From the NCBI RefSeq assembly GCF_010093205.1, contig NZ_PDWN01000002.1:186001-250000 (forward strand): 64,000 bases of DNA, in the 5' to 3' direction. The notes below the pieces were generated by a model. That model saw nothing but the letters and a program-made list of their open reading frames with translations. It was not told the origin of the DNA and did no database searches. This stretch comes from Pseudoxanthomonas daejeonensis (lineage in GTDB: Bacteria > Pseudomonadota > Gammaproteobacteria > Xanthomonadales > Xanthomonadaceae). The position numbers and the translations under genes are program-made. Below are positions 1 through 64,000 of this stretch, in pieces. The number at the start of each line of letters is the position of its first letter. The first letter of the stretch is position 1.

Positions 1-558
1 GCACCGTCAGGAACGCGGTGATCGCCAGCCATTCCGGATAGTTCAACTTGCCGACGCGCCCGAATGCCAGCCGGAACGCCGCCGCCTCGAACGGCAGCAG
101 CAGCAGGGTGAACGCTGCGAAATTCCGGTCCATCAGGTCCCCCACCGTAGCGAACGCGGCCTGCATTGCCGCAGGATCCAATGAGTTCTTGCCGCCCGCT
201 CCGGCGGCCTGGAAATCGACCTGAGGCAACGATCCATCGATCACGCCCGCACCCAGGATGTACTTGCTGAGAAACACCACCGCCGCTGCCATGACCATCA
301 GCAGGAGCAGGGGTTTAGCCTGCCGCGCCCGCCGTCCCTCGATGTAGTCGCGCATCAGGCGACCGGGCCGCAGCATCAGCTCCTTGAGCGAATACAGGAT
401 GCCGCGATCCATGTGCAGCACGCTGTGCTCCAGCTCGTGCGCCATGAATGCCAGTCGATGCGATGCATCGGCGTGGCCTGGCCGCAGGCCGGGCAGAATT
501 TCTGGGCGGGGCCGTCGATCAGGCGCCCGCAGTTCGCACATCCCGTTGCTTCCGACAT
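1..558 (-). pseudogene. DUF3667 membrane protein, frameshifted, runs off window
   Basis: The N-terminal 37 residues (ATG at 558) carry a zinc ribbon with two CxxC pairs (CANC, CPAC) and end HRIDWH. The family's next block then continues in a different frame: FMAHELEHSVLHMDRG, then SLKELMLRPGRLMRDYIEG, a hydrophobic segment and more, open to base 1 without a stop. The two halves join at about 446-450, where the minus strand reads CATTCATG; one extra base would restore a single DUF3667-type protein (zinc ribbon, LRPG...YxxG block, then transmembrane segments). The original frame stops 24 codons after the break. It is either a genuine inactivating 1-bp deletion or a sequencing error. It lies downstream of the antiporter gene on the same strand. 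The function of DUF3667 is unknown to me; it is a membrane protein family. Confidence 0.7.
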
Positions 559-721
559 CGCCGCTCCCTGGCCTCAGCTCAACGCATCTTAAGGCGCAGC
601 GGGAAAGCAGCTCAACTCATGCAGCAGGCAGCGCGGCGCAGCCCTCCGGAGCGCGACCGATGGAACCGTCAGAGGAGCGCCAGGCGGCATCTTCGGCCAC
701 GAATGCCCCGCCGCATCCGCC

Positions 722-2008
722 TCAGGAATCGACGCGCAACTCCGGCGCCAGTCCAGCCTTCGCATCGGCCGGGCGACGATAGAACAGCGCCAGCAGCGGC
801 GAGGCCATCAATGTGGTCGCCAGGGTCATCGCGAACAGCATCGTGAACAGCTCCGGCCCGATCAGCCCGGCGTCGAAGCCGATCTTGATGACGATCAGCT
901 CCATCAGGCCGCGCGCGTTCATCAGCGAGCCTACCGCCAGGCTGTCGCGCCAGCCGTGGCCGCTCAGGCGCGCACCGGCTGCGCAGCCGATCACCTTGCC
1001 GGCGACCGCGGCCAGCAGGATCAGCCCGAATGCACCGATGCCGGCACCGGCGAAGGCCTCGAGCGTGGTGTTCTGCCCGGCGAGGGCGAACACCACCGGC
1101 ATCAGCAACACGATCGCGACCGGCTCGATCCGCCGCGCCAGGAAGGACAGCACGCGATCGTCGCGCGGCAGCGCTACGCCGAACAGGAAGGCACCGAAGA
1201 CGGCATGCAGGCCGATCCACTCGGCGAAGGCGGCGCATCCCAGCACGCCGACCAGGATCCAGACCAGCATCGAGGCATCGGGCTCGCCGCTATCGCCGGA
1301 CGTCCGCAACAGGCGGGCATAGAGTGGCTTGAGCAGCAGGAACACCATCGCCACCAGCGCCAGGCCGCCGCCGATCGCCACCAGCACGCCTGCCGGCGAC
1401 CCGCCCCCGGCCAGCGCCAGCACCACCGCCAGGAAAATCCAGACGCAGCCGTCGTCGATCACCGCCGCACCCAGCGCCAGCCTGCCCGGCGTGCTGTGGG
1501 TGAGGTTGCGGTCCTTGAGGATGCGCGCGAGCACCGGGAACGCGGTGACCGACATGGCCGCGGCGATGAACAGCGCGAACGGCCAGTACGCCACGCCGTC
1601 GGGGGCGAAGGAGCGGTACAGCACGGGTGCGATCGCCAGGCCAAGCACCAGCGGCAACGCCACGCCCACCAGGCCGATGGTGGCAGCCGCCCGGACCTGT
1701 GCGCGGCTGCCACCTGGCGCACGCAGCTCCACGCCGACGATGAACATGAAGAGCGCCACGCCCACCGTTCCCAGGCCGGAGAGCGCCGGCAACGACGGCT
1801 TGGCGAACAGCGTGGCGTGCAGATCAGGCAGCCACGCACCGAACACGATGGGCCCCAGCAACAGTCCCGCCATCATCTCGCCGATCACCGGCGGCTGGCC
1901 GAAGCGCCCGAGGAACGCGCCGCACAACCGGGCCATGACCAGGATCAGCACCAGTTGCACCAGCAAGAGCAACGTCGCGTTCACGATGAAACCGCCCCAA
2001 GGCCACAT
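722..2008 (-). CDS. CPA2-family cation:proton antiporter (Kef/NhaS-like)
   Basis: A 428-residue, almost wholly hydrophobic protein with the sodium/hydrogen exchanger fold: about 12 predicted membrane segments, an early FGQPPVIGEMMAGLLLGP block typical of CPA2 exchangers, and MSVTAFPVLARIL in the middle. There is no C-terminal RCK/TrkA nucleotide-binding domain, so it is the membrane unit only. It should exchange Na+ or K+ for protons across the inner membrane. The annotated ATG at 2008 has a weak ribosome site; a GTG eight codons in (FIVNATLL) is an alternative start. It follows the DUF6445 gene by 75 bases on the same strand and could be the tail of the halogenase operon or independent. Substrate cannot be told from sequence. 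Confidence 0.85.
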   Translation of the reverse strand: MWPWGGFIVNATLLLLVQLVLILVMARLCGAFLGRFGQPPVIGEMMAGLLLGPIVFGAWLPDLHATLFAKPSLPALSGLGTVGVALFMFIVGVELRAPGGSRAQVRAAATIGLVGVALPLVLGLAIAPVLYRSFAPDGVAYWPFALFIAAAMSVTAFPVLARILKDRNLTHSTPGRLALGAAVIDDGCVWIFLAVVLALAGGGSPAGVLVAIGGGLALVAMVFLLLKPLYARLLRTSGDSGEPDASMLVWILVGVLGCAAFAEWIGLHAVFGAFLFGVALPRDDRVLSFLARRIEPVAIVLLMPVVFALAGQNTTLEAFAGAGIGAFGLILLAAVAGKVIGCAAGARLSGHGWRDSLAVGSLMNARGLMELIVIKIGFDAGLIGPELFTMLFAMTLATTLMASPLLALFYRRPADAKAGLAPELRVDS

Positions 2009-2083
2009 GGCCTGCGACCGGCAGGCACGGCACCACTTCGCTGCGGGCGATCGTAGACGCGCACGCCGACGCCGCCCATGCCG

Positions 2084-2785
2084 TCAGGGGATCACATCGA
2101 TGAAACTGTTGATCGACAGGCGGCCTTTCTCCGGGTCGGGCGGAGGCACGTTGGCATTGTCGATGGTCCCCGAGTGCAGCGAGTTGCGCCGGTATATCAC
2201 CAGGCGGTTGTAGACGCCGTCGACCTTGTCGACGCGCTCGAACAGCGCGGTGTCCTCTCCGATGTAGCCGGGCTGCGGCGCGTCCGGTCCCTGGCTCTCC
2301 TGCTCCAGCTGGCCGAAGTAGGTGCGCTCGCGCCCCTCGTCCACGTATTCGAAACCGGTGCTGCGGTGCCGGTAGAACGCCGTCCCGCCCCATTCCCCGC
2401 GGAACAGGTAGTGCACCGACGCCAGGCCGAGCCCGGTCGCCGAGTCGATGTGCGGAATGCGCTGCAGGAATGCCAGCTTCTGCGGTGGCTGGGTCACCAG
2501 CGAGTAGTGGCACATCGGGAACGCGAGCCGGGCCTGCGGCGGCAGACCGAAGACATCGCCGAGCAGGGGCCGGATGATCCGCTCCAGGAACGCCTCGTAC
2601 GACAGCGGAGCGCGCACGCGGATGCCGGGGAACATCGCACCCTGGGGCGCGAACTGCGCACGCGCCGCCTTCCTCACCAGACGGTCGGGATCGGCTACCA
2701 ACTGGTCGATCACCAGCAGTGGCGCGCCCTCCGCACCGATCCGCCGCACCTGAAGGCGCAGGCCGGGGTGCGCCTGGATCAGCAT
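2084..2785 (-). CDS. DUF6445 family protein (putative 2OG-oxygenase-like)
   Basis: A 233-residue cytoplasmic protein without a signal peptide or membrane segment. Family features I recognise are the HIDSATGLGLASVHYL block, GGTAFYRHRSTGFE, and a C-terminal YNRLVIYRRNSLHSG stretch. The spacing of conserved His/Asp near residue 115 and the RxxLHSG near residue 205 recalls the double-stranded beta-helix Fe(II)/2-oxoglutarate oxygenases, but this is inference. It starts seven bases after the halogenase stop, so the two are almost certainly co-transcribed. DUF6445 genes are repeatedly seen beside TonB receptors with SapC and tryptophan-halogenase-like genes in Xanthomonadales and Caulobacterales. 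A role in modifying or handling what the receptor imports is possible; no reaction is established. Confidence 0.75.
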   Translation of the reverse strand: MLIQAHPGLRLQVRRIGAEGAPLLVIDQLVADPDRLVRKAARAQFAPQGAMFPGIRVRAPLSYEAFLERIIRPLLGDVFGLPPQARLAFPMCHYSLVTQPPQKLAFLQRIPHIDSATGLGLASVHYLFRGEWGGTAFYRHRSTGFEYVDEGRERTYFGQLEQESQGPDAPQPGYIGEDTALFERVDKVDGVYNRLVIYRRNSLHSGTIDNANVPPPDPEKGRLSINSFIDVIP

Positions 2786-2792
2786 CTGCGCC

Positions 2793-4424
2793 TCACTGGG
2801 TCAGGCCTCCGCCGACGCCCGCGATCTTGCCGGTCACCCGCTCATGCTGCCGGGCACGTGCGTACATCTGTTCCCAGGCCGAGGGCGGCGCCTTGCAGTA
2901 GCTGTCAATGAACTGCTCCTGGCTGGGCATGGCCGCCACAGCGGCATCGATCGGCGTGCGCACGCTCTCGAGCAGGCGCTTGAGATCGGTGTCCGACAGC
3001 GCGCGGGTCAGCGGATGGTGGCTGCGCGGCACCACGCCCTGGCCGAGCATGCAGTGGGTCCAGGAGTCGAGACGGAACAGTTCGTCCTCCCCCTGCCACG
3101 CGTAGCCGGTCTCGCGGAACACCTGGATGCGCTCGGCCAGGCCGGGTGGCAGTTCCATTTCGCGGCACTGCTTCCACAGGGGCTCATCGCGCTGGTTGAG
3201 GTGGTAATGCATCACAACGAAGTCGCGAACGTGCTCGAGCTCCTGGCGGCTGACCTGGTTGAAGCGGTCCACCGCCGCCTGGCTGATGCCCTCTGAAGGG
3301 AAGAACTGCACCAGGCGGGTGACCGCACTCAGGGTCAGGTGGATGCTGGTGGACTCCAGCGGCTCGATGAAGCCGCTCGCCAGTCCGAGCGCGATCACGT
3401 TCTTGTTCCAGGCCTTGCGCCGGCGCCCGGTGCGGAAAGGAATGATCCACGGGTCGCGCAGCGGCTTGGACGGGTTCTCGGCGAGCAGTTTGGCGGTCGC
3501 CTCGTCGTCGGACATGTGCGCATCGGAAAACACGATGCCGCACCCGATCCGGTGCTGGAGCGAGATCTTCCAGTGCCAGCCGGCCTCGTGCGCGATCGCG
3601 CGCGTGTACGGCACCGGCGGCCCATCGGCTTCGGTCTGCAGCGCCACCGCGCGGTTGCTTGGCAGCCAGTGGTCCCAGTCCTCGTAGCCGGTGTGCAGCG
3701 CCTGCTCGCTCAGCACCGCGCGCGCGCCGGTGCAGTCGATGAACAGGTCGCCCTCGATGACCTGCCCATCCTCCAGCACCAGCGACTGCACGTAGCCGCT
3801 GTCCGGGTCCTGGCGTACCTGGGCGATCTTGCCCTCGACGCGCTTGAGCCCGCGGCCTTCGCACTTGACGCGCATGAACGCGGCATACAGCCCGGCGTCA
3901 AAGTGGTAGGCATAGCTCACGTCACGACGCTCCAGCGCCGTGGCCGCCTTGGTCCAGCGCATCGACCACTGCTGGTTGTTCTGGCCGGCATTGAACAGGG
4001 CGAAGCGGTCCTGGAGCGCGGCGACGGTCTCCAGGCAGTAGTCGCCCAGTTCGCTCTGCATGCCGCGGCGGCGGCTTTCCAGCCAGAACTGGTGGAAATC
4101 GCACGACCAGGTGTTCACGCCCGTGGTGCCGAACGGATGGATGTAGCGCGAGCCCGGGCGGATCCAGTTCTCGAACGAGATCGCCAGCTTGAAGCTGCCG
4201 GCAACCGAGCTGAGGAACTCACGCTCGTCGATCTGCAACAACCTGTGGAAGGTGCGGATGGTCGGGATGGTCGACTCGCCCACGCCTACGGTGCCGACCT
4301 GATCGGACTCCACCAGGGTGATGTCGAGCAGGTCGCGGAACTGGTGGGTCAGGGCGCAAGCCGCGACCCAGCCAGCGGTGCCACCACCAGCGATAACGAC
4401 CTTGCGAATACGGTTGGTCTCCAA
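2793..4424 (-). CDS. Flavin-dependent halogenase (tryptophan 7-halogenase family)
   Basis: A 543-residue FAD enzyme. Visible are the GGGTAG dinucleotide-binding motif (13-18), GVGESTIPT near 47-55, a lysine at 79 in GSFKLAISFENW matching the catalytic lysine of PrnA, and IEPLESTS with the glutamate at 357 matching the second catalytic residue. The diagnostic WxWxIP motif reads WHWKIS at 283-288, so proline is replaced by serine. Family members use FADH2, oxygen and halide to halogenate indoles; several from Xanthomonas and Brevundimonas lie beside TonB receptors and act on free indoles rather than a known natural product. I start it at a TTG (4424) behind a strong GGAGG five bases upstream; the open frame continues further upstream but with low-complexity, non-family sequence. 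No flavin reductase gene is adjacent; an FMN reductase lies at 10,346. Confidence 0.85.
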   Translation of the reverse strand: METNRIRKVVIAGGGTAGWVAACALTHQFRDLLDITLVESDQVGTVGVGESTIPTIRTFHRLLQIDEREFLSSVAGSFKLAISFENWIRPGSRYIHPFGTTGVNTWSCDFHQFWLESRRRGMQSELGDYCLETVAALQDRFALFNAGQNNQQWSMRWTKAATALERRDVSYAYHFDAGLYAAFMRVKCEGRGLKRVEGKIAQVRQDPDSGYVQSLVLEDGQVIEGDLFIDCTGARAVLSEQALHTGYEDWDHWLPSNRAVALQTEADGPPVPYTRAIAHEAGWHWKISLQHRIGCGIVFSDAHMSDDEATAKLLAENPSKPLRDPWIIPFRTGRRRKAWNKNVIALGLASGFIEPLESTSIHLTLSAVTRLVQFFPSEGISQAAVDRFNQVSRQELEHVRDFVVMHYHLNQRDEPLWKQCREMELPPGLAERIQVFRETGYAWQGEDELFRLDSWTHCMLGQGVVPRSHHPLTRALSDTDLKRLLESVRTPIDAAVAAMPSQEQFIDSYCKAPPSAWEQMYARARQHERVTGKIAGVGGGLTQ

Positions 4425-4425
4425 A

Positions 4426-4436
4426 ACCCCCTCCCT
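4426..4436 (-). promoter_or_regulatory. Strong purine-rich ribosome binding site deciding the TTG start
   Basis: The minus strand reads GAGGGAGGGGG directly before TT-TTG, giving a GGAGG core about five bases from the TTG at 4424. The nearest in-frame ATG is 90 bases further upstream, without such a site and with a His/Arg-rich translation unlike any halogenase. The family's GGGTAG then falls at residue 13, as expected. Confidence 0.6.
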
Positions 4437-4475
4437 CTTCCATCTTCTTCGTTGCACCGCATGCGCGGTGGATTC

Positions 4476-4498
4476 ATGCCGATGCCGATGCCGATGCC
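4476..4498. repeat. Hexanucleotide tandem repeat (ATGCCG, nearly four units)
   Basis: ATGCCG is repeated three full times from 4476, followed by a near-copy ending at 4498, in the 118-base gap between the cupin gene stop and the halogenase start. It is followed by the palindrome GCATGC-like CCCGCGGGC. The repeat lies in the leader of the halogenase reading frame and could vary in copy number; no function is shown. Confidence 0.6.
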
Positions 4499-4542
4499 CG
4501 CGGGCATGCAGCATCTGAAAATTCTTGCCCCCGCCGGCTCAC

Positions 4543-5565
4543 TCAGCGATTGAGCTTGCCGATGAGCATCGCGCGCATCCTGCGCGCGGCCATCTCGTCG
4601 AACGGGCCCAGGATGTTGCGCGCCGCCTCGGGCAGGTGCGCGCCGGCCTGCCCCGCCGGCCCGAACACGTAGTACTCGAAGACCTCCCGCCAGGCCTGCT
4701 TCTCCCGTTCGGGCCGGTCGCGAATGGTCCACATCGCATGGTAGAGCGCATGCATGGGCGTCGGAATCCAGTCCGGCATGCTGCCCCACCAGTAGTTCAC
4801 CAGCACGGTGAACGGATCGAGGCCCTGCACGTGGTGCCACCACATGCTGGGGATGAAGATCGCATCGCCCGGCTCCAGCACCGCCGACTGCGCCGTCGCC
4901 AGTGCCTCGCGGAAACGCGGATAGCGTTCCAGGTCCGGATCGCGGAAATCCACCATGGTCACCGCCTGCCCGCCAGGCGTCGGCTCCAGCGGCCCCGGGT
5001 AGAGGTTTGCGATCTGCTCCGGCGGGAACAGCGTGAAGCGACGACGGCCCACCGCGCAGCAGGCGATGTTGTTCGGCGCATCGTAGTGGCACGAGGCGGT
5101 GACGCGGTTGCCGATCCAGATGGCCGGTGGCGCCTGCACGCCCTGGGCGGCGAAGCCCAGGTCGTTGTCGGCACGCAGCGTGGGCATGCAGTAGTCGACC
5201 AGCAGCGAAGCCACGTAGTAGGTCGGCGGTCGTGGATCGTCCAGGTATGCGGCCAGCTCGTCGAGCACCTGGTCCAGGCCGCCGCGGCGTACTTCGCAGT
5301 TGAGCGCGGTGCGATCTTCGACATAGAAAGGGCGTCCCGCGGTTTCCGGCGCGCCCCAGTTGTACTGCACCGGGCGGCCGTTGTAGTGCGCGCGCAGGTG
5401 TTCCATCGCCGCGTGCGGCGACTCGCGTCCGGCAGCCACCAGCGACCAGTCGCGCGCGAGCCCCCTGAGCACGGTGGGGGTGCCGCCTTCCAGCAGCTCG
5501 GCGAGCGGCAGCGCGTCGGCGCTGCAACCTTCCATCGTGCGGATCGGAGCCGCCTGGTCGAACAT
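4543..5565 (-). CDS. Cupin-like (JmjC/cupin_8) Fe-dependent hydroxylase-like protein
   Basis: A 340-residue protein of the cupin_8/JmjC-like group. The iron-binding triad is visible as HYDAPNN (H160, D162) and a distal histidine in MWWHHVQGLDP (H244 or H245), with EPGDAIFIPS before it, as in FIH-type 2-oxoglutarate oxygenases. It should fold as a double-stranded beta helix in the cytoplasm. The ATG at 5565 lies two bases after the sapC stop, so translation is coupled; a longer upstream frame overlapping sapC lacks family similarity. Cupin_8 proteins are a standard companion of SapC and halogenase genes next to TonB receptors in these bacteria. Its substrate is unknown; hydroxylation of a protein or small molecule is the family-level guess. 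Confidence 0.85.
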   Translation of the reverse strand: MFDQAAPIRTMEGCSADALPLAELLEGGTPTVLRGLARDWSLVAAGRESPHAAMEHLRAHYNGRPVQYNWGAPETAGRPFYVEDRTALNCEVRRGGLDQVLDELAAYLDDPRPPTYYVASLLVDYCMPTLRADNDLGFAAQGVQAPPAIWIGNRVTASCHYDAPNNIACCAVGRRRFTLFPPEQIANLYPGPLEPTPGGQAVTMVDFRDPDLERYPRFREALATAQSAVLEPGDAIFIPSMWWHHVQGLDPFTVLVNYWWGSMPDWIPTPMHALYHAMWTIRDRPEREKQAWREVFEYYVFGPAGQAGAHLPEAARNILGPFDEMAARRMRAMLIGKLNR

Positions 5566-5567
5566 CG

Positions 5568-6320
5568 TCAGGCGACCTGCGCCCGGCTGCCCTCCTGCTC
5601 GCGCAGGAGGCGTTGCTTCTCGGCAATGAGCCGGCGCATGTTGTGGATGGATGCCAGCAACAGATACACGCCCTCGAGCCACCCGGCGCGGTGCAGCCCG
5701 TGGAGCTCTTCGGCATCCAGCGCAGCCAGCCGGTCGCGATCGATGCCGTACAGGCCCGTCAGGTTGACGCCGTGGTTATCGTCGAAGCGGACGTCCAGTG
5801 CGAGCGGCTGGATGAGTCCGAGCGCGTCGAGTGCGGCGAACATTCCCTTGCTCGCTTCCACGCCATCGTTGATGCCATTGAGCACGCCGACGATGTGCTG
5901 CAGGTAGGGGCTGTGTCCGCCCTGGGCAAGGAACACCGGCTCGCCCTGCCCGGTGACGACCCGCGGATGATCCAGGTCCACATGGATGACCGGCATGTTG
6001 CGCAACTCGCCGTCGACCTGCTGCTCCTGGAAGCCGATCAGGAACGGACCGCGGGAGATGGCGCCAGGCAGGTAGCTGGCGTTCCAGCCGCTGCCCTGCA
6101 GGAACAGGTTCTCGCGATGGTCGAATCCCAGCAGCGCCACCGACTGGAAACTGCCGTCGGCCTCCTTGCGGAAGAAAATCGGGTACTCGCGCTGCAGCTC
6201 CGCGTACTCGGTCGGGAATGCCGGGACCATGCCGACGTTGTCGCCGAACTCCGGGCCAAAACGGGTGGAAATGCGCAGGTCCTTGTGCGCGATGTTGTTC
6301 AGCAGCTCGTATCGGGCCAT
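5568..6320 (-). CDS. SapC family protein
   Basis: A 250-residue protein of the SapC family (named from the Campylobacter surface-layer locus). It shows the usual features: an N-terminal NNIAHKDLRI block, FPTEYAELQREYPIFFRK, then ALLGFDHRENLFL and the GWNASYLPGAI segment, and an ending with LLASIHNMRRLI. There is no signal peptide, so it is probably cytoplasmic. It is the first gene after the receptor terminator and is separated from the next gene by two bases. SapC genes recur beside large TonB receptors, cupin and tryptophan-halogenase-like genes; the biochemical role is not established to my knowledge. Confidence 0.9.
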   Translation of the reverse strand: MARYELLNNIAHKDLRISTRFGPEFGDNVGMVPAFPTEYAELQREYPIFFRKEADGSFQSVALLGFDHRENLFLQGSGWNASYLPGAISRGPFLIGFQEQQVDGELRNMPVIHVDLDHPRVVTGQGEPVFLAQGGHSPYLQHIVGVLNGINDGVEASKGMFAALDALGLIQPLALDVRFDDNHGVNLTGLYGIDRDRLAALDAEELHGLHRAGWLEGVYLLLASIHNMRRLIAEKQRLLREQEGSRAQVA

Positions 6321-6451
6321 TTCGGCTCCAGTTGGTTCTTCGATTCGGGCGCCAGCGCAGGCTTACATGGCGCTCCGGTGTAGCCACGAAGGAGACCATA
6401 TCCACAATGCCGCCTCGCCCGCAAGACGCGACGCGGGATGCCCGGCGACCT

Positions 6452-6486
6452 CAAAAAAAGGGGCCGTCGCCGAAGCGACGGCCCCA
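6452..6486 (-). terminator. Rho-independent terminator after the TonB receptor gene
   Basis: A perfect 11-bp stem, GGGGCCGTCGC (6460-6470) with GCGACGGCCCC (6475-6485), closes a CGAA tetraloop. On the minus strand it is followed by a run of seven T (6453-6459). It sits 35 bases after the receptor stop and 130 bases before sapC, so it should separate or attenuate receptor and downstream-operon transcription. Confidence 0.9.
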
Positions 6487-6520
6487 TCCTGCGCAACAGA
6501 CTTCGATCCTGGAAAACGGA

Positions 6521-9500
6521 TCAGAAGCTGTAGCGCACCCCCATCATGTAACGCGGCGCCTGCTCCACGAGGCGGACCATCTGGTTGTGCGACCTCGCAC
6601 TCCAGCGCACGTCCTCGCCGGTGAGGTTGATCGCCTCCAGCGACACCGAGAGGTGGTCGCTGAAGCTGTACGCCACGGCCAGGTCGAACTGCTTGTACTC
6701 CTCCACGAAGTACGGGTTGCGGTTGTTGCCGTTCTGGTTCGCCGCCAGCAGGTACTCGTCGCGCCAGTTCCAGGCAAGGCGAGCCGACCAGCCGTAGTTC
6801 TCGTACATCAGCACGGCATTGGCGGTATCGCTCAGGCCGCTCAACGCGAACACGTCCGTGCCCGGGTCGGCCGCACGATCGATGCCCACGTCGCCATCGA
6901 CGATGGTGTAGTTGGCCAGGATGCCGAAGCCACTGTCACCGAAGAAGTACTGGCCACCGATTTCCCAGCCGTCGAGCGTGGCCGAGCGCTGGTTGATCGG
7001 GCGGTTGACGTCGAACATGTACAGCGGATCGTCCGCCTCGCCGAAGATGTCGAACTGGCTCTCCATCGAGATCTGCTGGACATTGGTGCCGTTGTACGCA
7101 GGCAGGCCACCGGTGGCGCCTGCGTTGCGCAGCATCGCCAGCGCGGTGAACAGCGTGGTGTAGTTGCCTGCGCAACCCTCACCCGGATCGACGCCCGCCG
7201 CGGTCACCTGGGCTGCGCAGGCACCGCTGTTGAGGAACGCCAGCGCCGCCTGCGCGTCCGGCCCGGAGGTCGGGTCGGTGATGCCGTACAGGTTCTCGCG
7301 GACCACCGTGTTGCCGATGAAGTTGTCGACCTTCTTGCGCCAGTAGGTCACGCCGATGAAGCTGGCCGGAGCGAAGTACCACTCGGCGCCAATGTCGAAG
7401 TTCTGCGACTCCAGCGGCAGCAGCGACGGGTTCTGTGCATCACCGGTGGCGCGGTACTGCTCGCCGAACAGGATCGAACCGCTGGGGCCGCCCACGTTCG
7501 GGCCCGCGTACAGGTTGCCATATGGCGGACGGGCAATGGTCTTGCTCGCCGAGATGCGACCCTTGACATCGTCGGTCAGGTCGATGCTGAAGTCGAGGTT
7601 CGGCAACAGGTAGTTGTAGCTGTTGCTTTCGGAGAACGGCTGCAGCTCATCCGACCGGACGATGCCGAAGTCGTTGTTGGACATCCAGCGGATCGCGCTC
7701 GGCACCTGGATGACCGAGGTCGACTCCAGGTCGGTCTTCTCGTAACGCACGCCGATGACGGCCTGCGCCGGCATGCTGCCGAGCATGAAGTCCTGGTCCC
7801 ACTGGACGTACACCGAATTGGTCTTCTCCTCGACCAGGTTGTCGTTGTCATAGGTCGTGCGCACGCGGGAGCTGATGCTGTCGCAGTCCGGCCACGCCGC
7901 CGGCGCCGTACCGCTGGCGCATGCCTGCTCCGCCCACTGGGCCAGCTGGCTGGCATCGCCCCGCCATGCCTGCCTCGGAGAGCCATTGGCGTTGAAGTCG
8001 GTGAACAGGCCGCCGATGTTGATCGTGTTCAGCAGGTCGACCATGCCGCCCGCCTGGCCGACGTCGTCCACGCCCCAGTTGCCCAGCGTCATCAGGTGGC
8101 CGTGGCCGTCCACGTTCAGGCGCCGCATCGACACGTCGGAAGAATCGATGCCGAACGTGAAGCGCCCACTGTCGAACATCAGCTCGCCGTCGATCCGGCC
8201 CTGCTTGACTTCAGTGTCCTGGCGCGTCGACCAGATACGCAGGATCTGCGTGCCCAGCTGCTCCGGGGCGAAATCAGGATTGACCACGCCATTGGTGTTG
8301 GCCACCGCATCGGCGGTGCTCGGGAACAGCGTGCGCGTCATGATCGGCAGGCCGCCGTTGAACCAGTACTCCTGCGTCCAGTTGTTGGTCGCGCGGTTCG
8401 GTGCGAGCCCGGCGAGGCTGAACGCGGTGGAGCTGCCTCCGGTGATCGGATCGTTCGGACGGCTGTCGACCTTGGTGTTGTGCGCGTCGAAGGTCAGGTT
8501 GAACCGGTCGTTGACGTCCCACCGCGCGTTGAGGCCCAGCGAACCGAGGCTGTACTTCTGCTCGTCGCGCTGCTGCTCGAAGCCGAAGTCCTTGGCGCTG
8601 CCGGCGATGTCGCGGATGTAGATCGGGGTAGCGACCTCGGGATTCCCATCGAAGGTGACATGGCTGAGGCTGTTCTGCAGCCACATCGTCTGCTCGCCAC
8701 GCAGCTGCGAGATCTCGTTGGTCGAGTAGGTGTAGTCCAGGGTGAAGGTAAACGCGTCGGACGGGGCGAACTGCAGCACCGCCTGGCCGTTGACGCGCTC
8801 GCGCTCGAAATCCTGGAACGCGTAACGCAGGTCGTTGGGCATGCTGTAGAGCTGGCCGATGTCCGGCGCGTTCTGCACGACGGCGCCCGGGCGCAACTTG
8901 CCGTCGGTGCCGGTCCAGCGCGACACGTTCCAGCCGTTCTCGCTGGCCTGCACCGAACCGCCATGGCGCTTTTCAAGGCTGGCGTTGAGGCCGATACCCC
9001 AGGTCTTGTCGGCATTGGCGTAGCTGAAGATGCCTGACAGTTCGGGCGTGGCGTCGCTACCCAGGACCTGCGACTGGTCGGTCACCACCTTGGCTCCGGC
9101 GATGGCCACGACTTCGCCGCCGGCGTGGTTGAACGGACGATCGGTCAGGATGTCGATGGTGGCGCCGATGCCGCCGCTGGGCACGTTCGCGCGACCGGTC
9201 TTGTAGACGGTGACTCCGCTGATCGCATCGGAGGACAACTGCGCGAAGTTGAAGCCGCGGGTGCCCGAACCGACGCCGCCGATCTCCAGGCCGCCGCTGC
9301 TGAAGCCATCGGCACCGGGGATCTGGCGGCCGTTGAGCGTGACCATGTTGTAGCCGGGACCGAAGCCGCGCGCGGTGACCTGCGCACCTTCGCCGTCGCG
9401 GCGCTCGATCGAGATGCCGGTGATGCGCTGCAGCGACTCGGCCAGGTTGGTGTCGGGGAACTTGCCGATGTCCTCGGCACTGATCGCGTCGACTACGCCG

Positions 9501-9718
9501 TGCGAGTCGCGCTTGATGTTCATCGCCTGGTCAAGGCTGCTGCGCATGCCAGTGACGGTGACGGTGTCCAGGGTGGTGGGATCGACCTGCGCGCTGGCCT
9601 GCGCACTGGTGGCCTGCGGCTGCGCCGGATCCTGCGCGAACGCGGGATTGATGATGATGACGCCGCCGACGATGGTGAACATCGCCGTCGACTTGAAGCG
9701 CTTCAGCTTGGAATTCAT
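6521..9718 (-). CDS. TonB-dependent outer-membrane receptor (oligosaccharide-type)
   Basis: A 1065-residue outer-membrane transporter. A signal peptide ends near AFA-Q (28/29); a TonB-box-like DTVTVTG lies at 51-57; the plug runs through about 60-200 with AEDIGKFPDTNLAESLQRITG, VTARGFGP and MVTLNGRQ; the 22-strand barrel follows and ends in the terminal phenylalanine of GVRYSF, the outer-membrane insertion signal. The plug signature and length (over 1000 residues) are those of the large Caulobacter/Xanthomonas receptors used for oligosaccharides such as maltodextrins, xylan or N-glycan fragments. There is no N-terminal sigma-regulator domain. It has its own long leader (9719-10,345) with a LacI-type operator and its own terminator, and heads the sapC-cupin-halogenase-DUF6445 set. 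The precise substrate is unknown. Confidence 0.93.
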   Translation of the reverse strand: MNSKLKRFKSTAMFTIVGGVIIINPAFAQDPAQPQATSAQASAQVDPTTLDTVTVTGMRSSLDQAMNIKRDSHGVVDAISAEDIGKFPDTNLAESLQRITGISIERRDGEGAQVTARGFGPGYNMVTLNGRQIPGADGFSSGGLEIGGVGSGTRGFNFAQLSSDAISGVTVYKTGRANVPSGGIGATIDILTDRPFNHAGGEVVAIAGAKVVTDQSQVLGSDATPELSGIFSYANADKTWGIGLNASLEKRHGGSVQASENGWNVSRWTGTDGKLRPGAVVQNAPDIGQLYSMPNDLRYAFQDFERERVNGQAVLQFAPSDAFTFTLDYTYSTNEISQLRGEQTMWLQNSLSHVTFDGNPEVATPIYIRDIAGSAKDFGFEQQRDEQKYSLGSLGLNARWDVNDRFNLTFDAHNTKVDSRPNDPITGGSSTAFSLAGLAPNRATNNWTQEYWFNGGLPIMTRTLFPSTADAVANTNGVVNPDFAPEQLGTQILRIWSTRQDTEVKQGRIDGELMFDSGRFTFGIDSSDVSMRRLNVDGHGHLMTLGNWGVDDVGQAGGMVDLLNTINIGGLFTDFNANGSPRQAWRGDASQLAQWAEQACASGTAPAAWPDCDSISSRVRTTYDNDNLVEEKTNSVYVQWDQDFMLGSMPAQAVIGVRYEKTDLESTSVIQVPSAIRWMSNNDFGIVRSDELQPFSESNSYNYLLPNLDFSIDLTDDVKGRISASKTIARPPYGNLYAGPNVGGPSGSILFGEQYRATGDAQNPSLLPLESQNFDIGAEWYFAPASFIGVTYWRKKVDNFIGNTVVRENLYGITDPTSGPDAQAALAFLNSGACAAQVTAAGVDPGEGCAGNYTTLFTALAMLRNAGATGGLPAYNGTNVQQISMESQFDIFGEADDPLYMFDVNRPINQRSATLDGWEIGGQYFFGDSGFGILANYTIVDGDVGIDRAADPGTDVFALSGLSDTANAVLMYENYGWSARLAWNWRDEYLLAANQNGNNRNPYFVEEYKQFDLAVAYSFSDHLSVSLEAINLTGEDVRWSARSHNQMVRLVEQAPRYMMGVRYSF

Positions 9719-9937
9719 TGGACTGCCCTCGGCTGTGCATTGGATTGGACGACCGCTGCCTCGACGGCGTTGGACACATCACCCCGGGCCCCGTACGCGG
9801 CATGCGCCGTGGCTCCTGACAGCGCGGGACACTGCAACCTGCAAATGCTCATCTCCCTACCCTCCCCTCTTGCTTCGATTTGTGGATGTATTGCCCTCGC
9901 TGGGGCATTTCAGGCCGCGGTCGACGACCCGTACAAC

Positions 9938-9953
9938 CGGACTTGGAAGTCCG
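9938..9953. repeat. Inverted repeat CGGACTT-GG-AAGTCCG
   Basis: Two perfect 7-base arms around a 2-base centre in the receptor leader. It could be a regulator site or a very tight hairpin; no partner gene is evident. Confidence 0.5.
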
Positions 9954-9962
9954 TCCCTGCGT

Positions 9963-9986
9963 GCCGGCAAATAGACGCCGGCAAAT
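9963..9986. repeat. Direct repeat GCCGGCAAAT, period 14
   Basis: Two exact copies of a 10-base sequence (9963-9972 and 9977-9986) separated by AGAC, about 250 bases upstream of the receptor start. The spacing is near one and a half helical turns. Possible activator or repressor half-sites; this is inference. Confidence 0.5.
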
Positions 9987-10067
9987 CGAATACCAAAGCT
10001 TGTCGTAACGACGCACGATGCGTCCCGCGCGTCGCGGCGGGTGTCATCCGGGCAGCCCGCCCTTGAT

Positions 10068-10081
10068 TGATAGCGCTAACA
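10068..10081. promoter_or_regulatory. LacI-family-type operator (xyl-box-like)
   Basis: TGATAGCGCTAACA is a 14-base palindrome with one mismatched pair around the AGCGCT core typical of LacI-family repressors. It differs by one base from the xyl-box TGGTAGCGCTAACA that I recall for XylR-controlled TonB receptor and glycoside hydrolase genes in Xanthomonas. It lies 350 bases upstream of the receptor start and no LacI-type gene is in the window, so the regulator would act in trans. The sugar is not determined by the site alone. Confidence 0.65.
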
Positions 10082-10345
10082 TTCTCGAGTGGCGCAAGAG
10101 ATAGCACGCACTGATCTGGCCTGTCACAGTGCAGCGCAGCACAAATCCCGTTGCCTGGGTAACGACCCACGTTTAACGGAATCTGAAGGCGCTTAGACAT
10201 ACGAAAATGGAATGCCAAACGCTGCCATTGGGCGCATTGATGCGGATAACGGCGGTCCAGCGCCTGGATTCTGCGTTGCGGCGCTTACAAGCCGGCCTTT
10301 GGCCAGCGCTGTCCTTTTTTAGGCGACCGGGAAAATGACCACCGG

Positions 10346-10897
10346 TTACCTATCAATCGAGTCACGGTAGGCAGCAAGGAATTGCGCCAGCTGCTGGCGC
10401 GTCCGATCGTCGGACAGCCGGCCCTCTGCATCGAAGGCCTGGCCGGCCCGCGAAACCATCAGCCGGCCACCGGACCAGAAGCGCGCACCCAGGGTCCGCA
10501 ATACCGGCAGCCAGGCATCCTGCGCCAGGATCGTGCCGAAGCCACCGGGCGACGCGCCCACCACGGCAACGGGGCGCCCGCCGAATATCGACGGGATGTC
10601 CGCTGCCGGTCGCGACAGCCAGTCGATCGCGTTCTTGAAAACGCCCGGTATGCCGTTGTTGTACTCGGGCGTGGCCAGCAGCAGGCCCTCGCACTCGAGG
10701 ACCCTGGCCTTCAACGCGACCACTGCTTCGGGCAATCCTGCGCGCTGCTCCAGGTCACCATCGTAGAGCGGGATGCCATGCAGGGTCGCCAGTTCAAGCT
10801 CCACGCCCGGCACGGCGAGCTCGCGGGCCGCGCGCAACAGTGCGGTGTTGAACGACCCCGCTCGCAAGCTGCCGGAAATACCGAGTATCCGTGCCAT
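10346..10897 (-). CDS. NAD(P)H-dependent FMN reductase (flavodoxin fold)
   Basis: A 183-residue protein of the NADPH-dependent FMN reductase family (ChrR/YieF-like). The FMN-phosphate loop GSLRAGSFN lies at about residues 9-17, and the TPEYNNGIPGVFKNAIDW block near 75-92 and GGRPVAVVGASPGGFG near 105-120 are characteristic. It reduces FMN or quinones with NAD(P)H in the cytoplasm. It follows pncB by 81 bases on the same strand. It is a possible source of reduced flavin for the halogenase at 2793, but a general quinone/chromate-reductase role is at least as likely. Confidence 0.88.
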   Translation of the reverse strand: MARILGISGSLRAGSFNTALLRAARELAVPGVELELATLHGIPLYDGDLEQRAGLPEAVVALKARVLECEGLLLATPEYNNGIPGVFKNAIDWLSRPAADIPSIFGGRPVAVVGASPGGFGTILAQDAWLPVLRTLGARFWSGGRLMVSRAGQAFDAEGRLSDDRTRQQLAQFLAAYRDSIDR

Positions 10898-10978
10898 CGC
10901 GTTCTCCTGTTTCTTCCGTGGAACCCCGGCTTGCGCCGGGTTGCGGCCACAGCATAGCCGGCGCGAGTGCGCGCCTTC

Positions 10979-12172
10979 CTAGGGTTCCGCGGCGGGAACG
11001 GCGAATACCTGGCGCAGGTAGGCCAGGTAGCCCGGGTCGTCGCACATCGTCTTGCCTGGCGTGTCGCTGAGCTTGGCCACGGGCTGTCCATTGCAGCGCA
11101 CCATCTTCAGCACGATCTGCAGCGCTTTCGGGCCGAGGTCGTTGGTCAGGTGGGTGCCCACTCCGAAAGACATCCGGCAGCGGCCGCGGAAATGTGCGTA
11201 CAGCGCCATGACCCGTTCCATGTCCAGGCCGTCGCTGAACACCAGCGTCCGGGTCATCGGGTCGATCCGGTGCGCGTGCAGGTGGGCGATGATCCGCTCG
11301 CCCCACTCGAACGGGTCGCCCGAATCGTGGCGCATGCCGTCGAAGAGCTTGCAGAAGTACAGGTCGAAGTCGCGCAGGAACGCCTCCAGCCCGATCACGT
11401 CGGTCAGGGCGATGCCGAGGTCGCCGCGGTACTCGCGCGCCCAGCTGTCGAAGGCCGCCACCTGCGAGTCGCGCAAGCGTGGACCCAGCGCCTGGAACGC
11501 CTGCAGCCATTCGTGGGCCATCGTGCCCTGGGGCACCAGCCCGTGTTTCATGGCGAAGTGCACGTTCGAGGTCCCCGCGAAGCGCGTGCCGAGCGTCTCC
11601 CGCAACTGCACCACCACTTCGTCGTGCCAGGCATGCGACCAGCGCCGGCGGGTCCCGAAGTCGGTGAGCGTGCAGTCCTCGAACCCGACCGCATCGCGCA
11701 GGCGCACGGCCTTGGCGTGCAGGCGGCGCAGGCCTTCGTCGCGATCCGCCGGGCCGTGTTCGGCCCGCATGTAGACCTCGCTGACGATCGCCAGCAGCGG
11801 GACCTCGAACAGGATCGTGTGCAGCCACGGGCCACGCAGACGCAGTTCGATGCCCCCGGGTTCGGTGTCCGAGCGGCGCAACTGCACGTACTTGCGGTCG
11901 AACTGGAAAAGGCCGAGGAAGTCGACGAAATCGGGCTTGATGAAGCGCAGCCCGCGCAGGTAGCCCAGCTCGTCGGGGCGCATGCGCAACGCGCACAACG
12001 CGTCGATCTGCGCCGAGATCGCGTCCAGGTGCGGCGCCAGGTCCACGCCGGGACTGCGGCAGCGGAACAGGTACTCCACCTGCGCGCCCGGATGCTGGTG
12101 CAGCACCGCCTGCATCATCGTGAACTTGTACAGGTCGGTGTCGAGCAATGACGGAATGATCGGCATGGACAC
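10979..12172 (-). CDS. pncB: Nicotinate phosphoribosyltransferase
   Basis: A 397-residue enzyme matching PncB in length and landmarks: [16 protein letters not shown] at the N-terminus, [22 protein letters not shown] around residues 205-225 (the histidine in the latter part is the usual phosphorylated one), and VFSDGLD then [11 protein letters not shown] near the C-terminus for phosphoribosyl binding. It makes nicotinate mononucleotide from nicotinate, PRPP and ATP in the NAD salvage (Preiss-Handler) pathway. It starts 15 bases after a glycosyltransferase gene on the same strand, and so probably shares its transcript. Confidence 0.95.
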
Positions 12173-12187
12173 CTCGGGGAAAAAGGG

Positions 12188-13045
12188 TCAGCGCGGAACC
12201 AGCGCGCGAGGCAGGCGTGCGAGGAAATGCATCCAGATCGCCGCGAACACACCCAGCCGCGTGGCCAGGCCTCGGCGTGGGGCCTCGAACTTTCCGAAGT
12301 ACCGCCACAGGCCGCGATGCTTGTGCCATTCCACGAAAACCGGCCGCGAGCGGCTGGACACGCCACGCACGTGCAGCACCGGGACGTCGTTGGCGACCGC
12401 CACCGCCGCACCGGCCTCGCGCGCGCGCCGGCACAGGTCCAGGTCCTCGGCGTGCAGCCGGTATCCTTCGTCGAAGCCGCCGATTCGCTCGAACAGCGTG
12501 CGCTGCATGAGCATCAGCGCGCCCGATACCGACTCCACCGACTGCAGTGCGCAGGCCGGATCGACGGGCACGTCGAGCCGGGCCGCGGCTGCCGGCGTGC
12601 GCAGCATCGCGGCGAAATCGGGATCGTGCCGTCGTGCCGCTCCATCGCGCTCGCCGTCCTCGCCATGCAGGTCGGCGCCGAGCAGGGCCGCATCGCCCAG
12701 TGCAAGCGCATGCGCGCGCAGGCGCGCCAGCGAGTCGGGGCGGACCTGCAGGTCGGGATTGACGAAGGCCAGCCAGGGCGCGTCGCTGTCGGCTGCCCCC
12801 TGGTTGCAGGCGACGGCAAAGCCGGGGTTATCGGGGTTGGCGATGAAATGCAGGCGGGAATCGGCCAGGGCATGCCGCTGCAGGATCTCCAGCGTGCCGT
12901 CGTCCGAGCCATTGTCGACTACCCGGATCTGGACCACGCCGTTGGCCGAACGCAGGCGCAGCAGGCAGCCGTCCAGGGTCGAGGCGCTGCGGTAGCTGAC
13001 CACCACCGCGGCAATGCCGTCGCCGTCGACCGGCGCGCCGCTCAC
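12188..13045 (-). CDS. Family 2 glycosyltransferase
   Basis: A 285-residue GT-A fold transferase: IAAVVVSYRSASTLDGCL at the start, VVDNGSDDGT near residue 40, GFAVACNQGA, the metal-site equivalent VNPDLQV near 100, then ESVSGALMLMQRTLFERIGGFDEGY and HAEDLDLCRRAREAG, all as in rhamnosyltransferase-like GT2 enzymes. It starts at a GTG (13,045) that overlaps the stop of the preceding GT2-like gene in a GTGA junction; the longer frame upstream is not family-like. Acceptor and donor are unknown. A role in cell-surface glycan synthesis is the family-level expectation. Confidence 0.85.
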   Translation of the reverse strand: MSGAPVDGDGIAAVVVSYRSASTLDGCLLRLRSANGVVQIRVVDNGSDDGTLEILQRHALADSRLHFIANPDNPGFAVACNQGAADSDAPWLAFVNPDLQVRPDSLARLRAHALALGDAALLGADLHGEDGERDGAARRHDPDFAAMLRTPAAAARLDVPVDPACALQSVESVSGALMLMQRTLFERIGGFDEGYRLHAEDLDLCRRAREAGAAVAVANDVPVLHVRGVSSRSRPVFVEWHKHRGLWRYFGKFEAPRRGLATRLGVFAAIWMHFLARLPRALVPR

Positions 13046-13917
13046 GGCGCGTCCCCTGCGACCGACGCGGCAGCAAAGAGATCGTGCTGCGGGGTGTCGC
13101 GCAGCTGCGCGTGCAGGGCCTGCAACCGCTCCCGCTGCTCGCGCAGCGGGTCGTGCATCAGGAAGCCGGCCAGCCGCGAATGCCAGGCCGGCCAGCGCGC
13201 CGCCAGCGCATCCAGGTCTCCGTCGGCCGGCCCGCCTTCGCCGCCGCGTGCCACGAATGCGGTTTCGCACAGCACGTTGCGCCAGCCCAGGCCGGACAGG
13301 CGCAGCGAGAGATCGGTAAGCGCGGCATACCAGGAGGCAAAGCTGGCGGTGTCCAGGCCACCGGCACGCTGCCGGGCACTGCCGCGCAGCGCGACGGCGT
13401 GCCCGACCGCGGCCGGCAGCTCCGGATGCCGCGGGGCCATCGCCGCGCAGGCCTGCACGGTCAGCGCCTGATCGACGGGTGGCGGTGAAATCTCGCCGAG
13501 GCGCGGCCAGCCGGCGGTCTCGCCGGCATTGCACCACGGCGTGGCCGTGGCGATCGCCGCATCACGGGCCAGGCATGCCGCCAGTTGCGCCAGCCAGCCC
13601 GGCAGCGGTTGCGCGTCGGAGGCCAGCACGACCACGTCGGCATCGCCGCAGGCCTGCAGCATTTCCTGCAGGTGCGCCGACTCCCCGATCGGGCTCGCGC
13701 GGCGCGTGTACTCGGCCTGCAGGCGCGTGCGCAGCAGCCAGCGTTCGACGATTTCGATCCCGCGCGGGCCGGCCTGCGCGTCGTCGGCAAGCCAGATCGA
13801 AGTGCCCGCCGGTGTCGCCGCCTCCAGCGCCGCCAGGCATGCATCCAGTGCATCCTCGTCGGCAGCGAGCGGCAACAGCACGATAGGCAGGTGGCTCACG
13901 GGTGGACGTGGACTCAT
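13042..13917 (-). CDS. GT2-like protein, possibly a divergent partner glycosyltransferase
   Basis: A 291-residue protein with a GT-A-like N-terminal half (LPIVLLPLAADEDALDACL, then SIWLADDAQAG, VVVLASDAQPLPGWLAQL), but a weak metal-site equivalent (ASDAQP instead of a clear DxD) and a less conserved C-terminal half. It ends ASVAGDAP and shares a 4-base GTGA overlap with the next GT2 gene, so the two are translationally coupled and may act together. It may be a divergent or inactive paralogue. No signal peptide or membrane segment is apparent. Confidence 0.7.
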   Translation of the reverse strand: MSPRPPVSHLPIVLLPLAADEDALDACLAALEAATPAGTSIWLADDAQAGPRGIEIVERWLLRTRLQAEYTRRASPIGESAHLQEMLQACGDADVVVLASDAQPLPGWLAQLAACLARDAAIATATPWCNAGETAGWPRLGEISPPPVDQALTVQACAAMAPRHPELPAAVGHAVALRGSARQRAGGLDTASFASWYAALTDLSLRLSGLGWRNVLCETAFVARGGEGGPADGDLDALAARWPAWHSRLAGFLMHDPLREQRERLQALHAQLRDTPQHDLFAAASVAGDAP

Positions 13918-13991
13918 CGGGCGACCGCACCGACTTTAGCAGGGCGCCGTCGGGCCCTGCCGCAGGACGCCGGGCAGCTGCAGCCAAGGAA

Positions 13992-14012
13992 GCGGCGCCC
14001 CGAGGGCGCCGC
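13992..14012 (-). terminator. Possible purL terminator hairpin
   Basis: A 9-bp GC-only stem (GCGGCGCCC / GGGCGCCGC) with a CGA loop lies 27 bases after the purL stop on the minus strand. Only a weak T-rich stretch (TTCCTTGG) follows, so termination efficiency is uncertain. Confidence 0.5.
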
Positions 14013-14038
14013 CGGTTCATCGAGTCCTGGACCGGCCT

Positions 14039-17000
14039 TCAGCCGACCCAGACCCGCGCGTTGCGGAACATGCGCATCCACGGCGACATGTCATCCCAGC
14101 CGTCCGGGTGCCAGCTCAGGTTGACGCTGCGCGCCACGCGCTCCGGATGCGGCATCAGGATCGTCGCGCGGCCGTCTTCACTGGACAGGCCGGTGATGCC
14201 GTCGGGCGAGCCGTTGGGATTGAGCGGGTACTGCATGGCCGCCTGGCCGTGTCCGTCCACGAAACGCAATGCGACCCTGGCCGCGGCCTGGTCGACCGCG
14301 CTGTCGAACTCGGCCCGGCCCTCGCCGTGCGCCACCGCCACCGGAATGCGCGAGCCGGCCATCCCGCGCAGCAGGATCGATGGCGACTCGACCACCTCCA
14401 GCAGGCTGGTCCGCGCCTCGAACTGCTCGCTGCGGTTGCGCAGGAACTTCGGCCAGTGCTGCGCGCCGGGAATGATGTCCTTGAGCTGGCTCATCATCTG
14501 GCAGCCGTTGCACACGCCCAGCGAGAAGGTGTCGGGACGGGCGAAGAACGCGGCGAACGCATCGCGCATCGCTTCGCGCTCCAGCACCGAGGTGGCCCAG
14601 CCGCGACCGGCACCGAGCACGTCGCCGTAGCTGAAGCCGCCACACGCCGCCAGCCCGGCGAAACCCTCCAGGCCGATGCGCCCTGCGACCAGATCGCTCA
14701 TGTGCACGTCGACGGGCACGAATCCGGCGCGGTCGAACGCGCGCGCCATCTCGATGTGGCTGTTGACGCCTTGTTCGCGCAGGATGGCCACGCGCGGGCG
14801 CGCCCCGGTCGCGATGAACGGCGCCGCCACGTCCTCGGCCGGATCGAAGGTCAGCTTCGGCTTCAGTCCCGGCGCCGTGAAATCGCGCGCGACGGCACGC
14901 TCGGCATCGGCGCTTTCCGGGTTGTCGCGCAACTTCTGCATCGCGTGGGTGACCGACCACCAGGCGTCGAACAGTTCCTCCCAGCGCCACTCGGCCAACA
15001 GCTCGCCGTCGCGGCGCACGCGTACGCGCGGCACCGCGCTCGGGCGCGCGATGCGCTGCGTGCATTCGGTCAGCGCATGGCGCTCGACCAGGTCGGCGAA
15101 TGCGGCACGATCCTCGTCGGCCACCTGCACAACCGCGCCGAGCTCCTCGTTGAACAGGGTCCGGAACGGATCGTCACCCCAGGCATCCAGGGTGATGTCC
15201 AGGCCGCGACGCGACGCGAACGCCATTTCGCACAACGCGGCGAAGGCGCCACCGTCGCTGCGGTCGTGGTAGGCCAGCAGCAGGCCGGCTTCGCGTGCCG
15301 CGCGGATCAGTTCGAAGAACGCGCGCAGGCGTTCGGGCTCGTCCAGGTCCGGCCCTTCGCCGCCGAAAGCCGGCAACGCGGCGCCGTCGGCATGCACCTG
15401 GGCCAGCACCGAACCGCCCAGGCGCTGCTTGCCGCCGCCCAGGCCGATCAGCCACAGCTCGCTGTCGTCGCCGTCGGCCAGCAGCGGCGTGAGCTGGCCG
15501 CGCACATCGACCACCGGCGCGAACGCGGTGATGATCAGCGAGACCGGCGACACCGACTTGTGCGCCTGGCCATCGGCCTGCCACTGGGCCTGCATCGACA
15601 GCGAGTCCTTGCCTACCGGGATGGAGATATCCAGGTCCGGGCACAGTTCCATGCCGACCGCGCGGACGGCGTCGTACAGCAAGGCGTCCTCGCCCGGGTG
15701 CCCGCACGCGGCCATCCAGTTGGCCGACAGCTTGACCGTATCCAGCGCTTCCACCGGCGCGGCGCAGAGATTGGTGACCGCCTCGCCGACCGCCATGCGC
15801 GCGGCAGCGGCCGAGTCGAGCAGCGCCAGCGGGGTGCGCTCGCCGAGGGACATCGCCTCGCCGGCGACGCCGTCGTAGTCGGCCAGGGTGATCGCGCAGT
15901 CGGCCAGCGGCAGCTGCCAGGGGCCGATCATCTGTTCGCGCGCGGTCAGGCCACCGACGCTGCGGTCGCCGATCGTGACCAGGAAGCTCTTGGAAGCCAC
16001 GGTCGGATGGGCGAGGACGCGCAGGCCGGCCTGGTGCAGGTCGAGCCCCGCGGTGGCCAACACCGGCCAGCGTGGCGCCGGCGGTTGCGCGCTGTCGCGA
16101 TGCATCTTCGGCGGCTTGCCGAACAGCACGTCCATCGGCAGGTCGATCGGCGCGTCGGCCGGGGTGTGCCCCGGGGCGGCGCCGTAGGCGACGACAAGAT
16201 GTTCTTCGGCGGTGGCCACGCCCACGGCGGCGAACGGGCAGCGCTCGCGCGCGCAGATCGCGGCGAACTCCTCCAGCCGGTCGGCCGGCACGCCGAGCAC
16301 GTAGCGCTCCTGCGATTCGTTGCACCACAGTTCCAGCGGCGACAGCGACGGATCGTCGGTCGGCACCTTGCCCAGGTCGATCACCCCGCCCACGCCCGAA
16401 TCGTGCAGCAGCTCGGGAATCGCGTTGGACAGGCCACCCGCGCCCACGTCGTGGAAGAAGTGGATCGGGTTGTCCGCGCCCAGCGCCACGCAGCGGTCGA
16501 TGACCTCCTGGCAGCGGCGCTCCATCTCCGGGTTGTCGCGCTGCACGCTGGCGAAATCCAGGTCCTCGGCGCTCTCGCCCGAGGCCACGGAACTGGCCGC
16601 GCCACCGCCCAGCCCGATCAGCATCGCCGGGCCACCCAGCACGATCACCGCGTCGCCCGGCTGCAGGCGGATCTTGTCGACCTGGATCCGGTCGATCGCA
16701 CCCAGGCCGCCGGCCAGCATGATCGGTTTGTCGTACGCGCGGGTCAGCGGGCTTCCGTCGGACGCACCGCCTTCCGGCAGCTCGAAACTGCGGAAATAGC
16801 CGAGCAGGTTGGGCCGGCCGAACTCGTTATTGAAGGCGGCGCCGCCCAGCGGGCCGTCGAGCATGATCTCCAGCGCGGGCGCCATGCGCGGGTTGAGCGC
16901 GCGCTGGCCTTCCCACGGCTGCGGCAGCGCCGGGATGCGCAGGTGCGACACCGAGAAGCCGGTCAGGCCGGCCTTGGGCTTGCCACCGCGACCGGTCGCG

Positions 17001-17944
17001 CCTTCGTCGCGGATCTCGCCGCCTGCGCCGGTGGCGGCGCCGGGGAAGGGCGAGATCGCGGTCGGATGGTTGTGGGTCTCGACCTTGATCTGGAACGCGG
17101 ACGGCACCGCGGCTTCGGTGCGGTACTCGCCGGTCTTCGGGTCCGGGCGGTAGCGCGCCGCGACATGGCCCTCGATCACCGCGGCGTTGTCGCTGTAGGC
17201 GCTCAACGTGTGCTGCGGGGTCTTCTGGTGGGTGTTCTTGATCATCCGGAACAGGGAGCGCTCCTGCTCCTGCCCGTCGATGGTCCAGCTCGCGTTGAAG
17301 ATCTTGTGCCGGCAGTGCTCGGAGTTCGCCTGGGCGAACATCATCAGCTCCACATCCGACGGATCGCGGCCCAGTTCGCCGAAGCGCGCGCGCAGGTAAT
17401 CGACTTCGTCTTCGGCCAGGGCCAGGCCCAGGCGCCGGTTGGCGGCCTCGAGATCGTCCAGGGCGATCCGCTCGAGCCTGCCGCGCGGCGCCGAGGCGAA
17501 CAGCGCCTGCGCGGCGTCGCGCGTATCCAGCAGCGACTGGGTCATCGGATCGTGCAGCAGCCGGGCCAGCGCCAGCTGCACGGCCCCATCGGCCGGCCAG
17601 CCGGCCAGGTCCAGGCGCAGGCCGCGTTCGACCCGCGCGACGGGCAGGCCGGCGCCCTGCAACAGCTCGGTGGCCTTGCTCGACCATGGCGAGCGCGTGC
17701 CCAGTCGCGGCACCACGTAGCGCGACAGCGCGCCGTCGGCACGCGGCGCTTCGGCATCGCCGGCCTGGAGGATGCGGTGGAGGGCGGCAGGGTCGACCGG
17801 CGCGGACGCGGTGCCGGCCGGCTGGACGAAATACACGTGCCAGGCGCCTTCGATGCGAAGGCCGGGAACCAGGGACTGCAGGCGGGATTGGAGCCGCTGC
17901 CTGCGGAACGGCGAAAGGGCGGTCGCGCCCTCGAGGACGATCAT
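14039..17944 (-). CDS. purL: Phosphoribosylformylglycinamidine synthase (FGAM synthase)
   Basis: A 1301-residue single-chain PurL of the large proteobacterial type. It converts FGAR, glutamine and ATP to FGAM in purine synthesis. The N-terminal PurS-like domain is followed by two AIRS-type halves ([19 protein letters not shown] near 300, and a second with [18 protein letters not shown]), and a C-terminal glutaminase with [12 protein letters not shown] (nucleophile cysteine), HGEGR and PHPERV. I start it at the ATG at 17,944 ([16 protein letters not shown]), which matches the known N-terminus; a longer frame to 18,178 is not homologous. It has a 425-base upstream gap to dsbC and probably its own promoter. 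Confidence 0.98.
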
Positions 17945-18215
17945 GTCCGGGGAAGTCGCACGGGGGAAAGGCCGTCCATTGTACCGGAGGGCGCCAGCCT
18001 GGGCCGCAGCCGCTGCACCGTGCGGGTCGAGCCGGCCATGGGCAGGCCATCCGCTGGCGCGGCAGCCTTGCCGGCCCGGCAGGAACGATCGCGCCATTGC
18101 GGTAACGGTCGCAATGGCGGCCCCGTTATCAGGGCGGGCAACGGCCTCGCGTTGCGGCAGCCGAGGTGTCGTGGTCATGCCCGCTGCTGCACCGGCAGCA
18201 GCGCGGCCCGGCGGG

Positions 18216-18250
18216 TGTAGGAGCGGACTTCAGGCCGCGAAACCGACGCC
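18216..18250 (+). repeat. GTAG-type REP-like element
   Basis: TGTAGGAGCGGACTTCAGG-CCGCGA... shows the GTAG head and a short GCGG/CCGC stem, as in the SMAG/GTAG REP families of Stenotrophomonas and relatives. Related copies occur at 21,105, 21,168, 39,979 and 40,030 of this window. Confidence 0.7.
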
Positions 18251-18289
18251 ACCGGCACAGGTAGCGCCCCCCGCTGCTCTGGAGGTCCT

Positions 18290-18318
18290 GTCAGGAGCGG
18301 ACGGCGACTCCCCGCTCC
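18290..18318 (+). repeat. Degenerate REP-like hairpin
   Basis: Contains GGAGCGG (18,294-18,300) and its perfect complement CCGCTCC (18,312-18,318) around an 11-base loop. It retains the GGAGCGGA core of the REP family without the GTAG head. Confidence 0.5.
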
Positions 18319-18369
18319 AGTGGTCCTGGTGTCGCGCTCATGTCCGCACCTTTCGGAATGCGGGCCTGC

Positions 18370-19179
18370 TCAGCGCGACCCGCCGGCCTCCGCGGCATCG
18401 CCGCGGCCTTCCAGCGAGTCGAGCATCTGCTGCGGCGACACGTAGCCGCCGAGCTGGGTGCCGTCGGCCGCGAACACCGCGGGCGTGCCGTTCACGCCGA
18501 CCCGCTGGCCGACGTCGAACTGCATCGCCACCGGGCTGGTGCACTGCTTCTTCTGCACCGGCTGGCCGGCCTTGGCGTCGGACAGCGCGCGCTTGCGGTC
18601 GCTGGCGCACCAGACCGACTCCATGTCGCGGAAGTCCTTGCTGGCCGGACCCATGCGCGGGAACGCCACGTACTCCACCGCGATCCCGAGCTTGTTGTAG
18701 TCGGCGATCTGCTGGTGCATGCGTCGACAGTAGCCGCACTCGATGTCGGTGAACACGGTAACAGTGTGCTTGGTGTTCGGCGGCGCGAACACGATCCGGT
18801 CCTGCTCGGGAATGCTGGCGATCAGCTTGCTGCGATACGCCATCAGGCCGGGGCTGGCCGCCGGCTTGCGTTCCTTCAGGTCGAAGGGCTGCGACTGCAT
18901 CAGGTAGCGGCCGTCATCGGACACGTACAGCACCTGGCCGCCGAGCAGCACTTCGCGGAAACCGGGGAACGGCGCGGCACCGATGTACTCCGGGGCCAGG
19001 TCGGGCGCGATCCCGCCCAGGGCCTGGCGCACAGTCGCGTCGGGCGTGCCCTGCTCGGCGCCGGCCGGCTTGGCGGCAGGCTTCGCGGCGGGGGCCTGGT
19101 TTGCGGCGGGTGCCGCCGGCTGGGCGCATGCGCCGAGGCTGATGGCGCACAGCAGCGCGGTGGCGAGGATTCGGGACAT
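18370..19179 (-). CDS. dsbC: DsbC-type protein disulfide isomerase, probable lipoprotein
   Basis: A 269-residue thiol:disulfide isomerase. After a signal sequence with a lipobox-like LGAC (about residues 15-18) comes an Ala/Pro-rich spacer (APAANQAPAAKPAAKPA), then the DsbC dimerisation domain (about 45-110) and a thioredoxin fold with CGYC near residue 140 in VFTDIECGYCRRMHQQI. GVNGTPAVF is the cis-proline loop. In E. coli DsbC is soluble; here the cysteine and spacer suggest membrane anchoring. I start at the ATG at 19,179; the frame runs further upstream without homology. It lies downstream of xerD, as in E. coli (xerD-dsbC-recJ). Confidence 0.9.
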   Translation of the reverse strand: MSRILATALLCAISLGACAQPAAPAANQAPAAKPAAKPAGAEQGTPDATVRQALGGIAPDLAPEYIGAAPFPGFREVLLGGQVLYVSDDGRYLMQSQPFDLKERKPAASPGLMAYRSKLIASIPEQDRIVFAPPNTKHTVTVFTDIECGYCRRMHQQIADYNKLGIAVEYVAFPRMGPASKDFRDMESVWCASDRKRALSDAKAGQPVQKKQCTSPVAMQFDVGQRVGVNGTPAVFAADGTQLGGYVSPQQMLDSLEGRGDAAEAGGSR

Positions 19180-19478
19180 GGGTCGGAGGGTCCGGGGGAA
19201 TATGCCCGGATTCTGGCATATGCCGGTTGAATGACCCTGTGCCGCAAGACACGGCGCCGCGCGGGCGTTCATGGAACCGGACACGCGGCGAGTCTGCGCG
19301 ATCGACCGGATCGACGGTGCCGCCTCCCATCCATGGTGTTTTACGGCGTCGGTCGCGGATCCGCTTTGCGCCCGCGCCTATACCAGGAATGCGGCGGGTC
19401 GCGTGGCAGTGGCGTGGCGGGCCGAGTTCGAAGGCGCGCGCCGACCATGGCGTCGCGGCGTCAGCTCTGGACAGCCCC

Positions 19479-19500
19479 GCCCGGCCATCCATGGCCGGGC
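19479..19500. repeat. Perfect inverted repeat, 10-bp arms
   Basis: GCCCGGCCAT and ATGGCCGGGC flank only two bases, so the element could extrude as a cruciform or act as a near-perfect palindromic protein site. Confidence 0.6.
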
Positions 19501-19504
19501 GTTC

Positions 19505-19541
19505 GGCAAGCCGCGCGGCAGTGCCGCGCAAGCGGCTTGCC
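19505..19541 (-). terminator. Compound hairpin directly after the xerD stop
   Basis: An outer stem GGCAAGCCG / CGGCTTGCC encloses a second perfect stem CGCGGCA / TGCCGCG with a 1-base centre. The hairpin begins at the base following the xerD stop on the minus strand. There is no clear T-tract after it, so it may terminate, protect the mRNA 3' end, or be a repeat element. Confidence 0.5.
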
Positions 19542-20525
19542 TTACCCCCGCGGGTGGTGGCGCGCGTGCAGGCGCTGGAGGTGTTCGCGTGCGACCAGGG
19601 TGTAGATCTGGGTCGTTGACAGGCTCGCGTGTCCGAGCAGCAGTTGCAGCGCGCGCAGGTCGGCGCCGTGGTTGAGCAGATGGGTGGCGAAACTGTGCCG
19701 TACCCCGTGCGGAGTGACCGTGCGCGGGTCGATCCCGGCCACGGCCGCATGGCGCTTGAGCGCCTGCCAGTACGCCTGGCGCGTCGGCGCGTGGCGCTGC
19801 GGGGTGAGGAACAGCGGCACGTTGCCCTGCGCGTCGACCGGCACCGGCTTGCCCGCGGCCAGTTGCGGGCGCGCCTGCGCCAGGTAGCGCTCCAGCCAGT
19901 GCTGCGACTCCTCGCCCAGTGGCACCAGCCGTTCCTTGCCGCCCTTGCCCAGCACCCGGACCACGCCCTGGCGCAGGTTGACCGCGTTGGCCGGCAGGTT
20001 GACCAGTTCGCTGACCCGCAGTCCCGCCGCGTACATCAGCTCCAGCATCGCCCGGTCGCGCAGGCCCTCGGCAACCTCGACATCAGGTGCGGCCAGCAAG
20101 GCGTCGACCTGCGATTCGGTCAGCGCCTTGGGCAGCGGGCGCGGCAGGCGCGGCGGGTCGATCAGTGCGGCCGGGTCGTCGCTGCGCACGCCGGCACGCA
20201 CCAGGTGCGCGTAGAACGCACGCAGGCTGGCGCGCAGGCGGGCATTGCTGCGCGGCTGGTAGCCATGTGTGGCCCGCCAACGCATGTATTCGAAGAGGGC
20301 CTGCCGGTCCGCGCCCTCCAGCCCACCGCCCGCGCCATCGCGCCACCGTGCCAGCTGTTCCAGGTCGCGCCGGTAGGCGTCCTGGGTCAGCCGTGCCAGG
20401 CCATGCTCGGCCCAGGCCGCATCGATGAAGCGCCCGATCGCACGCGCGTCGGCCTCGCGCAGCGCCGGCAGGCCGCGCGCGAGGCGGCGGCGGTCGGCGG
20501 TGCTAAGGCGGCTCGCGGAATCCAT
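19542..20525 (-). CDS. xerD: Tyrosine recombinase XerD
   Basis: A 327-residue tyrosine recombinase. The SAM-like N-terminal core-binding domain (about 25-115) precedes the catalytic domain with the arginine in [28 protein letters not shown] (H-x-x-R), [12 protein letters not shown] ending in the nucleophilic tyrosine. With XerC it resolves chromosome dimers at dif, activated by FtsK. Slightly longer than E. coli XerD (298) owing to the N-terminus. The neighbouring dsbC downstream supports XerD over XerC. It is divergent from the RDD gene by 41 bases. Confidence 0.95.
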
Positions 20526-20566
20526 GCGGCACAGGATAGCCGCCCGCTCCCGCTATCCTGTGCGCG

Positions 20567-21064
20567 ATGAACGTCACCCCCGCGCGCAACACGCATCCGT
20601 CCACGTCTCCCGTCCCGGCACGCCCCCGCGCGCTGGTCGGCTGGCGCCTGCTGTCGCTGTTCTACGACCTGTGGCCGGTCGCGGCGCTGTGGATGCTGAT
20701 CGCCGTGCCGTTCACGCTCGGCTACACCTATCTGGGCCACCACGCGGCGCGCGAGAACATCGCACCATTCAGTGCGTTGCAGTGGCTGCTCTGGCTGGCC
20801 TGTTTCATGGCCACCGGCGCGTACGCGACCCTGAGCTGGCGGCGCGGCGGGCAGACACTGGGCATGCGGCCCTGGCGACTGCGACTGGTCGCCGTCGACG
20901 GCGGCGTGCCTGCCTGGAAGGCGCTGTGGCTGCGCTATGCCGTCGGAACGCTGTCGCTGCTGGCCGGGGGCCTGGGCTTCTGGTGGGCATGGTTCGACCG
21001 CGACCGGCTCACGTGGCACGACCGCGCCAGCGGCACGCGCCTGCTGCGGATGCCCAAGCGCTGA
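20567..21064 (+). CDS. RDD family membrane protein
   Basis: A 165-residue inner-membrane protein with three or four hydrophobic segments. The RDD signature is seen as RALVGWRLLSLFYDLWPVAA near the N-terminus, then GQTLGMRPWRLRLVAVDGG and a C-terminal WFDRDRLTWHDRASGTRLL. The family's function is poorly defined (some members behave as ion transporters). It is divergent from xerD and convergent with lptG; the gap to lptG holds a pair of REP-like elements. Confidence 0.85.
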   Translation: MNVTPARNTHPSTSPVPARPRALVGWRLLSLFYDLWPVAALWMLIAVPFTLGYTYLGHHAARENIAPFSALQWLLWLACFMATGAYATLSWRRGGQTLGMRPWRLRLVAVDGGVPAWKALWLRYAVGTLSLLAGGLGFWWAWFDRDRLTWHDRASGTRLLRMPKR

Positions 21065-21103
21065 TCGCCCACCGGGATCAGTCGCGCCATACCGCGACAG
21101 GTC

Positions 21104-21200
21104 TTGCAGGAGCGGGCGTGACCGCGATACCGAGGCCATCGGCGTCCCAACGGCCACCCGTGCCGACGGCGTCGACTTCGCGGCCTGGAATCCGCTCCTC
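21104..21200. repeat. Inverted pair of REP-like elements (BIME-like)
   Basis: A forward copy (from 21,105: TGCAGGAGCGGGCGTGACC...) faces a reverse copy (21,168-21,200; complement GAGGAGCGGATTCCAGGCC...). Both share the GGAGCGG head and the CCGCGA core of the element at 18,216. The pair fills the gap between the convergent rdd and lptG genes, the usual place for REP pairs. Confidence 0.7.
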
Positions 21201-21223
21201 GAAGAACCGCGCGGCGAACTGCC

Positions 21224-22330
21224 CTAGCCCGACTTGCGCCGGAACAGCCACCACGAGATGCCCAGCATCAGCATCGGCGGCAACGCGTAGGCGATCCGGT
21301 AGTCGAAGCGGAACGCACCGGCCAGGCGCACGAACTGCATCTGCAGCAGCATGAAGCCCAGCGAGAACACGATGCCCAGGAACAGGCGCTTGCCCATGCC
21401 GCCGCTGCGCAGGCTGCCGAACGCGAACGGAACGGCCGCCAGGCACAGCGCCAGCACGTTCAGCGCGTAGAACCAGCGGCTCCAGTAGATGTCCTCGTAT
21501 TCGCGCGCATCCAGGTTGTTGCGCGCGCGATAGTCGATGCTGGCGCGCAGTTCCGAGGCCGACAGGTTGCGCGCGCGGGTCACCCCGGCCGCCAGCGCAC
21601 CCGGATCGAGCTCGGAGTCCCAGCGTTCCTCGGCCAGGCGTTGCTCGGTCGCCGCGCCGGGGTCGAAGCCGAAACTGATCCGGCGCACGTCGCGCAGCTT
21701 CCAGCCGTCGCCATCGTGCTCGGCCACCGCCGCGCGGGTCAGCGACTGCAAGCCACCGTCGGCGGCCAGCGTGTACAGGCGCACGTCGCGCAGCTCCAGC
21801 GTGCGCCGGCCATCGACCACCCGTTCCTGGCCATCGATCGCGTTGAGGAAGGTGTCGCCTTCGCGCGCCCACAGCCCCGAATAGCGTGCGATCGCCACGT
21901 TGTTGGTCTTGGCGGCAAGCTTGAGCTGGTCGGCCTGGCGCTGGCCCCAGGGGGCCAGGGTCTCGCCGTTGACCACCATCAGCGCGGTCAGCAGGACCAG
22001 TGCGGCCGCCACCGAGGCACTCAGACGACGACGCGACAGGCCCAGCGCGCGAAGCGCGGTCAGCTCGGAGGTCGCCGCCAGCTGGCCCAGGCCCATCAGC
22101 GAGCCGATCACCGCCGCGTAGGGAAAGATCGTGTAGGCGCGGCGCGGCACCGTATAGGCGACGAACGCCAGCGCGGTCGGGAAGTCGTAGCTGCCCTTGC
22201 CCAGGTCGCCGAGCTGCCCGGACAACGCCATCACCGCATCGAAGCCGAGCAGCACCGTCCAGGTCAGCAACACCGTGGCCAGGACCATCCGGCCGACGTA
22301 GAGGTCGTGCAGGCGCGGGCGCAGGATCAT
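21224..22330 (-). CDS. lptG: LPS export ABC transporter permease LptG
   Basis: A 368-residue YjgP/YjgQ-family permease: three N-terminal membrane segments, a large periplasmic beta-jellyroll (about 95-270) and three C-terminal segments ending FRRKSG. Together with LptF and LptB2 it extracts LPS from the inner membrane and passes it to LptC-LptA. It starts at the ATG at 22,330, overlapping the lptF stop in an ATGA junction; a longer upstream frame overlapping lptF is not homologous. The lptF-lptG order and the divergent pepA are typical of gammaproteobacteria. Confidence 0.95.
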   Translation of the reverse strand: MILRPRLHDLYVGRMVLATVLLTWTVLLGFDAVMALSGQLGDLGKGSYDFPTALAFVAYTVPRRAYTIFPYAAVIGSLMGLGQLAATSELTALRALGLSRRRLSASVAAALVLLTALMVVNGETLAPWGQRQADQLKLAAKTNNVAIARYSGLWAREGDTFLNAIDGQERVVDGRRTLELRDVRLYTLAADGGLQSLTRAAVAEHDGDGWKLRDVRRISFGFDPGAATEQRLAEERWDSELDPGALAAGVTRARNLSASELRASIDYRARNNLDAREYEDIYWSRWFYALNVLALCLAAVPFAFGSLRSGGMGKRLFLGIVFSLGFMLLQMQFVRLAGAFRFDYRIAYALPPMLMLGISWWLFRRKSG

Positions 22331-23412
22331 GCCGCCGCTCCCTTGGGCCGCGGCATCCGGCCGTCGCGCGCATACAGCCAGACCGCCAGCGCCAGCAAGG
22401 GCAGGGTCAGCCACCACAGGCCCAGCAGGCCGGGAAGTTCGCCATCGGCGAGCATCCGGCTGCCGATGAAGACCAGGTTCACGCTCACCAGGTAGGCGAG
22501 GAAGCCCAGCATCAGCCGTCCGTAACGCTGCTGCCGTGGCGAGCTGCGCGCCAGCGGCAGGGTCAGCAGGGCGAAAGCCAGGGCCAGCATCGGTGGCGCC
22601 AGGCGTGCGTGGAACTCGGCGGTGGCGGCCGGGCGCGGATCCCTGAGCAGCTTCGGGGTCGGCAGCAGCGCCGGATCGTCGCTGTCGCGGACCTGGGCCC
22701 GGTCGGGCAATGCGACGTCATTGAACGCGTAGCGCATCAGGCGGAAGTCCAGGGTGCCGTCGAGCGGGCCCTCGATGCGGTGGCCGTCGCGCAGCTGCAG
22801 GTAGCGGTTGCGCTCGCCCTCCAGTTGCAAGGCGCCCTCGCGCGCGGTCAGCACGTCGATCCGGCCCTCGCGCTCGCGCTGCAGGAACACGCCCTTCAGC
22901 CCGGCCCCGTCCTCGCTCATGCCGTCGATGTAGACGATCCCGCCCCCATTGGGCAGCGAGGTGAAGCGCCCCGCCTCCAGCCCGGCCACGATCAGGCTGC
23001 GGTTGGCTTCCTCGATCAGGCGCGCCCCGGTGCGCTGGGCCCAGGGACCGAGCCACAGCGAGCACAGGCTGACCACCACCACCACCGGCACCGCCACCAG
23101 CAGCAAGGGCCGCAGCAGGCGGCGCGGACCCACGCCCACGGCGTTGATCACCGCCATCTCCGAATCCCGGTACAGCCGCACCACCGACAGCATCAGTCCC
23201 AGCATCAGCGCCAGCGGCAGGACCAGCGGCAGGTAGACCAGCAGTTGCAGGCCCAGCTGGGACAGCAGCAGCTTGGCCGGCAGGCCGCCGTCGGCGATCT
23301 CGCCCAGCACGTCGACCAGCACGCCGCCCAGGCTCACGGTCAGCAGCACGATGAGCGTGGCCAGGAAACTCTGGACGAAATCGCCCAGCAGGTATCGGTC
23401 GAGCTTCGGCAT
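22327..23412 (-). CDS. lptF: LPS export ABC transporter permease LptF
   Basis: A 361-residue YjgP/YjgQ-family permease starting MPKLDRYLLGDFVQSFLATL at 23,412, the usual N-terminus. It has three early membrane segments, a periplasmic jellyroll (about 100-255) and three late segments (LAPPMLALAFALLTLPLAR... WWLTLPLLALAVWLY). It pairs with LptG as the heterodimeric membrane part of the LptB2FGC extractor. Translation is coupled to lptG through a 4-base overlap. The 129-base gap to the divergent pepA holds both promoters; a TATAAA-like box at about 23,428 could serve lptF. Confidence 0.95.
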   Translation of the reverse strand: MPKLDRYLLGDFVQSFLATLIVLLTVSLGGVLVDVLGEIADGGLPAKLLLSQLGLQLLVYLPLVLPLALMLGLMLSVVRLYRDSEMAVINAVGVGPRRLLRPLLLVAVPVVVVVSLCSLWLGPWAQRTGARLIEEANRSLIVAGLEAGRFTSLPNGGGIVYIDGMSEDGAGLKGVFLQREREGRIDVLTAREGALQLEGERNRYLQLRDGHRIEGPLDGTLDFRLMRYAFNDVALPDRAQVRDSDDPALLPTPKLLRDPRPAATAEFHARLAPPMLALAFALLTLPLARSSPRQQRYGRLMLGFLAYLVSVNLVFIGSRMLADGELPGLLGLWWLTLPLLALAVWLYARDGRMPRPKGAAA

Positions 23413-23541
23413 CAGGCGGAGCAGTCCTATAAAATCCCGGATTCGCTCGCGGAAGCCGCCGGCCGGTCCTGGGACCCGGGTTCGACGGGACATCCGCGAT
23501 TTCGATCCGCATTGTAGTTACCTGCCTCTGGAATCTGCTCA

Positions 23542-25032
23542 ATGGCCTTGCAATTCACCCTGAACCGCGACGCCGCCCCCGCGGCCACCCTTGATTGCGT
23601 CGTGGTCGGCGCCTTTGCCGACAAGACCCTCACCCCCGCGGGACAGGCCATCGACGAAGCCAGCGGTGGCCGCCTGCGCGCCCTGCTGGAGCGCGGCGAC
23701 CTCAGCGGCCGCACCGGCCGCAGCCTGGTTCTGCACGACCTGCCGGGCGTGGCCGCACCGCGCGTCCTGGTGGTCGGACTGGGCGATACCGCCAAGTTCG
23801 GGGTGCCGCAGTACCTCAAGGCGGTGGCCGACGCGGTCCGCGCGCTGAAGACCGGCCCGGTCGGCAAGGCGCTGTTCACGCTCAGCGAAATGGCGGTGGC
23901 CGGTCGCGATGCCGCGTGGAACGTCCGCCAGGCCGCCATTGCCGCCGACCATGCCGCCTACCGCTATACCGCCACCCTGGGCAAGAAGAAGGACGAGGCG
24001 GGCCTGCGCGAGCTGGCCATCACCGGCACCGACGCCACCGCACTGGTCCAGGGCGAGGCTATCGCCGCCGGCGTGGCCTTCACCCGCGAGCTGGGCAACC
24101 TGCCGCCCAACATCTGCACCCCGGCCTACCTGGCCGCCCAGGCGCAGCAGTTCGCCGACGCCCACGAAGGCGCCGAGGCCGCCACCCTGGATGAGGCGCA
24201 GATGGAAGCGCTGGGCATGGGTTCGCTGCTCGCGGTGGCCCGCGGCTCGGTCAACCGGCCGCACCTGGTGGTGCTGAAGTGGACGGGCGCCGGCGACGCC
24301 AAGCCGTACGTGCTGGTCGGCAAGGGCATCACCTTCGACACCGGCGGCGTCAACCTCAAGACCCAGGGCGGCATCGAGGAGATGAAGTACGACATGCTCG
24401 GCGCCGGCAGCGTGCTGGGCACCTTCGTGGCTGCGGTGAAGATGAAGCTGCCGCTGAACCTGGTGGTTATTGCTCCCACGGTGGAGAACGCGATCGACGG
24501 CAACAGCTACCGTCCCTCGGACGTGATCACCTCCATGTCCGGCAAGACCATCGAAGTCGGCAACACCGACGCCGAGGGCCGCCTGATCCTGTGCGACGCG
24601 CTGACCTACGCGCAGCGCTTCGAGCCGCAGGCGCTGGTCGACGTGGCCACCCTGACCGGCGCGTGCATGGTCGCGCTGGGCAAGTTCGCCTCGGGCCTGA
24701 TGAGCAAGCACGACGACCTGGCGGGCGAGCTGCTGGCCGCCGGCGAGAACGTGTTCGACCGCGCCTGGCGCCTGCCCTTGTGGGATGAATACCAGACGCT
24801 GCTGGAATCGACCTTCGCCGACGTCTACAACATCGGCGGCCGCTGGGGCGGCGCGATCACTGCCGGCTGCTTCCTGGCGCGCTTCGCCGAGGGCCAGCGC
24901 TGGGCGCACCTGGACATCGCCGGCTCGGCCAGCGACGAAGGCAAGCGCGGCATGGCGACCGGCCGTCCGGTCGGCCTGCTGAGCCAGTGGCTGCTGGACC
25001 GGGTCGGGCAGGCGGAGGGACGCGCCGCGTAA
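23542..25032 (+). CDS. pepA: Leucyl aminopeptidase (M17)
   Basis: A 496-residue cytosol aminopeptidase. The catalytic C-terminal domain shows [15 protein letters not shown] (metal-binding lysine and aspartate), the family signature NTDAEGRL, and [14 protein letters not shown] more variable N-terminal domain takes the first ~170 residues. It removes N-terminal residues from peptides using two metal ions and forms hexamers; in E. coli PepA also binds DNA for Xer recombination at cer and carAB control. It heads pepA-holC-valS, divergent from lptFG, as in E. coli. Confidence 0.96.
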
Positions 25033-25042
25033 GCGGCGAGCC

Positions 25043-25465
25043 ATGCCCCGCGCCGACTTCTACCTCATCGCCAAGCCGCGCTTCGCCGAACAGCCTTTGC
25101 TGCTGGTCTGCGAACTGGCCCGCCGCGCCTGCGACAGCAACCAGTTCACCCTGGTGCTGGCGCGCGACGCGGCGCAGGCCGAGGAACTGGACGACCTGCT
25201 CTGGTCGTTCGATCCCGACGCCTACCTGCCGCACCAGATCGCCGGCGACGAAGAGGACGAGCTGACCCCGGTGCTGATCGTGCCGCCCGGCACCGAGGCG
25301 CCGCCGCGGCCGCTGGTGATCAACCTGCGCGACGACGCGTGGGTGGCGGCCTGCGAGCGCGTGCTCGAGGTGGTGCCCGCCGATCCGGCGGCGCGCGGCC
25401 CCCTGCGCGAACGCTGGAAGCAGTACCAGGCGCTGGGTTACGACCTCAACAAGCACGACATGTAG
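25043..25465 (+). CDS. holC: DNA polymerase III chi subunit
   Basis: A 140-residue protein matching HolC in length and position between pepA and valS. It begins with RADFYLIAKPRFAEQPLLLVCELARRA, then FTLVLARDAAQAEELDDLLWSFDP and FLPH-like YLPHQIAGDEEDELTPVLI, and ends with RERWKQYQALGYDLNKHDM, the characteristic chi C-terminus. Chi bridges single-stranded-DNA-binding protein and the clamp loader through psi (HolD). Its start lies 10 bases after the pepA stop. A candidate psi gene is at 30,548-31,012. Confidence 0.95.
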   Translation: MPRADFYLIAKPRFAEQPLLLVCELARRACDSNQFTLVLARDAAQAEELDDLLWSFDPDAYLPHQIAGDEEDELTPVLIVPPGTEAPPRPLVINLRDDAWVAACERVLEVVPADPAARGPLRERWKQYQALGYDLNKHDM

Positions 25466-25510
25466 GCGACGGCCGGCACCGCCGGCCTGCCGATTCCACA
25501 TCGAGATCCC

Positions 25511-28339
<2,829 letters not shown>

Positions 28340-28396
28340 CCGGCAAGCGCTAGCGGATGCGTTATAACTCCCCGGAATTACCCCGGGGATCCATCC

Positions 28397-29986
28397 ATGC
28401 GCGCCATTGCCCTCGCCTGCCTGGCCTTCGCCGCGGCAGACGCCGCCGCGGTCGACACCATCCTGCACAACGGCAAGGTCTGGACCGGCGATCCGGGGCA
28501 GCCGGCCGTGACCGCCATCGCCATCGACGCCGGACGCATCGTCGCAACCGGCACCGATGCGGCGATCCTGGAACTGGCGTCCAAGGACAGCCAGCGCATC
28601 GACCTCAAGGGCCACCGCGTGGTGCCGGGGATCAACGATGCGCATACCCACATCACCCTGGGCCTGCCGTCGGTGGACATCGAACTGCCGCGCGACGCCG
28701 GCAGCGCCCAGGTGCGCGAGGCGATCGCTGCGCTGCCGACGACCGGCGATGGGTGGATCACCGCCGACATCGGCATGGAGGTACTCCACGACCCGGCGAT
28801 GCGGCGCGCGCAACTCGACGCGCTGCAACCGACCCGCCCGCTCCTGCTCACCGGCTGGACCGGCCACGGCATGCTGGTCAACACCGCCGCGCAGAAGGCG
28901 CTGGGGCTGTCGCTCGAGGACGTGCCTGCCGGCGGCTGGCTGGGCCGGGATGCATCCGGCGCATTTGATGGCCGCGTGTACGAATACGCGCAATGGTCCC
29001 CGCGTGCCGGCCTGCCGGCGCGGCCCGAGCGCCTGCGCAGAGTGATCGCGCGCGACAGCGACGCCCTGCTCAGGCTCGGCGTCACCAGCGTCCAGAACAT
29101 GGCCATCGGCACTCCGCTGCCGGACTTCATCGCCGCCTGGAAGGACACCGGCACGCCGCTGCGCCTGCGTGCGATCCGCACCCCGCTCGCGCGCGCGCCC
29201 GGCCAGCCACCGGACCACCTCGGGCTGCCGGCGCGCGATCCGGCGCGGCCGTCGATCGTCGTCTCCGGCACCAAGTGGATCCTCGACGGCACGCCGATGG
29301 AGCGCGGCGCCGCGATGCGCGCCGCCTATCCGGACGGCGGCCACGGCCAGCTCAACTTCGACCAGGCCGGAATCGAAGCGCTGTTGCGGGAGACCTTCGC
29401 CCGCGACGACCAGCCGCTGCTGCACGTGTCGGGCGACGCGACGCTGGCCGCCGTGCTCGATGCGATGCGGGCCACCGCCCCCGCAGCTGCCTGGCGCGCG
29501 TTGCGCCCGCGCATCGAGCATGGCGAGGGGCTGGCACCGGACCTGATGGCGCGCGCCGGCGAGTTCGGCATCGTGCTGGTGCAGAACCCCTCGCACTTCA
29601 TGCTGCCCCCGCCCGAAGCCGCGTACATCGATTCGCACGACCTGCAGCCGCTGGCGGACGTGCTCACGGCCGGCATCCCGTTGGCACTGGGCAGCGATGG
29701 CCCGCCGAGCCCGTGGTTGAACATGATGTTCGCCATCGCGCCGGCTTCGCGCCCGGACCAGGCGCTGACCCGCGAGCAGGCGCTGCGTGCCTACACCGCC
29801 GGCAGCGCGTTCGCCGAGTTCAGCGAGACGGAGAAGGGCAAGATCGCCCCCGGCCATCTCGCCGACCTGGCCGTGCTGTCGCAGGACGTGCTGGACGATG
29901 CGGTGCCGGCACAGGCACTGCCCGGCACGAGCAGCCTGCTGACCCTGGTCGACGGGAAAATCGCCTGGCGCGACCCGGCGTTCTGA
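28397..29986 (+). CDS. Exported metal-dependent amidohydrolase (YtcJ-like)
   Basis: A 529-residue amidohydrolase of the amidohydro_3 group. A signal peptide (MRAIALACLAFAAADAAA) is followed by DTILHNGKVWTGD, the first strand of the composite domain; the metal site HxH is in GINDAHTHI (about residues 78-83), and later metal-site histidines lie in LLHVSGDATLAAVL and RIEHGEGLAPD. IALGSDGPPSPW near 430 carries the final aspartate. The secretion signal places it in the periplasm. YtcJ-type enzymes hydrolyse N-substituted amides or related bonds, but the substrate cannot be inferred. It follows valS by 57 bases and may have its own promoter (TATAAC near 28,366). Confidence 0.85.
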   Translation: MRAIALACLAFAAADAAAVDTILHNGKVWTGDPGQPAVTAIAIDAGRIVATGTDAAILELASKDSQRIDLKGHRVVPGINDAHTHITLGLPSVDIELPRDAGSAQVREAIAALPTTGDGWITADIGMEVLHDPAMRRAQLDALQPTRPLLLTGWTGHGMLVNTAAQKALGLSLEDVPAGGWLGRDASGAFDGRVYEYAQWSPRAGLPARPERLRRVIARDSDALLRLGVTSVQNMAIGTPLPDFIAAWKDTGTPLRLRAIRTPLARAPGQPPDHLGLPARDPARPSIVVSGTKWILDGTPMERGAAMRAAYPDGGHGQLNFDQAGIEALLRETFARDDQPLLHVSGDATLAAVLDAMRATAPAAAWRALRPRIEHGEGLAPDLMARAGEFGIVLVQNPSHFMLPPPEAAYIDSHDLQPLADVLTAGIPLALGSDGPPSPWLNMMFAIAPASRPDQALTREQALRAYTAGSAFAEFSETEKGKIAPGHLADLAVLSQDVLDDAVPAQALPGTSSLLTLVDGKIAWRDPAF

Positions 29987-30044
29987 GCGGAACGGACGAC
30001 GCGTCACGTTGGCGGCCGGACGCCGGGGCGCGCAAAGCACGTGC

Positions 30045-30551
30045 CTACAACGGCGGCATCTTCTCCACGTCGCCGTCGACCAGCTCCAGTGCCATCACCA
30101 GCGCGTCCTCGCGCCCCTGGGCCGCGGGGTAGTAGCGCGGTCGGCGACCGATCTCGTTGAAACCCTCGCTGTGGTACAGCGCGATCGCCGGCGGATTGGA
30201 GGGCCGGACTTCCAGGAAGATCCGCCGTGCGCCGCGATCGCGCGCGGTGCGCAGCAGCGCGCGCAGCAGGTGGCGGCCGAGGCCACGCGACTGCCGCTCC
30301 GGCGTGGTGCACAGGTTGAGCAGGTGCGCTTCGTCGGCGGCGATGCTCATCACCCCGTAACCGGCGGGCCGGTCGTCCTCGAGCGCCAGCAGCGCCGGAT
30401 AGCCGGCCAGCAGGCAGTCACGGAAGATGCCGCGGGTCCACGGGTACGGATAGGCGCGCTTCTCGATCGCCATCACCGCATCAAGGTCGCCCTCGCGCAG
30501 GCCGCGCAACCGCCACGAGGGCGACAGGTCGCGATACGCGGCCACGCTCAT
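30045..30551 (-). CDS. rimI: Ribosomal protein S18-alanine N-acetyltransferase RimI
   Basis: A 168-residue GNAT protein: residues ~15-35 RLRGLREGDLDAVMAIEKRAYPYPWTRG match RimI, the acetyl-CoA loop is QSRGLGRHLL, and FLEVRPSNPPAIALYHSEGFNEIGRRPRYY is the characteristic C-terminal half. It acetylates the N-terminal alanine of S18 and possibly other proteins. It overlaps the preceding gene by an ATGA junction, forming pssA - small protein - rimI. Confidence 0.95.
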   Translation of the reverse strand: MSVAAYRDLSPSWRLRGLREGDLDAVMAIEKRAYPYPWTRGIFRDCLLAGYPALLALEDDRPAGYGVMSIAADEAHLLNLCTTPERQSRGLGRHLLRALLRTARDRGARRIFLEVRPSNPPAIALYHSEGFNEIGRRPRYYPAAQGREDALVMALELVDGDVEKMPPL

Positions 30552-31012
30552 GGCCGTTTCCGCAGTGCGCGCAGCTGCGGCCAGAACGCGCGCTTGGCCG
30601 CGGCGTCACCGCGCAGGTGGTCCATCGGCCACTGCGCCATCGCCGCCTGCGCCGCGGGATCGGCCGGGTCCAGGCCGGACGCGCGCAGCATGGCCAGCTG
30701 CAGGCGATCAGGCAGGCGCGCCGGACGCCGCGCCACGGCACGGGGCGACGCGGCTTCCGGGGTTTCCAGCTCCACGACAGGCGCGACCGGCGCCTGCGGC
30801 GCGCGCTTCACGACAGGCGCAGCGTCGACCGGTGCCGCGGGGAGCCGGGCCGGCGTGGAGCGTGGCGCGGGCGCTTGCGTACCCGCCTGCCGGGCCACCG
30901 GTTCAAGATCGTGCTCTTCCTCCCCGGCCGCGCGCGGGCGCAGCACGACATGGCCCAGCGCCTGCAACCAGCGACGCTGCTCCGGGCTCCAGGGTGAGGC
31001 CTCGCCGTTCAC
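30548..31012 (-). CDS. RimI-linked protein; candidate cryptic DNA polymerase III psi (HolD)
   Basis: A 154-residue protein, GTG start at 31,012 overlapping the pssA stop (GTGA) and ending in the rimI start (ATGA). Its N-terminus reads EQRRWLQALGHVVLRPRA; this resembles the chi-binding N-terminal peptide of E. coli HolD, which reads roughly RDWQLQQLG...SLRRP. A long Pro/Ala-rich linker (about 30-95) leads to a helical C-terminal part with LAMLRASGLDPADP. In E. coli holD lies immediately before rimI, and in Pseudomonas the unrecognised psi subunit was found at that same place. I infer a psi function from these two facts, not from overall similarity. It is otherwise a hypothetical protein. Confidence 0.55.
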   Translation of the reverse strand: MNGEASPWSPEQRRWLQALGHVVLRPRAAGEEEHDLEPVARQAGTQAPAPRSTPARLPAAPVDAAPVVKRAPQAPVAPVVELETPEAASPRAVARRPARLPDRLQLAMLRASGLDPADPAAQAAMAQWPMDHLRGDAAAKRAFWPQLRALRKRP

Positions 31013-31785
31013 GCCGGCTCCGAACGCCGCCTCGTGCGCTGCCACAGGGCGAGCAGCGGACCGGACAATGCATAGATCACGCCCACCGCCAGCAGCACCC
31101 GTGGCGGGTCGATGACCACCATCGCGATCACCACCGGCACCACCAGCAGCACCGCGAACGGGACGCGGTCGGCGCGCGCCCCCCCTTCGCCGCTGCCCTT
31201 GAAGCTCCAATAGCGGATCCGGCTGACCATCAGCAGGCCGGCGCACAGGGTCACGCCGAGGGCCACGTAGCGCAGCTCCTCGCCGCTCCAGCCCAGCTCC
31301 CCGTCGGCGAAGGCCCAGACGAAGGACATCATCAGGCCAGCCGCGGCGGGGCTGGCCAGCCCCACGAACCAGCGCTTGTCGACGATGCCAACCTGGGTGT
31401 TGAAGCGGGCCAGGCGCAACGCCGCGCAGGCCGCGTACAGGAAAGCCACTGCCCAGCCGACCCGTCCGAGCGTCCCGCCGTCGAATTTCAGCGCCGACAG
31501 CGACCAGTGGTACATCACCAGCGCCGGGGCCAGGCCGAAGCTGACCAGGTCGGCCAGCGAGTCGTACTGCACGCCGAAGTCGCTGCTGGTGCCGGTGAGG
31601 CGGGCGACCCGGCCGTCGATGCCGTCCATGATCCCGGCCACGAACACGGCGATGGCCGCCGCGGTGAACTGGCTGTTGGCCGCCGCGATGATCGCGTAGA
31701 AGCCCGCGAACAGGCCGCAGGTCGTGAACAGGTTGGGCAGCAGGTAGATCCCGCGCGAGCGCGGCGGTGGGCGATCGAGGTCCAT
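31009..31785 (-). CDS. pssA: CDP-diacylglycerol-serine O-phosphatidyltransferase
   Basis: A 258-residue membrane enzyme of the CDP-alcohol phosphatidyltransferase family. The motif GIMDGIDGRVARLTG then SSDFGVQYDSLADLVSFG shows DG-x2-AR-x8-G-x3-D-x3-D. About seven hydrophobic segments follow. It makes phosphatidylserine, the precursor of phosphatidylethanolamine, from CDP-diacylglycerol and serine in the inner membrane. The start ATG at 31,785 (MDLDRPPPRSRGIYLLPNLF) is the family's; the frame continues upstream without similarity. It heads an operon overlapping the next gene by GTGA. Confidence 0.93.
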   Translation of the reverse strand: MDLDRPPPRSRGIYLLPNLFTTCGLFAGFYAIIAAANSQFTAAAIAVFVAGIMDGIDGRVARLTGTSSDFGVQYDSLADLVSFGLAPALVMYHWSLSALKFDGGTLGRVGWAVAFLYAACAALRLARFNTQVGIVDKRWFVGLASPAAAGLMMSFVWAFADGELGWSGEELRYVALGVTLCAGLLMVSRIRYWSFKGSGEGGARADRVPFAVLLVVPVVIAMVVIDPPRVLLAVGVIYALSGPLLALWQRTRRRSEPA

Positions 31786-31903
31786 GGGTGCCAGTGTACG
31801 GGCCGGCCGGCCCCCTGCGAACCGTGACCGCGCGACTTGCCAGCCCGGCGGCCGGGTGCTGGAATCGGCGCACCGCCCATCCCGACCCGCTGGAGACCCT
31901 CCG

Positions 31904-32290
31904 ATGCGCTTCCCGTCCCGCTCCTGCCTGCTGCTCCTTGCCGCGGGCCTGTGCTTCGGCGCCCCGGCGACCAATGTCTACCAGTGGAAGGACGCCAAGG
32001 GCGTGACCCACTCCGCGGACAAGCCGCCGCCGGGCACCAAGTACGACACCCGCCGGATCGATACCCGGGGCGAGACGGGGGTATCCGCATCGACGACCCC
32101 CACGCCCACCGTCGACCCCCAGTGCGGTACCGCCAGGCAGAACCTGCAACTGCTGGGAAGCGGCGCCCCGGTGATGCGCGATACCGATGGAGACGGCAAA
32201 CCCGATACCGCCCTGAGCGACGAAGACCGCGCCGCGCAGACCGCGCTGGCGGAGGCCGCCGCCAAGGCCTACTGCCCGCCCGCCGGCTGA
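31904..32290 (+). CDS. Exported DUF4124 domain protein
   Basis: A 128-residue protein with a signal peptide (RSCLLLLAAGLCFGAPA) and a DUF4124 domain, NVYQWKDAKGVTHSADKPPPG, as found in many small gammaproteobacterial envelope proteins. The remainder carries two cysteines (QCGTARQN and KAYCPP). Function is unknown. It is separated by 2 bases from another DUF4124 protein, so the two are probably co-transcribed. I start it at the ATG at 31,904 in front of the signal peptide. Confidence 0.8.
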   Translation: MRFPSRSCLLLLAAGLCFGAPATNVYQWKDAKGVTHSADKPPPGTKYDTRRIDTRGETGVSASTTPTPTVDPQCGTARQNLQLLGSGAPVMRDTDGDGKPDTALSDEDRAAQTALAEAAAKAYCPPAG

Positions 32291-32292
32291 GC

Positions 32293-32565
32293 ATGCGCGC
32301 GGCCTGGGCAATCGTGGCCGGCCTGGTCCTGGGTGGCGGCCTGGCCTGGTGGCTGGCCCGCGACCAGGCCCCGCAGCGTTCACCCGAAGCCCGCCAGCGC
32401 GCCGAACAGGCGGCCGCCGCCAACGCCGAAGACGCCCAGCGCCCCCTTTACCGCTGGCGCGACGACGCCGGCAGCCTGCAGATCACGGACACGCCACCGA
32501 AGGGACGCCCCTTCGAACGCATCGCCCGCGAACCGGCGTCGGGCATCCGCGTGCACGGCCAGTAG
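32293..32565 (+). CDS. Small membrane-anchored DUF4124 protein
   Basis: A 90-residue protein. A single N-terminal hydrophobic segment (AAWAIVAGLVLGGGLAWWLA) is followed by an Ala/Gln-rich stretch and one DUF4124 unit, PLYRWRDDAGSLQITDTPP. There is no signal-peptidase-like site, so it probably stays anchored in the inner membrane facing the periplasm. Its start is 2 bases after the stop of the other DUF4124 gene. Function unknown. Confidence 0.7.
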   Translation: MRAAWAIVAGLVLGGGLAWWLARDQAPQRSPEARQRAEQAAAANAEDAQRPLYRWRDDAGSLQITDTPPKGRPFERIAREPASGIRVHGQ

Positions 32566-32646
32566 CCACGCCGGAGGGGTGTCGGCGAGGCAGGGCCCGC
32601 CCGGTGCTGGCAGAATGTCGCGTTCCCCGCCAAGACCCCACCCGCG

Positions 32647-34344
32647 ATGCGCCTGTCCCGCTTCCACCTGCACACCACCAAGGAAACCCCGGCCGACGCC
32701 GAACTGGTCAGCCACCGGCTGATGCTGCGCGCCGGCATGATCCGCAAGCTCGCCGCCGGCCTGTACACCTGGTCGCCGCTGGGCCTGCGCGTGCTGCGCA
32801 AGGTCGAGGCGGTCGTGCGCCAGGAGATGGACCGCGCCGGCGCGATCGAACTGCAGCTGCCGACCATCCAGCCGCAGGACCTGTGGGAGGAGACCGGCCG
32901 CTGGGAGAAGTTCGGCGCCCAGCTGCTGAAGATCCGCGACCGCAAGGAAGCCGGGTACTGCTACAGCCCCACCGCCGAGGAAGCGATCACCGACTTCGCC
33001 CGCCAGGAGCTGTCCAGCTACAAGCAGCTGCCGGTCAACTTCTACCAGGTCCAGACCAAGTTCCGCGACGAGATCCGCCCGCGCTTCGGGGTGATGCGCG
33101 CGCGCGAGTTCCTGATGAAGGACGCCTACTCGTTCCACGCCAGCGATGCCGACCTGGCCCGCGAGTACGAGAACATGAAGGCGGCCTACACCCGCGTCTT
33201 CACCCGCCTGGGGCTGCAGTTCCGCGCGGTGCAGGCCGACTCCGGCGCGATCGGCGGCGACGCTTCGCAGGAGTTCCACGTGCTGGCCGAATCGGGCGAG
33301 GACGCACTGGCGTTCTCCACCGGCTCGGACTACGCAGCCAACGTCGAGGCCGCGCAGGCTGCCGATCCGGCACCGCGCCCGGCCGCGTCCGAAGCCCTGC
33401 GCAAGGTCGAGACGCCGGTGCAGAAAACCTGCGAGGACGTCGCCGCGCTGTTGGGTATCGCGCTGCAGCGCACGGTCAAGTCGGTCGCGGTCATGGGTGC
33501 GGACGGCTTCGTCCTGGCGCTGGTCCGCGGCGACCACATGGTCAACGAGATCAAGCTGGGCAAGGTGCAGGGCCTGGCCGACTACCGCCCCGCCACCGAA
33601 GCGGAGATCGCCGAACACCTGGGCAGCGAGCCGGGGTTCCTCGGTCCGGTCGTGCCGCGCAAGGCGATCCGTGTCGTTGCCGACCGCGAGGTCGCGGCGA
33701 TGGCCGACTTCGTCGTCGGTGCCAACGAGGCGGGTTTCCACATCGCCGGCGTGAACTGGGGCCGTGACCTGCCGGAAGCCGACGTGGTCGCCGATATCCG
33801 CAACGTGATGGCCGGCGATCGCGCGGCCGACGGCGGCGAGATAAAGCTCGCGCGCGGCATCGAGGTCGGCCACGTGTTCCAGCTCGGCCGCAAGTATTCG
33901 GAAGCCATGAAGTTCACCGTGCTCGACGAGAACGGCAAGGCCGCGGTGCCGGCGATGGGCTGCTACGGCATCGGCGTCTCGCGGATCGTGGCCGCGGCGA
34001 TCGAGCAGAACCACGACGAGGCCGGCATCGTCTGGCCGGTGCCGATGGCGCCGTGGACGGTCGCGGTGTGCGTGATCAATCCGAAGAAGGATGCCTCGGT
34101 CGATGCCGCCGCCGAGGCATTGCTGTCCGAACTGATCGACGCCGGCCTGGATGCGGTGCTCGACGACCGCGGCCTGCGTCCCGGCGCGATGTTCGCCGAC
34201 ATCGAACTCATCGGCATCCCGCATCGCGTGGTGGTGTCGGAACGCGGCCTCGCCGCCGGCACGTTCGAATACCGCTCACGCAGCGCCAGCGAGGCCGAAT
34301 CGCTCGATCGCGCACGACTGATGGACAAGCTGCGCGGGAATTGA
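32647..34344 (+). CDS. proS: Prolyl-tRNA synthetase (bacterial type)
   Basis: A 565-residue class II synthetase of the long bacterial type with an internal YbaK-like editing insertion. N-terminus [20 protein letters not shown], motif 2 around [26 protein letters not shown], the insertion at about 225-410 ([21 protein letters not shown]), and motif 3 and anticodon domain after [22 protein letters not shown]. It charges tRNA-Pro and removes mischarged alanine. A strong terminator follows at 34,372. Confidence 0.97.
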
Positions 34345-34371
34345 TCGCACGCGCGACAATATCGAGCCATT

Positions 34372-34407
34372 ACGGCCCGATTATCTGCGGATAATCGGGC
34401 CGTTTTT
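34372..34407 (+). terminator. Rho-independent terminator of proS
   Basis: A 13-bp perfect stem (ACGGCCCGATTAT at 34,372-34,384 with ATAATCGGGCCGT at 34,391-34,403), a CTGCGG loop and a run of five T starting at the end of the stem. Confidence 0.92.
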
Positions 34408-34519
34408 CCATGGTTTCACGCGACTTTCATTTGCCGCCGATAAAGCGCGTGCCTTATCCTGACCGCGCCCGTGCCAATGGCGCACACAGCGCACCCCCAG
34501 ATTCGAGACGGAGAATTCG

Positions 34520-34963
34520 ATGTCGATCGACCTCAGTACGCTTTCGCCGCGCGAACTCGGCACCCTGATCACCACGGCCCAGAAGCGCCAGGCAGCGCTG
34601 GCCAAGCGTGCGCCGATCGCCCAGGTCCGCGGCAAGCTCACCAGGCTGGCAAAGGCCGAGGGCTACACCATCGAGGAGCTGTTCGGCGGCGGCAGTGGCG
34701 GCATCAGCCCCAGCACCACGCCACGCAAGGCGGCCTCGCCCGCGCGCGGCCGCAAGCTGGGCAAGGTCGCACCGAAGTACCGCAATCCACAGAATGCCAA
34801 GGAAACCTGGACCGGTCGCGGCAAGCAGCCGCGCTGGCTGGCGGCCTATACCGCCAAGGGCCGCGACCTGGGCGAATTCGTGATTCCCGGCGTGGCGCGC
34901 CTGACACCGGCAAAATCGAAGCCGGCCACCAAGAAGCGCGTGGTCAAGAAATCCGCCAAGTAA
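34520..34963 (+). CDS. H-NS family histone-like protein (XrvA-like)
   Basis: A 147-residue protein with the H-NS C-terminal DNA-binding module: YRNPQNAKETWTGRGKQPRWL at about 91-111, preceded by a Ser/Gly/Arg-rich linker. The N-terminal 60 residues carry the oligomerisation helices. The C-terminus is Lys-rich (KSKPATKKRVVKKSAK). It should bind AT-rich DNA and silence genes. In Xanthomonas such proteins (XrvA and relatives) modulate virulence genes. A GGAG site lies 6-7 bases before the ATG. A hairpin follows at 34,972. Confidence 0.9.
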   Translation: MSIDLSTLSPRELGTLITTAQKRQAALAKRAPIAQVRGKLTRLAKAEGYTIEELFGGGSGGISPSTTPRKAASPARGRKLGKVAPKYRNPQNAKETWTGRGKQPRWLAAYTAKGRDLGEFVIPGVARLTPAKSKPATKKRVVKKSAK

Positions 34964-34971
34964 CTGGGAAG

Positions 34972-34993
34972 ACGCCGGCCAACGCCGGCGTTT
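34972..34993 (+). terminator. Probable terminator of the H-NS-like gene
   Basis: ACGCCGGC (34,972-34,979) pairs with GCCGGCGT (34,984-34,991) around a CAAC loop, then TTTCC follows. The T-tract is short but the position, nine bases after the stop, is right. Confidence 0.7.
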
Positions 34994-35039
34994 CCATTCC
35001 GGGCGCCCGTCCGTGCACGCACTGGCGCTGCCGCCACGG

Positions 35040-36287
35040 CTACAGGTTCTTGCGTGCCGGCATCAGCAGGTTGCCGAACAGCAGTCCGGCCACCAGCGCC
35101 ATGACGATATTGGTCACGCCCAGCAGCGCGCTCTGGCCGGCGTCCACGTCCTGTTGCTGGACCAGGGTGAGCAGCCCCCGCAGGCTGGCACTGCCGGGCA
35201 CCAGCATGATGATGCCGGGCAGGCGGATCACCGCGCCCGGCCGCTGCATCCAGCGCCCGAATGCATTGCCCGCCGCGGTCAGCACCAGCGCCGAAACGAA
35301 GATGCCGGCCGGGCTGCCCCAGGCCGCCCCGGCGTTGATCGCGATCAGGTAGCCGGCGATGGCGGCGCCCATGACCCACGGGTAGTCGCGCCGGCTGGCC
35401 TTGAACAGGACCGCGAAGGCGAACGCGGCCAGCACCATCGCCAGCCACACGACCCAGTCCGGTTGCGGCCGCCAGGCACGTACCTGAGGCTGCACGCCGA
35501 GGATGTCGAGCAGCTGGACCGCGATGATCGCGCCCACGGTCAGCTTGATCACCGTGGTCAGCGCGCCGGCGAAGCGGACCGTGCCCGACACCCAGTGCTG
35601 GCTGCTCAGCTCGTTCATCGCGTTGGTGATCGCCATGCCGGGCAGCAGCACCACCAGGGAGGCGATCACCACCGAATTGAGGTTGAGCGGACCGATCAGC
35701 GCCGCGACCAGGGTGATCGCCGCGCCGGCGGTCAGCGCCGCCAGCGCGTCCGAGGCTTCCTTCAGCGCCGGTCGCGAGCTGGTGAACTGGTCCAGCAGGC
35801 CGATCAGCAGGCCGGTGACCGCCGCGGTGGCGATGTCCAGCCACGGCAGGCGCCACAGCCCGGCGACCGCGGCGGCGGCCAGGCCGAACGCCAGCACCTG
35901 CATCACCCGGGTGCGCGTCTTGGGCGGGCGGTCCAGGGTGCGCAGCGCGGTATGCCCCTGGGCGATGCTCATCTGGCCCATGGCCACCGCCTCGGCGATC
36001 CGGTCGGCCTCGCTGAGCTTGTGCAGGTCGTTCTCGCCCGGCGGCAGGCGGATCACCCGGGTCGTGTCGCTGCTGCCCATCGGCTTGCCCGGCTCGTTGA
36101 AGCTCAGGATCAGGCCGGTCGGGTTGGACCAGGCCTCGCACTCCAGGTCCAGCCGATGCGACAGCGCGGTGATCGTCGCCTCCAGCCGCTGTGCGGTCGT
36201 CCCATAGCGATGCAGGCGCGCCGCCATCTCCGAGACGAACGCGATGCGCTGCGCATAACTGGCGGTGGGGCGGGCGACGGCATCCAT
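35040..36287 (-). CDS. ThrE-like threonine/serine exporter family protein
   Basis: A 415-residue membrane protein of the ThrE (DUF1212) family. The N-terminal soluble domain has YAQRIAFVSEMAARLHRYGTTAQRLEATI and the DRIAEAVAMGQMSIAQGHTALRTL block; two groups of membrane segments follow, including the AITNAMNELSSQHWVSGTVRFAGAL motif and GIIMLVPGSASLRGLL. Family members export threonine and serine by proton exchange. I start at the ATG 36,287; the frame extends upstream into the mlaE region without similarity. It is divergent from mlaE. Confidence 0.9.
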   Translation of the reverse strand: MDAVARPTASYAQRIAFVSEMAARLHRYGTTAQRLEATITALSHRLDLECEAWSNPTGLILSFNEPGKPMGSSDTTRVIRLPPGENDLHKLSEADRIAEAVAMGQMSIAQGHTALRTLDRPPKTRTRVMQVLAFGLAAAAVAGLWRLPWLDIATAAVTGLLIGLLDQFTSSRPALKEASDALAALTAGAAITLVAALIGPLNLNSVVIASLVVLLPGMAITNAMNELSSQHWVSGTVRFAGALTTVIKLTVGAIIAVQLLDILGVQPQVRAWRPQPDWVVWLAMVLAAFAFAVLFKASRRDYPWVMGAAIAGYLIAINAGAAWGSPAGIFVSALVLTAAGNAFGRWMQRPGAVIRLPGIIMLVPGSASLRGLLTLVQQQDVDAGQSALLGVTNIVMALVAGLLFGNLLMPARKNL

Positions 36288-36423
36288 CGGCCTAGTATCG
36301 CCCGGCGAACGTCGCCTGGTTAACAGCGGGTCTCCGGCGCCCCGCGGGCGGGCCACGCCGACCGGGCGGCGCCACGGCACGTGCACGCTCCTTCCGGGTA
36401 TGCTCCCGGCTCGGAAAACACCC

Positions 36424-37542
36424 ATGACCGAAGAGAACGGATCCCATCCCCGCTGGCAGCAGGCACAGTCCGGACCCGGCAGGATCATCCTGACCGGCCA
36501 ATGGACGCTGGCCCATGCGTTGCTCATTTCCGACCAGTTGCGCGGCGTGCCCGAGGCGACCACCTCGGTGGATGCCTCGGCGATCGAGCGCCTGGATTCG
36601 GCGGGCGTGATGCAGCTGATGCGCTTCGCACAGCGGCGCGGCCTGGACAGCGAGCACCTGCTTTTCAGCGATGGGCATGCGGCCCTGGTCCAGGTCATCG
36701 AGGACGTGGCCGACGACCGGCCGCGGCGGCGGCGCGACTACGGCTTCGCCGCTGCGCTGGAGCGCCTTGGCCGGGCGACGGAGACCATCACCCGCTCGGT
36801 GGTGGAACTGGTCGGGTTCACCGGCGAGAACCTGAGCAAGATGCTGCGCATGGCGCGCGAGCCGCGCCGCTTCCGGCTGACCGCCACCGTAGCGCACATG
36901 GAACAGGTCGGCCTGGACGCGGTGCCGCTGGTGGCGCTGCTGTCCTACCTGGTCGGCGCGGTGATCGCCTTCCTGGGCTCGACGATCCTGCGCGACTTCG
37001 GCGCGGAGATCTACGTGGTCGAGCTGGTCGGCATCGCCTTCCTGCGCGAGTTCGCGGTGCTGCTCACGGCGATCGTCCTGGCCGGCCGCACCGCCTCGGC
37101 GTTCACCGCCCAGATCGGCGCGATGAAGAGCCGCGAGGAGATCGATGCGATCCGCACCCTGGGCCTGGACCCGGTCGACCTGCTGGTGATCCCGCGCGTG
37201 CTCGCCCTGCTGGTGATGCTGCCGCTGCTGACCTTCATCGCGATGATGGCCGGCCTCGCCGGCGGCGTGACCGTAGGCGCGTTCGACCTGGACATCCCAC
37301 CGCAGATGTACCTGTCGCGCATGCACGAGACCGTCGAGGTCAGGCACTTCCTGGTCGGCATGTCCAAGGCGCCGGTATTCGCCCTGGTCATCGGCCTGAT
37401 CGGCTGCCTGGAGGGCTTGCGCGTGGAAGGCACGGCGCAGTCGGTCGGCGAACGCACGACGTCCAGCGTGGTGCAGACCATCTCGCTGGTGATCATCCTC
37501 GACGCGATCGCCGCGTTGTGGTTCATGCACATGGACTGGTGA
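36424..37542 (+). CDS. mlaE: MlaE-type ABC permease with N-terminal STAS domain
   Basis: A 372-residue fusion. Residues ~1-105 form a STAS-like domain (TGQWTLAHALLISDQL... SVDASAIERLDSAGVMQLMRFAQ), which in E. coli is the separate MlaB subunit. The remaining 250 residues are the MlaE permease (ELVGIAFLREFAVLLTAIVLAGRTASAFTAQIGAMKSREEIDAI and the following segments). It forms the membrane channel of an MCE-type phospholipid transporter between inner and outer membrane. The start is ATG 36,424, with the STAS domain complete from there. It is first of mlaE-mlaF-mlaD-lipoprotein. Confidence 0.92.
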   Translation: MTEENGSHPRWQQAQSGPGRIILTGQWTLAHALLISDQLRGVPEATTSVDASAIERLDSAGVMQLMRFAQRRGLDSEHLLFSDGHAALVQVIEDVADDRPRRRRDYGFAAALERLGRATETITRSVVELVGFTGENLSKMLRMAREPRRFRLTATVAHMEQVGLDAVPLVALLSYLVGAVIAFLGSTILRDFGAEIYVVELVGIAFLREFAVLLTAIVLAGRTASAFTAQIGAMKSREEIDAIRTLGLDPVDLLVIPRVLALLVMLPLLTFIAMMAGLAGGVTVGAFDLDIPPQMYLSRMHETVEVRHFLVGMSKAPVFALVIGLIGCLEGLRVEGTAQSVGERTTSSVVQTISLVIILDAIAALWFMHMDW

Positions 37543-37543
37543 G

Positions 37544-38359
37544 ATGGCCGACCCGGACCGCGACATCGCGATTTCCGTGCGCGGGCTGGCCAACCGCTTC
37601 GGCAGCCAGACCGTGCACGAGGGGCTGGACCTCGACGTGCGCCGCGGCGAGATCCTCGGCGTGGTCGGCGGATCGGGTACCGGCAAGTCGGTGCTGATGC
37701 GCAGCATCCTGGGCCTGCAGCGGCCCGCGGAGGGTCGCATCGAGGTGCTGGGCGAGGATGCGCTGTCGGACGAGCCGGCCACCCGCCTGCGCATCGAGCG
37801 CAGCACCGGCGTGCTGTTCCAGGACGGCGCCCTGTTCTCCTCGCTGAGCGTGGGCGAGAACGTGCAGGTGCCGCTCAAGGAGCACCATCCGGAACTGCCC
37901 GAAAGCTGGCGCTACGAACTGGCTTTGCTCAAGGTGAAGCTCGCCGGCCTGCCGGCGGATGCGCTCGACAAGCTGCCCTCGCAGCTGTCTGGTGGCATGC
38001 GCAAGCGCGCCGGCCTGGCCCGCGCCCTGTCGCTGGATCCGCCTTTGCTGTTCCTGGACGAACCGACCGCCGGCCTGGATCCGATCGGCGCGGCCGCCTT
38101 CGACCACCTGCTGCTGACCCTGCAGCGGGCGATGGGGCTGACCGTGTTCCTCATCACGCACGATCTCGACACCCTGTACGCTATCTGCGACCGCGTGGCC
38201 GTGATCGCCGACCGCAAGGTGGTGGTCAACGCGCCCCTGGCGGAGGTCGAGCGTTTCGACCACCCCTGGGTGCAGGAGTATTTCCACGGCCCGCGCGCCC
38301 GCGCCGCGCGCCGTGCCAGTGCCGGCCATGACCCGGCCATCGCCACGGAGTCGGACTGA
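37544..38359 (+). CDS. mlaF: MCE-type ABC transporter ATPase
   Basis: A 271-residue ABC ATPase. Walker A is GGSGTGKS (about 45-52), the signature LSGGMRKRAGLARAL, Walker B LLFLDEPTAGLD, and the switch histidine ITHDLD. It powers lipid movement with the MlaE permease at its interface. It starts one base after the mlaE stop. The order E-F-D differs from E. coli (mlaFEDCB), and no mlaC (periplasmic carrier) or separate mlaB is present here. Confidence 0.93.
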   Translation: MADPDRDIAISVRGLANRFGSQTVHEGLDLDVRRGEILGVVGGSGTGKSVLMRSILGLQRPAEGRIEVLGEDALSDEPATRLRIERSTGVLFQDGALFSSLSVGENVQVPLKEHHPELPESWRYELALLKVKLAGLPADALDKLPSQLSGGMRKRAGLARALSLDPPLLFLDEPTAGLDPIGAAAFDHLLLTLQRAMGLTVFLITHDLDTLYAICDRVAVIADRKVVVNAPLAEVERFDHPWVQEYFHGPRARAARRASAGHDPAIATESD

Positions 38360-38361
38360 CC

Positions 38362-39288
38362 ATGGAAACACGCGCCAACTACGTGCTGATCGGCGCCTTC
38401 ACCCTGGTGGTGTCGATCGCGCTGCTGCTGTTCGGCCTGTGGGCCGCCAAGTATTCGTCCGAACGCAGCTGGCAGCGCTACATGATCGTGTTCGACGAGG
38501 CGGTCACCGGCCTGTCGGTGGGCAGCCCGGTCCAGTACAACGGCATCTCAGTCGGTTCGATCGAGAAGCTGTCGCTGGATCCCCAGGATCCGCGACGGGT
38601 GATCGCGATCATCCGCGCCGACGCCAGCACCCCGGTCAAGTCCGACACCCGCGCCAAGATGGCGATCACCAGCCTGACCGGACCGTCGATCATCCAGCTC
38701 TCCGGCGGCACCCCCGGCGCGCCGATGCTGACCGCGGTCGACCAGCGCGATCCGCCGGTGATCCAGACCACGCCATCGGCGCTGCAGAACATCACCGACA
38801 CCGCCAACCGCATCGTCGAGCGCCTGGACCAGGTGCTCAGCGACCAGAACGTGGCCCACATCTCCACCACCCTGGAGAACCTGGAGCGGATCAGCGGCAC
38901 CCTGGCCGCGAAGGACCAGGGCATGGAGGCGCTGCTGGTCAGCGCGCGCGATGCCGCGCGCAGCCTCGACGCGACCCTGCAGACCACCAACGCGACCGTG
39001 CAGCGGGTGGACCAGAACCTGGTGCGCGAACTGCCCGGCCTGATCGAGAAACTCGATTCCACCCTGGCCCGGCTGGATTCGGCCGCCGGCAATGCCGACG
39101 GCATCCTCAGCGAGAACCGCGCGGCCATCAACAGCTTCGCCAACGACGGCCTGGCCCAGCTCGGCCCGACCCTGACCGAACTGCGCGGCCTGATCCGCGA
39201 CCTGCGCCAGATCAGCGACCGGCTGGAGAACAACCCGTCCCGCTACCTGCTCGGCCGCGACGCACCCAAGGAGTACGAACCGCAATGA
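38362..39288 (+). CDS. mlaD: MCE-domain lipid-binding protein
   Basis: A 308-residue protein anchored by one N-terminal membrane helix (YVLIGAFTLVVSIALLLFGLWAA), followed by one MCE domain (about 40-120, with VTGLSVGSPVQYNGISVGSI) and a long helical periplasmic region (about 130-280) that in hexameric MCE proteins can form a barrel or needle. It is longer than E. coli MlaD (183), closer in this respect to PqiB-like architecture, although with one MCE domain only. It starts 2 bases after mlaF and overlaps the lipoprotein gene by 4 bases. Confidence 0.9.
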   Translation: METRANYVLIGAFTLVVSIALLLFGLWAAKYSSERSWQRYMIVFDEAVTGLSVGSPVQYNGISVGSIEKLSLDPQDPRRVIAIIRADASTPVKSDTRAKMAITSLTGPSIIQLSGGTPGAPMLTAVDQRDPPVIQTTPSALQNITDTANRIVERLDQVLSDQNVAHISTTLENLERISGTLAAKDQGMEALLVSARDAARSLDATLQTTNATVQRVDQNLVRELPGLIEKLDSTLARLDSAAGNADGILSENRAAINSFANDGLAQLGPTLTELRGLIRDLRQISDRLENNPSRYLLGRDAPKEYEPQ

Positions 39289-39938
39289 AGCCCCGTGCGT
39301 TCCCCGCGCCGCTGCGCGTGCTGGCGTTGCTGCCGATCATGGCGATGCTCGCCGGCTGCTCGATCCTGGGCGGCAAGCCGCGCGACCCGGTCACGATCTA
39401 TTCGCCGCAGGCCGTCGCCCAGTCCGATCCGTCCTGGCCCCAGGTGGACTGGCAGCTGGCGATCGCCAAGCCCAGCGCCACACGCCTGATCGACAGCCCG
39501 CGCATCGCCGTGCGCCCGGTCCCGGGCGAGCTGCAGGTGTACCGCGGATCGTCCTGGGCGCAGCCGCCGACCGACATGATCGAAGCCGTCGTCCTGCGCG
39601 TGCTGGAAGACTCCGGCAAGATCGCCGGCGTCGGCCGGGTGGCCACGGGCATGCGCTCGGACTACCGGCTGGCGATGGACGTACGCCGCTTCGAATCGGA
39701 CTACCGCGGCGGCGCGCTGCCGGTCGCCACCATCGAGATCAGCGCGACCCTGCTCAACAACCGCGACCAGCGCATCGTCGCGCGCCGCACCTTCCTGCGC
39801 GAGGAAGCGGCGGCGACCAACGACGTGGCCACGGTCACCGACGCGTTCGGCCGGGCGCTGGCCGCTGTCTCCGGCGAAATCGCCGGCTGGACCCTGGCGC
39901 AGGGCCATGGCGACGCGCAGACGCACCCGACGCTGTAG
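39285..39938 (+). CDS. ABC-type transport auxiliary lipoprotein (PqiC-like)
   Basis: A 217-residue lipoprotein: signal sequence with lipobox LAGC (about residues 22-25), then an ABC_trans_aux domain (RPVPGELQVYRGSSWAQPP, then DYRLAMDVRRFESDY). PqiC and relatives are outer-membrane lipoproteins that dock MCE tubes. Its ATG at 39,285 overlaps the mlaD stop (ATGA), so the MCE tube and its lipoprotein are coupled. The operon ends here, before REP-like elements and the convergent alkB. Confidence 0.9.
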   Translation: MKPRAFPAPLRVLALLPIMAMLAGCSILGGKPRDPVTIYSPQAVAQSDPSWPQVDWQLAIAKPSATRLIDSPRIAVRPVPGELQVYRGSSWAQPPTDMIEAVVLRVLEDSGKIAGVGRVATGMRSDYRLAMDVRRFESDYRGGALPVATIEISATLLNNRDQRIVARRTFLREEAAATNDVATVTDAFGRALAAVSGEIAGWTLAQGHGDAQTHPTL

Positions 39939-39978
39939 CGCCGGCCTGCCGGGTCGGACGCCGCGCAACCGCACTTGC

Positions 39979-40012
39979 TGCAGGAGCGGACTCCCGTCCA
40001 AACAGCCGACGC
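39979..40012 (+). repeat. REP-like element, left arm of an inverted pair
   Basis: TGCAGGAGCGGACTCCCGTCC... matches the family head seen at 18,216. It lies between the lipoprotein gene and the convergent alkB and faces the reverse copy ending at 40,074. Confidence 0.6.
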
Positions 40013-40029
40013 AGTCGGCCCAGGCGGCC

Positions 40030-40076
40030 CGTCGCTTCAACGGCCTCGCGGTCGCAATGGCGCCTGCTCCTGCAAG
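40030..40076 (-). repeat. REP-like element, right arm, overlapping the alkB 3' end
   Basis: On the minus strand it reads TGCAGGAGCAGGCGCCATTG... then GACCGCGAGGCCGTTGAAGC, similar to the copy at 21,105. TGCAGGAGC at 39,979-39,987 and GCTCCTGCA at 40,066-40,074 are exact complements. It supplies the last dozen codons and stop of alkB. Confidence 0.65.
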
Positions 40077-40660
40077 GGCAGGACCTGGCGGAACGTGAGG
40101 TTGATCCGTTCGCCCACCGGGAGTGCGGTGCGGGGCAGCGCGTGCTTCCAGTGACGCTGCGTTTCGCCACCCATCAGCAGCAAGCTGCCCGGCTCCAGGT
40201 CCAGCGCCAGCCGCGACGCCGGATCACCGCGGTGGCGCATCAGGAAACGGCGGGTCGCACCGAGGCTGATCGATGCGATCAACGGCGCGGCTCCCAGTTC
40301 GCGCTCGTCGTCGCTGTGCCAGCCCATCGCGTCGAGGCCACTGCGGTAGCGATTGGCGAGGACGCTGTTGAACCGGTGGCCCAGGTCGCCCTCCAGGCGG
40401 TGGCGCAGCGCGGCCAGGGCTGGCGACCATGGCCGCGGCTCGAAGCGGCTGCCCGAATAGCGATAGGCGGCGTCGGCATCGCCTATCCAGCAGCTCAGCC
40501 GCGGCGAGGCCACTTCACGGCCGAACATCCGGATCCGGTGGACCTCCCAGGGCACGTCGCGCAACAGGCAGGACATGAGCGCAGCGGCGGCCTCCGGACC
40601 CAGCCAGCCACGCGCCAGCCTCACCTGCGCATCCGGAAGCCCGAAATCGATCCATTCCAT
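40037..40660 (-). CDS. alkB: AlkB-type Fe(II)/2-oxoglutarate DNA-repair dioxygenase
   Basis: A 207-residue dioxygenase of the AlkB/ALKBH2-like group. Iron ligands are H and D in MGWHSDDERELG (about 112-119) and a later histidine in HWKHALPRT; the 2-oxoglutarate-binding arginine is in RINLTFRQV. LILMGGETQ-type LLLMGGETQ precedes the second His. It removes methyl groups from N1-methyladenine and N3-methylcytosine oxidatively. The C-terminal tail (PLQEQAPLRPRGR) coincides with a REP-like element. It is convergent with the MCE operon. Confidence 0.92.
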   Translation of the reverse strand: MEWIDFGLPDAQVRLARGWLGPEAAAALMSCLLRDVPWEVHRIRMFGREVASPRLSCWIGDADAAYRYSGSRFEPRPWSPALAALRHRLEGDLGHRFNSVLANRYRSGLDAMGWHSDDERELGAAPLIASISLGATRRFLMRHRGDPASRLALDLEPGSLLLMGGETQRHWKHALPRTALPVGERINLTFRQVLPLQEQAPLRPRGR

Positions 40661-40758
40661 GGCCCCACGCTAGCAGCGCCGGCGGCGGGGCGCATTTGCC
40701 CCGCCCGCGCCGAACGCCGAAAATGTCCGGCAAGCCAGAACAGCCAGCGGAGCAGGGA

Positions 40759-42399
40759 ATGACGGAGCACGAAGCCAGCACGATTGCCGCCGACGCCGTC
40801 GAGCGCGACGTGATGGAGTACGACGTCGTCACCGTGGGTGCGGGCCCGGCCGGGCTGGCCTTCGCCATCCGCCTGAAGCAGCTGGACCCGGGCATCTCGG
40901 TCTGCGTGATCGAGAAGGCCAGCACCGTCGGCGCGCACATCCTGTCCGGCGCGGTGATCGAGCCCGGCCCGCTGGACGCTTTGCTGCCCGGCTGGCGCGA
41001 CAACCCGCCGCCGGTCTGCGTGGCGGCCGGCGAGGACGAGTTCTGGTTCCTGACCAGGGACGGCGGACGCAAGTCGCCGATCGTGCCACCGGGGATGCGC
41101 AACCATGGCAACTTCATCGTCAGCCTCGGCGCGATGTGCGCCTGGCTGGCGCCGCAGGCCGAAGCGCTGGGCGTGGAGATCTACGCCGGCTTCGCCGCCG
41201 CCGAAACGCTGCATGCCGACGACGGCACGGTGCTGGGCGTGCGCATCGGTGACATGGGCGTGGCCCGCGACGGCTCGCACAAGGCCGGCTACACCGCCGG
41301 TATCGACATCCACGCCAAGGTGACCGTGCTGGCCGAAGGCGCGCGCGGCCACCTGACCAAGCGCCTGGTCAAGCGCTTCGACCTTGATGCCGACAGCGAC
41401 CCGCAGAACTACTCGATCGGCATCAAGGAACTGTGGCAGGTGCCGGAAGGCCGGGTCGCGCCCGGCAAGATCGTGCACACCCTGGGCTGGCCGGCCGACA
41501 GCCACACCTATGGCGGCAGCTTCCTCTACCACCTGGACAACCACCAGGTCGCGCTGGGCTACGTCAGCGGGCTCGACTACCGCGATCCGGAATACAAGCC
41601 GTGGGAAGCCTTCCAGCAGTGGAAGAACCATCCGCTGATCAGGCCGCTGCTCGAAGGCGGCAGCATTCTCTCCGCCGGCGCCCGCGCGATCGTCACCGGT
41701 GGGTGGCAGTCGCTGCCGAAGGTGGAGATGCCGGGCGCGCTGCTGATCGGCGACACCGCCGGGCTGCTCAACGTGCCCAAGATCAAGGGCACCCACCAGG
41801 CGATCCGCAGCGGCATGCTCGCCGCCGAACACCTGGCTGGCAACGCGCTGGAGGCCAGCGGTTTCGACGCGAAGCTGCGCGCCTCCGACGCCATGGCCGA
41901 GCTGAAGCAGGTGCGCAACATCAAGCCCGGCTTCAAGAAGGGCCTGTGGTTCGGCCTGGCCAACGCCGCCTGGGAAACCGCGGTGGGCGGGCGTTCGCCC
42001 TGGACCCTGGAGGCCAAGGCCGACTGGTCCACGCTGGACAAGGTCGGCGAACACGAGCAGCCCAGGCGCGACTACGTCGAGCGCAGCCTGGCCCCGCGCG
42101 ACCGCCTGCAGGGCGTCTACTACGCCGCCACCGAGCACGACGAGGACCAGCCGGTGCACCTGAAGGTCGCCGACACCTCGATCTGCGTGGACCGCTGCAC
42201 CGCCGAGTACGCCAACCCCTGCACGCGTTTCTGCCCGGCCGGCGTCTACGAGATGGTCGAGGACGCGGCCGGCCGCCGCCTGCAGATCAACGCCGCCAAC
42301 TGCGTGCACTGCAAGACCTGCGACATCAAGGACCCGTACGAGATCATCACCTGGGTGACGCCGGAGGGTGGTGCGGGGCCGAACTACCAGAATCTGTGA
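40759..42399 (+). CDS. Electron transfer flavoprotein-ubiquinone oxidoreductase
   Basis: A 546-residue ETF-QO. FAD-binding GAGPAG (27-32), SGLDYRDPEYKPWEAFQQWK in the ubiquinone domain, GDTAGLLNVPKIKGTH, and the C-terminal [4Fe-4S] domain with cysteines in CTRFCPAGVY and CVHCKTCDIKDP. It passes electrons from ETF (here encoded at 53,279-54,975) to the quinone pool in the inner membrane. I start at the ATG 40,759, preceded by GGAG at 6-base spacing; upstream in-frame ATGs at 40,696 and 40,723 are possible. Its stop overlaps the start of the next gene (GTGA). Confidence 0.95.
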   Translation: MTEHEASTIAADAVERDVMEYDVVTVGAGPAGLAFAIRLKQLDPGISVCVIEKASTVGAHILSGAVIEPGPLDALLPGWRDNPPPVCVAAGEDEFWFLTRDGGRKSPIVPPGMRNHGNFIVSLGAMCAWLAPQAEALGVEIYAGFAAAETLHADDGTVLGVRIGDMGVARDGSHKAGYTAGIDIHAKVTVLAEGARGHLTKRLVKRFDLDADSDPQNYSIGIKELWQVPEGRVAPGKIVHTLGWPADSHTYGGSFLYHLDNHQVALGYVSGLDYRDPEYKPWEAFQQWKNHPLIRPLLEGGSILSAGARAIVTGGWQSLPKVEMPGALLIGDTAGLLNVPKIKGTHQAIRSGMLAAEHLAGNALEASGFDAKLRASDAMAELKQVRNIKPGFKKGLWFGLANAAWETAVGGRSPWTLEAKADWSTLDKVGEHEQPRRDYVERSLAPRDRLQGVYYAATEHDEDQPVHLKVADTSICVDRCTAEYANPCTRFCPAGVYEMVEDAAGRRLQINAANCVHCKTCDIKDPYEIITWVTPEGGAGPNYQNL

Positions 42400-43700
42400 A
42401 CCCGGCGAGACCAGCCCCGTTTGCTGCTTTGCTGGCATGGCGCTGGCGGATGCTGTTGCGCAGGTTGCGCGGGCTACGTCACAGCCTTGCCCTCCGCGGA
42501 CTGACTGGCACGCTGCTTCATGCAATCGATATCCAGGCTGGTCGCGACGCGACAACCAACGCCCCATCGACAGCGCAGATACCCCTTGGGAATGGGCCCG
42601 CTATCCTCGTGATCGACGCAGTCATGCCCGATCCCACGCGCGATTCCGGTTCGGTACGGATGTTCGGGATCCTGACTTTGTTGCGCGACATCGGATGGAA
42701 CGTGGTATTCGCCCCTGACAGCGGACGCTCGACCGCCAGCGAGCGGGACGCGCTGCAGCGGCAGGAAATCGAGGTGATCGGCATTCCCGGCTCCCCCTCG
42801 CTTCCCGGCTGGCTGGAAGACAACGGCAACAGGCTGGGCGCGACAATGCTGTGCCGGCACGACGTGGCAGCCATGCATTTCGACCTGGTCCGGGCATTGG
42901 CGCCGCGTGCACGCATCGCGTTCGATACGGTCGACCTGCACGGCTTGCGCGAAGAACGCACCGCCAGGGTCAGTGGCGACCGCGCCCTATTGCGAATTTC
43001 CCGGCGCTCCTGGAACGTCGAAAGGAAGCTGGCGTCCCGGAGCGAGGTGACTTTCGTGGTCAGCCCGGTCGAACAGGAACTGCTTCGGAAGGAAGTGCCC
43101 GGAGCCCGGGTCGAGCTGCTATCCAACATCCACGAGGTGGTAGGCCGCACCTCATCGTTCGCGCAAAGACACGGCATGCTGTTCGTCGGCGGCTTCGGCC
43201 ACCCACCGAACCGCGACGCCGCGCACTGGCTGGTCGAACGGATCCTGCCGTTGCTGCACGAGCAGGTCCCGGCAATGCCACTGCATCTGGTGGGAGCGAT
43301 CGGCGGCGAAGAGCGTCGACTTCTGGAGCGCGAGCATGTCCACGTCCACGGCCAGGTCGCCGACCTCACGCCGTTGATGGAGGCGTGCCTGGTCGCGGTG
43401 GCGCCGCTCCGCGCCGGCGCCGGCGTCAAGGGCAAGGTCAACAGCGCGATGAGCCATGGCCTGCCCGTCGTAGCCACCACCATAGCGGCCGAGGGCATGC
43501 ACCTGCTCGATGGCCACGACGTGCTCGTCGCCGACACAGCCGAACAGTTCGCTGCAGCCATCGCGCTTCTGTCGCGCGACCGCCTGCTGTGGGAAGGTCT
43601 TTCCCGCCACGGAATGGAAAACATCCAGCGCCATTTCTCGCGCGCGCAGGCACGCCGGGTTCTGGAATCTTCCTTCGGCGAGCCGTTCGCCCCTGTGTGA
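42396..43700 (+). CDS. GT4-family glycosyltransferase
   Basis: A 434-residue transferase of the group-1 type: ILVIDAVMPDPTRDSGSVRMF is the usual beginning of the second half in bacterial surface-glycan GT4 enzymes, SFAQRHGMLFVGGFGHPPN leads the C-terminal Rossmann domain, and GAGVKGKVNSAMSHGLPVVATTIAAEGMHL contains the E-like donor motif. It starts at a GTG (42,396) overlapping the ETF-QO stop; an ATG inside (MLLRRLRG) is an alternative. The coupling to an electron-transfer gene is unexpected. Donor and acceptor are unknown; surface polysaccharide synthesis is inferred from the window context. Confidence 0.8.
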   Translation: MNPARPAPFAALLAWRWRMLLRRLRGLRHSLALRGLTGTLLHAIDIQAGRDATTNAPSTAQIPLGNGPAILVIDAVMPDPTRDSGSVRMFGILTLLRDIGWNVVFAPDSGRSTASERDALQRQEIEVIGIPGSPSLPGWLEDNGNRLGATMLCRHDVAAMHFDLVRALAPRARIAFDTVDLHGLREERTARVSGDRALLRISRRSWNVERKLASRSEVTFVVSPVEQELLRKEVPGARVELLSNIHEVVGRTSSFAQRHGMLFVGGFGHPPNRDAAHWLVERILPLLHEQVPAMPLHLVGAIGGEERRLLEREHVHVHGQVADLTPLMEACLVAVAPLRAGAGVKGKVNSAMSHGLPVVATTIAAEGMHLLDGHDVLVADTAEQFAAAIALLSRDRLLWEGLSRHGMENIQRHFSRAQARRVLESSFGEPFAPV

Positions 43701-44206
43701 GCCCACAGGCCAGTATGCTGCCCTCTCATGGTCAGCGTGGGGTGTGCCGCAACGGATCGTTCCCGCAGCATCGTGCGCCCGGCCTGTCCGTATGGTGCCA
43801 AACGGCAGCAGGACGCCCAGGCCCATCTCCAAGGGCGGCAAGTTGATGCGGATCGCAGCTTCCGCCGCTCCGCGGAAGCAGGCAAACAGATACCAGCCCA
43901 GCCTTCCGGTTACCGGGGCGCGAATACACCAGCATCGGGTTTGAAGGTGTGCATGCCGAATGCTTCGGCCATGATCATCCGTTCGTGGAACACTCGGGGC
44001 GGCTCGACCGCGGGCGGCAATGCCGCCAGGCCAATCCTGAAATCGAGCCTCGGTTCATGCGCGTGGCGGCAAATCGCGCAGCTCGGCCCGGTAAGTCCGG
44101 GTGCATGTCCATCGGCTGGAACAAGCGAATCGAAGGCGATGCTGGACACACGACCAGGCCTGGAAGCCAACCCCATTTTCTCCCCCGATTCGTGTGCCTG
44201 CTTTGT
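43701..44206. other. 506-base region without a supported gene
   Basis: Between the GT4 gene and the CoA-transferase B gene. Short frames exist on both strands. On the minus strand 43,910-44,176 reads 88 residues including CAICRHAHEPRLDF and FHERMIMAEAFGMH, with no ribosome site and no family I recognise. A decayed gene is possible; I do not call one. Confidence 0.5.
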
Positions 44207-44835
<629 letters not shown>

Positions 44836-44836
<1 letters not shown>

Positions 44837-45546
44837 CACTTGTTCTCCTGGCGCACGGTGCGCTGTTCGATGCGCTTCTCGGGAGTCGGGTTGACCACGA
44901 TGCGGTCCACGTAGATGCCGGGCAGGTGCACCTGGTCCGGGTCGATCGTCCCGGTCTCGACCAGTTCCTCGACCTCGGCCACGCAGACCTTGCCGGCCAT
45001 CGCGCACGCCGGATTGAAGTTGCGCGCGGTCTTGCGGAACACCAGGTTGCCGGCCTTGTCGGCCTTCCAGGCCTTGACCAGCGACACGTCGGCGACCAGC
45101 GCGGTTTCCAGCACGTAATGCTTGCCGTTGAACTCGCGGGTCTCCTTGCCCTCGGCCACGACCGTGCCGTAGCCGGTGGCGGTGAAGAACGCCGGGATCC
45201 CCGCCCCGCCGGCGCGCAGGCGCTCGGCCAGGGTGCCCTGCGGGTTGAATTCCAGCTCCAGCTCGCCGCCCAGGTACTGGCGCTCGAACTCCTTGTTCTC
45301 GCCCACGTAGGACGAAATCATCTTGCGGATCTGCCGGGTCTCCAGCAGCTGGCCCAGGCCGAAGCCATCGACGCCGGCATTGTTGGAGATCGCCGTGAGC
45401 CCCTTCACGCCCGAATCGCGCAGCGCGGCGATCAGGGCCTCGGGGATGCCGCACAGGCCGAAACCGCCCACCGCCAGGGTCTGGCCGTCGGCGACCAGGT
45501 CGGCCAGCGCGGAATTCGCGTCCGGATGGAGTTTGGAAGCGGCCAT
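44836..45546 (-). CDS. scoA: 3-oxoacid CoA-transferase subunit A
   Basis: A 236-residue alpha subunit: [41 protein letters not shown], and [15 protein letters not shown] are the family landmarks. It forms a heterotetramer or dimer with subunit B. I start at the ATG 45,546 ([14 protein letters not shown]). It is divergent from xanA; the 159-base gap holds both promoters. Confidence 0.93.
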
Positions 45547-45705
45547 ACCTGCCCTCGTCTGGAAACCCAAGACCCGGATTCTAGCGGCGCATGCTGCGGC
45601 GCGACACGTACTTTCGGGCAATGGCTGACCTGGGACTGACCGCGGGGCGGGCGCCGGGCCCGGCGCAGCGACTAGAATCGATGTCCGTCCCCCGCGAGAA
45701 ACCCG

Positions 45706-47052
45706 ATGACCCTACCCGCCTTCAAGGCCTACGACATCCGCGGCCGCGTACCCGACGAGCTGGATGAAGAACTGGCCCGGAAGATCGGTGTGGCGCTGGC
45801 GGACCAGCTGGGGCCCGGCCCTGTGGTGCTGGGTCACGACATCCGTCTGAGCAGCCCGGGCCTGCAGGCCGCCCTGTCGCACGGCCTGCGCGGCAAGGGC
45901 CGTGAGGTGGTGGACATCGGCCTGTGCGGCACCGAGGAGGTGTATTTCCAGGTGGACCACCTAGGGGCCGCCGGCGGGGTGATGGTCACCGCCAGTCACA
46001 ACCCCATGGATTACAACGGCATGAAGCTGGTGAAGGAGCGGGCGCGCCCGATCTCCTCCGACACCGGCCTGTTTGCGATCTCCGATGCGGCGCAGGCCGA
46101 TGTCTCGCCCCCGGCGCCGTCCGCGGCGGACGAGCGCGCCCACCCCGACAAGAGCGCCTATATCGCCCACCTGCTTGGCTACGTGGACAGCTCCGCACTC
46201 AAGCCGCTGAAACTGGTGGTCAATGCCGGCAACGGCGGCGCCGGCACGATCGTGGACCTGCTCGCGCCACACCTGCCCTTCGAATTCGTCCGGGTGTTCC
46301 ACGAGCCGGACGGCAGCTTCCCCAACGGCATCCCGAATCCGCTGCTGCCGGGTAATCGTCAGGCCACGGCCGACGCGGTGCGCGCGCATGGCGCCGATTT
46401 CGGCATCGCCTGGGATGGCGACTTCGACCGCTGCTTCTTCTTCGACGAGCACGGCCAGTTCATCGAGGGCTATTACCTCGTGGGCCTGCTCGCCCAGGCG
46501 ATCCTGGCCAAGCAGCCGGGCGGCAAGATCGTGCACGATCCGCGCCTGGTCTGGAACACGGTCGAGCAGGTCGAGGAGGCCGGCGGCGTGCCGGTGCTGT
46601 GCAAGAGCGGGCACGCCTTCATCAAGGAGAAGATGCGCGCCGAAGATGCGGTCTATGGCGGCGAGATGAGCGCGCACCACTATTTCCGCGAGTTCGCCTA
46701 CGCCGATTCCGGCATGATCCCGTGGCTGCTGATCGCCAGCCTGGTTTCCAGCAGCGGCCGCAGCCTGGGCGACCTGGTCGAAGCACGCGTGCGCAAGTTC
46801 CCGTGCAGCGGCGAGATCAACTTCCGCGTCGCCGACGCGAAAGTCGCGGTAGCACGAGTCCTTGAGCACTATGCGCCGCTGTCGCCGACGCTGGACCACA
46901 CCGATGGACTCAGCGCGGATTTCGGCGCTTGGCGCTTCAACCTGCGCAGTTCCAATACCGAGCCGCTGCTGCGGCTGAACGTGGAGGCGCGCGGCGATGC
47001 AGCGCTGCTGCAAGCACGCACCGATGAGCTTTCTGGACTGATCCGATCCTGA
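45706..47052 (+). CDS. xanA: Phosphomannomutase/phosphoglucomutase
   Basis: A 448-residue alpha-D-phosphohexomutase: the active-site serine is in [13 protein letters not shown] (about 100-112), the metal loop is WDGDFDR (near 230), and the sugar loop GEMSAHHYF follows. The C-terminal phosphate loop is [15 protein letters not shown]. It interconverts mannose 6- and 1-phosphate (and glucose phosphates), feeding GDP-mannose for LPS and exopolysaccharide. The pair xanA-xanB is typical of Xanthomonadaceae. 22 bases separate it from xanB. Confidence 0.93.
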
Positions 47053-47074
47053 CCCTGCCTGGGAACCGCTTTCG

Positions 47075-48478
47075 ATGAACGATCTCCTTCCCGTGATCCT
47101 GTCCGGCGGCTCCGGCACGCGTTTGTGGCCGCTGTCACGCGAGGCCTATCCGAAGCAGTTCCTGCCGCTGGCCGGCGAGTTGACCATGGTGCAGGCCACC
47201 TGGCGGCGGGTGGCCGCCATCGCCGGCCGGGCGCCGCTGGTGGTGGCCAACGAAGAGCATCGGTTCGTCGCCGCCGAGCAGCTGCAGCAGGTGGGCGCCA
47301 CGCCCGAAGCCATCCTGCTGGAGCCGGTCGGTCGCAACACCGCGCCGGCCATCGCGGTCGCCGCGCTCGAGGCAGCCCGCGAGGGCGGCGATGCCATACT
47401 GCTGGTACTGCCGTCGGACCATGTCGTCCGCGATGAAGCCGCCTTCCAGCGCGCCGTCCTGGCTGCCATGCCTGCCGCCACTGCCGGCAAGCTGGTCACT
47501 TTCGGCATCGTGCCCACCGGTCCGGAGACCGGGTACGGCTACATCAAGACGGCGGCCGGGCCGCAGGTGCGGCCGGTCGAGCGCTTTGTCGAGAAGCCCG
47601 ACCTGGCCACCGCGCAAGGCTATGTCGCCTCGGGCGAGTACTTCTGGAACAGCGGCATGTTCCTGTTCAAGGCCTCGCGTTACCTGGCCGAACTCCAGAA
47701 GTTCAACCCCGGGATCCTGGCTGCTGCCCGGCTCGCATGGGAGCAGGCCACGCGTGACCTGGACTTCGTGCGGCTCGACAAGGAAGCCTTCGCCGCCGTC
47801 CCTTCCGATTCCATCGACTATGCGGTCATGGAAAAGACCGCAGACGCGGTGCTCGTCCCCCTCGACGCCGGCTGGAGCGACGTCGGCTCGTGGACCGCGC
47901 TGCGCGACGTCTCGCCCCAGGATGCCAACGGCAACGCCCACCATGGCGACGTGATCGCGATCGACTGCCACGACACCTACGCCTATGGCGACCGCCTGAT
48001 CGCCCTGGTCGGCCTGGACGACGTCATCGTGGTCGAGACCCCCGACGCGGTACTGGTCGGCAAGGGCGAGCGGATGCAGGAGGTCAAGGAGGTCGTGGCC
48101 CGGATCAAGCGCGACAAGCGCTCCGAAGCGACCTGGCACCGCAAGGTCTATCGCCCGTGGGGCGCCTACGACTCCATCGACAACGGCGAGCGCTTCCAGG
48201 TCAAGCGGATCTCGGTCAAGCCCGGCGCCACGCTGAGCCTGCAGATGCACCACCACCGTGCCGAGCACTGGATCGTGGTCAGCGGCACCGCCGAGGTGAC
48301 CCGCGGCGAGGAGGTGATCCTGCTGACCGAGAACCAGAGCACCTACATCCCGCTGGGCGTGACCCACCGCCTGAAAAACCCCGGCAAGCTGCCGCTGGAG
48401 CTGATCGAGGTGCAGTCGGGCAGCTACCTGGGCGAGGACGATATCGTCCGCTTCGAGGACACGTACGGGCGGGCCTAG
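47075..48478 (+). CDS. xanB: Mannose-1-phosphate guanylyltransferase / mannose-6-phosphate isomerase
   Basis: A 467-residue bifunctional enzyme. The nucleotidyltransferase domain begins with [19 protein letters not shown] (about 10-28); FVEKPD and GMFLFKA follow. The C-terminal cupin (about 355-465) is the type II phosphomannose isomerase: [20 protein letters not shown], then [20 protein letters not shown]. It makes GDP-mannose from fructose 6-phosphate with XanA. The convergent galE starts its end 38 bases downstream. Confidence 0.96.
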
Positions 48479-48483
48479 TTGAC

Positions 48484-48500
48484 TGTAGGAGCGGATTATT
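48484..48500 (+). repeat. Truncated REP-like element
   Basis: TGTAGGAGCGGATTATT retains the GTAG head of the family in the gap between convergent xanB and galE, but no closing arm is visible. Confidence 0.45.
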
Positions 48501-48516
48501 GGGGACCCTGGTCCAT

Positions 48517-49491
48517 TCAGAATCGCTGGTCGCGGTGCCAGCGCCAGGCGCTTTCGATGATTGGCTCAAGCGTAGTCCAGGTCGGCCGCCAGCCCAGGAT
48601 TTCGCGCGCCTTACGACTGGAGGCCACGAGCGTGGCTGGATCGCCAGTGCGTCGCGGGGCCACCTCATAGACGATGTCCCGGCCGGCAACCTTGCCGGCG
48701 GCGGCGATCACTTCGCGCACTGAGAAGCCTTGACCATTTCCTAAGTTGAATGCGTGCGTCCCCGGATTCGTATCCATGTAGCCTATTGCCAACGCATGAG
48801 CTTGGGCCAGGTCCTGCACATGAACGTAATCGCGCACACAGGTACCATCGGGTGTGGGGTAATCGTCGCCAAATACCTTCAATGCCGGGCCAGTACCGAG
48901 TGCGGACTTGAGCACGTTCGGGATTAGGTGGGTCTCGCAGGCATGCGCCTCGCCGATTCCATGCTGCGGCAGCGCGCCAGCGGCATTGAAATAACGCAGC
49001 GCCACCGAGCGCAAGCCATACGCAACCGCAGCATCGGCGAGGATCTGCTCCACCATCAGTTTGGAGACTCCGTAAGGATTGATCGGCGCCTTCAGATGCT
49101 CCTCGTCGATCAGATCGCAGATCGGGCTACCGAACACCGCCGCGGTGGAGGAGAACACCAGCCGCTGCACCTCATGCCGGCGCATGGCCTCGAGCAGGTT
49201 GAGAGTGCCAGTAACGTTGTTGGCGTAATACGCATACGGCTCCTGCACCGACTCGCCGACCAACGAACGCGCACAAAAGTGCACCACCGCATCAAAGAAA
49301 CGACCGGCGAAAGCATGCTCCAGCGAAGCCGGATCCAGCAGATCGGCCTCCAAAAATTCGCCCCACTTCACCGCCGCGCGATGGCCGGTAGAAAGGTTGT
49401 CCAAGACCGTGACCGTGTCCCCTCGCTCAGCCAACCACTGCGCCATGTGGCTGCCGATGTAGCCCGCCCCACCGCACACTAGAACCTTCAT
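48517..49491 (-). CDS. galE: UDP-glucose 4-epimerase
   Basis: A 324-residue extended SDR: GGAGYIGSHMAQWL at residues 7-20 binds NAD, the catalytic triad includes SSTAAVFG and INPYGVSKLMVEQIL, and the C-terminal RPTWTTLEPI is present. It interconverts UDP-glucose and UDP-galactose (or the N-acetyl forms). It is on the same strand as rmlBACD but 138 bases downstream of rmlD, so a shared transcript is possible but not evident from overlap. Confidence 0.94.
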   Translation of the reverse strand: MKVLVCGGAGYIGSHMAQWLAERGDTVTVLDNLSTGHRAAVKWGEFLEADLLDPASLEHAFAGRFFDAVVHFCARSLVGESVQEPYAYYANNVTGTLNLLEAMRRHEVQRLVFSSTAAVFGSPICDLIDEEHLKAPINPYGVSKLMVEQILADAAVAYGLRSVALRYFNAAGALPQHGIGEAHACETHLIPNVLKSALGTGPALKVFGDDYPTPDGTCVRDYVHVQDLAQAHALAIGYMDTNPGTHAFNLGNGQGFSVREVIAAAGKVAGRDIVYEVAPRRTGDPATLVASSRKAREILGWRPTWTTLEPIIESAWRWHRDQRF

Positions 49492-49629
49492 CCGACGCCC
49501 CCCGCTGCCCCTTCTTTCTCATTGTAGCTTCCTTCAGGGGTGAGCCGCAGGCTTCGGAAGATTCAACACAACGGAAATCCACCGGAGCGACGCATCGGAA
49601 CATGGCGTCATGCTGACACCTGCGGGGCA

Positions 49630-50568
49630 CTACGCCACAAGGTGGCTACAGTAACGCTGGACGGCCAGTTCAGTGATCACGTTACGGAGACTTGGCCGCC
49701 AATCAGGCAGATCGATTCCAAAGTCGCGATGGAAGCGGGAAGTATCTAACCGGGAGTAGGCAGGCCGGCGCGCAGGCATTGGATAATCGGCAGTCGTGAT
49801 CGGCACTACTTTCGGCACGTGCGCGAGCAGACCAGCGACTGACGCATCCTCGAAAATCGCTTCAGCAAAACCGTGCCAGCTGGTCTCGCCGGAAGTGGCC
49901 AGATGCCAAGTGCCACCGAGATGCTCCCCACCCACCAATACCTGCGACAGCATGATGGCGGTGGCATCGGCGACCAGAGCCGCTGGTGTCGGCGAACCGA
50001 CTTGGTCGGCCACCACGCGCAATTGGTCGCATCCGGCGCCCGCCCGAAGCATGGTCCGCAGGAAATTGTGACCATGGCCCCCATAGATCCAGGCAATGCG
50101 AAAGATGAAGTGCCGTGCACAGGCCGTGCGCACGGCGTGCTCGCCGGCCAGCTTGCTGGCGCCGTATACACCCAGCGGCGAGGTAGGATCGTCTTCGCGA
50201 TACGGACGCGCACCCTGCCCATCGAAGACGTAATCGGTCGAGTAATGGACGAACGGAATGCCGGACGCCGCGCAGGCTCGCGCCAATGCGCCGGGCGCTT
50301 CGCCATTGGCGACGAAAGCCGCCTTGCGATCGCCCTCGGCCTTATCGACCGAGGTATAGGCGGCCGCGTTCACGACCGCCGACGGCGCGACATCCTCGAC
50401 CAAGGCTGCAAGCGCGCGCGGATCAGACAGGTCGGCGACCCGGCAGGCTTCGCCAGTATCGAGCGTGCCGTTGCGAGTCGCCGCGACCACATCACCCAGA
50501 GTCGACAGGCTTCGGCACAACTCGCGCCCGACCTGGCCGTTGGCACCAACGACGAGTAGCTGCGTCAT
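49630..50568 (-). CDS. rmlD: dTDP-4-dehydrorhamnose reductase
   Basis: A 312-residue SDR: GANGQVGREL at residues 8-17, then YTSVDKAE, YSTDYVFDG, and YGASKLAGE with the catalytic Tyr and Lys. It performs the last step to dTDP-L-rhamnose using NAD(P)H. The ATG at 50,568 overlaps the rmlC stop (ATGA). Upstream of that the frame is not homologous. Confidence 0.95.
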   Translation of the reverse strand: MTQLLVVGANGQVGRELCRSLSTLGDVVAATRNGTLDTGEACRVADLSDPRALAALVEDVAPSAVVNAAAYTSVDKAEGDRKAAFVANGEAPGALARACAASGIPFVHYSTDYVFDGQGARPYREDDPTSPLGVYGASKLAGEHAVRTACARHFIFRIAWIYGGHGHNFLRTMLRAGAGCDQLRVVADQVGSPTPAALVADATAIMLSQVLVGGEHLGGTWHLATSGETSWHGFAEAIFEDASVAGLLAHVPKVVPITTADYPMPARRPAYSRLDTSRFHRDFGIDLPDWRPSLRNVITELAVQRYCSHLVA

Positions 50569-51125
50569 TTGGCGTAAGCCGGAAGGCGATCGCTGGGAAT
50601 ATCGGTAAGCAGGGGCGCGGCCTTGTCCTTGGCCGACATGACCGGATCGTCGGACACCGGCCAGTCGACGCCGATGCTGCAGTCGTTCCAGCGCACGCCG
50701 GCATCGGCTTCCTTCACGTACGCATCCGTACAAAGGTAGTTGAGCACCGCGTGCTCGGAAAGCACTGCGAAGCCGTGGGCGAACCCTTCCGGGATCCAAA
50801 ACTGGCGGTGATTCTGCGCGCTGAGGATCACAGCCTCCCAGCAGCCGAACGTCGGCGAACCTCGGCGGATGTCGACCGCGACGTCATACACCTTACCTTC
50901 CAACACGCTGACCAGCTTGCCCTGTGGGCGCGGCCACTGATAATGCAAGCCGCGCAGCACGCCCTTGACCGAGGTCGAAACGTTGCTCTGCACGAACTTC
51001 GTCGGCAAGCCGTAGCGATCGAAGCGCTCCGCGTTCCAAGCTTCGAAGAATATGCCGCGCTCATCACCGAACACCACCGGTTCGATCACCACGCAGCCGG
51101 GCAGGCCGGTCTCAATTATCCTCAT
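50565..51125 (-). CDS. rmlC: dTDP-4-dehydrorhamnose 3,5-epimerase
   Basis: A 186-residue cupin-fold epimerase: [20 protein letters not shown] (about 47-66) and [14 protein letters not shown] are signature blocks, and [20 protein letters not shown] carries active-site residues. It makes the third intermediate of dTDP-rhamnose. It overlaps rmlA by 4 bases and rmlD by 4 bases. Confidence 0.96.
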
Positions 51126-52012
51126 CGAACCACCTCACCACGCCTGGCGATCTCCAGCAGGTATTGGCCGTAGCCATTCTTCACGAGTGGAGCTGCCAAG
51201 CCTTCCAACTGGCCTGTGTCGATCCAGCCGTTGCCGAAGGCGATCTCCTCGGGACAACAGACGCGCAGTCCCTGCCGTGCTTCGATCGTTTCGATAAAGG
51301 TCGAAGCTTCCAGCAGCGACTGGTGGGTACCCGTATCCAACCAGGCATACCCGCGGCCCAACTGTTCGAGGTACAGATCACCGTGCTCGAGATAGCGCTT
51401 GTTGAGGTCGGTGATCTCCAGTTCGCCGCGTGACGAGGGCCTGAGTTCAGAGGCGTACTCGCTGGCCCGGCCATCGTAGAAATACAGGCCGGTCACCGCA
51501 TAGTTGGAGCGCGGTTGCGCCGGCTTTTCCTCGATTCCGACCACGCGCCCCTCACCGTCGAATTCGGCCACGCCATAGCGTTCCGGATCGCGCACCCAGT
51601 AGCCGAATACGGTTGCACCCTGCTGGCGCTCCCCGGCGCGCCTCAGCAGAGCGGTCAGGCCGTGGCCATGGAAGATGTTGTCACCCAGCACCAGGCAGCT
51701 GGGCTGGCCGGCGACGAAGTCGCGGCCGATCAGGTAGGCCTGGGCCAGTCCATCCGGGCTGGGCTGCACCGCATACTCGATGCGCATGCCCCACTGCGAA
51801 CCGTCGCCCAGCAAGGTCCGGAACAGCGCCTGTTCGTGCGGGGTGTTGATGATCAGAACCTCGCGGATCCCCGCCAGCATCAGCACGCTGAGCGGGTAGT
51901 AGATCATCGGCTTGTCGTAGACCGGCAGCAGCTGCTTGCTGATCGCGCGGGTGATCGGATACAGCCGGGTACCGGAACCACCGGCCAGGATGATGCCCTT
52001 GCGTGCGCTCAT
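51122..52012 (-). CDS. rmlA: Glucose-1-phosphate thymidylyltransferase
   Basis: A 296-residue nucleotidyltransferase: [20 protein letters not shown] (about 11-30), [12 protein letters not shown] and [20 protein letters not shown] are diagnostic. It makes dTDP-glucose and is usually inhibited by dTDP-rhamnose. It overlaps rmlB at one end and rmlC at the other (ATGA). Confidence 0.97.
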
Positions 52013-53064
52013 GCCGTCACCCCGATGCGCTCCAGACGATAGCTGCCATCGAGCACCCGCTGCACCCAGTCCTGGTTGTCCAGGTACCAGTCGACGGTGG
52101 TGGCGATGCCCTGTTCGAAGGTGTACTTCGGCTCCCAGCCCAGCTCGTCCTTCAGCTTGGAGGCGTCGATCGCGTAACGGCGGTCATGGCCCGGGCGGTC
52201 GGCGACGAAGGTGATCTGGCTGCTGCGCGGCTGGCCGTCCTCGCGCGGGCGGCGCTGGTCCAGCAACGCGCAGATCGCGTGGACGACCTCGATGTTCTGC
52301 TTTTCGGAATTACCGCCGACGTTGTAGGTCTCGCCCACCCGGCCCTTCACCAGCACCGTGCGGATCGCTTCGCAGTGGTCGGCCACGAACAGCCAGTCGC
52401 GTACCTGCTTGCCATCGCCATAGACCGGCAGCGGCTCGCCGGCCAAGGCCTTGGCAATCACCAGCGGGATGAGCTTTTCCGGGAAGTGGTACGGGCCGTA
52501 GTTGTTGGAGCAGTTGGTGGTGAGCACCGGCAGCCCGTAGGTATGGTGGAAGGCGCGGACCAGGTGGTCGGACGCGGCCTTCGACGCGGAGTACGGCGAG
52601 TTGGGGGCGTACGGGGTGGTTTCGGTGAACTTGCCGGTCTCGCCCAAGGTGCCGTAGACCTCGTCGGTGGACACGTGCAGGAAGCGGAAACCGTCCCTGG
52701 CGGCGCCCTCCAGCCCCTTCCAGTAGTCGCGCACGGTTTCCAGCAGGCCGAGCGTGCCGACCACATTGGTTTCGATGAATGCGGCCGGCCCGTCGATCGA
52801 GCGATCCACGTGGCTCTCCGCGGCGAAGTTCACGACCGCATCGGGACTATGTTCGGCCAGGAGCCGGGCGACCAGATCGCGATCCCCTATGTTCCCTTCC
52901 ACGAACACGTGGCCGGGGTTGCCCGCCAGGGACGACAGGGTGTCGAGGTTGCCCGCGTAGGTCAGGGCATCCAGATTGACCACCCTCACACCACGCGCCA
53001 CCGCATCGAGGACGAAGTTGCCGCCGATAAAACCGGCGCCGCCGGTAACCAGCCAAGTTGCCAA
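52009..53064 (-). CDS. rmlB: dTDP-glucose 4,6-dehydratase
   Basis: A 351-residue extended [15 protein letters not shown] at 6-17, [12 protein letters not shown] with the catalytic acid, and [14 protein letters not shown] with the Tyr/Lys. It forms dTDP-4-keto-6-deoxyglucose. It heads the overlapping rmlB-rmlA-rmlC-rmlD operon and is divergent from etfB by 214 bases, where both promoters must lie. Confidence 0.97.
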
Positions 53065-53278
53065 GCGAGACTCCTGTCCGTTCGTGGAGCCGAAGAATCA
53101 AGGGTCGCTAGAATAGCGCCCCAATGAACCACCGGGTCGACGAGGTCCGCTCCCGGCGGCAGCCCGAGGGGACCATACCCGATCGCATGGAGCCCCCTCA
53201 CCCGGTAGAATCGGCGGTCCGTCCCGGGCCTGCCGCCGCGGCCGGGCCGCCCCGCTATCCCGAAGGAATCCCCGCACG

Positions 53279-54025
53279 ATGAAGATCCTGGTCGCCTACA
53301 AGCGCGTCGTGGACTACAACGTCCGCATCCAGGTCAAGCCGGATGGCTCCGGCGTGGTCACCGACGGCGTCAAGCTCTCGCCCAACCCTTTCGACGAGAT
53401 CGCCCTGGAAGAAGCCCTGCGCCTGCGCGACAAGGGCATCGCAACCGAGGTGGTGGTCGTCACGATCGCCCCGGCCGATGCCCAGGCGCACCTGCGCAAC
53501 GGCCTGGCGATGGGCGCCAACCGCGCCATCCACGTGGTCACCGACCAGCCGGTGCAGCCGCTGGCGGCCGCCCGCACCCTGCTCAAACTGGTCGAGAAGG
53601 AACAGCCGGACCTGGTGATCCTGGGCAAGCAGGCCATCGACGACGACGCCAACCAGACCGGGCAGATGCTGGCCACGCTGTGGGGCCGCCCGCAGGCGAC
53701 CTTCGCGTCGAAACTCGAAGTCGCTGATGGCAAGGCCACCGTCACCCGAGAGGTCGATGCCGGCCTGGAAACGCTGGAAGTCGACCTTCCCGCCGTGGTC
53801 ACCACCGACCTGCGCCTGAACGAACCGCGCTTCATCAAGCTTCCGGACATCATGAAGGCCAAGAGCAAGCCGCTGGAGACCCTGCAGCTGGCCGAGCTTG
53901 GCGTCGAGGCGGGCGCGGAACTGAAGACCACCGCATATGCGCCGCCGGCCAAGCGCAGCAAGGGCGTGATGGTGAAGGACGCGGCCGAACTGGTCGCTGC
54001 ACTGAAGCAGAAGGGGTTGCTGTGA
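53279..54025 (+). CDS. etfB: Electron transfer flavoprotein beta subunit
   Basis: A 248-residue ETF-beta: KILVAYKRVVDYNVRIQVKPDG at the start and the family's NQTGQMLATLWGRPQATF (about 122-139) with DLRLNEPRFIKLPDIMKAKSKP after it. With EtfA it carries electrons from acyl-CoA dehydrogenases to ETF-QO. The stop overlaps the etfA start (TGATG). In Xanthomonas the etf genes flank the O-antigen cluster. Confidence 0.95.
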   Translation: MKILVAYKRVVDYNVRIQVKPDGSGVVTDGVKLSPNPFDEIALEEALRLRDKGIATEVVVVTIAPADAQAHLRNGLAMGANRAIHVVTDQPVQPLAAARTLLKLVEKEQPDLVILGKQAIDDDANQTGQMLATLWGRPQATFASKLEVADGKATVTREVDAGLETLEVDLPAVVTTDLRLNEPRFIKLPDIMKAKSKPLETLQLAELGVEAGAELKTTAYAPPAKRSKGVMVKDAAELVAALKQKGLL

Positions 54026-54975
54026 TGACCAAGGTGCTGATTGTCGCCGAACACCTCGACGGCAAGCTCAACGGATCCACCGCGCGTACCGTCAGCGCGG
54101 CGCAGGCGCTGTCGCCCGAGGCGATCGACGTGGTCGTGCTGGCCGCCGATCCGGCCGACGTCGCAGCCGAAGCCGCGCAGATCGCCGGCGTGACGCGCGT
54201 GCTGGCGGTTGCCAATACCGCCAACACGCAGGCTATAGCGCAGGTGCTCGGCCCGCAGGTCGCGCAGCTGGCGGCCGGCTACAGTCATGTGTTCGGACCC
54301 TCGACCACTTTCGGCAAGGACCTGATGCCGGTGGTGGCAGCGCTGCTCGGCGTCAACCAGGTCTCGGACCTGATGGCGGTCGAGGGCAGCCACACCTTCA
54401 AGCGGCCGATCTATGCCGGCAACGCGATCATCACGGTCGACGCACCGGACGGGCAGACCGTCGTCGCCACCGTGCGCACCGCATCTTGGCCGGAAGCGGC
54501 CGGGGGCGGCAGTGCTTCGGTGGAGGCGGTGAACGTGGATGCCACCCTGCCTTCGCATACCCGCTACGTCGGCTTGGCCGCAGGCAAGTCGGATCGTCCG
54601 GACCTGCAGGGCGCGCGCCGCGTCGTCTCCGGCGGCCGCGGCGTCGGCTCGGAGGAGAACTTCCGTATCGTCTACAGCCTGGCCGACAAGCTAGGCGCGG
54701 CGGTGGGCGCCTCCCGGGCGGCGGTCGACGCCGGCTACTGCCCCAACGAGATGCAGGTCGGCCAGACCGGCAAGATCATCGCCCCGGAGCTGTACATCGC
54801 CATCGGCATCTCCGGCGCGATCCAGCACCTGACCGGGATCAAGGACGCCGGCACGATCGTGGCGATCAACAAGGACCCTGAAGCGGCGATCTTCGAGGTG
54901 GCCGACATCGGGCTGGTGGGGGATCTCTTCACACTGCTGCCGGAACTCGAAGCCAGTCTGGATATCCAAGCATGA
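54025..54975 (+). CDS. etfA: Electron transfer flavoprotein alpha subunit
   Basis: A 316-residue ETF-alpha starting at ATG 54,025 (a GTG one codon earlier is also possible): [17 protein letters not shown] at the N-terminus, and the FAD site [35 protein letters not shown], and [28 protein letters not shown], all classic. It overlaps wecB by 4 bases (ATGA), fusing the core etf operon to the polysaccharide cluster transcriptionally. Confidence 0.96.
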
Positions 54976-56105
54976 GCAAGCGCGTAATGGTCGCCTTCGG
55001 GACACGCCCCGAAGCAATTAAGATGGCCCCAGTAGTCCGGGCGTTGCAGGCAACCCCCGGAATCGAGACCATCGTCGCGGTGACGGCTCAGCACCGGCAG
55101 ATGCTGGATCAGGTACTTGAACTGTTCCGGATCGTGCCTGACGTCGATCTGGACCTGATGCAGCAGGGCCAGAGCTTGCCGGCCCTTTTCGGCAGGATTC
55201 TCGACGGCATGACCTCCGCATTGGCGCAGCACCGGCCGGATCTGGTTCTGGTGCACGGCGATACCAGCACGACCCTCGCGACAGCGCTTGCCGCCTTCTA
55301 TGCGAAGGTGCCGATCGGGCACGTCGAGGCCGGACTGCGGACCGGGAACATGTCCGCGCCCTGGCCGGAAGAGGCCAATCGCCGCCTGACCGCGCCGCTG
55401 GCGGCCATCCATTTCGCGCCTACCGACGGCGCAGCTGGCAATCTACGCGCTGAAAACATCCCCGCCGACCATGTGCATGTCACTGGCAACACCGTGATCG
55501 ACGCGCTGCTGTCGGTCGCACGCGAGATCAAGGAAAGCCCCAGGCTCGAACAGGAACTGTATGCGCGCTTCCCTTTCCTGGCCCCGGACCTGCGCATGGT
55601 GCTCGTGACCGGGCATCGCCGGGAGAATTTCGGACACGGCTTCGAGCAGATCTGCCAGGCGCTGGCCGATATCGCTGCCCGTGGCGACACCCAGATCGTC
55701 TATCCCGTGCACCTCAACCCGAACGTCCAGGAGCCGGTAAAGCGCATCCTCGGCGGCGTCCGCAACGTGATCCTCATCGAGCCCCAAGACTATCTGCCAT
55801 TCGTGCACCTGATGATGCGCGCAGATCTCATCCTGACCGACTCCGGAGGCATACAGGAAGAGGCGCCGTCTCTGGGAAAGCCCGTGCTGGTAATGCGTGA
55901 AACCACCGAACGCCCCGAAGCGATCGAAGCAGGCACGGTACGCCTCGTCGGCACCGACCGCGCCCGCATCGCCGCCGAGGTGAACAAGCTTCTCGAAGAC
56001 GTCGAGGCATATCGGGCAATGTCGCTGGCGCACAATCCTTACGGCGACGGCGACAGCAGCGCCCGCATCGCGTCACTCGCTGCCGAATTCCTCTCGGCGA
56101 GCTGA
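54972..56105 (+). CDS. wecB: UDP-N-acetylglucosamine 2-epimerase (non-hydrolysing)
   Basis: A 377-residue epimerase: [17 protein letters not shown] at 9-25, [39 protein letters not shown] and [33 protein letters not shown]. It converts UDP-GlcNAc to UDP-ManNAc, a precursor for surface polysaccharides. It is translationally coupled to etfA and is convergent with the LTA-synthase-like gene, so it may be the first gene of the O-antigen region at this boundary. Confidence 0.95.
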
Positions 56106-56158
56106 TGTTTCGCGGCATCGCCGCCCGGTGGGCACGGACGCCCCAGTAACGCCGGCCC

Positions 56159-58543
56159 TTACTCGCCCACGACGATCCGTCCAATCCTCATCGCCTCGCC
56201 CTTCTCGCCGTCGACCAGCGATACTTCATGCGCCCCGTCGCGCAGCAGCATCGATGATGGCAGTCTGCCTGTCACCAGGTTGCCTGACTGACTCGTGGCC
56301 AGCGGCTTGCCGTCCAGCACGAGCCGGGCCTTGGCCGGCATGCAACCCGCCTTCACGAAGATGCCGATACCGCCCTCCGGAAGCGATGGAGGGTGCTCCG
56401 ATCGCCTGATCACCTGAGGTCCCCATTCGTTGGCGGGACACAGGTTCGCCAGGCTCCTGCCATCGGGCAACAGGGCGCGCGGCGCGCGGGCGTTGACGGC
56501 AAACTCGGCCACCGGCTGATACGTACGCTCCAGAGTGCTTATGACGTCGATCCGACGGGGTCCTGGCGGCGCGACTTGGAGCAGCTCCTTTGGCACCAGC
56601 GCCAGCAACGTGTCTTCGCTGTCGCGGAACGTCTGCAACCTCTGGTTCTCGAACCGCAGCTGCAGGTCGCGCCGCAAGGGCTCGCTCGATTTGAACCACA
56701 GGCTGAGGCCCTCTTCGGGAATCGGATCACCGAGGGAAATTTCCTGCGGCCCCCAGGATTCGAAAGCAGCCAGGTCCGCAACTCGCACACGCTGCGTCCG
56801 CTCCGGCAGCGACCCGACGTCCTCCCAGGGCAGGGAGCGCGCCAGATCCGGAAGTAGGCCAGCCGACGGGTCGGCCACACCATCCTTCCGTTGCGACAGG
56901 AGCACATTCAGCGAAGCGAAGTACTTGGACATCGGAAGGCCGACCGCATCCATCATCACCGCCGGGAGCTCGTAAGTGCTTAGGTCCATCGACCCAGGAG
57001 CAATAGCTCCGCGCGTGTCCACGACCAGCCACGGGACCGGCTGCTGCTGCGCGGACTTCCCGTCGCGAAACCCAAGGCTGTCGAACACCGGGGAGAGCGC
57101 CGGCAGGTGGTCGCCATAGAACACCAGCACTGCTGGCCTGTCGCGCTTTTTCAGCGCTTCCCACAACTTGAGGAGGGAGGCGTCCGCGTTCCGGTGGTGG
57201 TGCAGGTAACGCTGCAGCTCCGTGGCCTCGTCGCTGCCCAGCCTTGAAGGCAGATCGGGAACCGACGCTTCGACCTGCTCACCCCGCCTCTCGTCCCAGG
57301 GCGAGTGGTTTTCCATCGTGATCGCCATCACGAAGGTCGGCTCGGTTTCACTCAGAATCTCGGTGATCCGGTTCACCAGCGCGGCATCGCCGATATAGAG
57401 ACCGTCCCGCTCTTCGGGAGAAAACTCGTTGATGCCATGGAACGAGTCGAAGCCAAGCTTCCGGAAGTAATCGGCGCGGGAATAAAATGCGGGATCGTTC
57501 GGATGGACCGCACGCGTGGCGTATCCATGCGCCTTGAGCGCACTGGCCAACGACTGCACAGGCCTGTCACGGAATGCGGCATAGGGGTGCTGTACGTTGG
57601 AGTAGGCCGCAAGCAGAGGGATGCCCGTCAGGAACTCGAACTCGGTACGCGTCGTGAGCCCTCCGAACGTCGGGGCCGTCATGTTCCCGTGCAAGCCGAG
57701 CGCGGACAGCTCGCGGTAATGGGCGCCACCGGCATCGGGCCCGATGCCGTTGAGCCTCGACGGATCGAAATACGCTTCGCTCTGGATCACTATGATATCC
57801 GGCAGGTCTCCCTTCGCCCTACCTTCCGCGAACCACTTAAGCTGCCGCTCGTGTTCGCCCTGGAACGCCTGAACGCGCGCCCCGTCAACCGGCACATCGG
57901 TCGGTGTCATGGCCAGCCTCGCATAGACGAGGTAGTAAGTGCCGCCCAGCGCATGCGCAGCAGCAACCTGGTCCCAGTGCGGGAATTCGCGTTCGTCTGC
58001 GCCGTAGAGCCTGTGCCAAGGACCGGTCGCCGTTATCAGGGCCGCCAGCAGGATGCCACATGCCGTGGAAAGCGCCGCGCGACCACGCAGCGTCTTCGCT
58101 CCGGTCGGCGGTTCCATCCAAGCAAGCATAATCATCAACGCCAACGCTATCCACCATCCAGGGCCGAACTCGACGTACTGCTTCATCATGTCGGCATGGA
58201 CAAGCACATTACCGATCATCGCCGCGTCGCCCGGCAGGATCGGCAGGTGCAGGTTCGCGATCTTCGCCGCCTGAGCCGCCTGGAACGCGGCATGGAGGGC
58301 CGATGCGAACATCGCCGAGAACACGCCCTTTCGCGTCGCCCCCCACAGTGCCAGCCAGAAAAGGACCCACGGCAGGGCGTTGCGCGCCAGCAGGCCAGGG
58401 TCGGCAGTGGCAAGGGCCGGATCCAGCCACTTGACGGAAACGACCACGGTGAACAATCCGAGTACGGACACCAGCCAAACGGGAAACCACTTCTGTGGCA
58501 TGTGGAATCGCGCAAGGCGGTTCAGTTGCTCATTCTTGTGCAT
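56159..58543 (-). CDS. LTA-synthase/sulfatase-fold membrane transferase with duplicated C-terminal domain
   Basis: A 794-residue protein. About five membrane segments fill residues 15-210; the alkaline-phosphatase-like domain spans 245-545, with E256 in QSEAYFD, the nucleophile-like threonine at about 297 in FGGLTTRTEFEFLTG, and FYGDHLP at 475-481. Enzymes of this fold (LtaS, OpgB) transfer phosphoglycerol from phosphatidylglycerol to glycans. After about residue 590 two related beta-rich segments follow, each opening with WGPQ (597 and 707) and a conserved E-G-x-x-hydrophobic pattern. Start ATG 58,543 overlaps the upstream GT stop by 14 bases. It is inferred to decorate a surface glycan; no substrate is known. 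Confidence 0.85.
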   Translation of the reverse strand: MHKNEQLNRLARFHMPQKWFPVWLVSVLGLFTVVVSVKWLDPALATADPGLLARNALPWVLFWLALWGATRKGVFSAMFASALHAAFQAAQAAKIANLHLPILPGDAAMIGNVLVHADMMKQYVEFGPGWWIALALMIMLAWMEPPTGAKTLRGRAALSTACGILLAALITATGPWHRLYGADEREFPHWDQVAAAHALGGTYYLVYARLAMTPTDVPVDGARVQAFQGEHERQLKWFAEGRAKGDLPDIIVIQSEAYFDPSRLNGIGPDAGGAHYRELSALGLHGNMTAPTFGGLTTRTEFEFLTGIPLLAAYSNVQHPYAAFRDRPVQSLASALKAHGYATRAVHPNDPAFYSRADYFRKLGFDSFHGINEFSPEERDGLYIGDAALVNRITEILSETEPTFVMAITMENHSPWDERRGEQVEASVPDLPSRLGSDEATELQRYLHHHRNADASLLKLWEALKKRDRPAVLVFYGDHLPALSPVFDSLGFRDGKSAQQQPVPWLVVDTRGAIAPGSMDLSTYELPAVMMDAVGLPMSKYFASLNVLLSQRKDGVADPSAGLLPDLARSLPWEDVGSLPERTQRVRVADLAAFESWGPQEISLGDPIPEEGLSLWFKSSEPLRRDLQLRFENQRLQTFRDSEDTLLALVPKELLQVAPPGPRRIDVISTLERTYQPVAEFAVNARAPRALLPDGRSLANLCPANEWGPQVIRRSEHPPSLPEGGIGIFVKAGCMPAKARLVLDGKPLATSQSGNLVTGRLPSSMLLRDGAHEVSLVDGEKGEAMRIGRIVVGE

Positions 58544-59804
58544 GTACGTCTTGTAAATCGAACTCGGAAAGGATACGGGCCAACGACGCCACCTGCGCTC
58601 GCCATGTGTAACCGCATGCGGCGTTGGCATTCATATCGAAGCGGCTATCTAGCGATCCTTCGCTCCAATCCGCCACGAGCCGTTGCAGCTCCAAGGATAT
58701 CCCGGCTGGCGCCACAGAAACTCCCCGCCCCGTGGCGGCGAGAAGACCTGCAGTTTCATCGGCGGTCTCGGCGATGTGCATCACGGGACGCCCTGCGCCC
58801 AGATACTCGTAGATTTTCCCGGGGGTCTGTGGGAGGCCTGCGTTGCCAATACTGAGTAAAACATCCGCTCCTGCCTGCAGGCCCCGAGCATAGGCATGCG
58901 ACACCTCGCCATGCAACATCACCCGGTCCGGAAACAGCTCGGCCGCCCGCACCAGTTCAGCCGGCGGTTCGGGTCCTGCGACGTGCAGCACTACACCATC
59001 TACTTCCCGCATAGCCGACAGCAACGGCACGACAGAGCGGAACGCATAGAGCCGCCCGGTATAGACCAAGTTCATCCGCTCCGGCGCCAGCGCGACCGGC
59101 TTTGGCGCGTCGCGATTGTCGAAACCCTGCGTGATGACCGTGATCCGGTGTTCAGGCAAGCCATGCCTGTGCGCGATCAGGTCCTTCGTGGCCCTGTTTG
59201 TCACGGTGACGTGCGTGGCGCCGGCAGAGACGTCCCGCTCGAGCCTGAATGCGGAGTTCCGCCAATGTGCCAATGTGTACTGCGCTAGGACCGGATCGGC
59301 TAGATCCGCGATCCACGGAACGCCGGCACGGACGAAGCTGGAGGCGAGCAACAGAGCGCCGCCAGGCTCGTGCATGACAATGGCACGGTCGACCGCTCCC
59401 GAGGCAAGCAATGATTCAACCAGCGGGCGCGCATTGCGTGCCCAGACCACGGTCGCGTCCGGGAAGCAGATCCAGTGCATTCCGCGGCGGAGCCGCCGCA
59501 CCAGGCGGCCTTTCCAGTTCAATCCGACCGCCGGGGCGGGACGCTCCGCGCCTTCGCTGGCTACCGCGCCCCCGCCTGCGCCTGCGCGACGGCGCGCAGC
59601 ACGGTTGACCAGGGACTCCAGCGGCCCCGGAGAGACCCGACGCACGTCCACTCCCAACCGGTCCGCTTCCACAACGCCGCACTCGCGGGTGACTACGGTG
59701 ATGTGCGCGCCGGCCAATGCGAGCTCCGACGCGAATGCCGCAGCGCGGATCGACTGCGGACTGCGTACCGGCGGAAAATCGTGAGCGAGCAGCAGGACCC
59801 GCAT
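58530..59804 (-). CDS. GT4-family glycosyltransferase
   Basis: A 424-residue transferase: RVLLLAHDFPPVRSPQSIRAAAFASELALAG at the start, VVTRECG, then the acceptor domain, and in the C-terminal half MNLVYTGRLYAF, VVLHVAGPEP and GLPQTPGKIYEYLGAGRPVMHIA, the usual donor-site block. I start at ATG 59,804, 22 bases after the methyltransferase stop; a GTG at 59,837 overlapping that gene is possible. It probably adds a sugar to the O-antigen repeat; which one cannot be read. Confidence 0.85.
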   Translation of the reverse strand: MRVLLLAHDFPPVRSPQSIRAAAFASELALAGAHITVVTRECGVVEADRLGVDVRRVSPGPLESLVNRAARRRAGAGGGAVASEGAERPAPAVGLNWKGRLVRRLRRGMHWICFPDATVVWARNARPLVESLLASGAVDRAIVMHEPGGALLLASSFVRAGVPWIADLADPVLAQYTLAHWRNSAFRLERDVSAGATHVTVTNRATKDLIAHRHGLPEHRITVITQGFDNRDAPKPVALAPERMNLVYTGRLYAFRSVVPLLSAMREVDGVVLHVAGPEPPAELVRAAELFPDRVMLHGEVSHAYARGLQAGADVLLSIGNAGLPQTPGKIYEYLGAGRPVMHIAETADETAGLLAATGRGVSVAPAGISLELQRLVADWSEGSLDSRFDMNANAACGYTWRAQVASLARILSEFDLQDVHAQE

Positions 59805-59826
59805 CCCGTCGAGCCGGACTGTTGGA

Positions 59827-60639
59827 CTATTGGTCACCAACTGAGTCCTGGCTTCGCGCGAAGAAGAGCCAGTCCGCGGCCGGCCTTCGATTGTTCGGTA
59901 CGTCGGTCCGGCGAAGGATGAAATAGAACTCGCCCAGCTGCGGGATCTCGCCGTACTCGGCCAGTTCGTAGCCCAGCCATCCCAGCGCCAGGAACGGCTC
60001 GAGGACGCGGCTGCGGAACGTCGGTCCCTGGAACACGTGCACGTGCATCCCCGGATGGTGCGACTTGATCGCATGCTCGATGAATCCAGGATCAAGCCGG
60101 GGCGAAGGATCGACCGTCTCCCCGCCGACGCGCGAACCGTCGTAGAGCAGCCCCGCGTCGACGCAATGCTCCGGCAGGGACTTCTCGCCGCCGAACAGGT
60201 AGTCGGCAACGAAATGCGCGAACGCCGTGTCCGTTCGCGCGTGATCGAAACTGAACCTCTTGTCCGGCAGCGTGATGAAGACCGCGCCACCCTCGTTCAG
60301 GCATGGCTCGATCTGCTTGAGCCAACGGAACGGATCCACGAGGTGCTCGAGAACGTGGTTGGCCACGATCCAGTCCACGCGCCCCCGGAACGCCTCCCAC
60401 AGCTCCTGCTCCGCGAGCCGTATGGTCACTGGGGCCACTTGGCGGTTTACCCCCTGCGCGCCGGCCTGCGACTGGAGCTCGTCGGTCCCGTAGTAGTCGG
60501 CGAAGATGGTCTGAGCCTCCCCGGGAAGGATGGTCGGCCGGTAAAACGCGCCGACCTCGATCACGCGGTGGTCCCGGTGGACGTGCCTGAGCAGCACGTC
60601 CCGTCGAAGCTCCTGCAGCAGGTCGATCTCGTACCCCAT
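59827..60639 (-). CDS. Class I SAM-dependent methyltransferase
   Basis: A 270-residue methyltransferase: HRVIEVGAFYRPTILPGEAQTIFADYYG carries motif I-like sequence (EVGAF), VDWIVANHVLEHLVDPFRWLKQIEPCLNEGGAVFITLPDKRFSFDHAR includes the HVLEH and LNEGG motifs. It resembles LPS-cluster O-methyltransferases that cap or decorate the O-chain. It is followed by the GT4 gene and preceded by another glycosyltransferase 4 bases away. Confidence 0.85.
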   Translation of the reverse strand: MGYEIDLLQELRRDVLLRHVHRDHRVIEVGAFYRPTILPGEAQTIFADYYGTDELQSQAGAQGVNRQVAPVTIRLAEQELWEAFRGRVDWIVANHVLEHLVDPFRWLKQIEPCLNEGGAVFITLPDKRFSFDHARTDTAFAHFVADYLFGGEKSLPEHCVDAGLLYDGSRVGGETVDPSPRLDPGFIEHAIKSHHPGMHVHVFQGPTFRSRVLEPFLALGWLGYELAEYGEIPQLGEFYFILRRTDVPNNRRPAADWLFFARSQDSVGDQ

Positions 60640-60643
60640 GTGC

Positions 60644-61729
60644 TCACCCTCGCAAAGCGATCAATTCAGCTGCACCGATGCGGAACCGGTCGCGCAGTTT
60701 CCGCGCCACACCCAGGTTGTCATCGATCATCCATGCCCGCGAGGAGCTGTCCGGGAAGAGCCCCGAACTGAACTCCTCCTCGGTGACATACCGGTAGCCC
60801 AGCGACTGGAAATCGCCCAGCCGGGGAGATCGCACGATCGGAATCACGCCGCATTGAAGATACTCGAAAATCTTCGTCGGCGAAGAGACCCTGTTGACGG
60901 GCGAATCGTCGCGGAGCGCAAAACCGAAATCGGCCGCGGCGTACTCGGCGGCCAGTCTGGACTTGGGGGAGAACAGGCACTCGATGCCTTCCTGTATGCC
61001 CAGCTCGGCCGCCCGGCGCCTGATGAGTTCGTGGTCGTGGGACAGGAAGCGGAAACGGCCGACCGACTGGCTGCTCCTGGCGACACCAAGCATCGCATCC
61101 AGGTTCTGCCAGGCCTGCGTGCCGCCCGCATAGACCACCCGAACCGGCAACTCGCCGTCGCGGCGCCCCCTCGACTCCGCCTCCATCGCCTCGACGATCG
61201 GGAGGATGATGCACCGCCGAGGGCTCAATTGGGGGTACTTCGCTATGTAGTGTTCCTGCATGGCCTGCGACACCATCACGCATGCCATGGCCCCCTCGAG
61301 TACTTGCTGCTCGATCACCTCGTATTTCGGCGCCAATTCCGGCCGCCCCAGCATGGTTTCCTCTTCCGGGACCACGCCATGGAAGTCAACGACGATCTTC
61401 CCCGTATCAAGCCACGGCGCCACGAACTCCGCCAGGTGCACGGTGTGGACGTAGAGGAACCGCACGTGATCGAGCAAACTGCCGATGGTGTCGCGGTGCG
61501 CGTGCTCGGTGACATTCAGGCAGATCTCGTGGAGCCCGTCGCCATGGTCGTGGATGATTTCGCCATCCGCCTTCGAGTGATGGCTACCCAGGTGCACATA
61601 CAGCCGTGGGCCGTCGCCAAAGATGGCGTCGACCGCTGCGATCCGGCTCATCCAGCCTTCCTGGACGCGCTCTCCGTAAGGGCATGGCGCAACGAAAGCC
61701 ACCCGGAACTTCGAAAAATCATGCGCCAT
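60644..61729 (-). CDS. Glycosyltransferase (GT4-like)
   Basis: A 361-residue protein with GT-B character: FRVAFVAPCPYGERVQEGWMSRIAAVD at the N-terminus, VVDFHGVVPEEETML, VMVSQAMQEHY, VRVVYAGGTQAWQNLDAML leading the C-terminal domain, and RVSSPTKIFEYLQCGVIPIV as the donor-binding block. The ATG at 61,729 overlaps the preceding gene's stop by 11 bases; a GTG at 61,741 is also possible. The sugar specificity is unknown. Confidence 0.8.
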   Translation of the reverse strand: MAHDFSKFRVAFVAPCPYGERVQEGWMSRIAAVDAIFGDGPRLYVHLGSHHSKADGEIIHDHGDGLHEICLNVTEHAHRDTIGSLLDHVRFLYVHTVHLAEFVAPWLDTGKIVVDFHGVVPEEETMLGRPELAPKYEVIEQQVLEGAMACVMVSQAMQEHYIAKYPQLSPRRCIILPIVEAMEAESRGRRDGELPVRVVYAGGTQAWQNLDAMLGVARSSQSVGRFRFLSHDHELIRRRAAELGIQEGIECLFSPKSRLAAEYAAADFGFALRDDSPVNRVSSPTKIFEYLQCGVIPIVRSPRLGDFQSLGYRYVTEEEFSSGLFPDSSSRAWMIDDNLGVARKLRDRFRIGAAELIALRG

Positions 61730-64000
61730 TCTGGGCTCCACGCTGGCCTTCTTCCACTATCGGAACGAGCGCGCAGTAATTTGCTGCCGTCGCGCTCACG
61801 CTGTAGGAATCATATTTCTCCGCTGCATCCAATGCGCGCGACAGCCAGTTCCCGTAGTCCTCGACCATCGCGCACATCGAACCTGCAAGTGACTGCACCG
61901 ATTCCATGTCGGGCTGATAGAAGCGTTTCCTCACCATCTCGGCGGACAGTTCGTCGAAGCCTGTAGCCGCGCCGGCCGCCATGAGAACGTGCCCGAACCG
62001 CTGCGAGAGCTCGTTGCTTGCCCCGGTTTCAGAGAGGACGCTCGGCAGGCCGAAATAGGCGAACTCGAGCGTAGAGATGCTGAATCCCTCCAGCTGTGTC
62101 GGGAGCAGCGCCACATGCGCGCGCGCAAACTCCTTCGACATCCGCCTGCGGCCCACTGACCCGGCCAGGGTGAGCGACCCGGATTCCACCAGTGGCGCCG
62201 CCAGCACCTCAACGGCATGCCGCGCCTCGGCGTCCCCGCCCAGCGAACCGAGCATCACTAGGTGCGCGTCCGGGTAGCGCTTGACCACCTCAGCGAAGCT
62301 CCGGATGACAAGCAGGTGGTTCTTCTGGAAATGCAGGTTCCCCGCGAACAGGAACCTAGGCGAGCCGATGGACTCGCGGCGATGCGCCGCTACCATAGGC
62401 AGCGGTGGCCTGATGAAGCCGTGCGTGTTCAGGCCGTTGTTGATCAACGTGATGCTGCCCGGATCGAGCCCGAGCCGCTCGACGGAGTAGTCGCGCACGA
62501 ATCCAGATACCGCGACGTACGCGTCGACGCTGCGCGAACGCAGGTGTGTGAACCAGTCGGATCCGACCTGCCAGTGATAGGCGTTGTGGAGCACCTCGAT
62601 CACGCGCACGCCGTTGGCATGGATTGCGTCCAGGCCCGTGTAGGCATGGTGGGTGAAGCACACCTTCGCGCCAAGGCGCTCGGCCTCGGATAGCACTCCG
62701 ACCGGGTCGTTCTTGCACGCCACCACTTCGATCCCGGCCTGCCGCGCCTCCTCGGCGATGTCGCCGAGATGGCCGAGCACGGCCACGGCGGGCCGGTACC
62801 CCAGCCTGGTCATTTCGACGCAGAGGTCGAGAACCACACGCTCCAGGCCACCGCCCACGAAGTCCTGGACCAGGTGCAGGATGTCGGCCAGCGGCTCCTG
62901 GGACTGCGGCTGCGACAGTGGCTCCACAGGTGGGCGGCGCACTTCATGCACCCGGGGCTCAATCGGAACGGCGGCCATACCGCTCGGCCGCATGCCCATC
63001 GATGCGGCCCGTCGGGCAGCGATCGAACGCTTGATCCGCCTGAGAAGCCGCGCGGCTTCCCGCAAGGGGGAGGTGATGCGCCAGCTCCTGCTGCGGTACA
63101 TGTCCGCCAGCTGTTGCTCGAGCGACTGGATGTGCGCCCCGCGCCCAGCCAATGCAGCGTCGCGGAACGCCAGCTCGATGCCGGACTGCCTTTGCTCGAT
63201 CTCGACCTGCCTGCGCAGATCTTCTATCCGGGCGCAGCGCTCGGCCAAGAGCACGGCGGCGGCCTCCAGTTCCGCGCCCAGCCGTTCGCGCTCGCTCGTC
63301 CAGTCGCGGGCCGCTACCTGCATCTCCTCGCGGCCCTCCTCCAGCTTCGACCTCGCCTGATCCAGCTCGGCCAGCAGGGCCGCCCTGTCCAAGAGCCCAT
63401 CCTGGACCTTCGTTTCGGCCTCGCTCGCGGAGCGGCGCGCTTCCTGGAGCTGCTCTTCGATCTCGCTCGCGGAGCGGCGTGCTTCCTGGAGCTGCGCTTC
63501 GGTCTGGCTCGCGGAGCGGCGCGACTCCTGGAGCTGTCCATCGAGGTCCATCTCGCGCAACTTCGATCCTTCGATCGCATCGCGCAATCCGTGCAGCTCC
63601 AGCGCAGCGGTGGCAGCGGACTCCTCGGCCGCGCGCGTCCTAGCCTGGAGGTCGGCCAATTGCTCGCCGATCGACCCGACCCGCTCGCGCATTTCCACCG
63701 AAACGGACTCGCTGATCAGCCAGGGAGCGATCGCCTGGACGGCGATTTCGAGCTGGCGCGCGTCCTTTTCCTCTCGCTCGGCCATGGCCCCGGTGAAAGC
63801 GGAGGTTCCGACGGACTGATTGGTGCGCGTGATGAGGACATGCCGCAGGAGGCGGCGCAGAGCCTCAGCCTCGCCCGCGGACTCCGGTCGCGACTCAGCG
63901 ACCGCCGCCAGTGCGCTGTCCAGCTCATGCGCCAGCCCTTCGACCTGCTCACGCACCGGCACGAACGTGCTAGGCGGCAGCAGCTCGATGTCCATGTCCG
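61719..64000 (-). CDS. Coiled-coil glycosyltransferase (GT4), 5' end beyond window
   Basis: At least 758 residues read from an in-frame ATG at 63,995; the frame remains open to 64,000, so the true start may lie outside. Residues ~60-310 are a long Glu/Arg/Ala-rich coiled coil containing three 14-residue repeats (about 150-192). A positively charged MYRSRSWRITSPLR linker (about 305-320) precedes a GT4 domain from about 370: ILHLVQDFVGGGLERVVLDLC, LFAGNLHFQKNHLLVIRSF, LLPTQLEGFSISTLEFAYFGLPSVLSETG. Multi-domain LPS transferases with coiled coils can measure chain length; that role here is inference. It overlaps the next gene by 11 bases. Confidence 0.85.
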   Translation of the reverse strand, partial: DMDIELLPPSTFVPVREQVEGLAHELDSALAAVAESRPESAGEAEALRRLLRHVLITRTNQSVGTSAFTGAMAEREEKDARQLEIAVQAIAPWLISESVSVEMRERVGSIGEQLADLQARTRAAEESAATAALELHGLRDAIEGSKLREMDLDGQLQESRRSASQTEAQLQEARRSASEIEEQLQEARRSASEAETKVQDGLLDRAALLAELDQARSKLEEGREEMQVAARDWTSERERLGAELEAAAVLLAERCARIEDLRRQVEIEQRQSGIELAFRDAALAGRGAHIQSLEQQLADMYRSRSWRITSPLREAARLLRRIKRSIAARRAASMGMRPSGMAAVPIEPRVHEVRRPPVEPLSQPQSQEPLADILHLVQDFVGGGLERVVLDLCVEMTRLGYRPAVAVLGHLGDIAEEARQAGIEVVACKNDPVGVLSEAERLGAKVCFTHHAYTGLDAIHANGVRVIEVLHNAYHWQVGSDWFTHLRSRSVDAYVAVSGFVRDYSVERLGLDPGSITLINNGLNTHGFIRPPLPMVAAHRRESIGSPRFLFAGNLHFQKNHLLVIRSFAEVVKRYPDAHLVMLGSLGGDAEARHAVEVLAAPLVESGSLTLAGSVGRRRMSKEFARAHVALLPTQLEGFSISTLEFAYFGLPSVLSETGASNELSQRFGHVLMAAGAATGFDELSAEMVRKRFYQPDMESVQSLAGSMCAMVEDYGNWLSRALDAAEKYDSYSVSATAANYCALVPIVEEGQRGAQNGA
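63421..63546 (-). repeat. Three 42-bp tandem repeats in a coding sequence
   Basis: Near-identical 42-base units begin at 63,421, 63,463 and 63,505, translating to a 14-residue unit with QLQEARRSAS. It is in frame, within the coiled coil of the glycosyltransferase gene, so copy number would change coiled-coil length without frameshift. Confidence 0.8.

Follow-up and report, generated by a model that had tools for sequence, protein, structure and literature searches.

Why would a flavin-dependent halogenase and two putative oxygenases be encoded directly behind an outer-membrane receptor of the sugar type, and what would they modify? The question arises from five genes of Pseudoxanthomonas daejeonensis, found in a 64,000-nucleotide stretch of contig NZ_PDWN01000002.1 that was analysed as a whole and that we call the window (Table 1). 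The initial annotation had placed the five genes on one strand, and all of them do lie on the minus strand. It had also given gaps of 2 to 7 bases, which holds for two of the four junctions (2 bp between sapC and the cupin gene, 7 bp between the halogenase and DUF6445 genes), while the receptor and sapC genes are 200 bp apart and the cupin and halogenase genes about 118 bp, taking the likely TTG start at 4424 in a halogenase ORF that is open to 4514. By profile, the receptor belongs to the TonB-Xanth-Caul family (743 bits, cut-off 310), the second product has a SapC domain (223 bits, cut-off 28.9), and the remaining three matched Cupin_8 (229 bits), Trp_halogenase (615 bits) and DUF6445 (271 bits). 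A PDB search with the receptor gave no match.

Table 1. Features of the receptor-halogenase locus, in window coordinates
Feature	Coordinates	Strand	Basis and key residues
TonB-dependent receptor, TonB-Xanth-Caul type, module clade	6521..9718	-	TIGR01782; W346, W548, W678
SapC-family protein, module subfamily	5568..6320	-	PF07277
Cupin_8 / FIH-like putative 2-oxoglutarate dioxygenase	4543..5565	-	PF13621; HYD...H iron site, R176
Flavin-dependent halogenase (predicted), Xcc4156/BrvH group	2793..4424	-	PF04820; K80, E355 conserved
DUF6445 protein, putative Fe/2-oxoglutarate oxygenase, optional module member	2084..2785	-	PF20043; H112xD114...H204...R222
Xyl-box-like palindrome TGTTAGCGCTATCA, candidate LacI-family (XylR) operator	10068..10081	-	motif search
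Intrinsic-terminator-like hairpin in the receptor/sapC gap, possible attenuator	6460..6485	-	11 pairs + T-run

Many bacteria have such a set of oxidising enzymes encoded directly after outer-membrane sugar receptors of one kind. Of the 80 named loci, 78 have the order receptor-SapC-Cupin_8-halogenase; the 80 are the best of the 381 SapC relatives found, and their flanks varied; the four-gene module was also present in other families and in another class. The search across genomes thus bears out the proposal of a conserved module in which three putative oxidative enzymes go with a TonB receptor of the oligosaccharide type, and extends it beyond the Xanthomonadales. The control genome, Caulobacter vibrioides, gave gene-by-gene family matches for SapC, halogenase and receptor, consistent with the suggested co-occurrence in Caulobacterales. 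DUF6445, present in the window, proved to be an optional member, found by profile in 31 of the best 80 of 381 loci. Outside the conserved order, 13 of 14 strong SapC matches (at least 180 bits, a limit set afterwards) adjoin a receptor of the module clade. Four pairs of loci (L053/L115, L055/L126, L068/L176 and L070/L190) are the same places found twice and were removed for the counts given below for distinct loci and receptors. In the module core, neither an inner-membrane transporter nor a biosynthesis gene was recognised, which makes the receptor and SapC its constant products not recognised as enzymes.

The scanned neighbours in the window encode a CPA2 antiporter and an FMN reductase. The antiporter had been suggested to handle ions, and we rejected it as a partner of the module: a homologue lies near only 9 of the best 80 of 381 loci, five at 67-83% identity and four distant ones at about 31%. 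The FMN reductase was rejected as well, as its like was near 2 of these loci (best 80 of 381).

Regarding the sugar link, the palindrome TGTTAGCGCTATCA lies upstream of the receptor gene, 350 bp from its start. It is the single match of its type in the window, against none in 100 shuffles. The exact site occurs at five places in the 3.56-Mb host genome (the reversed control at none), one of them at the host xylose isomerase and xylulokinase genes (xylA and xylB, TIGR02630 with 674 bits and TIGR01312 with 514 bits, both above cut-off). The Xanthomonas xyl-box is TGGTAGCGCTAACA, and regulon collections place genes such as those of this locus in xylose regulons. As this site is common to the receptor and the host xylose genes, the window probably has a xylose-regulated carbohydrate-uptake/utilisation (CUT) locus. 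The sugar link gains further support from genes for LacI, xylulokinase, xylose isomerase, GH3 and MFS sugar transporters, which were found at some related module loci, not at that of the window. The gap between the receptor and sapC holds the hairpin listed in Table 1, a possible attenuator, with similar hairpins in 19 of 78 related receptor-SapC gaps and in none of 400 control pieces taken within receptor genes.

Given this context, one could argue that the substrate arrives from outside, as xylo-oligosaccharides bearing feruloyl or coumaroyl esters or as another plant aromatic, with the cytoplasmic enzymes oxidising or halogenating the aromatic part. The Xanthomonas receptors XCC2828 and XCC4120 are indeed described as xylose- and xylan-induced in PMC1790865. 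Most solved relatives of the window halogenase are named tryptophan halogenases, and transporter genes recur near some modules (amino-acid permease at 21, MFS at 13 and sugar MFS at 6 of 98 distinct loci). However, no transporter or esterase is constant among the ten commonest flank families, the ones identified after clustering flank ORFs of at least 150 aa; some modules adjoin GH3 genes with no xylose genes in the gene list; and a halogenated aromatic would have no obvious catabolic use. Besides, 7 of 8 hand-picked non-module halogenases, several of which may be orthologues, also adjoin a TonB receptor, in five of the seven cases one of a different type (CarboxypepD_reg/OMP_b-brl_4), so that the common factor is the receptor and not one sugar. 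We consider an imported aromatic possible, though on balance unlikely.

The halogenase has the motifs of a flavin-dependent halogenase: the GxGxxG glycines (G14-G16, G19), K80, E355 and the WxWxI motif (W284/W286/I288) were invariant in 21 aligned halogenases of both types, and we take K80 and E355 to be the catalytic Lys and Glu. With 517 bits to Xcc4156 (6y1w) and 421 to BrvH (6frl), it falls in the Xcc4156/BrvH group and is a predicted halogenase. These two relatives are brominases for which no native substrate is known. According to PMC7336383 and PMC5945002, they have halogenating activity, their active site is open, free tryptophan is not accepted, and a peptide has been suggested as substrate. 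We found no publication tying this group to TonB receptors among the titles and abstract openings covered, which include few subscription journals. PMC11337851 mentions halogenase and TonB receptor in unrelated places, with the speculation that an unknown tryptophan halogenase may modulate virus-host receptor interactions.

No core gene offers the enzymes another substrate, which could mean that they build a diffusible halogenated or hydroxylated ligand or signal from a metabolite or small peptide, to be retrieved by the receptor. Sets of halogenase, oxygenase and receptor resemble siderophore logic. Against a diffusible ligand, the flank families identified include no scaffold-making gene (ORFs of at least 150 aa, a size that a small peptide gene could escape) and the upstream site is common to xylose genes, which makes it improbable.

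The Cupin_8 protein had FIH, the HIF-1alpha inhibitor, as its nearest solved relative (E 2.5e-20), and JMJD5 also matched. Its H161, D163, H245 and R176 (numbering with one residue before Met) were found in 80 of 80 loci (best 80 of 381), that is, the HxD...H iron triad and basic 2OG residue of FIH-like/JmjC-type enzymes; R176 aligns with the residue of that role in FIH, K214. FIH, an animal protein hydroxylase, and JMJD5 both act on proteins, and the cupin is a putative FIH-like protein hydroxylase on the strength of this kinship. For DUF6445, H112 was present in 49 of 55 sequences, D114 in 49, H204 in 48 and R222 in 51, a HxD...H...R motif that makes it a putative Fe/2-oxoglutarate oxygenase; searches gave no second Pfam match and no credible PDB match. 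The structure model of SapC was confident, and Foldseek found no match for it at E 0.01 or better in PDB and BFVD, nor did a 16-sequence profile give a credible PDB match. SapC W79 and Y83 were invariant (16/16 and 58/58 aligned members), as might be expected if SapC were itself the protein substrate, the modified form then acting on the receptor or a sugar signal. Yet these aromatics may be structural, and 5 of the 57 clade receptors (L225-L227, L266 and L270) have halogenase 1 with no SapC nearby, and we give this explanation little credence.

On the receptor side, 24 of the 25 module-labelled receptors and that of L054, which has the halogenase only, formed one clade in a tree of 68 rows (31 with flanks seen, 37 without). 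Few new receptors came from a receptor-profile search of 321 class genomes because two candidates were scored per genome. Each enzyme gene is absent near some clade receptors, and 14 of the 57 have no enzyme gene in the downstream stretch fetched, as would be the case if the genes served stress or housekeeping and were only co-regulated passengers in sugar loci, sharing no substrate, an idea made very unlikely by the conservation of the order at 78 of the 80 named loci (best 80 of 381), the varied flanks and the spread to other families and another class.

The reading we tentatively favour is that the enzymes act on the receptor polypeptide, with W548 as the lead residue. Among 139 distinct receptors with halogenase 1, 130 columns were at least 95% conserved, and W548 was the only one of them retained in no more than 1 of 5 scattered receptors without enzymes. 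It was missing in all 17 receptors that lack halogenase 1 but have halogenase 2 and SapC, and the enzyme-less receptor L262 has LGDF where its kin have LGDW. This is the one case of independent co-loss of halogenase 1 and W548; at L263 and L234/L235, halogenase 1 was lost and W548 kept. We retain W548 only as a lead, since the loop aligns poorly, the motif rule was written after the data were seen and relatedness was only partly controlled. Two other tryptophans, W346 and W678, were rejected as evidence of modification. W346 was kept irrespective of enzymes (9/9 and 5/5 enzyme-less, 17/17 halogenase-2 receptors); W678 was kept in 13 of 14 enzyme-less receptors, though in only 7 of 17 halogenase-2 ones. 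Both also occur in clade receptors of two genomes (G679 and G725) with no halogenase match at E 1e-60, together with a W aligned at 548 in a different local motif; 8 of the 9 receptors of the enzyme-less group that includes these two have a W there. No column of the receptor alignment tracked the cupin, and a sugar-binding platform would be just as likely to show invariant tryptophans in its loops.

We counted as points for a receptor substrate the conserved order, the strong SapC matches by clade receptors, the single receptor clade, the core in which receptor and SapC are the constant products not recognised as enzymes, the non-module halogenases by TonB receptors, the FIH/JMJD5 kinship, the open active sites and the W548 pattern, and as points against it the W346 and W678 kept without enzymes, G679 and G725, the W548-retaining losses, the single independent co-loss, the late motif rule, the 14 of 57 lone receptors, the loop tryptophans expected of a sugar-binding platform and the lack of a cupin-tracking column.

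In this reading, XylR would control receptor and enzymes jointly, and the hairpin 3' of the receptor gene would keep enzyme levels lower than that of the receptor. The receptor would be followed by its own cytoplasmic cassette of SapC, FIH-like hydroxylase and brominase-type halogenase, with DUF6445 or a second halogenase as optional members. SapC would escort or present the substrate, and the receptor polypeptide would be halogenated and hydroxylated before export, most likely at surface-loop residues, which would tune sugar binding or shield the loop. The substrate step, a prediction, is the weakest part of this scheme. That a surface-loop Trp of an outer-membrane transporter is brominated (and hydroxylated) by dedicated co-regulated enzymes, and that this is the native role of the orphan Xcc4156/BrvH brominases, we regard as doubtful; if true, it would mean that TonB receptors undergo a protein modification of a kind new for them.

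New here are the xyl-box-like site, the FIH kinship of the cupin, the Xcc4156/BrvH kinship of the halogenase and the SapC model with no fold match. The Xcc4156/BrvH group is now placed in a conserved, xylose-linked receptor module, with a list of candidate targets: the receptor, measurable by mass spectrometry, SapC and a sugar-borne aromatic. Likewise, a putative FIH-like protein hydroxylase and SapC, with no recognised fold, are placed in a defined bacterial pathway.

Among known systems, the xylose CUT locus of XCC2828, conserved with Caulobacter CC0999, likewise has a sugar-type TonB receptor and an upstream palindromic xylose motif (PMC1790865); neither halogenase nor SapC is mentioned in the main text of that paper on Xanthomonas CUT loci, whereas the window has both. 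Over 341 residues, a Xanthomonas module halogenase (piece L031) scored 683 bits against Xcc4156, to which it is very close. Compared with these two, the window enzyme is of a different type, carrying an inserted segment near residue 150 and, after the WxWxI motif, S for P. MibH (5uao), also a flavin halogenase, acts on Trp within a peptide, according to PMC5945002, and is more distant from the window enzyme (188 bits). MibH works in lanthipeptide biosynthesis; no gene of that pathway and no RiPP precursor was recognised among the scanned proteins, which cover the longer ORFs by family match. Finally, the cupin resembles FIH and JMJD5 in its iron triad, in a basic residue at the equivalent place, in WWHH and in the Asn of an NFW/NYW motif, and differs from them in being bacterial and sited in a sugar-uptake locus.

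Using a profile built from 16 SapC proteins of the module, we searched a collection of named genomes and kept the best 80 of 381 relatives, from genera that we take to be all Xanthomonadales. The initial annotation had proposed a conserved gene order, and the check bore this out: a TonB receptor, SapC, Cupin_8 and the halogenase stood in line at 78 of these 80 SapC loci, with DUF6445 present at 30 of the 78. Of the two exceptions, L137 (also with DUF6445) starts too close to the contig end for a receptor to show, and L112 has SapC alone. The latter, an 11-kb contig of Pseudoxanthomonas koreensis, carries a module-type SapC (L112:8402-9193, 78% identical) but no receptor, cupin or halogenase gene. 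In an order-wide count over 121 genomes (two fragments from genome G052 excluded), at least 27 of 55 SapC-family hits lay within 6 kb of a halogenase among the halogenase matches listed, where chance would give roughly 0.75% per gene; on the same matches, so did at least 9 of 21 DUF6445 hits above 150 bits. Outside the order, SapC hits scoring 180 bits or more numbered 14, of which 13 adjoined a module-clade receptor; so did one (L217) of six weaker hits fetched. Another weaker hit, L220, had a different receptor and a halogenase of the second type (halogenase 2) nearby. The module is genuine and widely conserved.

Sixteen loci with only distantly similar SapC (61-93 bits) had no module around, one of them (L034) showing a halogenase behind another receptor 11 kb off. 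Such a subfamily was seen at L037:9164-18001, L039:2-8350 and L051:10792-17985, near open frames of 2,400-2,950 codons for which Pfam gave no match; these could encode giant proteins, or be non-coding, the DNA there being GC-rich. Besides, the host carries a second, diverged module copy (L052, G000:C34:217968-224254; identity 37% for the receptor and 49% for the halogenase) that has a xyl-box-like site of its own, Pseudoxanthomonas sp. J31 has a complete module directly followed by a second receptor-SapC pair (L145:6631-18879), and at L214 (G240:C5:1076000-1095000) SapC, halogenase 2 and DUF6445 adjoin a sugar MFS gene, with no receptor recognised.

The family assignments of the module genes are firm.

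Features of the halogenase locus in the window
Feature	Position	Strand	Remark
TonB receptor	6521-9718	minus	
SapC	5568-6320	minus	
Cupin_8	4543-5565	minus	
Halogenase	2793 to about 4424	minus	
DUF6445	2084-2785	minus	
CPA2 antiporter	722-2008	minus	after DUF6445
Terminator-like hairpin, strong	6485-6460	minus	in receptor-sapC gap

The gaps of 2-7 bases first described hold for SapC-cupin (2 bp) and halogenase-DUF6445 (7 bp), and fail for receptor-sapC (200 bp) and cupin-halogenase (about 118 bp). In the 78 related loci the median receptor-SapC gap was 193 bp, and a strict rule found a terminator-like hairpin in 19 of these gaps compared to none of 400 random pieces within receptor genes. Given these hairpins in the window and its relatives, the enzyme genes may be transcribed at a lower level than the receptor. 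An FMN reductase gene lies upstream of the receptor (10346-10897). FMN reductases can feed halogenases; we rejected this one as a module partner, since a close homologue occurs near only 2 of the 80 named modules.

Sugar-type genes flanking 98 distinct module loci were GH3 (23), LacI regulators (14), xylulokinase (12), xylose isomerase (8) and sugar MFS (6). Other neighbours, mostly in Xanthomonas, were amino-acid permease (21), M1 peptidase (12) and metallo-beta-lactamase-fold, MFS and trypsin-like proteins (13 each). At L173 and at L197 of the host, both xylose isomerase and xylulokinase scored above NCBIfam cut-offs; the LacI proteins gave no match above cut-off to named regulators. Of 78 regions upstream of the receptor, 68 contain a palindrome with the core TAGCGCTA, and that of the window is one of them; the copy here (TGTTAGCGCTATCA, 10068-10081) is the sole match in the window, with 0 expected. 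Exact sites number five in the host genome, against none for the reversed control. One heads the xylulokinase-xylose isomerase genes, near which a LacI gene also lies; the others are the window's own and three (G000:C1:78636 and G000:C9:61333, 61499) heading two other, non-module TonB receptor genes. The second host module has AGTTAGCGCTAACA 238 bp upstream. Counting against universality, a separate check found the palindrome or a near variant upstream at only 8 of 24 module-labelled loci, and it is absent at L053 and at loci of most other families. According to one report, xylose and xylan induce the Xanthomonas receptors XCC2828 and XCC4120, which share a palindrome with the Caulobacter xylose regulon (PMC1790865). 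We infer that XylR would be the regulator acting at the window.

In a midpoint-rooted tree of 68 receptors, one group (support 99) held 24 of 25 module-labelled receptors plus the halogenase-only locus L054. Halogenase-linked receptors at L034, L105, L106, L107 and L108 fell outside it, as did L109 (cupin and halogenase, no SapC); flanks were fetched for only a minority of the other 37 rows. As selection by the enzymes was to be avoided, we also sampled by receptor profile in two further families, picking 60 loci ourselves across the score range. A clade receptor above 700 bits was found at 57, followed downstream by a halogenase in 42, SapC in 38 and none of the enzymes in 14; partial sets comprised halogenase 2 with SapC, the halogenase of the first type (halogenase 1) alone, or both halogenases. 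Starting instead from eight hand-picked halogenases outside the module, a TonB receptor directly adjoined seven (some maybe orthologues of each other) and was lacking in that position at L286. Two of the seven receptors were detected by the profile and five were of the CarboxypepD_reg/OMP_b-brl_4 type, so the halogenase-receptor link spans unrelated receptor types. At L281-L285 the halogenases sit right behind receptors of the latter type, a class distinct from the module's; L108:3848-15226 has three or four halogenase genes in tandem, an adjoining divergent TonB receptor and the xyl-box-like site TGTTAGCGCTAACC.

The best PDB matches of the halogenase were 9luq, 6y1w (Xcc4156) and 6frl (BrvH), and Lys80, Glu355 and the WxWxI motif did not vary in 21 sequences, the second halogenase type included. 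A module halogenase piece from Xanthomonas arboricola NL_P126 (L031, G054) aligned to Xcc4156 along 341 residues at 683 bits, the runner-up scoring 362. L070 (G054) and L190 are one and the same place in this strain, and at L031:10323-12471 the halogenase of a second-type module is interrupted. One study describes Xcc4156 as only brominating its test substrates, with an open site, an unknown native substrate and peptides as possible substrates (PMC7336383). Among the papers listed in a literature search, none links the Xcc4156/BrvH group with TonB receptors, which is weak evidence given the limited coverage. Cupin_8 is nearest to FIH (E 2.5e-20) and JMJD5, its iron ligands and R176 being invariant across 80 sequences. 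DUF6445 conserves an HxD...H...R motif and had no other Pfam or PDB match. The AlphaFold model of SapC (mean pLDDT 92.9) found nothing at E 0.01 or better among PDB and viral structures.

Strand order in the receptor model (mean pLDDT 81) would place W346, W548 and W678 on the outer side. All three occur in 102 of 102 aligned module receptors (98 of 98 distinct), compared to 2, 12 and 1 of 42 other receptors, respectively. The first impression of a modification signature was weakened by the receptor-first sample: W346 is kept in 14/14 enzyme-less and 17/17 halogenase-2-only receptors, and W678 in 13/14 and 7/17. The nearly complete genomes G679 and G725 gave no halogenase at E 1e-60; their clade receptors keep W346 and W678, with a tryptophan aligned at 548 in a different motif. 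Among 130 columns conserved in at least 95% of 139 distinct receptors with halogenase 1, only W548 is kept by at most one of five scattered enzyme-less receptors. It is missing in 17/17 halogenase-2-only receptors and displaced three residues in five halogenase-1 receptors, yet one group of enzyme-less receptors has an aligned tryptophan in 8 of its 9 members. For four of the scattered receptors, the genome has 4-16 halogenase matches elsewhere (that of the fifth, G347, lay outside this search), so halogenases may act on them from afar.

We also built a tree from 108 receptors, taking the module loci, the samples from outside and every eighth of the named loci, with one place included twice. 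Of these receptors, 72 combine halogenase 1 with the W548 motif, 30 have neither; there are five with the motif alone (two truncated by contig ends) and one with halogenase 1 alone, where a tryptophan is also found. The motif rule was set after the data were seen, a deep split gives most of the signal, independent co-loss occurred once (at L262, where F replaces W), and in two lineages W548 outlasted the loss of halogenase 1. For these reasons, we regard the receptor polypeptide as a possible but rather doubtful substrate of the enzymes, and its bromination in particular as unlikely.

A more fitting description of the module is a sugar-receptor locus that carries an oxidative cassette of its own. 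Carbohydrate-utilisation (CUT) loci are the nearest known kind, and the oxidative cassette is the feature that makes the module a variant of them.
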